From a virus, in the IMG/VR virus record IMGVR_UViG_3300028596_000006, positions 1 through 40,778 of that record: a stretch of DNA of 40,778 bases. One strand, written 5' to 3'. The first letter of the stretch is position 1. Every line of letters begins with the position of its first letter. The position numbers were made by a program, and so were the translations under genes. The notes beneath the pieces were generated by a model. It worked only from the letters and a program-made list of their open reading frames with translations. It searched no databases and had not been told where the DNA came from. Shown piece by piece: positions 1 through 40,778 of this stretch.

Positions 1-127
1 ACCTCGCCGCCGCCGCCAGGGAATACACCCTCAACGGCGCTTCGAACGCGCAGATCAGCGGACTGGTACAGCTCGGGACTGATCCCGCTTGCTGCTGCCA
101 GGCGCGCGGCCCGCTCATAGTGCTGAT
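1..127. repeat. Terminal direct repeat, copy 1 (circular overlap)
   Basis: These 127 bases are identical to the last 127 bases of the window (40652-40778). The repeat lies inside the scaffold gene, and the reading frame continues exactly when the two copies are merged, so the true unit length is 40,651 bp. A length of exactly 127 matches a k-mer size used by common short-read assemblers. An assembly overlap of a circular or circularly permuted molecule is therefore more likely than a biological terminal repeat. Confidence 0.95.
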
Positions 128-662
128 CTACGTTGGCGCTGATCCGCTGTTGGGCTTCCAGTTGCTTGCGCTGCTGATCGTAGTTCTGTGTCTCGGCGTG
201 CTGATTGGCGAGTCGCTCATTCAACTTCCATTCGGTGACGGCCTCGGTGTAAGCGTCGTCAGGGTCGTCATGGTCGTAGAAGTCCTCACGCTTCGGGCGT
301 GCCGTGACTTGCGGTGCTACGGTCTTGCTGCGCAGCTCTTCCAGTTGCTGTTTCAGTTGATCCAGCTCCGATTGGTGCTGTTTCTCCAACTTGGCGCGCA
401 GGCCGGCCTTAGCCGCCCCAACGTCCCGGTCGGTGAACTTCTTCTCTGCACCTTGCGACTCCTGGTCGTCGCCCTTCATCCATGCTTCGGGTTCTGCTGC
501 TGGGCTGTTGTCGCCGTCTTGATCATCCGCATGATCGTCGCCGGGTTCTTGGCCTTGTGCCGCCACATCATCGACTTCAGTCGCTCCGGCTTGCGGAACC
601 TCGGCTGCTGCTGTCGCTGCTGCTGCGTTTTCTGCCCGTAATTCTTCCAGGGTTTGGCTCAT
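1..662 (-). CDS. Scaffolding protein, N-terminal part (P22 gp8-like)
   Basis: The gene starts at the ATG at 662 and runs off the window start. It continues at 40651 going down to 40297, because the ends are one circle. The joined protein has 338 residues (P22 gp8 has about 303). This part holds an acidic, Ala-, Asp- and Gln-rich N-terminus followed by a charged coiled-coil segment rich in Lys, Glu and Gln, as in phage scaffolds. It lies between portal and coat, as in P22. Scaffold helps coat subunits form a procapsid and leaves before or during DNA packaging. The ribosome site is weak (GAG, 9 bases before ATG). A promoter lies at 743-770. Assignment rests on position and composition. Confidence 0.85.
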   Translation of the reverse strand, partial: MSQTLEELRAENAAAATAAAEVPQAGATEVDDVAAQGQEPGDDHADDQDGDNSPAAEPEAWMKGDDQESQGAEKKFTDRDVGAAKAGLRAKLEKQHQSELDQLKQQLEELRSKTVAPQVTARPKREDFYDHDDPDDAYTEAVTEWKLNERLANQHAETQNYDQQRKQLEAQQRISANVDQHYERAARLAAASGISPELYQSADLRVRSAVEGVFPGGGGE

Positions 663-742
663 TTTTTACTCGCTTGGTAACGATGGCCCGGCAAATCCCG
701 CCGGTAAGGATCGCGTTTAACCTGTTCACCTCAGTGGGCAAA

Positions 743-770
743 AGCATAACACCCTTTGCGGCGTGGTCAA
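743..770 (-). promoter_or_regulatory. Sigma70-type promoter for scaffold-coat genes
   Basis: On the minus strand, TTGACC (770-765), a 16-bp spacer and TATGCT (748-743) precede the scaffold start by about 80 bases. It lies just downstream of a terminator at 798-823, so the scaffold and coat genes can be transcribed independently of the packaging genes. An AATTGCGC half-site (772-779) abuts the -35 box. Confidence 0.6.
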
Positions 771-797
771 AAATTGCGCATTTACTGGATTTTGAGC

Positions 798-823
798 AAA
801 AGAAAACCCGCCGAAGCGGGTCT
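798..823 (-). terminator. Rho-independent terminator after packaging genes
   Basis: On the minus strand the stem ACCCGC/GCGGGT closes a TTCG tetraloop and is followed by a T-rich run (TTTTCTTTT). It sits after the small genes downstream of portal and before the scaffold promoter. Confidence 0.75.
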
Positions 824-894
824 CTTCCATGGTGGTCTGCCCAAAGGCATCAAGCCGCTCCATGGTGCAGCCTTATGCTTGCCGGCCAGTCCGG

Positions 895-1104
895 CTATTT
901 CTGAATATGGACGAGTTTTCTATTCTGCCGAGCTTGATAGGAATCAATGTTTAAAATCCGATCATGCCAAACAAGCCCGCTCGCCTTGTTGGCCATGGCT
1001 CTATGTCGGTAGAAGTCTTTGGCTTTCTTTGACGTAAGACCATCTTCTTCCATGTACCAAAGCTTTAGGGCATCGAGAGCCCAGGCAACATCAGAAAGAT
1101 TCAT
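895..1104 (-). CDS. Hypothetical protein, 69 aa
   Basis: Unrecognised small protein rich in charged and aromatic residues. The ATG at 1104 overlaps the TGA of the upstream gene (ATGA), which suggests coupled translation; an in-frame ATG at 1113 is the alternative. It is the last gene before the terminator at 798-823. No membrane segment, zinc motif or signal peptide is visible. Function unknown. Confidence 0.6.
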   Translation of the reverse strand: MNLSDVAWALDALKLWYMEEDGLTSKKAKDFYRHRAMANKASGLVWHDRILNIDSYQARQNRKLVHIQK

Positions 1105-1268
1105 GCTGACCACCAGCTCGCCAGCTTATGACCAGCCATGCACGCCAACGCTCCTACAACATACCCAACCAGGCATCCAACTGCATTGGGAGCCCCTGAG
1201 ACCCAGTAAAGCCCCACGGGGAGCGCCAGCAGCGCGGATGCCATCAGAATTATTCTCTTTGCTCGCAT
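1101..1268 (-). CDS. Small membrane protein, 55 aa
   Basis: Two hydrophobic stretches (about residues 6-24 and 30-47) separated by a short polar turn predict a two-pass inner-membrane protein. The start at 1268 was chosen over an upstream ATG at 1346 because GAGG lies 8 bases before it. It follows portal and is translationally linked to the next gene. Family not recognised; a holin-like or exclusion role cannot be excluded, and nothing in the sequence favours one. Confidence 0.6.
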   Translation of the reverse strand: MRAKRIILMASALLALPVGLYWVSGAPNAVGCLVGYVVGALACMAGHKLASWWSA

Positions 1269-1358
1269 ATCAACCACCTCTAGTCGATCCTCATGGGGTG
1301 CGTGGCAGGCTGTGAGGTTCAGCCGTTCGGGAGCTACCCTAGCCACGCGTGGAGTCTA

Positions 1359-3521
1359 TCACTGTCTCGGTGATACCTGGGCGCGATACGGGCTGACCAT
1401 CCGCTGCACGTTTTCCATCATCTTGCCTGCGGTCTGCGCCTGCTTGAACTGGATGTCGGCACCGGCCTTCTCGGCATCGACCTGCACCGCCGCCCGATCA
1501 GTCTGCGCCCGGAATGCGTCAATCTGAGTTTTGGCCGCGTTGTTCTGTGCGCTGGCCTGATCCTTCATCGCCTCGCGCTGGGCGTTCATCTGCGCAGCCT
1601 TGGCCTTCTCCATTTCGGCCTGGGCCAGGACCATGTTTGCGTCAGGTGGCGCCTGTTGCTGCTGGGCCTCTTGCAGCATGGCTTCCTCTTCCTCAGTTTC
1701 AGGCTCGAAGATGCCTGACAGGATCAGTTGCTTGCGGGCGTACTTGCGAACCGGGTCCATGTCTACGCCGTTGATCAGGGTCATCGTCTGGAGCATCAGC
1801 ATCTTGGCCATGTTCGGATCGATTGGCGCCATGGAGTTGGCCATGGTGGTCAACTGCTCGATCGTCTGTTCCTTCTTGCTGGCGTAGCTCGGGCCGATGT
1901 CCGCGTACACGTCATATTCGGTGTTGGTCAGGTCATTGAGCGCCACCAGGTTGCCGGTCTCGCGGTCCTGGACCATTTCCATGATCTTGACCTTCTTGGT
2001 CGTACCGTCCTGCGACGTCAGCGTGACTTCGCGAGGCGCGTCGTAGACCTCGACGGCCATGGATGCATAGATCTCTGCGTCCCGGCGCTTGGCGTGCTTG
2101 AGGTTCTGCTGATAGACGATCGATTGCTGGTCAAGGCGGTTTGTCAGTGCGTTGACAGCCTTCCCGGACAGGTCAGGGTCGGCGATGTCTTGCGGCAGGC
2201 CCGGGTTGGCCACGTCTTCCACTGCCTGGCGGGACAGTTCGATCGAGGCCATGAGCGCCTGAGGAATGGTTTGCTCTGGCATGACGGCGATAGGGCCAAT
2301 CGGGAGCGGCTGCCCTTGAGCGTCGAGCCTGTTTTGCAGGAGGTATGGATAGTTGCTGTCGGCGCCATTCTCCTCATACATGAACTCGAATCCCTGGATC
2401 TGCTCGGGATTGAAGATTGGCTTGGGCCGCGGGCTCCGACTCACGATGTCGGCCAGGTAGGACAGTTGGAAGTTCCGCAGGCGTTGCGGGTCCTTCGCCA
2501 GTCGGGTGATCCCCTCGTAGTGCTCCTCACCTTCGACAAACGCGCGCTCGCCATAGGTCGGCACCACCGGAAGATGTTCGCCGGCAATCACTTCACCTTC
2601 ACGCTCGCCGTTCTTGCCGACCTTCCCGTTGAGGATCTTTTCGCCCGATGCGATGTACTTGCGCACTTCCCACCGTTCAATCTCGCGCTCGCTGGCGATG
2701 ACGTAGCCTTCGTCGATCAGCTCGTCCATGACCTCCTCAAGGTCTGACTCGCGCAGCACCAGCGGCTGGCCCAGGGGGTCGGTGAAGGTGATGACCTTAT
2801 CCTTGACCTTGCGGCGGTGGTAGAAGCTCACTACGTAGATCAGGTCGTTACCGCTACCCATCCAGGGGAATGTGTAGGACTGCTCGGGCATTGAGAACGA
2901 GGACGGGCGGTTCTGCCGCTCGCAATCATCCTCGTCGTCCTCGTCGCATTCCTCGCCGCACAGCTCATCGACAAGCTGGTCATAACCATCCGGCGAATAC
3001 GCCTCAAGGATCGACACGTATTTGGCGTCAGACTTGTCCAGGCGCTTGGCGTTCGGGTCCCAAAAGCAGTTGTTGTTGGCTTCGTAGATCGGGCGCCGGC
3101 AGATGATTTGGTGATCGATGCCTGCCCGGTTGCTGGCGTAGGAGGTGTACAGCTCCCAGGCACCCACGCCGCACACGACAGCCTCACCGGTGGCGTTGTC
3201 ATAGGACTCAAGGGTTGTGTTGGCTCGGTCGTCAGTCAGGTACAGCCCGTCAAGAATGTCGGCGCCGTCTTCGCGAGACTCACTCTTGGGAACAAAGTTG
3301 ACCTGAATTGGGTTTGCCCGAAGGTCCGCCATGATCTGCCGGCCGGCTTTGCGCAGAACATCGAACTGGCCGCGATACTGGAGGGATGATTCTCCCAGTG
3401 TGCTGTCATCCCATTGGGTTAAATGGTAAAACAGGCTATCGTCAGCCGCTCGCATCCTTGTTTCCTGGTTGTAGCAGTAGGCCTTCTCGTGAAGGTCCTT
3501 TAGCTGCTTTATCTTCAACAT
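1359..3521 (-). CDS. Portal protein (P22 gp1-like)
   Basis: This 720-residue protein matches the P22 portal family in length (about 725) and in the character of its start, with a helical N-terminus and early conserved blocks such as DSLFYHLTQWDD. An acidic cluster near residues 190-205 and a long Ala/Gln-rich helical C-terminal region (about 620-700) fit the extended barrel of P22-type portals. Portal forms the dodecameric ring at one capsid vertex through which terminase pumps DNA and to which the tail attaches. GGGGG lies just before the ATG. It follows TerL, with a homing endonuclease on the other strand between them. Confidence 0.93.
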   Translation of the reverse strand: MLKIKQLKDLHEKAYCYNQETRMRAADDSLFYHLTQWDDSTLGESSLQYRGQFDVLRKAGRQIMADLRANPIQVNFVPKSESREDGADILDGLYLTDDRANTTLESYDNATGEAVVCGVGAWELYTSYASNRAGIDHQIICRRPIYEANNNCFWDPNAKRLDKSDAKYVSILEAYSPDGYDQLVDELCGEECDEDDEDDCERQNRPSSFSMPEQSYTFPWMGSGNDLIYVVSFYHRRKVKDKVITFTDPLGQPLVLRESDLEEVMDELIDEGYVIASEREIERWEVRKYIASGEKILNGKVGKNGEREGEVIAGEHLPVVPTYGERAFVEGEEHYEGITRLAKDPQRLRNFQLSYLADIVSRSPRPKPIFNPEQIQGFEFMYEENGADSNYPYLLQNRLDAQGQPLPIGPIAVMPEQTIPQALMASIELSRQAVEDVANPGLPQDIADPDLSGKAVNALTNRLDQQSIVYQQNLKHAKRRDAEIYASMAVEVYDAPREVTLTSQDGTTKKVKIMEMVQDRETGNLVALNDLTNTEYDVYADIGPSYASKKEQTIEQLTTMANSMAPIDPNMAKMLMLQTMTLINGVDMDPVRKYARKQLILSGIFEPETEEEEAMLQEAQQQQAPPDANMVLAQAEMEKAKAAQMNAQREAMKDQASAQNNAAKTQIDAFRAQTDRAAVQVDAEKAGADIQFKQAQTAGKMMENVQRMVSPYRAQVSPRQ

Positions 3522-3544
3522 AAAACCCCCACAGAGAGAACATT

Positions 3545-4144
3545 ATGGCCCTCAGAAAAATTGATAGGACCGGAGAGATTCATGGGCGCCTCAAGGTGAT
3601 CCGCCGATCTCCTGAGCACGCCCGGGCTTATTGGGACTGCACTTGTGAATGCGGAAAGTCTACTACAGTGCGCGGAGATCACCTCAAGGAAGGTCGAGTA
3701 CAGTCTTGCGGCTGCATCAAGGACGAGCAGCGCTTTGTTCATGGCATGTCCAGAACGCCCATATACAGGTGCTGGCAGAAGATGAAAGAGCGATGCTCCG
3801 ACCCCAATGGAAAACAGGCCAAGGACTATGTGTCTCGAGGCATAACAGTTTGCGAGCGATGGCTTGAGTCTTTCGACAACTTCTTTGCCGATATGGGATT
3901 CCCGCCAGAAGGACTCACACTTGACCGCACCAACAACAATCTCGGCTACTCCAAAGAAAATTGCCGATGGGCTACTCGAAAAGAGCAAGTGGTTAACCGC
4001 AGGAATACTCAATTCGTAACCATCGGTAGCGAGACGATGTGCCTCAAGGATTGGTGCCGCCGTACAGGATCGAACTATGCCACCACTCGCTATCGCATCA
4101 ACAAGATGAAAATGGCGCCTGGGCGCGCGCTTGGCTTGGAATAA
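3545..4144 (+). CDS. Free-standing HNH-type homing endonuclease
   Basis: The 199-residue protein has an N-terminal zinc-binding-like segment with paired cysteines (WDCTCECGKST then SCGCIKDE, about residues 30-60). A central block (YRCWQKMKERC... to CERWLESFDNFF) and the motif LDRTNNNLGYSKENCRWAT (about 127-145) are typical of phage HNH/AP2-type homing enzymes. The C-terminus resembles a small DNA-binding module. It lies in antisense between TerL and portal and fills that gap almost exactly, while its neighbours are all on the minus strand. Such genes spread by cutting homologous loci lacking them. The RBS is GAGAGA before the ATG. Confidence 0.88.
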   Translation: MALRKIDRTGEIHGRLKVIRRSPEHARAYWDCTCECGKSTTVRGDHLKEGRVQSCGCIKDEQRFVHGMSRTPIYRCWQKMKERCSDPNGKQAKDYVSRGITVCERWLESFDNFFADMGFPPEGLTLDRTNNNLGYSKENCRWATRKEQVVNRRNTQFVTIGSETMCLKDWCRRTGSNYATTRYRINKMKMAPGRALGLE

Positions 4145-4149
4145 CCACA

Positions 4150-5841
4150 TCACCTGCGGCCCATGGGCTTCATGGGCCTCGGGATCACAACCTTCTGTTT
4201 GGCCGGTGGTACATACCGCATCAGCATCATCACGGAGTCAGCCAGGTTCGGGCTTGCCATTTTGAACTTGGACTTCATTTCCTGCTTGGTGTACAGCTCG
4301 AACAGGCCGTTTCCGTTTGGCTTGATCGGCATCCGGCAGAGCTCGGCGCGCAGCTTGGACAGCAGTTCGATGGACGAGTCAAAGCTTATCATCTTGTCCG
4401 GATCGTGGTATTCGCCGTGCACTACGGCCCTGTAGGTGCGATAGCAGCGGTCGCGCAGCTCGAAGTAGTACTGGGCCCGCTTGTTGCGGAAGGTGTCCTT
4501 GTTGGTCTTCTGGTGCGCCACTGGCGAAACCATGGACGGGGCGTAGACCGCGTCGGGGAAGTCGGGTGACTCAGATCCACGGAACACGCTCAACTGGGCG
4601 TGCTTGCCGTCGAAGTCGTGGCCGACCTGCTCAGTAAGCGCGATGCCCATCCCGTCACCGTCCCATGCGAACGCGTCTGCCTGGAACTGGATCGCCTCGC
4701 CGGCAGCCCAGTGACCGCCCTCGTTGACGGTCCCGTCTTCCATTTCCTTGACCGAGAGAACGACGGACCCGTGCCTGGCGGCGAACCCTTTGCTGTCTGG
4801 CCCGGTATCCGACGGGTCATGCGCCGCGATTCGTGCGCCTGCAGCCGCAAAGCCCAGCTTCTTGTGGGCGTCAATGCAGGCGTCGAACCACTCCGACATG
4901 ATCAGAGCGTTTTCTACGGAGTCATTGAAGTGGCCGAGCCAGATGTGGTCATAGAGCGAGCGAGAGCGGTTCTTGAAATCCCACTGCCGCTCCTCCTCAA
5001 GGCCTGACTCATGAAACCAGGGGTTGTCCGTATAGTTCATGACCACGATCAGGTGCAGGTCATCCTCATAGATGCCGTCGCGATCGAGGTGCTCTTTGAA
5101 TGGGTTGATGAATCGCTTGCTGAAGGGGGCTTCGCTGCTCGACGGGTTGGCGATGAACACCATCGAGACGTTATCGCTCTCTGTGACCTCCTCGAGCGTG
5201 GTCGGCATTCCCTTCTTCGGCTTCTTCCGTGCGGTGGGCGTCAGTGCATTGAGGGAATCGTCGCTGATGAACTGAGCCTCTTCCACCTCGTACCGGCTGA
5301 ACCCGTGCGCCGACTTGATGCTGTCCACGTTGCGCGACAGGCCGGCGAACTGGAATGCGTCAGCGGCCCCGAACTTGATGCTTGAGGATTGCTGAGTGAA
5401 CCCGTCAAAGCCCAGGCGCCCTATCTCCTCACGCAACAGGGAGAAGATCGAGTTCTTGATGCTGGACTGATATTCGCGAAGGCAGTAGGTCTTGATGCCG
5501 GCGTCCTTGGCGTCGATCAGGCAGATGTCGGCGATGCCCACCGACTTACCCGAGCCGCGCCCACCGATGACGATGATGAAGCGCTTCTTCGACTTCAGCA
5601 CCACTTCCAGTTTGGCCGGCAGATAGACGTCTGGCTCTTCGTCAACGGTCCGCCATTCCCCGTGGCGCCGCACCACTGAATGCGTGTGGCCATGCACCGG
5701 GTGAACCAGGCCGACTACCGTGCCCACGGACTTACGCAGCGACAGGCGCCGCTCCTTCTCCTCCAGCAAGCGCAGATATTCAATCCTGGCTTCCCTTGAT
5801 GGCGGCTTCTTTTGCGGCGATAGAGCGTTCAAGTTCGTCAT
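4150..5841 (-). CDS. Terminase large subunit
   Basis: This 563-residue packaging ATPase-nuclease has a Walker A motif GGRGSGKS at residues 93-100, a Walker B-like RYEVEEAQ, and an ANPSS coupling motif. C-terminal nuclease-like acidic sites include AAHDPSDTGPD and FAWDGDGMG, and a late NLADSVMM block. It cuts concatemeric DNA and pumps it into the procapsid through the portal. Its ATG lies 62 bases inside the small-subunit gene, with no strong ribosome site of its own, so coupled translation is likely. The mature 3' side is next to a homing endonuclease gene, a common target neighbourhood. Confidence 0.95.
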   Translation of the reverse strand: MTNLNALSPQKKPPSREARIEYLRLLEEKERRLSLRKSVGTVVGLVHPVHGHTHSVVRRHGEWRTVDEEPDVYLPAKLEVVLKSKKRFIIVIGGRGSGKSVGIADICLIDAKDAGIKTYCLREYQSSIKNSIFSLLREEIGRLGFDGFTQQSSSIKFGAADAFQFAGLSRNVDSIKSAHGFSRYEVEEAQFISDDSLNALTPTARKKPKKGMPTTLEEVTESDNVSMVFIANPSSSEAPFSKRFINPFKEHLDRDGIYEDDLHLIVVMNYTDNPWFHESGLEEERQWDFKNRSRSLYDHIWLGHFNDSVENALIMSEWFDACIDAHKKLGFAAAGARIAAHDPSDTGPDSKGFAARHGSVVLSVKEMEDGTVNEGGHWAAGEAIQFQADAFAWDGDGMGIALTEQVGHDFDGKHAQLSVFRGSESPDFPDAVYAPSMVSPVAHQKTNKDTFRNKRAQYYFELRDRCYRTYRAVVHGEYHDPDKMISFDSSIELLSKLRAELCRMPIKPNGNGLFELYTKQEMKSKFKMASPNLADSVMMLMRYVPPAKQKVVIPRPMKPMGRR

Positions 5842-6253
5842 CGGTCAGGTCTGTGTAGTTGATTTGGCCGGAGATTTCGGTCTCGCGCTTGTCCTTCCAG
5901 TCTTTCCACAATCGGTTCTTCGTCCAGTAGATGCCCGCAGTGGTATCGGGCGGGTACTGCTTGACGAACTTCGTCACCACAACTTTCCCGTCGATGACCC
6001 GAATATCTGTCTCCTCGCATGAATAACCCACCGCCTTGTTGTACAGGGCGCTCACCACGCGCTTATCGGCAACAGCCTTGCCATCGGTTAGGGACTCTGA
6101 AAACTCTACGTGTACGGCCTTCCAGAGGTTGATGGTCGCTATTGAAACCCCAAAGAAGTCGGCCATTTCGGCATCGGTTGCCCCCAGGGCGCAAAGCTTT
6201 CTCGCCTGGTCAGCCATCTCGGGCTTGAACTTGGTCGGTCTTCCACCTGCCAT
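5780..6253 (-). CDS. Terminase small subunit
   Basis: The 157-residue protein starts with a basic stretch (MAGGRPTKF) followed by a helix-turn-helix (about residues 18-45, including AEMADFFGVSIATINLWK). Central and C-terminal helices probably oligomerise. It recognises the packaging site and loads DNA on the large subunit. The start at 6253 (GAGAA upstream) is preferred to an ATG at 6310, because the latter sits directly in the T-run of a terminator and lacks a ribosome site. Confidence 0.9.
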   Translation of the reverse strand: MAGGRPTKFKPEMADQARKLCALGATDAEMADFFGVSIATINLWKAVHVEFSESLTDGKAVADKRVVSALYNKAVGYSCEETDIRVIDGKVVVTKFVKQYPPDTTAGIYWTKNRLWKDWKDKRETEISGQINYTDLTDDELERSIAAKEAAIKGSQD

Positions 6254-6310
6254 ATATGAATTCTCAAGTGTTTGTCTTGCCGCGAGCATACCGGATTTAC
6301 TTTCGGACAT

Positions 6311-6335
6311 AAAAAAGCCCGTTCAATCGACGGGC
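6311..6335 (-). terminator. Rho-independent terminator before terminase genes
   Basis: Minus-strand stem GCCCGT/ACGGGC followed by six T. It separates the lysis-region genes from TerS. Late transcription must read through it or restart, because no strong promoter is obvious between it and 6253. Confidence 0.75.
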
Positions 6336-6355
6336 CTGTGTGGTATGCGCACCGG

Positions 6356-6697
6356 TCATGTGAGCCTGAGCTTTCTGTTTCGCATCCAGGCGATGGCCGA
6401 GACAGCGAACAGGACCGACAGCAGGCCGTCGAGCAGATATTGCGCAGCATAGTCGTAGGACTGGAGGAAGTCTTGCAGCAGGTAGGTCTCAAGCGCCAGG
6501 CAGGCCGACCACGCACAGGACAGGGCCAGGGCAGCCAGGGCACATCGGCTTCGGGTAACGCTCATGGCGATCAGATCGACGATGACGAACAGCGTGTACC
6601 ACGTGGAAGCCAGCTCGCCATCCACTTCAGCCGCCCAGGACGGCATCAGGGCGCTGACGACGTAGAACCCGAGGAAGTGAATGGCGATGGCGAGCAT
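6356..6697 (-). CDS. Membrane protein, 113 aa
   Basis: Three or four hydrophobic segments (about residues 2-20, 34-48, 52-70 and 86-106) predict a multi-pass inner-membrane protein ending in a basic tail. It starts two bases after the TGA of the gene upstream and is the last gene before a terminator. Family not recognised. Its position after the lysis genes could fit an accessory holin or antiholin, which is inference only. Confidence 0.65.
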   Translation of the reverse strand: MLAIAIHFLGFYVVSALMPSWAAEVDGELASTWYTLFVIVDLIAMSVTRSRCALAALALSCAWSACLALETYLLQDFLQSYDYAAQYLLDGLLSVLFAVSAIAWMRNRKLRLT

Positions 6698-6699
6698 TA

Positions 6700-7047
6700 T
6701 CAGGCCTCCAGCGTCAAGTCGTCGTAACGCTTGGAAAGGATGAATGCTAGCTCGGTCATGATGCCTTCCTGCAAGCGCAGATCGGATGCTGCCTCATGTG
6801 TCAGCTTGCTGGCTCCATCACTTGCAAGGAATGCTGTGAGCTTGCCGAGATCGCTTACGGTGCGGTCACGCTCTGCGGCCAGACGAGTAATAAAGGTTTC
6901 TGGCTCTTTGGCACCGACTGACTTTTCGCCAAGCAGCTCAAGGGCAATCTCTGCCATTCGCTGGCTTAAACCTGGAAGATTCATGGCTACTCTGTCCGCC
7001 GTATCGGCCAACTGCATTGCCAATAGGTATTTCTCTTGATCGATCAT
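6700..7047 (-). CDS. Hypothetical helical protein, 115 aa
   Basis: Mostly helical and charged. Its C-terminal half (RLAAERDRTVSDLGKLTAFL, then later QEGIMTELAFILSKR) has the spacing of a small coiled-coil family that I recall as crAss001_48-related; this is a weak recollection. The ATG overlaps the TGA of the gene upstream. It lies among late accessory genes between DUF1353 and a membrane protein. Function unknown. Confidence 0.65.
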   Translation of the reverse strand: MIDQEKYLLAMQLADTADRVAMNLPGLSQRMAEIALELLGEKSVGAKEPETFITRLAAERDRTVSDLGKLTAFLASDGASKLTHEAASDLRLQEGIMTELAFILSKRYDDLTLEA

Positions 7048-7151
7048 TTCTTCACCTTCTTCGCCGCTGGCTTCTTGTCTGCTGCCTTGTTGGCCACGTA
7101 GAGCCCCTTGCTGCCCGGGTTGTTCTTGTTGACCTTGATCTGTTTGCGCAT
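7044..7151 (-). CDS. Very small Lys-rich protein, 35 aa
   Basis: This basic peptide ends in KKPAAKKVKK. It has a strong ribosome site (GGAGG, 5 bases before the ATG) and its start overlaps the stop of DUF1353 (TAATG), while its stop overlaps the next ATG. This tight packing supports a real gene. The charge suggests nucleic-acid or membrane-surface binding. Family not recognised. Confidence 0.6.
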   Translation of the reverse strand: MRKQIKVNKNNPGSKGLYVANKAADKKPAAKKVKK

Positions 7152-7621
7152 TACTGCCTCCATTGGGCTTCGATCGATCGCTTGAGCGGTGTTGTGGATG
7201 GGGTGTGTACGCCGGACAGGAGGCGATACGCACAGACCGCGCCATAGATCGCGGTGCGGGTGATCCATGGTACGCCAATAACGGTCATGGCTTCGAGCAG
7301 GATCTTGTCGCAGCGCTCGCGTGTGACTGGGACTGGAGCGCCGTCGCGGGTGACGGACAGATATTCGCAGACGATGTCATGCACAACTGCCGCCTGCCCG
7401 TATGCGCCCCATGGCGGGATGATGTTCCAGAATAGGCGTGGCACGCTGGCGCCGTCCGTGAGGTATCCAGAAGGCACCGCAACCCATCCACCGGCTGCAT
7501 CCTCGCCAATGTAATACCTGAACTCATCCATCACGCGCCAATGGTCAGCGCCAAGCTTCTGGCTGGCCTCATGGTCATATCGAACGGACATTTCGGCGGA
7601 GAACCGCGTGAAGCTGCTCAT
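7151..7621 (-). CDS. DUF1353 family protein
   Basis: The 156-residue protein shows the usual DUF1353 features: an N-terminal beta-rich part, the block VPSGYLTDGASVPRLFW, then AAVVHDIVCEYL and a late FLEAM-like helix (KILLEAMTVIGVPW). The family is common beside phage lysis genes; its biochemical role is not established. The start overlaps the endolysin stop (ATGA). The C-terminal helix is hydrophobic and may touch the membrane. Confidence 0.8.
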   Translation of the reverse strand: MSSFTRFSAEMSVRYDHEASQKLGADHWRVMDEFRYYIGEDAAGGWVAVPSGYLTDGASVPRLFWNIIPPWGAYGQAAVVHDIVCEYLSVTRDGAPVPVTRERCDKILLEAMTVIGVPWITRTAIYGAVCAYRLLSGVHTPSTTPLKRSIEAQWRQ

Positions 7622-8043
7622 TTGAACGCCCCGTGCTTCATCGCGTAGACGAGGCGAACCCCGCGCTGGCCCACTTGGTGATACCACGCCGAGTCCTGCA
7701 TTTCGGCGCCGGCGAGCGGATAGTTTCGCTCCCATAGGGCGGCGATGAACCGTTTAAAGCCTGACAGCCGAGGCATTCCCATGTTGAAGGCCATGTTGAC
7801 CACCACCTCCTGGCGAACGTCGTCGAGCTGATCGAAGTTGCGCACCAGCGCCCTGGCTGTGGCTTCGGCCTCCTTGATGTCGTTGCCCAGCAGCAGATCG
7901 ATCTCATCTTCGCGAAGCCCGCGGTCCTCGATGTTGCGACCGACGCCGATGGTCCACTTTGGAGGATTGGCCGTGTCCTTGTACAGCTTGTTGCGCCGGC
8001 CCTCGTCGATGCTAAGTTGCCGCATGAGTCGTTCCTTGTTCAT
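7618..8043 (-). CDS. Endolysin, T4-type lysozyme (GH24)
   Basis: The 141-residue lysozyme cuts the glycan chains of peptidoglycan. Catalytic residues align with T4 lysozyme: Glu14 in IDEGRR, Asp23 in YKDT, and Thr31 in WTIGVG, with two extra residues between Asp and Thr. No signal peptide or signal-anchor is present, so it needs a holin to reach the wall. The start at 8043 overlaps the stop of the upstream holin-like gene (ATGA); an in-frame ATG at 8049 is the alternative. Confidence 0.93.
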   Translation of the reverse strand: MNKERLMRQLSIDEGRRNKLYKDTANPPKWTIGVGRNIEDRGLREDEIDLLLGNDIKEAEATARALVRNFDQLDDVRQEVVVNMAFNMGMPRLSGFKRFIAALWERNYPLAGAEMQDSAWYHQVGQRGVRLVYAMKHGAFK

Positions 8044-8339
8044 TTCCATACCCCGCTGGACTTTTCGTTACGCACGTTCATGACCCTGGCCAGGTTGCCA
8101 CGGGCGGCAAACATGATGACCAGGACGCAGATGTAAATGCCGGCGTCGAAGATCTGCGCGGCGGCTTGATTGCCCATGGCGAGAAGAATCGCCACGGCGC
8201 CGCTGCACAGCATGAGGAAGTAGGCCACGGACGTTACGCCGATCTTGTAGCGCGAATCACGCGGCCAATCGAAGCAGAACAGCCGCACGCATATCGCGGC
8301 TGAGATAAGCGACTTGGTCAGCATCAGGAATTCAGTCAT
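8040..8339 (-). CDS. Phage holin, three-helix type (holin 3 superfamily-like)
   Basis: The 99-residue protein has three hydrophobic segments (about residues 5-20, 30-55 and 60-80) and a basic C-terminal tail. It sits between another holin-like gene and the endolysin. Holins form lesions in the inner membrane that set lysis time. The start at 8339 lies within the end of the upstream gene. The two adjacent holin-like genes may be a holin-antiholin pair; which is which cannot be told from sequence. Confidence 0.7.
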   Translation of the reverse strand: MTEFLMLTKSLISAAICVRLFCFDWPRDSRYKIGVTSVAYFLMLCSGAVAILLAMGNQAAAQIFDAGIYICVLVIMFAARGNLARVMNVRNEKSSGVWK

Positions 8340-8712
8340 CCTTTTGCCCCTCGCTGGTAATGCCGAGTCTTTTCCGAATCCACTTCTTGCCGTCCTCCGC
8401 GAACACGGCAAGCACGGTTTTGAACACGACTACACAAAAGAAAGCCGCCACAAAGGACGGCAGCGGTGGGGTGCTGAAGCCCCATAGTTCACGTCTGACC
8501 ATTTCGAGCCCGGCGTAATAGCCAAAGACCCATGTAGCAAGCAGGACTCCAATCCTTTCGGGGATCCCTGCGCCCCGGGCGAAGAACGAATACATCACCG
8601 CGCCCGCGAACGCCGCCACTACCGCACTGGCATCCACTCCGACGGCTATCGCCACCCCACCCCCTGCGCCAGCAAGTGCCAGCGGTACAACAGTGCTCAT
8701 AGGCTCGGCCAT
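8332..8712 (-). CDS. Putative holin
   Basis: The 126-residue protein begins MAEPMSTVVPLALAGAG, a Gly/Ala-rich hydrophobic start typical of a holin type I recall from Pseudomonas phages. Further hydrophobic segments lie around residues 33-45, 52-68 and 85-103, and the tail is charged (EDGKKWIRKRLG). It is the first gene of the lysis cassette, after two tandem terminators. The start at 8712 has GGA about 11 bases upstream; an ATG at 8700 is an alternative. Confidence 0.75.
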   Translation of the reverse strand: MAEPMSTVVPLALAGAGGGVAIAVGVDASAVVAAFAGAVMYSFFARGAGIPERIGVLLATWVFGYYAGLEMVRRELWGFSTPPLPSFVAAFFCVVVFKTVLAVFAEDGKKWIRKRLGITSEGQKDD

Positions 8713-8835
8713 TTGTTTGATCCGTAGCTGTGTGTCGTGGGCAAAACATCCCACATGCTCCCAGTGCTTCCGATCAAATATTAACCGATTGTGGCCATGG
8801 GCCTTTATTTTCTTCAGGACGGCGAATTTTGGACA

Positions 8836-8866
8836 ACAAAAAGCCCGATCTGTTAGGACCGGGCTT
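8836..8866 (-). terminator. Rho-independent terminator, upstream of lysis genes (distal)
   Basis: Minus-strand stem AAGCCCG/CGGGCTT with a 12-base loop and a run of five T followed by GTTG. It is the second of two terminators in a row between the tRNA and the holin gene. Confidence 0.75.
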
Positions 8867-8945
8867 GATGCCGGGGGTTGATTGGAGTTCTTGCCCCGCT
8901 AGCTCGCTGAAAACGCCGACGGGAGGATCATAAACCGGAGGAATT

Positions 8946-8975
8946 AAAAAGCCCAGGGGTTTTATGCCTGGGCTT
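8946..8975 (-). terminator. Rho-independent terminator, upstream of lysis genes (proximal)
   Basis: Minus-strand stem AAGCCCAGG/CCTGGGCTT (9 bp, 9-base loop) followed by TTTTTAATT. It is strong by inspection. Late transcription towards the lysis genes must pass it. Confidence 0.8.
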
Positions 8976-9099
8976 GTTCCGAACTCTTAGCTATCGGCGC
9001 TTGATGTAGATGACCGGTGCTGATCTCCGGCGTCGCATGAAACTATGGCGCTAATCGCGCCAGGCGGGTCCGACAGCCCGCTATCCCCGCCAAGGCGGA

Positions 9100-9128
9100 A
9101 TTTTGCTTTACGTCGGTGCACCCTTCAA
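9100..9128 (-). promoter_or_regulatory. Candidate late promoter
   Basis: Minus-strand TTGAAG (9128-9123), a 17-bp spacer and CAAAAT (9105-9100). Each box matches the sigma70 consensus at four of six positions. It lies downstream of the tRNA and upstream of the tandem terminators. The prediction is weak on sequence alone. Confidence 0.3.
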
Positions 9129-9412
9129 TTCGGGACCTATCAGCCTAGGTATTCATCTGCATCGGGGAATGATCGGGCCTTAACGGTTTCCGCTGAGGCT
9201 GGTAAAGAAGCCAGGTGCCGATCACTCTCCGATGAAGACGTTCCGCTTGTGCGGGCTATCCGGAGTTAGGAAGTCTCCGAATGGTCTTTGCCGTGCGTGG
9301 GTCGCTTGGCGTTGGTTGTAGGCCTCGGAATTTTTATCGAGGCTCCGAGTCCTCTATTCTGACCATCCCCGGCTGTACCCGATCCCAGCGCAACCGACAG
9401 GCTTTCAGAAAC

Positions 9413-9488
9413 TGGTTGGTCCGTAGGGGCTTGAACCCTCTTCCCCCGGTTATGAGCCGGGAGCATCAACCGTCAATGCTTCGGACCA
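9413..9488 (-). tRNA. tRNA with CAT anticodon (Met or Ile2)
   Basis: The cloverleaf is clear on the minus strand: acceptor stem TGGTCCG/CGGACCA (7 bp), D stem GCAT/ATGC, anticodon stem CCCGG/CCGGG with loop CTCATAA (anticodon at 9454-9452), a short variable loop, and a TTCAAGC T-loop with one mismatch in its stem. The CCA end is encoded (76 nt in all). CAT can be elongator Met or, if the C is modified to lysidine, Ile for AUA codons. The T1-A72 pair argues against an initiator. Confidence 0.88.
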
Positions 9489-9499
9489 GAATCTGGATC

Positions 9500-9533
9500 G
9501 GGTCCGCCGTTACCGATGAGATCCGGCGGACCC
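9500..9533. other. Strong hairpin beside the tRNA
   Basis: A perfect 10-bp inverted repeat, GGGTCCGCCG/CGGCGGACCC, with a 14-base loop. No T-run follows on either strand, so it is not a typical terminator. It could be a processing site for the tRNA transcript or an antitermination RNA element; both are inference. Confidence 0.5.
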
Positions 9534-9610
9534 TACAGGCCTGGAGTACCGGCGCCGTGAGGACCGGAATCGGGCGACCAAACCCGTTACCTGTGGCGCA
9601 GACTCTATCT

Positions 9611-10156
9611 TCACGCAGATATCAAATCAAGTGGAATGACCCGGGCTAGAACATATGGATCGTCGGAAAACTTCTTTACAACGTGGGCCTCGATCACCTG
9701 GGTATCATCTTTCCACATGCAGCCATTGAAGGCGTCGCACCAGATCTTAGCGCTGTTATCCCAGTCCACTTTGATGGTTGGCGCAACAAGGCCAAGACGC
9801 GCGGCCTCCTTCTTCCGCTTCGGCCATGAGTCCCTGATCTTGTGAGCGATTTCCATTTCAAGCCGAACCGGGCCGGTGAACATCGGTTTCCCGCCCATGT
9901 CAGCGTAAGCCTCGATGAACGTGCGTCGCTTGATCTTCTTGGTTTCCAGCACCAGCGCTTCGCCGCCGATCAGGCGCAGGACTTCTTCTTGGATGAGGCG
10001 TTCATAGGCCGCTGTTTCCTTGTCGGTGTAGACCTGGACAAAGCTTCCTCGGGCGGCGAACTTTGGCCTTCCCTTGCCGCGCGGATCGCCCTCGAGCACG
10101 ATCACGGCCATCTGATCCAGTAAATCCACGTTTGGCACCGCGAATAGATCTGTCAT
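9611..10156 (-). CDS. RusA-like Holliday junction resolvase
   Basis: The 181-residue protein shows RusA family features: an early GDPRGKGRPK block, a Tyr-rich ARGSFVQVYTDKETAAYE segment, and the metal-site region TIKVDWDNSAKIWCDAFNG with DDTQV after it (about residues 131-156), where the family's acidic catalytic residues lie. It would cut four-way DNA junctions made during phage recombination and replication. It ends the leftward early gene block, as resolvases do in lambdoid nin regions. The start overlaps the upstream stop (ATGA). Confidence 0.92.
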   Translation of the reverse strand: MTDLFAVPNVDLLDQMAVIVLEGDPRGKGRPKFAARGSFVQVYTDKETAAYERLIQEEVLRLIGGEALVLETKKIKRRTFIEAYADMGGKPMFTGPVRLEMEIAHKIRDSWPKRKKEAARLGLVAPTIKVDWDNSAKIWCDAFNGCMWKDDTQVIEAHVVKKFSDDPYVLARVIPLDLISA

Positions 10157-10419
10157 CGCGACTTACACCAGAACCCCGACGAGACCGCCGAGTCCTTTCC
10201 ATGCTCTCCGATCAGAGAATCCAGCAACTGGCATAGCACCGTGCGAGCCTGATCCTTCGTGATGGGATTGTTCGATCGCCACGAACGGATATCGCGCTCG
10301 CCGCCCTGGACCTGGAACCAGATTTCGCCGATCCAGATAACCGGCTTCTTGGGCAGTCGGCCAATCGTCTGTGGCTGGAGCGTGGCCATGTCGTTGCTCC
10401 ATACGATTTTGGCGCTCAT
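10153..10419 (-). CDS. Hypothetical protein, 88 aa
   Basis: Unrecognised. It has mixed beta/alpha character with several Trp residues (WIGEIWFQ, DIRSW) and a C-terminal helix. ATGA overlaps join it to the genes on both sides, so it belongs to the same operon as RusA. No catalytic or metal motif is visible. Confidence 0.65.
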   Translation of the reverse strand: MSAKIVWSNDMATLQPQTIGRLPKKPVIWIGEIWFQVQGGERDIRSWRSNNPITKDQARTVLCQLLDSLIGEHGKDSAVSSGFWCKSR

Positions 10420-10877
10420 GGGTGAAGATCCTTGGCTTTTTCGTCAGCAGAGCACAGAAGGCACAATCCAGGGGCGCCGCACCTGGCTTTTACACCATCC
10501 GTCCGAGGGTACACGTGACCATGACCGCAATCGGTTCGCCCCATTCCGTCGATAAGTCGATCAAGTCTATCTCCGCTCGGAAAATCAGAGCCGAGCTTTG
10601 CCGCCGAACGAGGGTATAGAACGACTGCCAGGGCCGAGTCATTCCAAGCCTGATCTCGAAGCCACTGATATCGCGCCGCATTCGGTCGCAACGCCTCGAT
10701 CTCACCCTTCAGCTCCTGAACCGTCGCCTCGTAGGCCTTGAATCCTGTCTTGAGTCCGGCGTTTTCAGCGAGAAGCTTCCCGATGGCCGCATAGCACTCG
10801 GCCAAAAGATTGTTTGCCTCATGTGCGTTCGGCTTCCCGCGCTGGCATCGCAGCATCAGATTTTTGTAGTCGATCAT
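10416..10877 (-). CDS. Hypothetical phage protein with 'RYQWLRD' motif, 153 aa
   Basis: A coiled-coil-like N-terminal half leads to NAARYQWLRDQAW (about residues 67-79), a motif found near the ends of many phage Ead/Ea22-like proteins. The C-terminal part carries several Cys and His residues (DCGHGH, RCGAPGLCLLC), possibly a zinc site. ATGA overlaps join both neighbours. Biochemical role unknown; the next gene upstream shares the RY.W.R motif, so the two may be diverged relatives. Confidence 0.65.
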   Translation of the reverse strand: MIDYKNLMLRCQRGKPNAHEANNLLAECYAAIGKLLAENAGLKTGFKAYEATVQELKGEIEALRPNAARYQWLRDQAWNDSALAVVLYPRSAAKLGSDFPSGDRLDRLIDGMGRTDCGHGHVYPRTDGVKARCGAPGLCLLCSADEKAKDLHP

Positions 10878-11383
10878 GAGTGCTCTCCCCCTGCACCCAT
10901 ATCCGCGTCGATCTCTTTATCCAGGTCTTCCCCCATGCAATCGATCAGCGGGAGGATGTTGCAGCCAGGTTTTCGTATCCACCGATACCGCTCGGCATCC
11001 TTGCGAAGCGCCTCATTCTCGGCTTGCGCCTCATGAAGTTCGGACTGCTGCGAATTCTTCACGCCCACGGCGATTGAGAGATTCATCTGCGCACACTCAA
11101 GATCCATTTTATGCCGCTCACTATTAGCCTTGAACTGATCGCGCTCCCGTCGAGCTGAATCTCTTGCGGCACATAGCTTTCTCAACTCACCACTGTCGCG
11201 GGAATGTTGAGCGTGAAGACCTTCGTTCTCGGCGATCAGGGCCAGAATGGCTTCGGGTGTCGCGGCGCTCACGTACAGAGCATTCGAGAGCCAATTGCTG
11301 CTGTCGCGACCGTCCATGTAGATGTGGTGCCCATTCTTTTCGGCTCGTTCCGCCAGCCGCTTCAACTCTTGACGGTCAGTCAT
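10874..11383 (-). CDS. Ead/Ea22-like hypothetical protein, 169 aa
   Basis: The order of segments is typical of Ea22-like phage proteins: an N-terminal helix, the block TPEAILALIAENEGL (about residues 42-56), a long charged coiled coil, and LRKDAERYRWIR near residue 138, followed by a short variable tail. These proteins are mosaic and of unknown function. It overlaps the gene upstream by 8 bases and the downstream gene by ATGA. Confidence 0.7.
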   Translation of the reverse strand: MTDRQELKRLAERAEKNGHHIYMDGRDSSNWLSNALYVSAATPEAILALIAENEGLHAQHSRDSGELRKLCAARDSARRERDQFKANSERHKMDLECAQMNLSIAVGVKNSQQSELHEAQAENEALRKDAERYRWIRKPGCNILPLIDCMGEDLDKEIDADMGAGGEHS

Positions 11384-11720
11384 GGCACAGCTCCTTTGGC
11401 TTCTGTTCCCCGGGGTTGATGTCGGCGGCTCTTGGGTTCATGGGCTTCCGTAGCCAGCCCCAAACGCTTCGGCCAGACATTTCTATTTCTGCCGACCGCT
11501 CAAGAAGCCATTGGCCGCGAGCTGGCGTTATTTTCTTTACTCGGCGAAAGCCTGATGCGCGGAAGGGAACGCCCTCACTGTCCACGACGATGTGGCGATC
11601 AGAAGCAACAGGGCGAGCAATTCTGTATTTGTAGAATCCGACGGCCCAATGGTCTTGGGGGTCCCCATCATTCCATTTGGTAGCCAGCACGTAATCACCT
11701 TCGAGTATTGGCTTGCTCAC
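11376..11720 (-). CDS. Hypothetical protein, 114 aa (GTG start)
   Basis: The GTG at 11720 is chosen because GGAGGGG lies just upstream and the GTG overlaps the previous stop (GTGA). The beta-rich N-terminus (ILEGDYVLATKWNDGDPQDH) resembles small SH3-like or barrel folds. The C-terminus is basic. No family was recognised. Confidence 0.65.
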   Translation of the reverse strand: MSKPILEGDYVLATKWNDGDPQDHWAVGFYKYRIARPVASDRHIVVDSEGVPFRASGFRRVKKITPARGQWLLERSAEIEMSGRSVWGWLRKPMNPRAADINPGEQKPKELCHD

Positions 11721-11893
11721 AACTTCCCCTCCTTCCAAAGTTTGATCGTCGCGATAGCAACAAGCGGCCAGAGCGCACCGTAGAGAAATGACTGCGCCCA
11801 CTCCTTCGCATCTACACGATCAAGACCTTTCCAAGAAAGGCCGCACAAGAGGCCAGTGCAGAACATGGCGATCAGGCAATAGGTGATGATCAT
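11717..11893 (-). CDS. Small membrane protein, 58 aa
   Basis: A hydrophobic N-terminal helix (MIITYCLIAMFCTGLLCG) and a second one (residues 36-50) predict two membrane passes. The start at 11893 overlaps the upstream stop (ATGA). Function unknown. Confidence 0.65.
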   Translation of the reverse strand: MIITYCLIAMFCTGLLCGLSWKGLDRVDAKEWAQSFLYGALWPLVAIATIKLWKEGKL

Positions 11894-12102
11894 TGCGGCA
11901 TCTCCCATGTTCCCATCACGAATTCAATCGGCGCATCGAGAACGAGTTGGCAGTGATATCCAGTCCGGTCGTCACCGGAGCTAGTGCATTTGATTACATT
12001 GCTGTGAGCGGTGATCTCATCAACGGCTTTCTGAAGAGTGCTCACCGTCGGCGCATAAAGCATGACAGTCGGGTTTTCTATTTTCCGCTTGCTCATCTTC
12101 AT
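11890..12102 (-). CDS. Hypothetical protein, 70 aa
   Basis: A basic start followed by one alpha/beta unit with two Cys (IKCTSSGDDRTGYHCQLVL). The start at 12102 overlaps the upstream stop (TGATG) and has a G-rich ribosome site; an ATG at 12096 is possible. Unrecognised family. Confidence 0.6.
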   Translation of the reverse strand: MKMSKRKIENPTVMLYAPTVSTLQKAVDEITAHSNVIKCTSSGDDRTGYHCQLVLDAPIEFVMGTWEMPQ

Positions 12103-12410
12103 CACAACCACCCCGCAGACATGGCGATCAGCACCAGGCCCGACGACAGGCCGAAGGCGATGGCGATCATCAGGCAGATTCGGCCAACGATCTTCACGAA
12201 GGTATAGCGGGGCGGATCCATTGCGCGGCGCTCGGCCTCGACAGCGGACGCGCGCAGTTGTCGGCGCAGGCGTTCAAGCTCGGATCGCTCAGCCTTATCC
12301 AGCGGCATAGCCGGATCACGCATCACCGACGAAACGCCGGCTGGATGTGAATGTGGAATTCCACGTGGAATGTTGCACCCGAACACCGGGCACTTCGGCT
12401 TATCTCTCAT
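12102..12410 (-). CDS. Hypothetical tail-anchored protein, 102 aa
   Basis: The N-terminus carries a possible zinc knuckle (CPVFGC and IPHSH). The middle is a charged helix (ERSELERLRRQLRA). The C-terminal 25 residues form a membrane segment (RICLMIAIAFGLSSGLVLIA), suggesting a tail-anchored protein with a cytoplasmic N-terminus. GGAG lies about 10 bases before the ATG at 12410, while the longer frame from 12482 would start inside the palindromic site and terminator. Function unknown. Confidence 0.6.
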   Translation of the reverse strand: MRDKPKCPVFGCNIPRGIPHSHPAGVSSVMRDPAMPLDKAERSELERLRRQLRASAVEAERRAMDPPRYTFVKIVGRICLMIAIAFGLSSGLVLIAMSAGWL

Positions 12411-12430
12411 CGGTCGATCTCCAGAAGGTG

Positions 12431-12459
12431 AAAAGGCGCCCTGGTCTTGTGGGCGCCTT
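12431..12459 (-). terminator. Rho-independent terminator inside the leftward gene block
   Basis: Minus-strand stem AAGGCGCCC/GGGCGCCTT (9 bp, 9-base loop) followed by TTTTC. It divides the small-gene block into two parts and is preceded by a GCAATTGCGC site at 12479-12488. Confidence 0.75.
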
Positions 12460-12478
12460 GTCAGTTTACTTGAATCAC

Positions 12479-12488
12479 GCAATTGCGC
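12479..12488. promoter_or_regulatory. Candidate operator site (GCAATTGCGC)
   Basis: One of five intergenic copies of this palindrome-derived sequence. It lies a few bases after the stop of the 12492-13346 gene and just before the terminator. A minus-strand promoter here is not convincing. Confidence 0.4.
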
Positions 12489-12491
12489 AAA

Positions 12492-13346
12492 TCATTCTTT
12501 GCTTTGATTGGCCATGGCCAGTTCGAACATCTGTCTCGCGATATGGCGAGCCTCGCCCTGCTTTAGGCTGTTGCCGCCATTCACCCATGGATGGAACCCA
12601 GGCTGGCTTTCCCATGAATCGTAGATCTGCCGAGCAAGCGCTTCGAGTGCGGCGCTCTGGTCGAAGGATGTTGTCTCCTGCTGGTTTGGGTTGAGTCGGC
12701 CTACTTCGTCGCGGCACGCATTCCATCCAGCGATATAGTTGATACTCCCAAGGTCGACTGTCTGGAACGGCCGCATTTCACGCTTGGCAGGCATCACCAC
12801 CGCTACCGGCGCGGGCTGATCGGCGTGTCGATACAGAGGGACGGTATACGCCTCGGTTCCGTTCAATTCTTGGATCTTCGACCACTGATCGATACAGGTT
12901 CCGGTGTCAGGATCTTCCCAATAATCAGGAACAACGGTTTGCGCTTCGCACTCATCGCACGCATGTGGGGCGCGGATTCCGTGAGTGCAAGCCACCGGCT
13001 CACCTCGCCCCTTGCCGGCTGGCGCGGATTGGTTGGAGAGGAAGACTCTAACGTCTCGCTGTATTTGCACAGCCGGTCGGGCAAGCCTTGGCTCGTCGTA
13101 CCATTGTGCAAAATCGGCAAGCAACTCCCGCGCCTTGGTCAGTTCGGCTTGCAGCGTCTCGCTAGCGTCTACAAACTTGCTGAACACCTTCTGCACATCA
13201 GCAACAGACTTTGCATAGACTTCTTCGCCCATGCCATCACGACCGGGAATAACTTCAATCATGATGCTTTCAACGCTAAGCGATTTCAACCGTTCCACTT
13301 CAGCCTGTAGCCGAGCGTTTTCCAGAACCAATTCATCAGATTGCAT
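12492..13346 (-). CDS. Hypothetical mosaic phage protein, 284 aa
   Basis: An N-terminal coiled coil (LVLENARLQAEVERLKSL), a middle helical segment, a Cys/His patch (CTHGIRAPHACDECEA, about residues 123-138), a short beta segment ending VPLYRHADQPAP, and a C-terminal region (YIAGWNACRDEV...) make it look like a mosaic of the variable Ea22-like phage proteins. No enzyme motif is visible. It overlaps the end of the upstream gene by 11 bases. Confidence 0.65.
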   Translation of the reverse strand: MQSDELVLENARLQAEVERLKSLSVESIMIEVIPGRDGMGEEVYAKSVADVQKVFSKFVDASETLQAELTKARELLADFAQWYDEPRLARPAVQIQRDVRVFLSNQSAPAGKGRGEPVACTHGIRAPHACDECEAQTVVPDYWEDPDTGTCIDQWSKIQELNGTEAYTVPLYRHADQPAPVAVVMPAKREMRPFQTVDLGSINYIAGWNACRDEVGRLNPNQQETTSFDQSAALEALARQIYDSWESQPGFHPWVNGGNSLKQGEARHIARQMFELAMANQSKE

Positions 13347-13965
13347 GGGTAATTTCTCCGCGTGTGATTTGTAGGCGCAAAATCCACGCCCGATTCATGA
13401 GAGCTTCAGCAACGTCACTTCTGAAGAACGGCTCTCCAGCGTACCGATGGACTGCAATTTCAAGCTGATGGACTTTCTCCGCCTGCCATGCGCGATGCGC
13501 CAGAAGCTCGGTTGCATGGGCGCCCAACCCGACTGACTGTGAATTGCCGATGTTGCATTTAGCCTCGAACATTCCGCGTTTGTTCTTCCGCGTACCGATC
13601 AAGCAAGACCCTTCAGTCTTCGTCTTTATGCAGTTGATGATTTGGTTCAGGTACTGAGGAACGAAAGCGCATGTTTGCGGCGAATATATTCGGCTTCCAT
13701 CGCCAAGAATGTCTTTGTCCAGTTCCAGGCCTTCCCACTGCTGCTGCCGCATCCAAGACTCGAATGCCGAATACCTCAGCCACTCATCGCAGATTTTCGA
13801 CCGGCCAAAGCTTGGCTCATTCGGGTCAAGTACTCGGCGCAACACATGACGCCAGCGCCTATAGATTGGGCAGCTCCCGGATCTTTTCTGAGTGATGTAG
13901 GAAGCATCGTTTATCGCGATCCCGTGAAGTGGCCTTGGCGCGGCGCGTACGCCTGCGCGACTCAT
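13336..13965 (-). CDS. HNH/AP2-like phage DNA-binding protein, 209 aa
   Basis: The sequence follows a widespread phage family related to homing enzymes: CPIYRRWRHVLRRVLDP, then CDEWLRYSAFESWM, LDKDILGDGSRIYSPQTCAF (about residues 82-101), and a KRGMFEAKCNIG segment that resembles an AP2-type DNA-binding unit. The usual HNH His/Asn set is not clear, so it may bind without cutting. Here it is within the operon (ATGA overlap upstream), unlike the antisense homing gene at 3545-4144. Confidence 0.7.
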   Translation of the reverse strand: MSRAGVRAAPRPLHGIAINDASYITQKRSGSCPIYRRWRHVLRRVLDPNEPSFGRSKICDEWLRYSAFESWMRQQQWEGLELDKDILGDGSRIYSPQTCAFVPQYLNQIINCIKTKTEGSCLIGTRKNKRGMFEAKCNIGNSQSVGLGAHATELLAHRAWQAEKVHQLEIAVHRYAGEPFFRSDVAEALMNRAWILRLQITRGEITHAI

Positions 13966-14387
13966 CTGGATTCAATCCTGAGGCAAACACCAACACAGCC
14001 ATGGCTACGCGGGCATCGATCACACTCGACAAGATCCACGCCAGCAGGCGGAACAGGTTCAGTTGTGTAAGGCTCGCCACATTTTGCGCACTCACTCATG
14101 AACATCCTGAAGTCATGAGCGCATTCTTCTTGATCAGCAGGCGGCACAGGGTCAGCCAGGGCGGCGCGGGTGTTCCACGCGGCCAGAGCTCGCAGGTCTA
14201 CGGTGCTGTTGTCGGCATACCAACCTTTGCCAGATTCACCAACTGCCCCGCGGGAACACCCGCACCCCGCGCATACGTAGGAAATACGAAGGGCATAACC
14301 GTCGCGTTCGTCTCCGGAAGTACGGGTAGCCTTTGGTTCACATCCGCAGAAAGGGCATCGTAACGGGGTGATTGTTTTATTGGTCAT
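13962..14387 (-). CDS. Lar-like restriction alleviation protein, extended
   Basis: The N-terminal 70 residues match the Lar family: LRCPFCGCEPK, a second pair in YVCAGCGC, and the closing ALAAWNTRA. Lar proteins reduce type I restriction of incoming DNA. The C-terminal half adds two more cysteine pairs (CAKCGE and CDRCPRSHGC) that are not part of Lar as I know it. It overlaps its upstream neighbour by 11 bases. Anti-restriction activity is inferred from family membership only. Confidence 0.75.
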   Translation of the reverse strand: MTNKTITPLRCPFCGCEPKATRTSGDERDGYALRISYVCAGCGCSRGAVGESGKGWYADNSTVDLRALAAWNTRAALADPVPPADQEECAHDFRMFMSECAKCGEPYTTEPVPPAGVDLVECDRCPRSHGCVGVCLRIESR

Positions 14388-14766
14388 GGCTTACAGCCTC
14401 GGCGGTTGGTTTGAGGGCTCTGTCAGCGTCGAATATTGCGTAGTAGAGCCGATGGAATATTGCGCAGGTCGGGTCTTCGTGATCGTCACCGCCGTTTTCG
14501 TCCACGCTGTCTAGGCATGGGGAGTAGCTGCTAGCCAACCGTTCACACTCTCGCGCCACGTCCCGCAGTGCAGTGAAGTCCTTGGTTAGATCATCAACCC
14601 GCTGACCCTGCACTGTGAGGCGCTGCTGTAGGGCCAGGTTCTCGGCGGACACGCGGTCGAAGTCGGCGGCGTTCACATACACCGTAAGGCCTGGGAACAA
14701 CTTCAATATTTCCGGTGTAGCAGCAAACAAGCCGGTGATGCTTCCATAACGCTTCACGCTTTCCAT
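14377..14766 (-). CDS. Hypothetical protein, 129 aa
   Basis: A short alpha/beta N-terminus (residues 1-33), a coiled coil (ENLALQQRLTVQGQRVDDL) and an acidic patch (DENGGDDHED) followed by a C-terminal helix. It is part of the run of overlapping small genes. No family was recognised. Confidence 0.65.
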   Translation of the reverse strand: MESVKRYGSITGLFAATPEILKLFPGLTVYVNAADFDRVSAENLALQQRLTVQGQRVDDLTKDFTALRDVARECERLASSYSPCLDSVDENGGDDHEDPTCAIFHRLYYAIFDADRALKPTAEAVSHDQ

Positions 14767-14858
14767 ACACCCTCCTGGGGCTTAACGCTCGCCACGCACA
14801 GCGCGGCCAAAATGAATAGGCTGATCAGGCTCCAGCCGGCGATGAACAGGCCGATCAA
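14754..14858 (-). CDS. Possible membrane peptide, 34 aa (TTG start)
   Basis: A frame from TTG at 14858 overlaps the TGA of the upstream gene and runs to a stop inside the next gene. It encodes one clear hydrophobic helix (LIGLFIAGWSLISLFILAAL) and a short polar tail. It fills an otherwise empty gap in a block where genes overlap. The ribosome site is weak (CGGAAA), so this is tentative. Confidence 0.4.
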   Translation of the reverse strand: MIGLFIAGWSLISLFILAALCVASVKPQEGVWKA

Positions 14859-15319
14859 TTTCCGTTGCTCGGGCTGAAGAATCGGCGCAAAAGGCCGATC
14901 TTCTTCGCCGCCTTCGTTGCCTCGGCCAGCTCATTGGCAAGCGCACGAATCGCCTGGCGCTGCCGATCGATGATTGCCCGGGCGCGTTTCGTGGACTCAA
15001 GGAGGGATTCGTAGGACTCCTTCCATTGGAGGGCTTCGCGTTGGCGGTCGGCGGCTTCGCTAAGAATTGTTACGTGGCCTCGCACAAGGCTCTCTATTGC
15101 GAGATCAGTCCGTTGCGGCACCACACGTACGCCCTCACTGCTGATCTCGCCTCCTGCGCGACATAGAGCTCCTTCCCGGGCATCTTTGCGCAGAGCCTCC
15201 AGGTGTTCTTCGAGTCTTTCTTCAAATTCAGCCGTCAGCACACGATGTTTTGCAGCTCGGCGGATTCGGTCGAGGCACCCGTACAGGGCGCGGCGGGTCA
15301 TTTCGGTTTCGTTCGTCAT
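14855..15319 (-). CDS. Hypothetical helical protein, 154 aa
   Basis: Almost wholly helical and highly charged, with many Arg, Glu and Ala residues and a C-terminal basic patch (KKIGLLRRFFSP). A coiled-coil oligomer is likely. It lies in the operon downstream of the P-like gene. Family not recognised. Confidence 0.65.
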   Translation of the reverse strand: MTNETEMTRRALYGCLDRIRRAAKHRVLTAEFEERLEEHLEALRKDAREGALCRAGGEISSEGVRVVPQRTDLAIESLVRGHVTILSEAADRQREALQWKESYESLLESTKRARAIIDRQRQAIRALANELAEATKAAKKIGLLRRFFSPSNGN

Positions 15320-15339
15320 CGGTCGTTACTCCAGTTTGG

Positions 15340-15522
15340 TCAGAATGGGCGGTCGTTCAGATCGCCCGGGTTTGTTTCATGCCACCGCTTGCAGGCGTCC
15401 CACCATGTCGCGGCGAACGCTGCGTGATACTTTCCGTCCTTCTGCCCGTTGCAGCGCCAGGCGTTGCAGGGGATGTTTCCAGGGAATTGCTTGGCCCTGG
15501 GCTTACTGGGTGGCCGGCTCAT
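15340..15522 (-). CDS. Hypothetical basic protein, 60 aa
   Basis: A small protein with conserved-looking aromatic residues (NAWRCNGQKDGKYHAAF, WWDACKRWHE). The ATG overlaps the stop of the P-like gene (ATGA). Basic with two Cys; a nucleic-acid role is possible but not shown. Confidence 0.65.
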   Translation of the reverse strand: MSRPPSKPRAKQFPGNIPCNAWRCNGQKDGKYHAAFAATWWDACKRWHETNPGDLNDRPF

Positions 15523-16334
15523 CGCTTAATCCCCAGCTTTGCCAGCAGTTCCGCACGGATTTCTTCGGTGCTTTTCTCGTCCAGACCCTGGTCGCGGATT
15601 CGTTGCTTGATCAGCAAGTCATTCGCCGCGTCGGACCGCTTGCGCTCATCCTCGATACCCTGGTGGGTGAGCTGCAGTTGCCGGTCAACCAGTTGCTCGC
15701 CTCGCTGCAACTTCGCCGACAGGTCCGCATAGCGCTTGTTGAATCGATTGTTTACCGTCTCGGCCTTCGGGATGCCGTGGCGAATGCTGTACCAGTCAGT
15801 CAGTCGTCCAGCCTCTTCAACGATCGGATGGCTGAATTTCCAGATGCTTGGATCAGTGCTCGCCTCGACCGCCTCCTTCCACGCCCGCTCGGGTGATGGG
15901 ATTTCAACCGACCCTCCGCCAGACAGGCACATGTCACGCAGCGATGGCGCGTCAGGTGGCCACTTGGAAGCGTCCGTGCCCTGATCGGTCCACGCCCTCA
16001 CCCCATAGGCCAACTGAGCCCCTGTGATGCCGGTGAAGATCTTCGCCCAGTTCCCCGAGTCGTCTCCCATCCCGTGAACGCTGGTCCACTTGTGGCCGTA
16101 CAGCTCAGTCATGAGCTCCCACAATTTTGCCATTAGCGTCGATGGCGGAAAATTCTCCGTCCCAGTCGATTCCGGACGGAGGTGTTCCGGGATCCCATAG
16201 TTCGGGAGATTTCTCAAATCCCGGTCGCGCTGCTCGGTTGGGCTCAACCTTTTGCGCGTTATGCAAGCGGACCTGGTCAACGAGGCTAAGGCTTGGCGCC
16301 CGGCCTGCTCCGGTGTTTGGTTGTCGTGCGACAT
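15519..16334 (-). CDS. Replication protein P-like helicase loader
   Basis: The 271-residue protein carries the lambda P family signature region (LWELMTELYGHKW, then WAKIFTGITGAQLAYGVRAW and PPDAPSLRDMC, about residues 71-137) and a C-terminal helix ending ELLAKLGIKR, comparable with the P C-terminus. It would bring host DnaB helicase to the origin-bound initiator. The start at 16334 has GGAG upstream and gives a 230-base overlap with the O-like gene; an ATG at 16133 is an alternative but has no nearby ribosome site. Confidence 0.85.
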   Translation of the reverse strand: MSHDNQTPEQAGRQALASLTRSACITRKRLSPTEQRDRDLRNLPNYGIPEHLRPESTGTENFPPSTLMAKLWELMTELYGHKWTSVHGMGDDSGNWAKIFTGITGAQLAYGVRAWTDQGTDASKWPPDAPSLRDMCLSGGGSVEIPSPERAWKEAVEASTDPSIWKFSHPIVEEAGRLTDWYSIRHGIPKAETVNNRFNKRYADLSAKLQRGEQLVDRQLQLTHQGIEDERKRSDAANDLLIKQRIRDQGLDEKSTEEIRAELLAKLGIKR

Positions 16335-17037
16335 TTTCCGATCTCCAATCCCACGATGCTTTGAACGACTGCCAGCCTCGCTCAGCCGAAACCTGTACGG
16401 CCTGCCCGACCGGTATGCCGGCCTTCGACGCCTCCCTGACAATTCCGGCCCAGGCCGTTGGCGTCAAATCTGCGCGCTTCTTCTTCCGAACCGTCAGGAA
16501 GTCCCTGGCGTGTTCAAGCAGGCATCCCTCAGAAACCATCTGATCAACCCCGACCAGATCAGCGACAACTTTTGCCTTTCTCGCCTTCTTCGGAGTGACG
16601 GCATCAGCGCAAGCTGGTGCCAATAGCTTTTGATCTTCTTCTTGTAGTTCTTGTATTTCTTTATTGTGGTCACTTGTTGGTCGCTTGTTGGTCACTTGCT
16701 GGTCATTTGCTGGCGATGCCTCCTGGTAAAATGACCACTTAGTTATTGTTATTACTGAGAATTTTGTCTCAGATTTGATGGTTATCTGCTGGAGATTTTC
16801 CAGCACTTTTAGGGCACTGCGACAAATACTCTCGGATACTCCTACCTTCTCGGCAAATTTCTGCCGTCCAAACACCAATTGACCCGGTAAAAGCCTGACA
16901 ACCTGCCTGCCGACAAGAATTTCCCCTTCTTTGTACGAGGCGGACAGCAGCAAGTGAATCCACACCGCCAGATATTCAGGTTTCGCCGCTATCGCGCTGG
17001 TCGCCAGCTTTCGAGAGAGCTTTACCCAGCTTGACAT
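16105..17037 (-). CDS. O-like replication initiator
   Basis: The 310-residue protein has an N-terminal winged-helix region (about residues 1-108, including FAEKVGVSESICRSALKVLE), a flexible low-complexity linker (about 109-150), and a DnaD-like C-terminal region with AERGWQSFKASW near residue 228. It would bind origin iterons and recruit the P-like loader. Four 11-bp repeats lie within the linker-coding part, as the lambda origin lies in O. The start overlaps the upstream stop (TGATG). Confidence 0.85.
   Translation of the reverse strand: MSSWVKLSRKLATSAIAAKPEYLAVWIHLLLSASYKEGEILVGRQVVRLLPGQLVFGRQKFAEKVGVSESICRSALKVLENLQQITIKSETKFSVITITKWSFYQEASPANDQQVTNKRPTSDHNKEIQELQEEDQKLLAPACADAVTPKKARKAKVVADLVGVDQMVSEGCLLEHARDFLTVRKKKRADLTPTAWAGIVREASKAGIPVGQAVQVSAERGWQSFKASWDWRSENVARQPNTGAGRAPSLSLVDQVRLHNAQKVEPNRAARPGFEKSPELWDPGTPPSGIDWDGEFSAIDANGKIVGAHD
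16669..16712. other. Putative replication origin: four 11-bp iterons
   Basis: Four contiguous 11-bp units on the plus strand: GTCACTTGTTG, GTCGCTTGTTG, GTCACTTGCTG and GTCATTTGCTG. Eleven is not a multiple of three, so the encoded residues do not repeat; the conservation is at the DNA level. An AT-rich, purine-biased (minus strand) stretch follows in the direction of O transcription (about 16621-16668), and another AT-rich stretch lies at 16727-16780. The arrangement mirrors lambda ori inside gene O. Confidence 0.75.
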
Positions 17038-17264
17038 CAGTCCTCCTCGTCAGAAAACGACATGCCCAGCGGTCGAAGGGACGTGACCCAGTAGCCATCC
17101 AAATTGGTGTCCATTCCGATTGCCTTCATCCCATCCTCGCCGAGGCAGCTCCTTCCTTCGGAATGTGAGCCGACCCTGTGCTTATCGAAGGCAGCGGCGC
17201 TATTGAAGAAATTCCCGCACGCCGGGCACTTGCATCGAGAGTGACCAACTTTCAGATCAGCCAT
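17037..17264 (-). CDS. FDXHR-type zinc-binding protein, 75 aa
   Basis: One C2H2-like zinc finger is visible: CKCPACGNFF, then AFDKHRVGSH (about residues 12-34), matching the small phage family named for its FDxHR motif. It lies between the Cro-like regulator and the O-like initiator. The family's function is not known; DNA or RNA binding is likely. Confidence 0.8.
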   Translation of the reverse strand: MADLKVGHSRCKCPACGNFFNSAAAFDKHRVGSHSEGRSCLGEDGMKAIGMDTNLDGYWVTSLRPLGMSFSDEED

Positions 17265-17266
17265 GA

Positions 17267-17467
17267 CTACTCTTCCCCCAATTTAACAAAGTCACTGACC
17301 TTCATGCCGAACGCGTCGGACACTCGCTGAAGGCTCCCGCAAGTCCAATTCGGATGCGTGGTCAGCCGGCTTACTGCCGTGCTGCTCATGCCGGTAATTT
17401 CGCAGAGCTTCGACTGTTTGAAGCCCCTTTTGGCCAGGGCCATTCGCAGGGATAACGGTGCATTCAT
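17267..17467 (-). CDS. Cro-like HTH regulator
   Basis: The 66-residue protein is almost entirely an XRE-type helix-turn-helix (KQSKLCEITGMSSTAVSRLT at residues 18-37), the usual size for Cro. It lies first in the leftward operon opposite the rightward early operon, as cro does in lambdoid phages. AGGAG precedes the ATG, and a promoter is visible at 17497-17525. No CI-like partner is found. It is a candidate reader of the GCGCAATTGCGC sites, which is inference. Confidence 0.8.
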   Translation of the reverse strand: MNAPLSLRMALAKRGFKQSKLCEITGMSSTAVSRLTTHPNWTCGSLQRVSDAFGMKVSDFVKLGEE

Positions 17468-17496
17468 AGCGGCAACTCCTATTGGGTGGTGGCCAG

Positions 17497-17525
17497 ATGA
17501 TAGACCGCGATCAGTCCCGCTTCAA
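17497..17525 (-). promoter_or_regulatory. Leftward early promoter (for the cro-like gene)
   Basis: Minus-strand TTGAAG (17525-17520), a 17-bp spacer and TATCAT (17502-17497), about 30 bases before the Cro-like start codon. It is divergent from the rightward promoter at 17569-17597. Confidence 0.65.
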
Positions 17526-17568
17526 GAGGACTGAGGAAATTTCATGCAAATATTTACCGCTTCATGTG

Positions 17569-17597
17569 TTGACGCATCAGCGCAATTGCATTATCGT
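17569..17597 (+). promoter_or_regulatory. Rightward early promoter with operator-like palindrome in spacer
   Basis: TTGACG, a 17-bp spacer and TATCGT. The spacer holds GCGCAATTGC (17580-17589), part of the palindrome seen at other promoters, so a bound repressor would block polymerase directly. Confidence 0.7.
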
Positions 17598-17631
17598 TTG
17601 CCAATCGAAACGAACAACGGAGCAAGACGAG

Positions 17632-17781
17632 ATGAAAGCTAAAGTAATCAACCTGCTGATCAAGGGTGGCTTCAATCAGGAGTCCGTAGCCGCGATGATC
17701 GAAGCGCATTTCGATTACGCCGTAAATACCTACCCTGAAGCAAAGGCGCGTTTCTTGGCCGACGTAGTTATCGCGCTGTAA
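17632..17781 (+). CDS. Small hypothetical protein, 49 aa
   Basis: First gene of the rightward operon. The ATG at 17632 has CGGAG upstream; a longer frame from 17482 would begin upstream of the promoter and is not credible. The peptide is a compact helical domain (FNQESVAAMIEAHFDYA). Family not recognised. Confidence 0.6.
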   Translation: MKAKVINLLIKGGFNQESVAAMIEAHFDYAVNTYPEAKARFLADVVIAL

Positions 17782-17996
17782 TGCAGGTTATCCGGGAAGA
17801 GGTCCACGTCTCCGACATCAAGGTTGGAGACTGCATTGAACACCAAGGCAGGCTTATGACGGTATGCAGAAAAGACATCAAGAAAGGATTTATGGGACTA
17901 ACAATTTTTGGGGATTCTTATCGACTTGGACGACAACTTGTCGTTAGGGCTACACCGATTCACGTTATGCCAAAGCTTCCACCTAAAGCCCCTTAA
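17781..17996 (+). CDS. Hypothetical protein, 71 aa
   Basis: Beta-rich, SH3-like pattern (DIKVGDCIEHQGRLMTVC), as in small phage proteins with KOW/Hin-like barrels. The start overlaps the previous stop (TAATG). Its stop codon sits in the loop of a terminator-like hairpin (17985-18006). Function unknown. Confidence 0.65.
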   Translation: MQVIREEVHVSDIKVGDCIEHQGRLMTVCRKDIKKGFMGLTIFGDSYRLGRQLVVRATPIHVMPKLPPKAP

Positions 17997-18006
17997 CTGG
18001 GGCTTT
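17985..18006 (+). terminator. Terminator-like hairpin
   Basis: Stem AAAGCCCC/GGGGCTTT (8 bp) with a 6-base loop that contains the stop codon of the preceding gene. Only three T follow, so it may attenuate rather than stop transcription. Confidence 0.5.
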
Positions 18007-18033
18007 GGCAGTACCAACACAGGAGCGCCACCG

Positions 18034-18663
18034 ATGACCTTTACGACCACTCTCAACGAAATACGCGAATGCGATCCTTGCACGGAAGGGTGGCGGAAGC
18101 TGCTAAACACTCTTGGCAAGACAAAGGCAGACGATGAGCCTTTATCGCTACTGGCCATCCTCGATAGCAACGGCCTGGACGATGCCTTGTGGTGCGCCCG
18201 TGCTTTCAAAGGCCACGACCGCGACTTCCGGCTGTTTGGCGTGTGGGCTGCTCGACAGGTTCAACATCTGATGACAGATCCTCGCTCGCTCAATGCTCTG
18301 GATGTTGCTGAGCAGTTCGCCAATGGTTTGTGCGATGACGCAGCCAGGGCCGCAGCCTGGGACGCAGCCTTGGGCGCAGCCTGGGACGCAGCCTTGGGCG
18401 CAGCCAGGGCCGCAGCCAGGGCCGCAGCCTGGGCCGCAGCCAGGGCCGCAGCCAGGGCCGCAGCCTGGGACGCAGCCAGGGCCGAAGCCTGGGACGCAGC
18501 CTGGGACGCAGCCTGGGACGCAGCCTGGGACGCAGCCAGGGACGCAGCCTGGGACGCAGCCGGGGCCGCAGCCGGGGACGCACAGGAAAAACGTCTCCGC
18601 CAAATGATCGCCGATGGCGAATGGGTCGGATCCACCTCGAAAATAGAGGACCATTTGCAATGA
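18034..18663 (+). CDS. Ala-rich tetrapeptide-repeat protein, 209 aa
   Basis: The N-terminal ~100 residues form a conserved helical domain (EIRECDPCTEGWRKLL, DEPLSLLAILDSNGLDDALW, RLFGVWAARQVQHLM) that I recall from proteins of phages and bacteria sometimes labelled putative immunity proteins. Residues 103-182 are 20 perfect-length tetrapeptides of the AAWD/AARA/AALG type. A charged C-terminal tail follows. The repeat would form a long Ala-rich helix with Trp/Arg stripes. AGGAG lies before the ATG. Function unknown; the repeat number could vary by slippage. Confidence 0.8.
   Translation: MTFTTTLNEIRECDPCTEGWRKLLNTLGKTKADDEPLSLLAILDSNGLDDALWCARAFKGHDRDFRLFGVWAARQVQHLMTDPRSLNALDVAEQFANGLCDDAARAAAWDAALGAAWDAALGAARAAARAAAWAAARAAARAAAWDAARAEAWDAAWDAAWDAAWDAARDAAWDAAGAAAGDAQEKRLRQMIADGEWVGSTSKIEDHLQ
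18340..18579 (+). repeat. Tandem 12-bp repeat, 20 units
   Basis: Twenty contiguous 12-bp units close to GCAGCCTGGGAC, in frame with the surrounding gene. Variants change the third and fourth codons (TGG/AGG/TTG/GGG and GAC/GCC/GGC). No stop occurs in any of the six frames over this stretch, which produces spurious frames on both strands. Confidence 0.95.
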
Positions 18664-19004
18664 CCCACACCCAAGACGAGCAACGATCCCTGGCGGAAAG
18701 CGCTCTGGCCCAGGCCTGCGCACGGTTCCCGCACGAAGAGTCGGGCCCCGTTACGGTCATGCCGGAGATCTTGAAGCAGCGCTTCGATCAATTGCTGGCG
18801 CTGGCGAAGGATCCGCGGTGGCCGGTGATTGCCCGGGAGAACATCGCGGCGGCTCGCGAGCTGGCCGATACGCTTCACATCACCGGATTGCTCGACACAA
18901 ACACATGGCGCGCCCACCGGGCAGAGTGCAATACCGCGCAGCTCGTTGTGTCAGCCGCAGAAATTAAGCGCTGCGAAGAAGCCCGGCGCCGAGCGAACGA
19001 TTAA
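18660..19004 (+). CDS. Hypothetical protein, 114 aa
   Basis: Helical protein beginning MTHTQDEQRSLAESALAQA. The ATG overlaps the stop of the repeat protein (ATGA). It has one Cys pair near the C-terminus and many Ala and Arg residues. No motif was recognised. Confidence 0.65.
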   Translation: MTHTQDEQRSLAESALAQACARFPHEESGPVTVMPEILKQRFDQLLALAKDPRWPVIARENIAAARELADTLHITGLLDTNTWRAHRAECNTAQLVVSAAEIKRCEEARRRAND

Positions 19005-19044
19005 CCAAACGCCTGAGAAGGCAATCAATCAGATGGAGAGAGTC

Positions 19045-19359
19045 ATGAGCGTTGAACTTTGGAAGGAGCTTATAGGCGAATCCTTGGATAGCCATGGCGT
19101 TACAGCAACTGCCGAGCAGATTGCGTTGATTGCTGAAGATGCGGCCGGAATTGCTGAAAGCATCAGTGAGTACTCATTCCGTCCCGCCGATCCGATGATT
19201 CGCAAACTGGCTGACACCGAGGCGGTGCTCAAGCGTGAGCGCGAAAAAGTAACCTGCCGCACCTGCACAGGGACTGGTTATCTGATCTCTCACGGCCCCC
19301 ATCACAGCGGCGAATCAAGTTGCTGGAAGTGCCGTGGCGAAGGAAGGCATACCCCGTGA
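19045..19359 (+). CDS. Small zinc-finger protein (DnaJ-type CxxCxGxG), 104 aa
   Basis: The C-terminal 35 residues carry CRTCTGTG and CWKCRGEG, the paired CxxCxGxG repeats of DnaJ-type zinc centres. The N-terminal 70 residues are helical. The ATG at 19045 has GGAGAG upstream; an in-frame ATG at 19033 is possible. Such phage proteins are common, and their roles are unproven. Confidence 0.7.
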   Translation: MSVELWKELIGESLDSHGVTATAEQIALIAEDAAGIAESISEYSFRPADPMIRKLADTEAVLKREREKVTCRTCTGTGYLISHGPHHSGESSCWKCRGEGRHTP

Positions 19360-19392
19360 CCCACCGCCTAACCCAAAACACTGGAGGTCGCC

Positions 19393-19818
19393 ATGAGCGA
19401 TTGGATCAAGTGCAGCGACAAGCTGAGTGAAGTAAAAACCCTGGCGACTCTCGTGCTTGGGGGGCTTTTCGATAATCGAGAGCTTGGCGATATCGATATG
19501 TTCTATGACATGCCGGAGTGTGAAGCGCTACAGCGCAATCTGGTAACGAGCATTGACGACGTTCATGTCGAGCTGGTCAGCCGCCTAGATTATGAGGCCG
19601 CCACAGAGCAGCGGAATGCGGCCTGGACTGCTGAAGTCGTTGCAATGGTTGAGAGTGCTTTGCGCCGGTCTTTCTCCCTTGGGCAAATTTACTGGCAGCA
19701 GGCCGACTCTGAATCGACATGCCAGCAAAACAAATCCGATCAAACCATGGAAGTTCAGGCGCAACACATTCTGAACGTTATCAAGTCGATCAACAATCTG
19801 AAGCCGCCCACCGAATAA
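19393..19818 (+). CDS. Hypothetical protein, 141 aa
   Basis: Begins MSDWIKCSDKLSEVKTLATL, with GGAGG before the ATG. Helical, acidic in the first half. No recognised family or motif. Confidence 0.65.
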   Translation: MSDWIKCSDKLSEVKTLATLVLGGLFDNRELGDIDMFYDMPECEALQRNLVTSIDDVHVELVSRLDYEAATEQRNAAWTAEVVAMVESALRRSFSLGQIYWQQADSESTCQQNKSDQTMEVQAQHILNVIKSINNLKPPTE

Positions 19819-19837
19819 CGTCACCCTGGAGGCAACC

Positions 19838-19975
19838 ATGAGCATCATCGCAAAAGACTTCACCGGATTGATCAAAGCAATTCTTGGCCTCGGCTGCGAT
19901 GACTTCGCCTCCGTGGTGTGGGTGCGCCAGCCGGCGCGCATCAATGGAATGTGGCGGGCGGAGGTGGTGCTGTGA
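19838..19975 (+). CDS. Small hypothetical protein, 45 aa
   Basis: The ATG at 19838 follows GGAGG and the frame ends in the GTGA overlap with the next gene. A short hydrophobic helix (FTGLIKAILGLGC) precedes a beta-like C-terminus (ASVVWVRQPARINGMWRAEV). Unrecognised. Confidence 0.55.
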   Translation: MSIIAKDFTGLIKAILGLGCDDFASVVWVRQPARINGMWRAEVVL

Positions 19976-20238
19976 GAGATATCGATCGCACAGCGCAGCT
20001 TGGATGGTCTGGAGAAAGCCAGGCTAGGCGAGCCGACAATCGAGAGAAAAGTGCAGCCATCCTTACGGAGCGTGGGGTTCAATTCGAAAGCAAGAACATG
20101 GGCGCCCATCTGATAGTCAGCCATGGCGAGCATGTGGTCGATTTCTGGCCTGGGACCGGTAAGTACATCCAACGGGGGGGAGCTCGCCAAGGTCGCGGCG
20201 TCTTCAATTTGCTTAAGGTGATCGGAGTTAATCCATGA
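19972..20238 (+). CDS. Hypothetical phage protein, 88 aa (GTG start)
   Basis: The GTG at 19972 overlaps the upstream TGA and has GGAGG upstream. The block FESKNMGAHLIVSHGEHVVD, then DFWPGTGKY and GRGVFNLL, belongs to a phage protein type I have seen often but whose function is not established. The fold looks like a small alpha/beta unit. Confidence 0.7.
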   Translation: MRDIDRTAQLGWSGESQARRADNREKSAAILTERGVQFESKNMGAHLIVSHGEHVVDFWPGTGKYIQRGGARQGRGVFNLLKVIGVNP

Positions 20239-20309
20239 TCGGCCCAACGCGATACGACCTGGCTATCAGCCTGATTTGCCTTGTGATCATCGTGATGATG
20301 GGGGTGTGA
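20235..20309 (+). CDS. Membrane peptide, 24 aa
   Basis: The ATG overlaps the previous stop (ATGA). The peptide is one hydrophobic helix (YDLAISLICLVIIVMMGV). Gene packing on both sides supports translation. A single-pass membrane peptide of unknown role. Confidence 0.5.
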   Translation: MIGPTRYDLAISLICLVIIVMMGV

Positions 20310-20310
20310 C

Positions 20311-20487
20311 GTGAAGCCGACGAATCCAGTTTACGTCGGGAGCCCTCCCCTCGACCCGCCCGACGAGCCCGAGCGCGCCGAATGCAGCAACTGCCACTGT
20401 TACACCGATGCCAGCGTCTGGCTTGCCAGGCACGGCCAATGCCCTAAGTGCGGTTCCTGGGGAACTGCGATTCCGGACGAGGATTGA
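20311..20487 (+). CDS. Zinc-ribbon protein, 58 aa (GTG start)
   Basis: CSNCHC (residues 25-30) and CPKCG (44-48) form a likely four-Cys zinc ribbon after a Pro-rich N-terminus. The GTG follows a G-rich ribosome site and lies one base after the stop of the membrane peptide. Role unknown. Confidence 0.6.
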   Translation: MKPTNPVYVGSPPLDPPDEPERAECSNCHCYTDASVWLARHGQCPKCGSWGTAIPDED

Positions 20488-20489
20488 AA

Positions 20490-20804
20490 ATGAGTGACGA
20501 AATTCTATCGACGCGCCTCGGCACGATGGTCCACACGGTTGTGCTCGCGCTGAGGAACCAATTCGGGAAGAGACTCGACCGAGAAACAATCAGCGAGATA
20601 ACGCGAGATCTCGCAACGGAAATGTGCCTAGGGCCAACGGCCTGGGCGTTTTCAGGGAAAGAGCAGCCGGGTCAACTTTCATACGACGAGGAAAAAGAGC
20701 TGGCCCTATGTCGCGCTCACTGGGAATCGGTCGGCGCCGGTACTCCTTTCCCTGACCTGTGGGAAGGCTGGAAAGCCTGCGCCAAGGCACGCAGCCATGA
20801 GTAA
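20490..20804 (+). CDS. Hypothetical protein, 104 aa
   Basis: Begins MSDEILSTRLGTMVHTVVLA and ends with a block (ALCRAHWESVGAGTPFPDLW, EGWKACAKA) found in many phage accessory proteins. No catalytic motif is visible. It overlaps the next gene by 8 bases. Confidence 0.65.
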   Translation: MSDEILSTRLGTMVHTVVLALRNQFGKRLDRETISEITRDLATEMCLGPTAWAFSGKEQPGQLSYDEEKELALCRAHWESVGAGTPFPDLWEGWKACAKARSHE

Positions 20805-21105
20805 AGCCGCCGAATACGTGCTTGCGTCGATGCACCGGGCCATGTCCAACGGACAAGCGATCGTCGAGATCTCTGTGCAGGATCTCAACGAGGTGATGCG
20901 CGAACACCTCCGGCTCGTCGCGAGAGTGCAGATGCAGGCCGAAATGCCAGGCTCCCACGTCGGCTGGATGGACCCGGACAAGCGCCATGAAATGATGTCC
21001 GAAGGGCACGCTTACATGGTCATCCGCCGCAAGAAGAACGAGCAGTTTCATCGCCGCGTTTTCGCCGCCAGCATTCCAGAGGAGGAACCCGAGAATAAAG
21101 ATTGA
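20797..21105 (+). CDS. Hypothetical protein, 102 aa
   Basis: Mainly helical, with a central part rich in Arg, Met and Gln (VMREHLRLVARVQMQ) and an acidic C-terminus. Its stop codon lies inside the -35 box of the candidate promoter at 21102-21130. Unrecognised family. Confidence 0.6.
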   Translation: MSKAAEYVLASMHRAMSNGQAIVEISVQDLNEVMREHLRLVARVQMQAEMPGSHVGWMDPDKRHEMMSEGHAYMVIRRKKNEQFHRRVFAASIPEEEPENKD

Positions 21106-21130
21106 CGCGCAATTGCGCTAACGCAACAAT
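21102..21130 (+). promoter_or_regulatory. Internal early promoter with full palindromic operator
   Basis: TTGACG, a 17-bp spacer, then AACAAT as a weak -10. The perfect 12-bp palindrome GCGCAATTGCGC (21107-21118) starts at the last base of the -35 box. It lies before the FtsK-gamma-like gene. Confidence 0.5.
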
Positions 21131-21160
21131 CACACCAGACCGCTGTAACTGGAGAGACCA

Positions 21161-21304
21161 ATGACCGATGCAATCCCCTTGGCTCTCCTGTCTTTTGATT
21201 TCTCAACCAAAACAGGAAATGCCAAATGTCACCAGAACAACGCGCCATCATCGCCGCTGCTGAAAAAGACGGCGTATCGCCCATCGAAAAAGATGCCCGG
21301 CTGA
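21161..21304 (+). CDS. Possible short leader peptide, 47 aa
   Basis: An ATG with GGAGAG upstream opens a 47-codon frame that ends inside the next gene in another frame. It lies just after the candidate promoter. The second half overlaps the FtsK-gamma-like gene and reads like a shadow. It could be a translated leader; weak support. Confidence 0.25.
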   Translation: MTDAIPLALLSFDFSTKTGNAKCHQNNAPSSPLLKKTAYRPSKKMPG

Positions 21305-22188
21305 TCGTTCATGGAATGGTGAACGCAACCCGCGACCAGATGCGCCGCTATCAGGTCTGCTACAACAACATGGGTGAGGCTCAACAGGACGCCGTGATCG
21401 CCGAGCTGACCAAGAACTATGAAGACCTGGCCATTACGATTGCTCGCGCCATATCCAGCGCAGGAAGCCCCTATGTGGTCGCCCAGTGCAAGAAGCTCGA
21501 AGTCTCGACAGGCGCATGCACTGTCGTAATCAAAAGCGACCAGGACCATTACAACGAGCTGATTTCGAAGGTTCAAGACAAGGGGGAAGTGGTCATCGTC
21601 CTATACGAGCGTCAGTTCCGTGATGGCATGGACACCATCCAGGCCGACAAGGACCAGCACTCGCTCCCGCTGGATCAAGAAAGCCCATCGCCGGCCAGCG
21701 CCAAGAAGGCCGAGAAGAAAGAACCAAGCCCGACTTCTGCCGCCGCTATCGCTGCCAAACCTGTGGTAATCCCTCCGAAGCTGCTGGCCGACGCGATCGA
21801 GTTCATCGCCAAGCAGCAGGTGTGCGGCGCGTCCTCGCTGCAGAACCATTTGAAGATCGGCCATCCCAAGGCCGTGGTCATCCAGGCTGAATTGGCCGAG
21901 AAAGGCATCTTGTCCGTGGACGAGAAGGGCGAGTACCAGATTGTGCGGACTGGCGCCGGGCCTGCGCCAACCGCTGATGGCGACGTTCCAGCCATCAGCG
22001 ACGAGCTGTTCGAGAAGATCAAGGCCAAGGTGATCGCAGATGGCCGCGCCACCATCAGTGGGACTGCTGTCTTCTTCGACATCGACGAGGCTCAGGCGTT
22101 TGAGGCAATTGACGAGCTCGTCCTTGAAGGAGTTCTTGGCTACGAAGATGCCGAGACGGGCATCTTCACAGTCGATCAGCCGGCTTAA
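21226..22188 (+). CDS. Protein with two FtsK-gamma-like winged helices, 320 aa
   Basis: The N-terminal part (about residues 1-145) is a compact alpha/beta domain I cannot name. A charged, Ala/Pro-rich linker follows (150-182). Then comes a winged helix resembling the FtsK gamma domain (AIEFIAKQQVCGASSLQNHL to VVIQAELAEKGIL, about 186-242) and a second, diverged one (about 258-316). No ATPase motor or Walker motif is present. FtsK gamma reads KOPS sequences on chromosomal DNA, so a DNA-binding role is likely. A terminator follows. Confidence 0.7.
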   Translation: MSPEQRAIIAAAEKDGVSPIEKDARLIVHGMVNATRDQMRRYQVCYNNMGEAQQDAVIAELTKNYEDLAITIARAISSAGSPYVVAQCKKLEVSTGACTVVIKSDQDHYNELISKVQDKGEVVIVLYERQFRDGMDTIQADKDQHSLPLDQESPSPASAKKAEKKEPSPTSAAAIAAKPVVIPPKLLADAIEFIAKQQVCGASSLQNHLKIGHPKAVVIQAELAEKGILSVDEKGEYQIVRTGAGPAPTADGDVPAISDELFEKIKAKVIADGRATISGTAVFFDIDEAQAFEAIDELVLEGVLGYEDAETGIFTVDQPA

Positions 22189-22203
22189 TTCTCGCTCCCA
22201 CAA

Positions 22204-22228
22204 GTAGCCCGGGCCTTCCGGGCTATTT
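22204..22228 (+). terminator. Rho-independent terminator
   Basis: Stem TAGCCCGG/CCGGGCTA (8 bp, 5-base loop) followed by TTT. It ends the gene at 21226-22188. Confidence 0.65.
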
Positions 22229-22248
22229 CGCTCCCACAGAGGCCGACC

Positions 22249-22440
22249 ATGACCCAGCAAGAAACCGAACGAAAGCGCCCAGGGCCGAAGCCTTCCGAAG
22301 GGCCGCTGCAAAAGACGCGGAACGTCCGCATGGATGACCAGCGCTGGCAGTACTTCACCGAAAACCTCGGCGCCGCGTGGCTCCGGCAACAAATCGACAT
22401 CGCGGTTGCTTGCAAGGTCAAGCACCCCAGCAAGGAATGA
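22249..22440 (+). CDS. Small basic protein, 63 aa
   Basis: A very basic N-terminus (ETERKRPGPKPSEG) leads to RNVRMDDQRWQYFTENLG, which looks like a short strand-helix-helix of the Arc type. A DNA-binding role is likely, but the family is not certain. It lies between two terminators with the next gene. Confidence 0.6.
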   Translation: MTQQETERKRPGPKPSEGPLQKTRNVRMDDQRWQYFTENLGAAWLRQQIDIAVACKVKHPSKE

Positions 22441-22442
22441 TC

Positions 22443-22697
22443 ATGCGCCCACAGAAACCCGCTCCCGCAATGTACGGCTCTCTCTCTCTCGACGATATCC
22501 AGATGGTCTTGGTGCTGCGCGGTGGGACAATAAGCCTGGATCAGCTCGCCGACCGCTTCAGGATCGACAAGGAACGCGCCAAGCACTTGGCCCTGGCATT
22601 GCTCGACGAAGGAACGATAGGACCTGTAATCAGCAAGCAGGACCCGAGCGGCAATGAATACACGGTCATCGCCAAACTGGCCGACCTTGTAGCCTGA
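22443..22697 (+). CDS. Winged-helix-like protein, 84 aa
   Basis: Residues 25-60 (TISLDQLADRFRIDKERAKH then ALLDEGTIG) have the form of a winged helix. The start at 22443 has AGGA about 8 bases upstream; an ATG at 22437 overlaps the upstream stop and is an alternative. A regulator is likely; the target is unknown. Confidence 0.6.
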   Translation: MRPQKPAPAMYGSLSLDDIQMVLVLRGGTISLDQLADRFRIDKERAKHLALALLDEGTIGPVISKQDPSGNEYTVIAKLADLVA

Positions 22698-22708
22698 TCC
22701 ACGAATCA

Positions 22709-22741
22709 CCCCCAGCCCTGGCTTTTGTCGGGGCTTTTTAT
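22709..22741 (+). terminator. Rho-independent terminator
   Basis: Inner stem AGCCC/GGGCT (a longer CCCC/GGGG pairing is also possible) followed by TTTTTATTT. It separates the small regulators from the Arc-recombination operon. Confidence 0.7.
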
Positions 22742-22757
22742 TTCCTGTGATTTGCAA

Positions 22758-22786
22758 TTGCGCTATTTATTTGATGGCGGTATGAT
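22758..22786 (+). promoter_or_regulatory. Promoter for the recombination operon
   Basis: TTGCGC, a 17-bp spacer and TATGAT. The -35 box is the right half of a GCAATTGCGC site (22754-22763), so a protein bound there would block it. It follows a terminator and precedes the Arc-like gene. Confidence 0.6.
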
Positions 22787-22817
22787 TCGCTCACACCCAC
22801 TAAAAAGGAATCACGCA

Positions 22818-23036
22818 ATGACCCATATCAGCGAGCAGAAATTTCAAGAAGACGCCGCATCCCGTGACAAGTTCGTCGTTCGATTCGACAGCGAAACCAC
22901 TCGCCAAAGCGTTGCCGACGCCGCCAAGGCAAAGCACATGTCGATGAACGCCTTTCTCCTCCAGGCCATCGACGAAAAGCTGGCGCGCGGGGTTCGCCTC
23001 GACCGCCTGCTGGACGTTGTTGAATTCAAACTCTGA
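22818..23036 (+). CDS. Arc-like ribbon-helix-helix regulator, 72 aa
   Basis: After a short tail, residues 18-58 (KFVVRFDSETTRQSVADAAK to MSMNAFLLQAIDEKL) form the strand-helix-helix of Arc-type DNA-binding proteins, which bind as dimers. It is first in the operon with ERF and the exonuclease, downstream of a promoter overlapping the palindrome. It may autoregulate that promoter, which is inference. Confidence 0.75.
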   Translation: MTHISEQKFQEDAASRDKFVVRFDSETTRQSVADAAKAKHMSMNAFLLQAIDEKLARGVRLDRLLDVVEFKL

Positions 23037-23051
23037 CCAAGGAATAAAGCC

Positions 23052-23807
23052 GTGAGCAAAACAGACGTCATCCAACACGCACAGCCACAGGCCTTGTCCG
23101 CATCGCAGGCCCAGTCATTCATGAGCATTGTCGAGCGCGTAGCACTAATGCCTGACATCAACATGGACGCCCTGGAACGCATGCTGGACATGCAAGAGCG
23201 GATCATGAAGCGCGATGCAGAGTCGGCCTTCAACGCGGCCATGGCGGAAATGCAGTGCGAGATCCCGACCATCGCAGAGCGCGCCAAAGGGCACGGGACA
23301 ATCAAGTACGCCACGCTTGAAGACATCAGCGACATTGTGAAGCCGATCATGAAGACCCATGGCTTCGCGATTTCGTTCAAGGTTGAGCACGCACAAGCTG
23401 GCCTGAGCGTTACCGGGATCCTCATGCACCGAGCCGGGCACCGAGAAAGCACCACCATGTTGCTCCCTCTGGATACATCCGGCAGCAAGAACGCCGTTCA
23501 GTCAGTTGGGTCTACCACCAGCTACGGAAAGCGCTACGTGATGTGCGCCCTGCTCAACATCACCACGCGCGGCGAAGATGACGACGCCTACTCTGCAGTT
23601 CCGTCGAGCCAGGAGCCTGTCATCACAGACATCCAGGTTCGCCAGCTCCAAGCCCTGCTGATCAAGTGCAGCGCCAAGGCGCAAGCAGCGTTCGAAAAAC
23701 TTTACCCGGACGTCTCGTCAATCCCTCGCAAGGCCTTCGATACGGTGCTCAACCAGCTCACCACGTCGGCCAAGAACAACGAGAAGGCACAGGAAAAAGC
23801 AGAATGA
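23052..23807 (+). CDS. ERF-family ssDNA annealing recombinase
   Basis: The 251-residue protein has the ERF family core (about residues 40-180): AFNAAMAEMQCEIPTI, then GTIKYATLEDISDIVKP, GFAISFKVEHA, and SYGKRYVMCALLNI. The C-terminal tail is helical and charged. P22 Erf and relatives anneal complementary single strands, circularising phage DNA and driving recombination. It is followed, with an ATGA overlap, by the exonuclease that would make its substrate. Confidence 0.93.
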   Translation: MSKTDVIQHAQPQALSASQAQSFMSIVERVALMPDINMDALERMLDMQERIMKRDAESAFNAAMAEMQCEIPTIAERAKGHGTIKYATLEDISDIVKPIMKTHGFAISFKVEHAQAGLSVTGILMHRAGHRESTTMLLPLDTSGSKNAVQSVGSTTSYGKRYVMCALLNITTRGEDDDAYSAVPSSQEPVITDIQVRQLQALLIKCSAKAQAAFEKLYPDVSSIPRKAFDTVLNQLTTSAKNNEKAQEKAE

Positions 23808-24427
23808 GCTGCCCTATCTACCTGAATTGCGAGCAGGGAACGGATGAGTGGTTCTCGGCGCGCAGCGGCATTTTGACGGCCTCGGTCATGGGCTGCCTGC
23901 TTGTCAACGGCAAGGACAAATCCGGCCTGGGCGACGGCGCTTTCACGCTCATGAACCAGTTGATCGGCGAGCGGTTCACCGGGGAGCCGGCTGACAAGTT
24001 CGAGGGCAACCGCCATACCGAGCGCGGGCACGAACTGGAGCCTGTCGCCCGGGCTTTCGTGAGCGAACGCCTTGGGATCGAGATCCTGAGTTGCGGGATC
24101 ATCCTAAACCATGGGTGCGGATACAGCCCTGACGGCCTGGTGGGCGAAGACGGCCTGGTGGAAATCAAGACCAAGCTGCCGAAACATCAGATCACAGTGA
24201 TCCTCGGCGGCGTGGTGCCGCCTGAACACGTCGTACAGTGCCAGACCGGGATCTGGCTCAGCGAGCGCGATCACCTGGACTTCGCATCCTTCTTCCCTGG
24301 AATGCCGCTGTTCCACACTCGTATCTATCGCGACGAAGCCATGATCAAGAAGCTCGCCGAGCGCACAAAGGTCTTCTACGAAATCATGGAAGAGCGCACA
24401 CAGAAAATCATCGACCTGACGAGCTGA
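23804..24427 (+). CDS. YqaJ-type viral exonuclease
   Basis: The 207-residue protein matches the lambda Exo/YqaJ family: CEQGTDEWFSARSGILTASV at the start, RGHELEPVARAF (glutamate site), YSPDGLVGEDGLVEIKTKLP (the D...EIK catalytic triad, about residues 103-122), and PPEHVVQCQTGIWL. It would resect DNA 5' ends so the ERF protein can anneal the exposed strands. Its ATG overlaps the ERF stop. Confidence 0.93.
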   Translation: MSCPIYLNCEQGTDEWFSARSGILTASVMGCLLVNGKDKSGLGDGAFTLMNQLIGERFTGEPADKFEGNRHTERGHELEPVARAFVSERLGIEILSCGIILNHGCGYSPDGLVGEDGLVEIKTKLPKHQITVILGGVVPPEHVVQCQTGIWLSERDHLDFASFFPGMPLFHTRIYRDEAMIKKLAERTKVFYEIMEERTQKIIDLTS

Positions 24428-24430
24428 CCC

Positions 24431-25015
24431 ATGGACCTGGCTCTTGTACGCACAGCAAACGGATTGATCGGCGCCACGGAGGCGGATCGTGAGTTGATCC
24501 AGAAGATCAAGTTCGGCTCCACAATCCACGGTGATTTCAAGAAGATGCGGAACGCGAGGCTCCACGGGAAATTCTTCGCCATGCTCGACTTGGCGTGGTC
24601 TTACTGGGAGCCAACCGGCGGTCTTGTGCCTCGCCAGGAGCTGCGCGGCATCGAAGGGCTGGCCAAGTACTTCGAAGAGCTGAATGGTCGGCCAGGGCAG
24701 CTCACGGACGCAGTGCAGGCCTACATCCGAAAGCTTGAGGCCGATCGAGCAGTTAGATTTCCTGCCGTGGACAAAAGCCGGGAAGCATTCCGCGAGTTCA
24801 TCACGATCGATGCCGGACATTACGATTTGGTCAGAACGCCAGACGGCGTGAAGAAGGTGGCCAAGTCCATATCCTGGGGAAAGATGGACGATCTCGCGTT
24901 CTCGGCCCTCTACAAAGACGTGTTTAACGCCTGCTGGCGCCTGGTGCTGTCCTCGCATTTTGGGACAGAGGATGAAGCCCTGGCAGCAGCAGATCAGATG
25001 GGGACCTTTGCATAA
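24431..25015 (+). CDS. DUF1367 family protein
   Basis: The 194-residue protein has the pattern of DUF1367: a start with MDLALVRTANGLIGAT, KMRNARLHGKFFAMLDLAW (about residues 36-54), and a late block (SISWGKMDDLAFSALYKDVF). The family is frequent in lambdoid recombination and nin regions; its role is not proven. It lies between the exonuclease and the Ref-type nuclease, whose ATG it overlaps (TAATG). Confidence 0.8.
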   Translation: MDLALVRTANGLIGATEADRELIQKIKFGSTIHGDFKKMRNARLHGKFFAMLDLAWSYWEPTGGLVPRQELRGIEGLAKYFEELNGRPGQLTDAVQAYIRKLEADRAVRFPAVDKSREAFREFITIDAGHYDLVRTPDGVKKVAKSISWGKMDDLAFSALYKDVFNACWRLVLSSHFGTEDEALAAADQMGTFA

Positions 25016-25299
25016 TGAAAACCGCAGAACGGCAACACCTGGGCAAAGTCGCAGCATTAGGTTGTGTTGCATGCTTTATCCAAGGCACACCTGGGACGCC
25101 GGCTGAGATCCATCATCCGCGCGCAGGTACCGGCCTGGGAAAGAAGGCCAGCCACTACGATGCGATTCCACTTTGCTCGATGCATCACCGTGGAACCGCT
25201 GGCCTGTCTGTGCCTAGCATCCACGGATCGAAGAACCGCTTCATCGAAGAATTCGGCACGGAAGCGGAACTGCTTGAACTGACAAAGACCCTTATTTAA
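25015..25299 (+). CDS. Ref-family RecA-dependent nuclease-like protein
   Basis: The 94-residue protein shows the Ref HNH-type core: LGCVACFIQG (Cys pair), AEIHHPRAGTGLGKK (His pair, residues 30-44), and PLCSMHHRG (residues 52-60), with a later HGSKNRFIEEFG. P1 Ref cuts DNA at RecA-bound strands and boosts recombination. This copy lacks the long basic N-terminus of P1 Ref. It completes the ERF-exonuclease module. Confidence 0.85.
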   Translation: MKTAERQHLGKVAALGCVACFIQGTPGTPAEIHHPRAGTGLGKKASHYDAIPLCSMHHRGTAGLSVPSIHGSKNRFIEEFGTEAELLELTKTLI

Positions 25300-25347
25300 A
25301 ACCCTGGTCCGCGAAGGACTTTTGAAACTCTGACTGGAGATTGACCG

Positions 25348-25950
25348 ATGGAAATTGATCTGAGCAAAAGGCCGGAAGGTGCTACGCATTGCAATATCGC
25401 GCCATACGATAGCGACAGAACTTATGACTGGATGAAGGCCGACGGAGCAAATTGGTATTCATTCGATGGTCGCCTATGGATCATGCAATGGAAACCGTTC
25501 CCAGATAAGAGAGACACCCTGATAAAGCTTCCTCCGGCTAAGACAGGGGATGGCGCCGAACAAATCCAAGAAGGCATCGACGACGCGGACGCAGGCCGGC
25601 TCAAGCCGCTTTCGGAGGTGAAGGCGAAGTATGTTTGGAATGGCGAAGGGCTGCCCCCTGAAGGCCCATTGGAATACAAGTCCAACGACGGATGGCGTTT
25701 GGGTGAGTGCGTGGCTATCCGGGATGGCTACGCCGTGATCTGGGTAAATTGCGGAAATCTGTTTGCTGTAAGTGAGCATGCCAAGGGAGCACTTCGCCCA
25801 ATTAGCACGCCAGAGCAGATCGCGGCGAAAGAGCGGGAGAAGGCAATTCAGTATATGCGCGACGAAATTAGCTGGGCGACGCCCAAGCTTGGACCATGCC
25901 CAATCGCCATGCTCTACGACGCCGGCTACCGCAAGCAGGTGGAGGAATGA
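25348..25950 (+). CDS. Hypothetical phage protein, 200 aa
   Basis: Beta-rich middle (GWRLGECVAIRDGYAVIWVN, about residues 111-130) followed by LRPISTPEQIAAKEREKAI and a helical end. This 'RPI.TPEQIAA' tail is shared by several phage proteins of unknown function. The N-terminal 50 residues are a separate aromatic-rich segment (YDWMKADGANWYSFDGRLW). A mosaic of two parts is likely. Unnamed family. Confidence 0.7.
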   Translation: MEIDLSKRPEGATHCNIAPYDSDRTYDWMKADGANWYSFDGRLWIMQWKPFPDKRDTLIKLPPAKTGDGAEQIQEGIDDADAGRLKPLSEVKAKYVWNGEGLPPEGPLEYKSNDGWRLGECVAIRDGYAVIWVNCGNLFAVSEHAKGALRPISTPEQIAAKEREKAIQYMRDEISWATPKLGPCPIAMLYDAGYRKQVEE

Positions 25951-26201
25951 AACGGGTTGCGGCGTTGGTCACCATTTCAATTGCCTTGAGTGGATGCCTG
26001 AAAGAGCCGGAGACATCGATAAAGGCTGGCTCTGATTTTCTGGTTGAGCGACTTTTCACAGTGGACGGCTGTACCTTCTACCGATTCAAAGACGGATCTT
26101 ATCGGTATTTTACGAACTGTTCTGGATCGACAAGCTGGGAAGAGTCTGGAGGGAAGAGCAACCTTTCGAAACTTACTGGCGTGCAGGGTGGAAAGCCATG
26201 A
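25947..26201 (+). CDS. Small phage lipoprotein, 84 aa
   Basis: The N-terminus is a lipoprotein signal: MKRVAALVTISIALSGC, with a lipobox-like LSGC at residues 14-17, so Cys17 would be lipidated. The mature 68 residues are polar and beta-rich, with two more Cys (DGCTFYRFKDGS and FTNCSGSTSW), possibly a disulfide in the periplasm; the pattern recalls DUF4884. No Asp follows the Cys (LKE), so outer-membrane sorting is likely. Expressed early, it could block reinfection, as other phage lipoproteins do, but that is inference. Confidence 0.75.
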   Translation: MKRVAALVTISIALSGCLKEPETSIKAGSDFLVERLFTVDGCTFYRFKDGSYRYFTNCSGSTSWEESGGKSNLSKLTGVQGGKP

Positions 26202-26374
26202 AAGGAAAACTCCAAGCCGGCGCGCCGGAGCTGCATTACCAATGCGACGTATGCAAGAGCCCACGGAGCCATGGAAACCATCGGCGATGCAGCAGGATCA
26301 GGCAGAGGCAACACGCCGACCGGGTGCGCGATGATGAGTACGACAAGTCGCTGATGTTCGATAAGAAGGAATGA
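26198..26374 (+). CDS. Small zinc-binding-like protein, 58 aa
   Basis: The ATG overlaps the lipoprotein stop (ATGA). YQCDVCKSPRSHGNHRRC holds three Cys and two His that may bind zinc. The rest is basic and helical. It is the last gene before the bidirectional terminator. Function unknown. Confidence 0.55.
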   Translation: MKGKLQAGAPELHYQCDVCKSPRSHGNHRRCSRIRQRQHADRVRDDEYDKSLMFDKKE

Positions 26375-26376
26375 AG

Positions 26377-26402
26377 AAAGGGACCGCAATGGTCCCTTTT
26401 TG
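26377..26402. terminator. Bidirectional terminator between early and late operons
   Basis: The palindrome AAAGGGACC/GGTCCCTTT (9 bp, 5-base loop) is followed by T on the plus strand and preceded by A on the same strand, so it works in both directions. Rightward early and leftward late transcription converge here. Confidence 0.85.
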
Positions 26403-27689
26403 TTACAGCAGGATTTCTTGCGCGGCGCGGAAGGAATACGTCGGGGATCCGCTCACGTTGACGGTGCGCAGTCGAGCGTAATAGCCGGCGGGGATCATGC
26501 CGGACAACTGAACGGTTTGCGGTTGAACGCCTTGGATGGCAACTGCAAGGGTGTAGGTCTGTCCGGTGCCGGCGATACCAACGGTCTGCACGTTCGCGGT
26601 GAACCCTGAGTCGCTGGCGATCTCCAGAATGATGTCGCAGGCCTGCCCGCCAGCGATGTTCGCGGTGATGGTGCATTGCACGCTGTAGATGCCAAGTGCG
26701 TCACGGCTTGAGCTGACTTGGAAGCCGGTGTTCAGGGTGCGAGTGGCAGACGCCTGGGAGCGAGGCGTACCGGAGAACACGCGGCCTTGGGAGTCTGTGG
26801 TGACGGTCGAATAAGTGCTTGGCGATCCCACGTTGGGCAGACTGATCGTGCCGCTGGTGGTGATCGTGCCGCCGCTGAGGCCGGTGCCCGCCGTGACGCT
26901 GGTAACGGTGCCAGTCCCTGCCGCGTAGTTCGGAACGTTGAGCACGCCCGTCGAATTGTTGTAGGTGGCTGCTCCGCTGGTGCCGGTGGTGGTCAGCGAT
27001 ATGGCCGTGCGTGCGCCGGAAGCGCTGACGAATGCGGAAGGGTTGGCCGAGCTGTAGGGCGTGAAGCCGAGAGCGCCCGTGACCTGGCTGCTGGTGATGG
27101 CGGTAAGGAAGCCTGATGGGTTGCCCGACAACGGATACGCATCGGTGATACCAAATCCCGAAAGGGTGGTGGGCTTGTTCAGGATTTGGCTAAGTCCCGC
27201 CGAGGCCGACCAGTCGCTGTTTACCTGGGGCGCCGGGATGACTGGCTCGTCGATGAGATCGGAATATGACCCTGATGTCGCGACAGCAGCCAGTGCAGGC
27301 TTGTTGAGGATCTCTGCCATACCTGACACGGCATTCCAATCTGCGTTGACCTGGCCAGCTCCAGAGGGCTTGTTGATCAGGTCGTTATAATCCCCTGTGA
27401 GTGCGACCGTCGCGAAGATCGGTCGATTGGTCACGTTCGACCAGTCCGAGGCCGAAGCCACAGTTTTGGTGTTGTCGTCGATCATGAACGAGTTATTCAG
27501 CGTGTACAGGACGGGGAGCCCGGTTTGTCGCTGAGTGATCAGGACGCCGGTAGAGCCGATGCCAGGGCTGGCCACCTGACGGAGGATGGTCGCGGTGTCC
27601 GCGATGTTGCGCTGATTGAGAAGAAGGTCGAAAGGCGTAGCAAAGGACAGCGACGGCAATAGAGCCAGCGCGACAAGTAAGCGTCTCAT
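26403..27689 (-). CDS. Fibre-like protein with Sec signal peptide, 428 aa
   Basis: The ATG at 27689 has GGAG upstream and gives a clear signal peptide: MRRLLVALALLPSLSFA, with a plausible cut after SFA. The body holds repeats of fibre type: ILNKP blocks, GFGITDAYPLSGNPSGFLT, VTGALGFTPYS, and TGTVTSVTAGTGLSGGTIT (about residues 140-290). The C-terminal 120 residues look like a compact beta domain. It is the last gene of the virion operon, after the fibre chaperone. Export would be odd for a virion fibre assembled in the cytoplasm; similar proteins do occur in Pseudomonas phages as I recall. Confidence 0.75.
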   Translation of the reverse strand: MRRLLVALALLPSLSFATPFDLLLNQRNIADTATILRQVASPGIGSTGVLITQRQTGLPVLYTLNNSFMIDDNTKTVASASDWSNVTNRPIFATVALTGDYNDLINKPSGAGQVNADWNAVSGMAEILNKPALAAVATSGSYSDLIDEPVIPAPQVNSDWSASAGLSQILNKPTTLSGFGITDAYPLSGNPSGFLTAITSSQVTGALGFTPYSSANPSAFVSASGARTAISLTTTGTSGAATYNNSTGVLNVPNYAAGTGTVTSVTAGTGLSGGTITTSGTISLPNVGSPSTYSTVTTDSQGRVFSGTPRSQASATRTLNTGFQVSSSRDALGIYSVQCTITANIAGGQACDIILEIASDSGFTANVQTVGIAGTGQTYTLAVAIQGVQPQTVQLSGMIPAGYYARLRTVNVSGSPTYSFRAAQEILL

Positions 27690-27754
27690 GGGGAATCTCC
27701 GACTGATGGGGAAGGGCGCATTGGAGCGCCAGGGCATCGGAGAGCGAGTTTCTA

Positions 27755-27798
27755 AAATGGCCGGCGCGCCATATCGGTTTGATGATAGGCGCGCCGGC
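27755..27798 (-). terminator. Hairpin / possible terminator between fibre genes
   Basis: A perfect 11-bp inverted repeat, GCCGGCGCGCC (27760-27770) and GGCGCGCCGGC (27788-27798), with a 17-base loop. On the minus strand it is followed by CATTTTAG, a weak T-run. It may lower expression of the last fibre gene or be a recombination point. Confidence 0.5.
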
Positions 27799-27835
27799 TC
27801 TATGGGGCTAAGCGATCAATGTCGCCGAATGTTTC

Positions 27836-28222
27836 CTACTCTGGCCGCTTCGGTCGCATGGACTCGTCGAGGTAGCCGTCAACTCCAGCAACCCAGTGGC
27901 GCACGCTTTTGCGATAAGCCCGCCATTGTTCGAGCGTGCCTGGCGCGCGATCCTCATCGCCATCCTCGAAGCGATGGATCTGGCTTGTGCTTTCCTCCAA
28001 TTCCGCGCGGCGCCACGCCTGTTCCGCCGCATTCTTCTCTTCGAAGATGTACCGCGATGACCAGACATCCCAGGCCTCAAGAACCTCTTCCCACGTCGGC
28101 TTCGGTCGTGGGTCATTCCAGGTCAGCAGGTCGAAGCTTTCCCGGGTGTTGGCGGTGGTGCTGCCGCCATATTCCGCCGCAGGAACGGCCTCACCAATCG
28201 CCACTGCAAGATCAAGATCCAT
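27836..28222 (-). CDS. Phage tail assembly chaperone-like protein, 128 aa
   Basis: The motif PTWEEVLEAWDVW and the final LEQWRAYRKSVRHW resemble the C-terminal part of phage tail assembly chaperones (short proteins with W..YR..LR..). It follows the main fibre gene, where such chaperones help fold or trimerise fibres. The N-terminal 40 residues are acidic. AGAG precedes the ATG at 28222. Confidence 0.7.
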   Translation of the reverse strand: MDLDLAVAIGEAVPAAEYGGSTTANTRESFDLLTWNDPRPKPTWEEVLEAWDVWSSRYIFEEKNAAEQAWRRAELEESTSQIHRFEDGDEDRAPGTLEQWRAYRKSVRHWVAGVDGYLDESMRPKRPE

Positions 28223-28224
28223 AG

Positions 28225-29607
28225 TCAAACTCTCCGGAATGTGATGCGAGAATAGATTTCAGACGTTCCGAGGCTGGCCGCCAAGCCAAGCCCATCGGTC
28301 AGTCGCGTAACCGCCGAGCGGATTTGCAGCTCAAGCACAGAGGTCGCGGCGAGCGTGAACTTCCTGTTCATGACCAAAATAGGCGTAGCCAGTGTGCCAG
28401 TGCCGAGCCCTACCGCGTTGACGCCCTCAAAAACGGTTGTGCCGGCAGTGATGTTTTGCAGTCGAATGCGTGCATCCCCTGCGAAGAACAGGGCCGTGGA
28501 GATATCCGCGATATAGGTCCCAGCCGGAAGCGTGACCTGGTTGGCCGACAGAGAGGCGCCCGGGATTTCGTTGATCTCGATCGTATTCAGGTCTCGGGTT
28601 CGGAATGCCCCCAAGGTGATGCCGCCGCCTGCCGTGCCGTTTGGCTTCGAATCGATCACCGAGAGGTATCCGGAGTTCAGGCCGAAGAACGCCTGACCAC
28701 CTTGGCCTTGGATCTTGCTCGGCGGACTCGTCCAAGTACCTGCCGCTGGCTGCGTGGATTGAACCATTCCCATAACGCGGTATGGGACGCCAGCCCGGGC
28801 AGACTGGGAGTAGAAGACCTGGGCCGATGTTGACGCCGCAGAAATAGCCTGCGTGCTGATCAGGGTGGTTTCATCGAGGACTGCCCCACCGGCCAAGTTG
28901 ATCATAGCCAGCTCTACGGTGCCTGCGTTATCAATGGCTATGATCGCGATCTGGCTTTGAACGCCGCTGACGGTACCCAGGGTGGCGCCGATCGGGGCAA
29001 CCAATGAGACCGAGGCCGTCATGGTCCGGCTGTTGATCGTGGCGTTAGAAAGCGATGGCGACCGGAAGTCAATAACCACCGGGTCCAGTGCAACCGTCAA
29101 TGCGTTACCAGAAACTGCCGCGCTCACCGGGCGGATCTGCGACAACGGCGTAGCGGGCTTGCGTTGGAGCTCAAGCCAATCATTCGCCGAGTCATAGATA
29201 ACCGTGATGCGACCAAAGATATCGCCAGCCGAAGGGTCAATGCCGCCACGGTACTTGATGTTCTTTACGCCAAGACCCTGGAAGTTCGCCGTGGATGCTC
29301 CCGTGTTGGCATTCGCCGTCACGAACCCGAGGACGATCCCGTTCTGGTAGGAGTTCGGCTGATTGGTGTTCGATTGCGGGATCAGGATGTAGGCGTTCGC
29401 CGCAGAGCCGCCGCCAGTGTTGTCCACATAGAAATACGTGCTGTCGGCCACTTGAGCCTCGGACGCCACGGTAAAGCCGCCAGGCGTCACCCCGTCATGC
29501 ACGACAATGGTGTTCTTATCGGTGTCCACCGTCACTTCGCGCTGAGCGCCCGTGAACAGCAGGGTTTCGGCGGTGGTGCCGCCCCGAAGTTGCATTTGAG
29601 TGGACAT
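28225..29607 (-). CDS. Tail fibre with Mtd_N-type N-terminus, 460 aa
   Basis: The first 45 residues (MQLRGGTTAETLLF... to VVHDGVTPGG) match the small N-terminal domain of major tropism determinant-type and phage hyaluronidase-type fibres. A long beta-rich middle follows. The C-terminal 140 residues (LPAGTYIADISTALFFAG, IRLQNITAGTTVFEG, LELQIRSAV) have a C1q/TNF-like jelly-roll look, a common receptor-binding head. The start overlaps the stop of the adaptor gene (TAATG). No enzyme motif is visible. Confidence 0.8.
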   Translation of the reverse strand: MSTQMQLRGGTTAETLLFTGAQREVTVDTDKNTIVVHDGVTPGGFTVASEAQVADSTYFYVDNTGGGSAANAYILIPQSNTNQPNSYQNGIVLGFVTANANTGASTANFQGLGVKNIKYRGGIDPSAGDIFGRITVIYDSANDWLELQRKPATPLSQIRPVSAAVSGNALTVALDPVVIDFRSPSLSNATINSRTMTASVSLVAPIGATLGTVSGVQSQIAIIAIDNAGTVELAMINLAGGAVLDETTLISTQAISAASTSAQVFYSQSARAGVPYRVMGMVQSTQPAAGTWTSPPSKIQGQGGQAFFGLNSGYLSVIDSKPNGTAGGGITLGAFRTRDLNTIEINEIPGASLSANQVTLPAGTYIADISTALFFAGDARIRLQNITAGTTVFEGVNAVGLGTGTLATPILVMNRKFTLAATSVLELQIRSAVTRLTDGLGLAASLGTSEIYSRITFRRV

Positions 29608-30167
29608 TACAATACCCCCAGGTCAATAACAGCAGTGCTGTAGTCCGCCAGATCGAAGCGATCGACGGGAATGTTTTCGAAGTTGAAAGGCGCAACCCCA
29701 AGAAAGCCGTAATCCATGACTGTCGGATGAGCGTTGTAGTAGTCGATGGCTTGCGTATTGGGGTCAAAGAGGTTCTTGTTGATGAACCGGTTAGGCATCG
29801 TGAACGTCAGAGGGATGGCCTGAGTGCGGACGATTGTCGTCGGGCGAACGCCGCCCACCAAGCTTGGCGCGTAATAGACTTGTGCGCCCGAGGCGTCGAG
29901 AACCTTAATCGAATACTCGCCGTCAACAATGAGCTGAACAGGAGATCCATTCAGCATTGGCACGCCGCCAGCGCCGGTCCTGATCGGCTGCGCAATGGCG
30001 ACCGTGGCGCCGGATTCCTGAACCGCTCGAACAACAAGGCGGTTGCTTGCGATCTGTGGGTCAGTATCAGGATCGCCTACGTATATGAACCCATTGAATA
30101 CGGGGCGCCCCCTTGTCGGGTCCGGATAGTAGGTATACGGTGGCTTTACCTCGTTTGTATCTGCCAT
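29607..30167 (-). CDS. P22 tailspike head-binding domain-like adaptor, 186 aa
   Basis: Residues 10-110 follow the P22 tailspike head-binding domain: RPVFNGFIYVGDPDTDPQI, then VAIAQPIRTGAGGVPMLNG and YSIKVLDASGAQVYY. The protein ends about 70 residues later (after FNFENIPVDRFDLADYSTAV), so it has no catalytic spike body. It probably docks on the gp4/gp10 tail hub and holds the next fibre. AGGTG lies before the ATG at 30167. Confidence 0.85.
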   Translation of the reverse strand: MADTNEVKPPYTYYPDPTRGRPVFNGFIYVGDPDTDPQIASNRLVVRAVQESGATVAIAQPIRTGAGGVPMLNGSPVQLIVDGEYSIKVLDASGAQVYYAPSLVGGVRPTTIVRTQAIPLTFTMPNRFINKNLFDPNTQAIDYYNAHPTVMDYGFLGVAPFNFENIPVDRFDLADYSTAVIDLGVL

Positions 30168-30231
30168 GTCTTTCACCTTTTTGGTTTGATTTGCGGTGAC
30201 ATTATGATCGAACTCGCTGTTTCACTTTTCC

Positions 30232-32352
30232 TTACTGTTGCTGTCCTCCAGATTCTTGAGCGCGTGCTGATTGAGCACCGGCATTCAGTTGCCGAGCAAG
30301 CTGCAAAGCAAGCCGCTTCGACGCCTCAGACTTCGGCGAAGATCCAATCCTGATCATTGCATTGCGCACTACCGGGCTTTCATAGGCCCGGGCCAGCGCG
30401 CCGACCGAAGCGCCAGCCGCCAGTGTCGCACCGAAGTCACCAATCAACGATCCAGCAGCAGCAGCCCCAATCGGCGCGTAGAGCTGTTGACCGGTGGCCG
30501 TCTGAACTCCCGCTTCCCCGGCGCGCTTGGTGGCCGCCAATACCTGCTTGAGCCCTTCCAACTGCTTGCGTTCAGCACCCTTGAACAGGATCCCAGTCTG
30601 CGACTCCATGCGGCGCAGTTCTGCGATGAACTTCTCCGGTGATGGGTTATCCAGGCCGCCAGCCTTTGTGAGCGCCCGCTGAATGACCGTCGCCCGGGCA
30701 GCCTCGCGACCACTGCTGTCGAGTGAGTCATACAGGCTCTTCACTTCGCTGCGTTTATTGCTGAACAGCAGGTTTTCGGCCACTTCAGGCGTCAAATCAC
30801 CCTTGTCGAGAACGGACTTGAGCCGGGTCCGGGTCATCTTCTCGGCTTGGCCCCGGTAGATCGAGTCCGCCGACTTAAGCCTGGCCAGGTCACGCGGGCT
30901 CAGCGCGGCGGTGGCCGCCTCTTCCATGTCTCCGCTCAGTGCCGAGTAAACCCGGTTCATCAGCGACTTGGCGCGGGTCGGTAACTGGCTCCGGCCCTGG
31001 TTGTCGTAGGAATTGACCACCTCGCGCAACGCGGTGCGGTTCTCCTTGAGCGTGCTGTATGTCTGATCGGCGGCGCCGAGCGTGTCCTTGAACTGCTGGA
31101 GTTCCTGCACGGCCTCCTTGCTAGATACCACGCCGGGCTTGGACAGCTCAGCAATCGCATCATCGATCGCCTGGACGGTCTTCGGATATGGCGCCGGTCC
31201 CAGGCTGTCAACCATCGGCAGAAGTTCCTCATACCGCTTTCCAGCGGCCTGCATGACCTTAGACTTCTGCGCCTTCAACCCAGCGATGACCTGATCAGGC
31301 TTTGGCGCCGGGTATTGTTCGCCCAGTTCTTGGATGGCGCGCTGCCGGGCTTCCTGCTGAGTGGCGCGCAGACCACCGGTCCCGGCCAGCGGGATTCGCT
31401 CGCCGAGTGTCTGCGCCGACTTACCGACGAATGTGGACGGCGGCGCGATGTCGCTGGTCATGAGCGGGATGTTGGCCGACTTCGCAGCCTGCACGATCTC
31501 TGATTGAGCCGCTGGCGCTCCACGCATCACCTGAACGCCGCGCTTGGCCGCATCCATCACTGCGCCACCGGCACCCATGGCCAGCGGCAGCGCTGCACCA
31601 GTCGCACCAGCAAGCGCGACCTCGTTCGGGTCAAAGTCGCCGCCTGCCGCCGCCTGCCCACCCTCTATCAGGGCCTGGGTCGCCGCCGATGTTCCGCCGA
31701 GAACCGCTGCCTGCTTGAGCGCGCCACCGCCAATTGCCGATGCCGCGCCACCGGTGGGAGCGAACGCCGCGCCGATTCCGACAGTTTGCAGTGCGTCCAT
31801 GCCGCTGGTGCCTGGCTTGTTGATCATTGCTCTGGCGCCGGTGGCGTTGTTTGCCGCGATCAGATTTCCCTTTTCGTCTTGCTGGATGCCGATTTCTGGA
31901 GAAAGCGCTTTCAGCGTCTGCGCGATCTCTTGCGGGTCGGTCATCGTGACCAGTGCGGCAGTAACAGCCGCGGCTTTGCCAGCAGGAATATCCAGGCTGG
32001 CCAGCAGCCCGGAGTTCTGCAGCTCTGGCAACTCCTGCGTCGCCCGTGTCTGACGATCGTTGCCGGTGATCATGTTGCCGATGCTGTCGAGCATCCCTGG
32101 TTCTTCTGATTCGGCCTCTGCCGCTGGCGCAGGAGCATTCGCAGGAGACTCAGTGTTGACCGTGTCCGCCGACGCCTCCGGCATCATGGCTTGTCCATCC
32201 GACGCTGGAGCGCCATCCGGAGCCGGCGCTTGTCGCTGGGCATAAAGCTTCTTGGCCTGGGCGATGACCTGATCCTGGCTTGCACCAGCAGGGCCGCGCA
32301 GGGTTATGACCTGGCCGTCGGGCGCTTTCACTTTGTATTCTTGAGTGGCCAT
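30232..32352 (-). CDS. DNA ejection protein, P22 gp16-like, 706 aa
   Basis: The protein starts with a small domain (EYKVKAPDGQVITLRGPAGA, then QVIAQAKKLY) used at the N-terminus of several phage virion proteins. An Ala/Pro-rich linker follows, then a large Gly/Ala-rich helical body with membrane-like segments (about residues 195-270). P22 gp16 has 609 residues and is ejected to help DNA cross the cell envelope. Position after the gp20-like gene supports the call; no lytic enzyme motif is seen. Confidence 0.75.
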   Translation of the reverse strand: MATQEYKVKAPDGQVITLRGPAGASQDQVIAQAKKLYAQRQAPAPDGAPASDGQAMMPEASADTVNTESPANAPAPAAEAESEEPGMLDSIGNMITGNDRQTRATQELPELQNSGLLASLDIPAGKAAAVTAALVTMTDPQEIAQTLKALSPEIGIQQDEKGNLIAANNATGARAMINKPGTSGMDALQTVGIGAAFAPTGGAASAIGGGALKQAAVLGGTSAATQALIEGGQAAAGGDFDPNEVALAGATGAALPLAMGAGGAVMDAAKRGVQVMRGAPAAQSEIVQAAKSANIPLMTSDIAPPSTFVGKSAQTLGERIPLAGTGGLRATQQEARQRAIQELGEQYPAPKPDQVIAGLKAQKSKVMQAAGKRYEELLPMVDSLGPAPYPKTVQAIDDAIAELSKPGVVSSKEAVQELQQFKDTLGAADQTYSTLKENRTALREVVNSYDNQGRSQLPTRAKSLMNRVYSALSGDMEEAATAALSPRDLARLKSADSIYRGQAEKMTRTRLKSVLDKGDLTPEVAENLLFSNKRSEVKSLYDSLDSSGREAARATVIQRALTKAGGLDNPSPEKFIAELRRMESQTGILFKGAERKQLEGLKQVLAATKRAGEAGVQTATGQQLYAPIGAAAAGSLIGDFGATLAAGASVGALARAYESPVVRNAMIRIGSSPKSEASKRLALQLARQLNAGAQSARAQESGGQQQ

Positions 32353-33635
32353 TATTCGACGATCTCCCAGCCATCAGACGATTTAGCCGCTGGTGCAGGC
32401 GTGGCTTTGGCGCCCCCTTTGGACCTATCCTTCCACGCCTGGAGCATGCCGCGTTCGCTGCCGGTGTCGGATATATAATCGGCCTTGAACCCATGATATT
32501 TGGCTGCTGCTTCCTGAACATTCGCCTGCGCCCGAAGATACCTTGCCCACTGGGCTGGACTGGCATTGTCGGAAGGCATCGGGCCGAACGCTATTTTTAC
32601 GTCGGCATCCGATGCTGCGCCCGGGGGAAGGTTGCCAGAAGCTTGAGCCGCCCTTACAGCGGCCACGGATTTACGCAGGTCACTTACTGCGTCCTGGCTT
32701 CCCGTGATCTCTTTAAGGGCCTCTGCAGCGTTTCCAACAACGCCGCCGCTGGCGCTGGATTTCTCCATCTGGTCGGCCAAGTTTCTGAACTTGTTCACGT
32801 CATTTTCTGCCGACACTGCCTGGTCAATCGTTTTCGCCAGCCTCAATTGAACGCCTGGGGCCAGCTCTCGACCTTCCTTGCTCACAAATCCAGCGGCCTG
32901 GCCAAAAGCCTTCGCCGCATCTGGATCGGTTTCAGAAAGCTTCCTGTATTCCTCGAAGTCTTTCTGGTGGGCGGTACGCTTGTCGCCGGCACTCCCGCCT
33001 GCTGTTGCGGCTGCCCGGGCGTAGGCACGCTGGTTGCGGCCAGCCTCGGCACGGTCGAAGCGAGCGTCTTCGCGCTCCATCTTCATCTGTTCCAGGGCCA
33101 TGCGCTGCTCGGCTTTGTGTTTTTCAGCCGCAGCCTTGTAGCCGTTCGGATCGCCCGCGGCCCAATCCATTTCGATCCCGTTGAGCGCGACGTTCGGGTT
33201 CTGCAAATAGGCCTGGTACGCCCGGGCGGTGTGCGTCGGATCGCGGCCTTCATCTTGTAGCGTCTGGATGCGGTTCTTGAAGATCTCCTCGCGCTGCTCA
33301 GGGGATGACAGAAGAACGTCCCGGGCAAAGCCTGCCGCCTCCTTCACCTTGCGCTCATCGTCGAGGCCAACGACCTGATAGAGGTTCTTGCTGATCTCGG
33401 GATACTGCAGCGAAACGCTCGCCATCTTCTCCGGGTCGCGGCTCTGGTACGCCTCCTGGGCGGCAGCGCTCGCGGCTGCCTGCCGTGCTTTCTGTTCCTG
33501 CTCGGCGTCGAGCTGGCGTTTGCGCTCGGCCTCTGCCATGCGGCCCTGGCGGATGTTCGCCATCGTGGCGCTCAGGCCAGATAGTCCAGCGGAGAAGTCG
33601 TTGCCCGCGTCTACAGCAAATGGGTTCGTTGCCAT
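32352..33635 (-). CDS. DNA ejection protein, P22 gp20-like, 427 aa
   Basis: Highly helical protein with long Ala/Glu/Arg coiled-coil stretches (QKARQAAASAAAQEAYQ and EKHKAEQRMALEQMKME) and a Gly/Ala hinge (about residues 218-226). Length is close to P22 gp20 (471). It lies between gp7-like and gp16-like genes, as in P22. The start at 33635 (TAACACC before it) is preferred; an ATG at 33668 inside the preceding gene is possible. Confidence 0.75.
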   Translation of the reverse strand: MATNPFAVDAGNDFSAGLSGLSATMANIRQGRMAEAERKRQLDAEQEQKARQAAASAAAQEAYQSRDPEKMASVSLQYPEISKNLYQVVGLDDERKVKEAAGFARDVLLSSPEQREEIFKNRIQTLQDEGRDPTHTARAYQAYLQNPNVALNGIEMDWAAGDPNGYKAAAEKHKAEQRMALEQMKMEREDARFDRAEAGRNQRAYARAAATAGGSAGDKRTAHQKDFEEYRKLSETDPDAAKAFGQAAGFVSKEGRELAPGVQLRLAKTIDQAVSAENDVNKFRNLADQMEKSSASGGVVGNAAEALKEITGSQDAVSDLRKSVAAVRAAQASGNLPPGAASDADVKIAFGPMPSDNASPAQWARYLRAQANVQEAAAKYHGFKADYISDTGSERGMLQAWKDRSKGGAKATPAPAAKSSDGWEIVE

Positions 33636-33639
33636 GGTG

Positions 33640-34323
33640 TTATGTCCAGAGTCCAGTCCAGCGACCAACGTCGCGCGCGGCCAATCCGCCTGTCAATTCG
33701 CTTTGAAGGATGCCCTTCGGCGTGGTCATCATTGCACGGTTACCGTGCTGCCACTGGTAGCTCTCGTTGCCCAGCGCTGCGCCGACGATCGCGCCTACCG
33801 GGCCGCCTGCCGAGAAGCCAGACGCAGCACCAGTGCCAGCCGCCGCCGCCGAGCCCATCATGGTTCCCTCGTCGCGCCCTTCCTGGCCCTGTGGCGTCTG
33901 CATGCCCTGATACACGCCGAACGCGTCCTTCGCCATGCCGGCATAGCCAAGGCCTTGACCGAACCCGCCTGCGCCAGCAGAGCCAGCAGAACCCGCCTGC
34001 GTGCCTCCGGCCACCGCGCCCGATCCAGCACTGCCAGCAGCGGATCCACCGGCATATGTGGCATTCCCGGCTTCGCCAGCAACCAGAGAGTTGCCCAGGC
34101 CGTAACCGGTACCGCCCGCCGATGCCGCGCTGCCCGTTGCAGATGCCCCGTTGATGCTCTTGTACAGAACGCCAAGCCCCTTCATCGCCTTGGCCAGTTG
34201 CATTGCATTGGGGTTGGCAGCAGAACCTCCAGCGTTCGGCACCTGGCGGCTTTGGAAGGGCTGATACTGATCGCGCTGGCGCTGGGCGTTCTGCGCAGTG
34301 AGCGGCGTGTATTCAAAGGCCAT
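33640..34323 (-). CDS. DNA ejection protein, P22 gp7-like, 227 aa
   Basis: The Gly/Ala/Ser-rich protein (about residues 55-195, with runs such as GGSAAGSAGSGAVAGG and GGPVGAIVGAALG) matches P22 gp7 in size (229) and position. The glycine-zipper-like segments suggest membrane insertion during ejection. It overlaps the upstream gene by 11 bases. Confidence 0.75.
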   Translation of the reverse strand: MAFEYTPLTAQNAQRQRDQYQPFQSRQVPNAGGSAANPNAMQLAKAMKGLGVLYKSINGASATGSAASAGGTGYGLGNSLVAGEAGNATYAGGSAAGSAGSGAVAGGTQAGSAGSAGAGGFGQGLGYAGMAKDAFGVYQGMQTPQGQEGRDEGTMMGSAAAAGTGAASGFSAGGPVGAIVGAALGNESYQWQHGNRAMMTTPKGILQSELTGGLAARDVGRWTGLWT

Positions 34324-35098
34324 GGGCTTCCACTCCGATCATGTCGTAGTTGACCACCTTGTAACCACGGCGCTCTGTGACGGCCTCTGGATGCGTCTTC
34401 TCGACTTCCTGGGCAATCACGCCAGCAGAGCGCCCAACGAGCCCCAGCGCAGCGGCAGCGGCGTTCCACACCCATTTGTAGACATTGTGCCCGTTGCATT
34501 GGCCGAGGAGCACGACTTCATCCTTCAGGCGCTCGTCAGAGAACGTTTCATAGCCCTGCATCGCCAGCGCGCCGGCCCCCATGGCGTTGTTGAAGTTGTT
34601 CTGGCTCTGCTGGGCGCCGAAGTTGGCCTGGGCGGTCATGCCCTGGGCGTAGGTCTGGCCGATGCCAGCCATAGAGCCGGCGATGTTGTTGGCGTTCGAC
34701 GGGAGCTGCGCCATTCCCTGAAGGCCCGACAACTGGTTGGCGTAGGAGGCCATCAAGGCATTCTGATTGACGGAAGCAAGCGCCTCGTTCGTGTTGCCAG
34801 AGCGCAAACCGCCAGTGGCCGAGGCATTGCGTAGAACACCCTCTTCGCCGCGCTGAACCATTGTCTGGTAGAAGGGACTGTCTTCGGCCCGCTGGACAAT
34901 GCTCTTGCCGTCGGACACGAACTTTCCATTGGCGCCAAGGGTCAGGCCGTATTCCGAGCCAAGACCGGTCAATGCGCCTTCGCGCAGAGCCTGTGGAAGT
35001 CGCTCGGTTGACTTCAGATAATCAAGGGCTTCGCGCTGGGCCTGGGCCTGCACTTCTGCCGCGTCTTCTGCACCGCTATCGCTTGATCCGCCACTCAT
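34313..35098 (-). CDS. Ejection-region protein with S74-like C-terminal domain, 261 aa
   Basis: The N-terminal 180 residues are helical and Ala/Gln/Asn-rich, like ejection proteins. From residue 187 the sequence reads SDERLKDE, then YKWVWN, AGVIAQEVEKTHPEAV (225-240) and GYKVVNYDMIG, the signature of the peptidase S74 (intramolecular chaperone) family. The domain stops about 5 residues after that, without the long helices usual in self-cleaving fibre chaperones. The ATG at 35098 overlaps the upstream stop (ATGA). Confidence 0.75.
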   Translation of the reverse strand: MSGGSSDSGAEDAAEVQAQAQREALDYLKSTERLPQALREGALTGLGSEYGLTLGANGKFVSDGKSIVQRAEDSPFYQTMVQRGEEGVLRNASATGGLRSGNTNEALASVNQNALMASYANQLSGLQGMAQLPSNANNIAGSMAGIGQTYAQGMTAQANFGAQQSQNNFNNAMGAGALAMQGYETFSDERLKDEVVLLGQCNGHNVYKWVWNAAAAALGLVGRSAGVIAQEVEKTHPEAVTERRGYKVVNYDMIGVEAHGL

Positions 35099-35430
35099 GT
35101 TCTGTACCTCGCATAGATTTTTAGACCGCAGGTGTCGATCACATGGACGAACCCGCATTTCTGGACAAGCCGAACCACACTTTCCCGCTTGATGCAGCCC
35201 ATGATCATTGTGCACCAGGGCAACAGCTCGAAGGCCAGCGCGCAGAACTCATTTACGGCCTCTTTCATGCGCTTGACCGAGTCCAGCGCCGAGAAATGGC
35301 AGAAAATCGCATCCCCTTCACGCGTCAAGGACGCATAAATGCGCCCTTTGGTCCATCGCCACACCTGATACTTGGGCTCCCAGTAGAGGGCGCCCATGTC
35401 CTCGCAGAGGAAAGCCGGCCTGAAGGTCAT
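35095..35430 (-). CDS. GNAT-like small virion-region protein, 111 aa
   Basis: The fold order and the late block GCIKRESVVRLVQKCGFVHV resemble small GNAT-like proteins near ejection genes of T7-like phages (DUF2833/gp13-like). No clear acetyl-CoA binding loop is seen. It lies where P22 has gp14. A structural or assembly role is likelier than acetyl transfer. Confidence 0.55.
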   Translation of the reverse strand: MTFRPAFLCEDMGALYWEPKYQVWRWTKGRIYASLTREGDAIFCHFSALDSVKRMKEAVNEFCALAFELLPWCTMIMGCIKRESVVRLVQKCGFVHVIDTCGLKIYARYRT

Positions 35431-35669
35431 ACGACCGGAACCCAGCCGGTTCGAGAGCCGACCTTCGAGTTGATGTAAAGCTTCTCGTCGTCGGTCGCCC
35501 AGTATTGTCGCGTCCGGTTGGAGGCCACCACGCCTTCAGGGCTGCCCAGGCCGGTGATCATGTAGTCAGCGCCCCGGGACACGTAGTCGCTGACCATCGC
35601 GTCTGGCCAGCCGGTCATGTTCATGACTTCCGAGGCCGAGAGCCCCAGTGAGAGATCGTTATTAGCCAA
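35427..35669 (-). CDS. Hypothetical tail protein, 80 aa (TTG start)
   Basis: No ATG opens this frame; the TTG at 35669 lies inside the end of gp10 (8-base overlap), with a GGGGG stretch upstream. The protein (NNDLSLGLSASEVMNMTG at the start, SRTGWVPVV at the end) has no known motif. It occupies the place of the P22 tail needle gene but is far too short for gp26 and has no coiled coil. Confidence 0.6.
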   Translation of the reverse strand: MANNDLSLGLSASEVMNMTGWPDAMVSDYVSRGADYMITGLGSPEGVVASNRTRQYWATDDEKLYINSKVGSRTGWVPVV

Positions 35670-37074
35670 CTTCGAGATACCCCCGTCCGAATGCCATCTT
35701 GGCGCGTGATGCGCCGCGCAGCTTGAAGCCGATCCAGTTCCGCACATAGCCCATGCGGTTCACGATGTACCGCTGATTGTAGTTGCCAGGCGAGCCATAG
35801 GCCGCCGTGGTCTCTTTCCCATAGGTCACGCCGTCGTAGGTCACGGAAACGAACAGCGTGGCGTCATCGCTCGCAGAGTGGCCCGGCATGATGTCGATGT
35901 TCAGGCTATCGACTGACATGCCTTCGAGGTACAGGAACGGGGTGTAAAGCACCCACTCGCCCATTTCCCCGTATTGATCTACGGACACTGGGTCGAGAAT
36001 ACCCAGGCGAAGGTCGATTTTGTCACCGAATACCCACTGGCCAAGGCGAGGATCAAACACGCCGTTGATGCCGCGCCATGGGAGCGAACCAGTGCCGCGC
36101 TTGAGGATCGACCAGGCGTTATCGACGCCAGACGCCGTAGCAACCGTCTCGTTGAACAGCAGAGTCTCATTGGGAAGGTGGATGTAGACGAATGACATCC
36201 CATCAACCTCGACCGCCTCCATGGACATATCGGCAAGCTGTGGCTCGGTGTACTGGGCCAAGATACGGTCAATGGCCCGAGTGCTGATCTGCTGGCTCGA
36301 TCCCACGCCGAGCACATGAATCCCAAGGTCTGACTCTTTGCGGCTGCCAACGAAGTACCAGGACTGCTTGAGTTCGCACTTGGCATGCGTGGCCACAATG
36401 CCGATCTTCAGCGCCCTGGCCTGGATGCGGCTGAAGGCGAAGTTATCCGAGGCGACGTTGGCGAAAAACTCGGTGGTGTATCGCCCGAACACGATCACCT
36501 TGTCATCAGCGGTCTTGCCCACGCCCAGCGTCGGGTCGGGGGAGAATTCCGCCGTGGCGAAGGCCAGCGGGTCGAACGCCTCTTCATTGGCAAGCGTTGT
36601 GTGATAGAGGTACTGGCCGTCGGTCAGGAAGTAATAGCCGTCGATCCAGGTCCCATCGATTGGCGTCTTGATGTCCGGGTCCAGCACCTGTCGGAAGCCA
36701 TTCACTGGGTCGTAAAGCCAGAACGCCCCGCCGCCGATCACCGCCTGGGTGTTGAACGAGTAGGGCATTGAGACCTGTTCGGCGCCGGGGATGTTGCCAA
36801 AGCGCTGATTGGTGCCGTCGGCGTTCACGATCATGAACTGGGTGTAGGAGACTCGGAAGTGCTCTTGCAGGCGCTCATTCCACACTCCGCCACGGTCAGG
36901 GCCGGAACCTGTGCCGTACTCAGTCAGGCCCGAGTGCTGCAGCATGAAGCCCGCGGCCCCCATAACCGGCTTGGGCACGGCATACATGTTCTCTGGCAGC
37001 ACGTCCAGATAGTCGGTCTGGTCGCTGATCTTGTCGCCCTTGATGAGCGTGATCGGAATCTTTTGGCTTGGCAT
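35662..37074 (-). CDS. Tail hub / DNA stabilisation protein, P22 gp10-like
   Basis: The 470-residue protein matches P22 gp10 in length (472) and order: DYLDVLPENMYAVPKPVMG near the start, GTWIDGYYFLTDGQYLYHT, TADDKVIVFGRYTTEFF, and a beta-rich C-terminus ending GRGYLEVG. Gp10 hexamers sit under the gp4 ring, close the portal and bind the tailspikes. Confidence 0.93.
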   Translation of the reverse strand: MPSQKIPITLIKGDKISDQTDYLDVLPENMYAVPKPVMGAAGFMLQHSGLTEYGTGSGPDRGGVWNERLQEHFRVSYTQFMIVNADGTNQRFGNIPGAEQVSMPYSFNTQAVIGGGAFWLYDPVNGFRQVLDPDIKTPIDGTWIDGYYFLTDGQYLYHTTLANEEAFDPLAFATAEFSPDPTLGVGKTADDKVIVFGRYTTEFFANVASDNFAFSRIQARALKIGIVATHAKCELKQSWYFVGSRKESDLGIHVLGVGSSQQISTRAIDRILAQYTEPQLADMSMEAVEVDGMSFVYIHLPNETLLFNETVATASGVDNAWSILKRGTGSLPWRGINGVFDPRLGQWVFGDKIDLRLGILDPVSVDQYGEMGEWVLYTPFLYLEGMSVDSLNIDIMPGHSASDDATLFVSVTYDGVTYGKETTAAYGSPGNYNQRYIVNRMGYVRNWIGFKLRGASRAKMAFGRGYLEVG

Positions 37075-37077
37075 GGA

Positions 37078-37827
37078 TTACACCACCGAGGACAGTTGGG
37101 ACACCACCACGGCGGCAGACGGAGAAGTCGCCCAGCCAGCAGTCGATGGCGTTACCGAGTAGAGTCCACCAGCACCAGCAATACCGCTGGCGTCCTGGAC
37201 AATGAAGGCTGACACGACATCATTTGCAATGAGATCAAAGGACACAGGGAATCTTAGCGGTATTACGGCGTTGGCATTATCGATCCTGGCCAATGCAGTG
37301 TTCCCGATTTGAACCCCGTTTTTCACAAGCCGAAGGAACAGGTTAACCACTCCGGCGCCACCTGTTCGGCCAGCTTGGGCCGTGAAGACGAAGTTAAACC
37401 TCCCTGGCACCTTGCAGGTGAAGTCTCCTGCAGCGCTCAGATCAAGCTTTGGCGTAACTTGCAATGAACCGAAGCTGACTTTCAGAGGCGTACCAAGAGC
37501 ACCAGGAATCTGGTTGGCCATGGATGCCGAAATGACTATATCCGTGGTGGTGATCACCGTCGGCGAGGAAAAAAGCACGGTCAAGGTTCCAGCAGATGCA
37601 TCCATCTGGCCAACGATGTACCCGTCACTGCAATAACACTCAATGTTTCCGCCGTTCCAGCCGTCCCCGTTGGTGGCCTGACCATCCTCTACGGCAAATC
37701 TGCATTTGTCGAAATACCCGGCGGACTTCACCTGTGCGATGGTGTCATTCGTCCGGTAGACGTAGTTGTTAAAGATCCCCTGGGTTTGAACGGATGCCCG
37801 GGCGATCTTTTCTTGAGTGAATGCCAT
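37078..37827 (-). CDS. Virion beta-protein / candidate decoration or fibre, 249 aa
   Basis: Beta-rich throughout. The C-terminal half (DFTCKVPGRFNFVFTAQAG, VNLFLRLVKNGVQIGNTALA, IANDVVSAFIVQDASG) looks like a C1q/TNF-like jelly roll. The N-terminal half has two Cys in IECYCSDGYIVGQM. P22 has no gene here between gp4 and gp10, so it is an addition. It could be a head fibre, collar protein or a tail-hub decoration. Confidence 0.55.
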   Translation of the reverse strand: MAFTQEKIARASVQTQGIFNNYVYRTNDTIAQVKSAGYFDKCRFAVEDGQATNGDGWNGGNIECYCSDGYIVGQMDASAGTLTVLFSSPTVITTTDIVISASMANQIPGALGTPLKVSFGSLQVTPKLDLSAAGDFTCKVPGRFNFVFTAQAGRTGGAGVVNLFLRLVKNGVQIGNTALARIDNANAVIPLRFPVSFDLIANDVVSAFIVQDASGIAGAGGLYSVTPSTAGWATSPSAAVVVSQLSSVV

Positions 37828-37828
37828 G

Positions 37829-38581
37829 TCATACCCCTTGGGTTCCGACGGTCACGGATTGCGCGACCTCGAAGTTAATGATGCGGATATCGATGCGGCC
37901 TTCGGTGGTGGTCATGGTGATCTTGACCTGTTGCCAGGCGCCGGCAGACAACTCGACCGGCGCATTGAGCCGGTAATGAGCAACGCCGTCGAGGAATGAG
38001 CTGGAAATTATCACCAGGCCGCTGTCGCAAACCACCTCGATCGTCTGGATGTATTCGTCCGTGTTCAGGTACGCGGCAAAGGACTCTTCATAGTCGTTCG
38101 TCTCGCCCTGCATGATGTACAGCGTGGCCGGCACGTTCGGCGGAAGGCCGGGCATGTCGGAATAGAAGCGCTGCCAGCGGGCGTAGATGCGGTTTCCGCT
38201 GCCCACCGGTTGCCTGGATGGGTAGGCGACCTGGCGGATACGGTTGCGGGCGCACACGTTGGAGGCCTGGGACAAGGATTGCGCGGCCTGAGCAAACAGA
38301 ACTGGCGACGCCTCCTTGTTGAAGTCAGGCACCAGACGCGTAGCCAGGTTCGTGGCGATCATGTTCCAGAATTCTTGTGGGACGTTCAAATCACTGTTCG
38401 GGTCAGGAACTTCCTCGAAGTTGTAGCCTACCTCGATGCCTCGAGATGCGAGCTCAGACATCATATTTTCGAGCTCGCCAAGGGCCAGCTCAAGGTCAGA
38501 CGGGTTCGGCAGAACGGTCAGACCCGAGATCCGCAGCTTGGAGTAAGCCGCGCTGATTCTATCGACCTTGAGCTGGCTCAT
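37829..38581 (-). CDS. Tail accessory factor, P22 gp4-like, with extra C-terminal domain
   Basis: Residues 1-145 match P22/Sf6 gp4: a helical start, AIATNLATRLVPDFN-like core, and the tail YPSRQPVGSGN (120-130). P22 gp4 has 166 residues; here a further ~100 residues follow (150-250, YEESFAAYLNTDEYIQTI, then ISSSFLDGVAHYRL and ITMTTTEGRIDIRIINFEV), resembling the Ig-like fibre-tail adaptor domain of other phages. Gp4 binds under the portal and stabilises packaged DNA. The start follows the upstream stop (TAAATG). Confidence 0.8.
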   Translation of the reverse strand: MSQLKVDRISAAYSKLRISGLTVLPNPSDLELALGELENMMSELASRGIEVGYNFEEVPDPNSDLNVPQEFWNMIATNLATRLVPDFNKEASPVLFAQAAQSLSQASNVCARNRIRQVAYPSRQPVGSGNRIYARWQRFYSDMPGLPPNVPATLYIMQGETNDYEESFAAYLNTDEYIQTIEVVCDSGLVIISSSFLDGVAHYRLNAPVELSAGAWQQVKITMTTTEGRIDIRIINFEVAQSVTVGTQGV

Positions 38582-38944
38582 TTACGCCTCCAGGGCTTTT
38601 TTCAGGGTGGTGATGCGCTTGGTGTCCCAGCCTTCGATGCCGGCTTCGCGGGCCTGGATGCGCACAGGGTCGAGGTTGCCGTCGGCGGTTTCTTCCTGCT
38701 CGACGTCGCCTTCCAGGCGCTTCACATCGGCGCGAAGCTGGGATTCGACGGTCTCGCTGTCGTCATCCTCTTCGGCGATCTCTTCTTCAACAGCCACTGG
38801 TTCTGGCGGCTCATAACCCGGGGGATTCTGGAGCCAGCCGCTCTTGATCATAGAGTCGAGGTGCTCGATCTCGCAGGTGGTGGATTCGCACTCGACGCCA
38901 TGCGCAATGGTGCCTTTGCCTTCGCGGTACAGGATGCAAGCCAT
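38582..38944 (-). CDS. Hypothetical head-region protein, 120 aa
   Basis: Two parts: a short N-terminal segment with cysteines (ECESTTCEIEHL), and an acidic linker followed by a HeH/LEM-like end (ARIQ-type; REAGIEGWDTKRITTLKKAL). GAGGA lies before the ATG at 38944. It is between coat and gp4. Such LEM-like tails occur in phage proteins; function unknown. Confidence 0.65.
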   Translation of the reverse strand: MACILYREGKGTIAHGVECESTTCEIEHLDSMIKSGWLQNPPGYEPPEPVAVEEEIAEEDDDSETVESQLRADVKRLEGDVEQEETADGNLDPVRIQAREAGIEGWDTKRITTLKKALEA

Positions 38945-38960
38945 GTGTTCATTCCTCAGA

Positions 38961-38987
38961 TAAAAGAAAGGGGCCTTTCGGCCCCTC
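38961..38987 (-). terminator. Rho-independent terminator after coat gene
   Basis: Minus-strand stem GGGGCC/GGCCCC with a GAAA loop, followed by TTTCTTTT. It would lower expression of the tail genes relative to coat. Confidence 0.8.
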
Positions 38988-39004
38988 AATGCTACGCCGC
39001 CTTC

Positions 39005-40285
39005 TTAGAAGGAGGTAGCAACGCCGCAGCGAGATGGATCGGCGACGGTGACGCCGTACCAGGTGAACAACCGGAAGCGAAACTGCAGGTTGATCATGTT
39101 GGCGTCGTAGATCATGTACATCTTCAGGCCGTTTTTCATGGTCGAGTTGATGACCTTCAGGCCATCGAACGACTTGAACAACTCGGCAGGGATGGTACCG
39201 CCCAGGACTTCGACGGCATCCTTGTCATAGAAGAGGTTTGTCTTCTTCGACGCATCGATATTCACGCGGTTCACGGTTGCGGTGTTCAGGATGCGCGTAT
39301 CGACGTTGGCGTACGATTTCTCCAGCGCGCTCAGCGCTGGGTCATTGACTGCGATCGGCTTCGGCGAGATCTGCAACGACGTGCCGGTCGGCTTGCCGGT
39401 GATGGTGAAGGTCATCGCCTGGCCAGTGTTCGACTTGTCAGCCAAGCCCAGGGCCTTGATGGTCACGCCGCCGTTGGCAATCGTCACCTTGTCGCCGATG
39501 TTGTACGCCGCCGAAGCCGTAACCGCGATGGTTGCATAGCGATAATCGACGTTGGTCACGGTGTTGTTGACGGCGTTCACGGTGCCGGCCGTAGGCGCAA
39601 ACGACTGATCGGCGGTCACAGTGGTGGCCGGGTCAGCGCCGCCGACCAGGTTTGGCAGGAACGAGCCGGTGTACACGTCGAATTCGGCGACGTTCTGGCC
39701 GATCTGTCCGTTGGCCCATGTGCTTTCAGGACGACCTTGCAGGGTCTGGCGAGCAGCCAAGTCCTTGGCGTATTTCAGGTTGTCGCGGTCGTTGAGGATG
39801 AAGATGCGCTCGGACTTGGCGCCCTGGCGTTCGTTCATCAGCGCCTGGCCTTCAGCGATGAAGTCGTACCCGCTGGTGGCGTTGGAGCGGATATACATCG
39901 CGCCTTGGGTGCCGATTGCGGTGGCGATATCCTTGTTCAGCTGGGTTGCTTGCTGACGACCAGCAGCTTCGCCGGCGCGCTCCCAGAAACGGGTGTCGCG
40001 CATATCGTCAGCACGCAGGCTGACCAGGTCGTTGTTCGGGGTGCCGAGGAAGGCCGCGTAAGTCTCCTCGATGATGCCTTGCTCCTGACCGGTCAGGTCA
40101 AAGCCGGACAGTACAGGGCGATGCTGTTGCACAGGGCGCCAGATGGTGTTGCCGGAGTTTTGCATGGTCGCCGCATCGGGCTCCATGAAGGTGGTGGTCG
40201 GCAGAAGCATGTCTTGAGGCTCGTAGGTCTCCAGAGCCTTGTCGAACATAACCTCGGCGATCTTGCCAGCGGTCAAAGTTGCCAT
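39005..40285 (-). CDS. Major coat protein, P22 gp5-like
   Basis: The 426-residue protein matches P22 coat (430). The N-terminal block (MLLPTTTFMEPDAATMQNSG and TIWRPVQQHRPVLSG) and the spine region fit the HK97 fold, and residues about 220-340 (beta-rich, VTVTADQSFAPTAGTVNAVN to ISPKPIAVND) fit the inserted I-domain of P22 coat. It builds the icosahedral capsid on the scaffold. It follows scaffold in one operon. Confidence 0.95.
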   Translation of the reverse strand: MATLTAGKIAEVMFDKALETYEPQDMLLPTTTFMEPDAATMQNSGNTIWRPVQQHRPVLSGFDLTGQEQGIIEETYAAFLGTPNNDLVSLRADDMRDTRFWERAGEAAGRQQATQLNKDIATAIGTQGAMYIRSNATSGYDFIAEGQALMNERQGAKSERIFILNDRDNLKYAKDLAARQTLQGRPESTWANGQIGQNVAEFDVYTGSFLPNLVGGADPATTVTADQSFAPTAGTVNAVNNTVTNVDYRYATIAVTASAAYNIGDKVTIANGGVTIKALGLADKSNTGQAMTFTITGKPTGTSLQISPKPIAVNDPALSALEKSYANVDTRILNTATVNRVNIDASKKTNLFYDKDAVEVLGGTIPAELFKSFDGLKVINSTMKNGLKMYMIYDANMINLQFRFRLFTWYGVTVADPSRCGVATSF

Positions 40286-40296
40286 CGTTTAATTCC

Positions 40297-40778
40297 TTAC
40301 CAAGAGTTGACGTTGATTTTTGCTTGTTTCGCTTCGCGCCGGAGGTTGAACGCGGCCTGCGTGTCGCCACGCTTGTGGGCTTCGAGGTACTTCCGATGCA
40401 GGGCCTTACCTGCGTCAGTCGTACTCGCGTCACCCTTGACCGTGGTTGCCGGCGCAGGCGTGTTACTGGTTCTTCGTGCTGGTGCAGTCAGCTCGGCAGA
40501 CAGGCGCCCAAGGTAGATGGAGGCCTGAATGCCGCTCGGGTCTTCGGCAAGCTTGGCGGTCAGCTCGGCAAGGCGCTTCGGGCTCACCCCGAGGTGGTAG
40601 AACACCTTTTCCGAACCATCCCCCAGGCTTGCGATCAGCGCGTTCGTGACAACCTCGCCGCCGCCGCCAGGGAATACACCCTCAACGGCGCTTCGAACGC
40701 GCAGATCAGCGGACTGGTACAGCTCGGGACTGATCCCGCTTGCTGCTGCCAGGCGCGCGGCCCGCTCATAGTGCTGAT
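40297..40778 (-). CDS. Scaffolding protein, C-terminal part (joins 1-662)
   Basis: Continuation of the gene at 1-662 through the circular joint; the frame matches exactly (220 codons before and 119 including stop from 40653 down). The C-terminal end is basic and helical (KALHRKYLEAHKRGDTQA and LRREAKQAKINVNSW), like the coat-binding helix-loop-helix of P22 gp8. Residues from 40652-40778 duplicate the window start. Confidence 0.85.
   Translation of the reverse strand, partial: QHYERAARLAAASGISPELYQSADLRVRSAVEGVFPGGGGEVVTNALIASLGDGSEKVFYHLGVSPKRLAELTAKLAEDPSGIQASIYLGRLSAELTAPARRTSNTPAPATTVKGDASTTDAGKALHRKYLEAHKRGDTQAAFNLRREAKQAKINVNSW
40652..40778. repeat. Terminal direct repeat, copy 2 (circular overlap)
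   Basis: Second copy of the 127-base repeat at 1-127, with no mismatch seen. It lies within the coding sequence of the scaffolding protein. It should be counted once when the genome is closed. Confidence 0.95.

Follow-up and report, generated by a model that had tools for sequence, protein, structure and literature searches.

The window, meaning the whole 40.8-kb stretch of an IMG/VR virus record analysed here, belongs to a Pseudomonas-type phage with a P22-like portal. The genes that concern us are the following.

12102..12411, minus strand: small gene behind site S4, no assigned function, N-terminus conserved in contig G006
17267..17467, minus strand: Cro/C1-like HTH_26 protein, rejected below as reader of the boxes
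17632..17781, plus strand: first early gene behind site S1 (phrog_9411), no assigned function
21226..22188, plus strand: FtsK_gamma-domain protein (PF09397, E 2e-11; phrog_6576), gene 1 of the S2 operon
22249..22440, plus strand: 63-aa putative ribbon-helix-helix-like protein, the proposed regulator, with relatives in phage PfAn1 and contigs L019 and L041/G006; co-occurs with the boxes
22443..22697, plus strand: 84-aa protein, gene 3 of the S2 operon, matching the C-terminal part of phrog_6576
22818..23036, plus strand: Arc-like protein (PF03869), first gene behind site S3, a proposed target and not the regulator
23052..25015, plus strand: recombination genes behind site S3 (Erf annealing protein, YqaJ/RecE-like exonuclease and NinB)

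The match to phrog_6576 (FtsK_gamma protein) falls in two pieces here, its first part at 21226-22188 and its C-terminal part at 22443-22697, with the proposed regulator gene between them. A PHROG search with the small gene behind S4 returned no match. Elsewhere in the window, an HNH-endonuclease-like gene (3545-4144, plus strand) sits between the terminase and portal genes in the opposite orientation, and its product is 42% identical to the HNH protein of the PfAn1 early region. The gene at 18034-18663 codes for a protein related to proteins without assigned function in phages AF and PPpW-3; at 18340-18600 it has a long series of short, nearly identical repeats, GCAGCC[TA]GGG[AC]C, which encode a stretch rich in Ala/Trp/Arg-Asp/Ala. 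The protein encoded at 28225-29607 (minus strand) carries a Major tropism determinant N-terminal domain (Mtd_N), a family known from the receptor-binding protein of Bordetella phage BPP-1.

An earlier note on this DNA had described a palindrome as a candidate phage operator, and all of the copies that it listed, together with a half-site, were found in place:

17580-17589: GCGCAATTGC, palindrome copy
21107-21118: GCGCAATTGCGC, full palindrome copy
22754-22763 and 12479-12488: GCAATTGCGC, palindrome copies
772-779: AATTGCGC, half-site

The core GCAATTGC occurs four times in the window (12479, 17582, 21109 and 22754) and nowhere else in it. All four copies lie between genes, as had been claimed, although intergenic DNA makes up only about 10% of the window in the curated gene map. 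The expected number in intergenic DNA was 0.13, and none of 5000 Markov simulations reached four copies. A scan of all 8-mers of the window for words that have four or more copies, all outside genes, yielded only GCAATTGC and its one-base shifts CAATTGCG and AATTGCGC. Counting against a shuffled control, as the earlier note had proposed, gave a more modest excess for the window as a whole, with 4 copies seen against 1.6 expected (about 2.5 times) and 10 of 100 shuffles reaching four. The signal for GCAATTGC is thus its confinement to intergenic DNA, and the whole-window shuffle by itself is a weak control. The modest whole-window count would suit chance palindromes in AT-richer intergenic DNA; however, the intergenic simulations and the conservation of the sites at orthologous positions leave that explanation a negligible probability. 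Among the papers listed by a literature search, the only one to contain GCAATTGC deals with a Bacillus regulator, and no paper was found on PfAn1.

Each of the four sites was compared with the promoter that it accompanies. Two of the promoters were called by a consensus scan and two, which the scan does not call, were recognised by eye.

S1, 17574..17589: boxes GCATCAGC / GCAATTGC, abutting, inside the early rightward promoter's spacer
S1 promoter, 17569..17597, plus strand: TTGACG-17-TATCGT (-35 17569-17574, -10 17592-17597), consensus scan
S2, 21107..21124: full palindrome GCGCAATTGCGC, boxes GCAATTGC / GCTAACGC abutting, filling the spacer of the FtsK_gamma / regulator operon promoter
S2 promoter, 21102..21130, plus strand: TTGACG-17-AACAAT (-35 21102-21107, -10 21125-21130), consensus scan
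S3, 22754..22763: box GCAATTGC, overlapping the weak -35 of the Arc-like / Erf / exonuclease / NinB operon promoter
S3 promoter, 22758..22786, plus strand: TTGCGC-17-TATGAT (-35 22758-22763, -10 22781-22786), by eye
S4, 12471..12488: boxes GCAATTGC / GCAAATCA abutting (plus-strand reading), in the -35 and spacer of a minus-strand replication-arm promoter
S4 promoter, 12463..12490, minus strand: TTGCGC-16-TAAACT (-10 TAAACT 12468-12463), by eye

It had been proposed that three of the sites lie in or on the -35 of plus-strand promoters. The placement was corrected: S1 lies in the spacer, S2 begins on the final -35 base (position 21107) and continues through the spacer, and S3 overlaps the -35. 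It had also been proposed that a single regulator might control early, recombination and capsid genes together. Control of the early and recombination genes is supported. Control of the capsid genes is not: their only link was the half-site at 772, which we rejected because it amounts to one match at chance level and the scaffold promoter of PfAn1 does not have it. The site at 12479 serves the small replication-arm gene, not a scaffold gene.

A simple gene caller, which had been checked against the annotation of PfAn1, supplied the gene maps for a scan of 24 genomes that suggested what the unit of recognition might be. An exact tandem, GCANNTGCGCANNTGC, is present three times in phage PfAn1 (L006; 24139, 27610 and 34833), and contig L019 has two more copies, at 470 and 3480. 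The five are all intergenic, and no copy was found in any gene of the 24 genomes. In the window, the copies at 17574, 12479 and 21109 correspond to this tandem with 1-2 mismatches, and the site at 22754 has one good box only. G006 (a contig of L041) mostly has the box form GCAAGTGC, at its regulator, early and S4-type promoters. These relatives indicate that the actual unit is probably an 8-bp box, GCANNTGC, single or often as two abutting copies, placed in the spacer or on the -35, and that the palindrome would be the symmetric form of this operator box. Intergenic enrichment of GCAANTGC was clear in four genomes only, namely the window (p 0.001), PfAn1 (4e-5), L019 (2e-4) and G006 (0.004), these p-values being uncorrected for the 24 genomes tested. 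Among the other 20 genomes, G017 alone was marginal, and its best site has no recognisable promoter.

The sites fall at corresponding promoters in these genomes. The first of these (OA; window 21109, PfAn1 27610, L019 470) has boxes between TTGAC and the -10 in each case, just 3' of a related small gene and 5' of an early operon; in the window this operon opens with the FtsK_gamma gene, in PfAn1 and L019 with a nuclease gene. Boxes are also present in the promoter of the regulator gene itself (OB) in PfAn1, L019 and G006, and in PfAn1 and L019 an extra box-like sequence follows the -10 of this promoter. A third promoter (OC; window 12479, PfAn1 34833, G006 28644) is shared together with a GGCGCC hairpin and TTTT, a Shine-Dalgarno sequence and the gene start; its -10 TAAACT is conserved in PfAn1 and G006, and the encoded N-terminus is common to the window and G006. 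A fourth (OD), an early promoter with the leader ATCGAAACG, has a box in the window (S1) and in G006 (GCAAGTGC), and the equivalent PfAn1 promoter is without one. Because of the intergenic confinement, these orthologous promoters and the co-occurrence with one phage protein described below, the reading of the boxes as a phage operator common to several promoters is well supported, and we consider it very probable that the operator is real.

The leader of the S4-type gene is itself of interest. Straight after the -10 come the GGCGCC hairpin (window 12430-12460, minus strand; PfAn1 34862-34890; G006 (L072) 8672-8700), then TTTT and then the Shine-Dalgarno sequence. This order is kept in the window, PfAn1 and G006, and a similar arrangement is seen in G017 at about 29729. 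The fold z-score of the leader is -4.2 in the window and unremarkable in the other genomes. The hairpin might act as an attenuator, terminate transcripts that come from upstream, or stabilise the 5' end.

The earlier note had named three proteins as possible regulators, and these were compared across genomes for co-occurrence with the boxes. Only the 22249-22440 protein fits by this measure, and the Cro-like and Arc-like proteins do not. Boxes are carried only by the four genomes that encode this protein or its close relatives (PfAn1 23894-24091, L019 3542-3721 and L041/G006), which have the strand motif T/S-R-x-[VL]-R-M-D-D. The four genomes (L019 being a fragment) share some ancestry, so the co-occurrence does not amount to four independent events. 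A DNA-only scan of 2.9 million IMG/VR contigs for a box plus a -10 matched 13 distinct contigs besides the window. Direct searches with the proteins of the window and of PfAn1 found two contigs and no others, and both are among these 13; as one of the pair is nearly identical to the window, it is mainly L019 that lends independent support. The remaining 11 look for the most part like coding or chance matches. The FtsK_gamma protein is present in most of the genomes compared, with or without boxes. This co-occurrence suggests that the 22249-22440 protein is the regulator of the boxes.

The position of S1, in the divergent intergenic region of the HTH gene, is what would be seen if the Cro/C1-like protein bound the boxes as in lambda-like immunity regions, and this is a genuine HTH_26 protein, present in the window, PfAn1 and G006. 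However, its recognition-helix residues vary (SSTAVSRL in the window, TQPSVSGL in PfAn1, RASSLSAS in G006) while the box stays the same, no box lies beside the PfAn1 HTH gene, and G017 has an HTH protein of the PfAn1 type with the same recognition residues, yet neither box-bearing promoters nor a relative of the regulator. The box therefore does not follow the HTH recognition helix across phages, and we regard a Cro/C1 immunity operator as very unlikely.

We also weighed the Arc-like protein, which has a real Arc-family match and whose gene has S3 directly upstream, as a binder of the boxes that autoregulates through S3. Against this, boxes occur without a detected Arc-like homologue in PfAn1, G006 and the L019 fragment, and homologues up to 73% identical occur in HU1, L008-L014 and G010-G013 without boxes upstream, HU1 and G010-G013 being genomes that have no set of boxes at all, which makes this reading extremely unlikely. 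The P22 Arc family (PF03869) was likewise rejected as the tracking protein, as the 22249-22440 protein has no Arc match and the occurrence of the sites does not follow that of the true Arc-like protein (22818). A further feature of the Arc-like gene's promoter (22774-22790) is a GATGGCG-TATGAT stretch at the -10 that is common to L013 and L014 upstream of their Arc-like genes, and the Arc-like protein may use this stretch as an operator of its own.

It is common for phages to make use of regulators of their host, and a Pseudomonas transcription factor might be imagined to read the boxes. Yet the relatives with Pseudomonas hosts (AF, HU1, Orisa03, Orimi01 and PPpW-3) have no such intergenic sites, and the presence of the box tracks a phage gene, so that a host reader appears highly improbable.

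The favoured protein, that at 22249-22440, gave no match in Pfam and no PDB profile match. Two AlphaFold2 runs modelled the monomer as one continuous helix with low to modest confidence (pLDDT 66-72), and an hhalign comparison with the Arc-like family found nothing. The PfAn1 copy is annotated as 'putative Arc-like repressor', and three distant relatives weakly match phrog_6506 'Arc-like repressor' (E 0.012-0.039). Nineteen members share the pattern R-x-[IVL]-R-[ML]-x-D-x-x-W-...-L-G-x-x-W-L-R-x-x-I, compatible with the strand-helix-helix of a ribbon-helix-helix protein. Judged from sequence, the 22249-22440 protein is most likely a putative ribbon-helix-helix-like, autoregulating early repressor.

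Distant versions were found through a search for FtsK_gamma neighbours followed by a search with the family alignment, and many of them lie directly 3' of an FtsK_gamma gene. Where they have promoters of their own, these contain other short repeats, common to versions with the same strand motif. Versions with RNIRLSD (L036, L103 and partly L101) have the promoter repeats GTAGGTAC/GTACCTAC, those with RPIRMTD (L037, L112) have TGTGCTACA with GTATTACA, and those with RPIRMDD (L038 and L040, which are near-identical sequences) have GTGTA-TACG. The groupings were made by eye, and members of a group also share ancestry. The repeats of the distant members were not found at other promoters of their genomes; an extra GTAGGTAC copy in G001 lies at a gene start and is probably due to chance. 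A blind search for 8-mers enriched in the regulator promoters was dominated by terminator T-runs only, neither the regulator alignment nor the PfAn1 FtsK_gamma protein gave confirmed relatives in scans of GTDB genome contigs, and a plasmid search with the distant member L052 as sole query found none.

The matching of repeat to strand motif would be the trace expected of a protein and operator that change together. It is possible, and we propose it tentatively, that these proteins form a tiny ribbon-helix-helix-like repressor family outside Pfam, encoded beside the FtsK_gamma protein in Pseudomonas-type phages, in which the operators would vary along with the putative DNA-contacting strand: GCANNTGC for T/S-R-x-[VL]-R-M-D-D, the GTAGGTAC type for RNIRLSD and the TGTGCTACA/GTATTACA type for RPIRMTD.

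From the sites, their positions, their orthology and their co-occurrence with one protein, we infer binding, repression and its timing as follows. The 22249-22440 protein would bind GCANNTGC boxes, single or two abutting. It would do so at S1 in the early rightward promoter, at S2 before its own FtsK_gamma operon, at S3 before the Arc-like/Erf/exonuclease/NinB operon and at S4 before the small replication-arm gene, four promoters in all. With boxes that overlap the -35 or fill the spacer, the bound protein would block RNA polymerase, and as its level rises the early genes, the recombination genes and its own synthesis would therefore be shut down; the lowering of transcription is deduced from this overlap only. 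Operators are present at several promoters including its own, that is at OB in PfAn1, L019 and G006 and at the S2 operon in the window, with further promoters in all four genomes. The same protein might instead activate from these boxes, or mark the DNA in a partition-like or architectural way. Some ribbon-helix-helix proteins do activate or bind centromere repeats, and the poor -35 (TTGCGC) of S3 and S4 suits activation, the counterpart of S3 in relatives without the regulator having mostly TTGACA or TTGACN. However, the boxes at S1, S2 and OA fill the -35/-10 spacer, a polymerase-blocking position, and the regulator promoters of PfAn1 and L019 have more box-like sequence 3' of their -10, so we think this rather unlikely. 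In our judgement the probable explanation is a real operator, to which the 22249-22440 protein binds as a repressor.

Known systems offer partial parallels. Like P22 Arc, the 22249-22440 protein is a small phage protein proposed to lower early transcription, here in a phage with a P22-like portal, but it has no Arc or Pfam match and is proposed to act at four promoters. The MetJ methionine repressor reads abutting 8-bp palindromic met boxes as tandem units, and these boxes may be the nearest parallel in operator geometry; MetJ differs in being a host metabolic regulator with a corepressor, and a PDB profile search found no sequence similarity to it. The nearest working analogue appears to be F55 of the archaeal virus SSV1, a ribbon-helix-helix repressor whose tandem-repeat operators lie at early promoters, either inside or beside them, and at its own (PMC5569661). 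The two are alike by position, each being a small viral protein with tandem-repeat operators at early and own promoters, but F55 reads a ATAGATAG-type repeat in a lysogenic archaeal virus, and the present protein is only a putative ribbon-helix-helix protein.

A palindrome spotted by eye has in this way become a testable circuit with a named candidate regulator, four targets and operators that recur across phages. Early, recombination and replication-arm genes of a phage with a P22-type portal would be linked under a proposed regulator of 63 residues that profile libraries have missed. If the wider family is as we suggest, each phage lineage would have its own specificity, like the immunity groups of temperate repressors, and the natural variants of protein and operator would provide a set for working out how small proteins shift DNA specificity.
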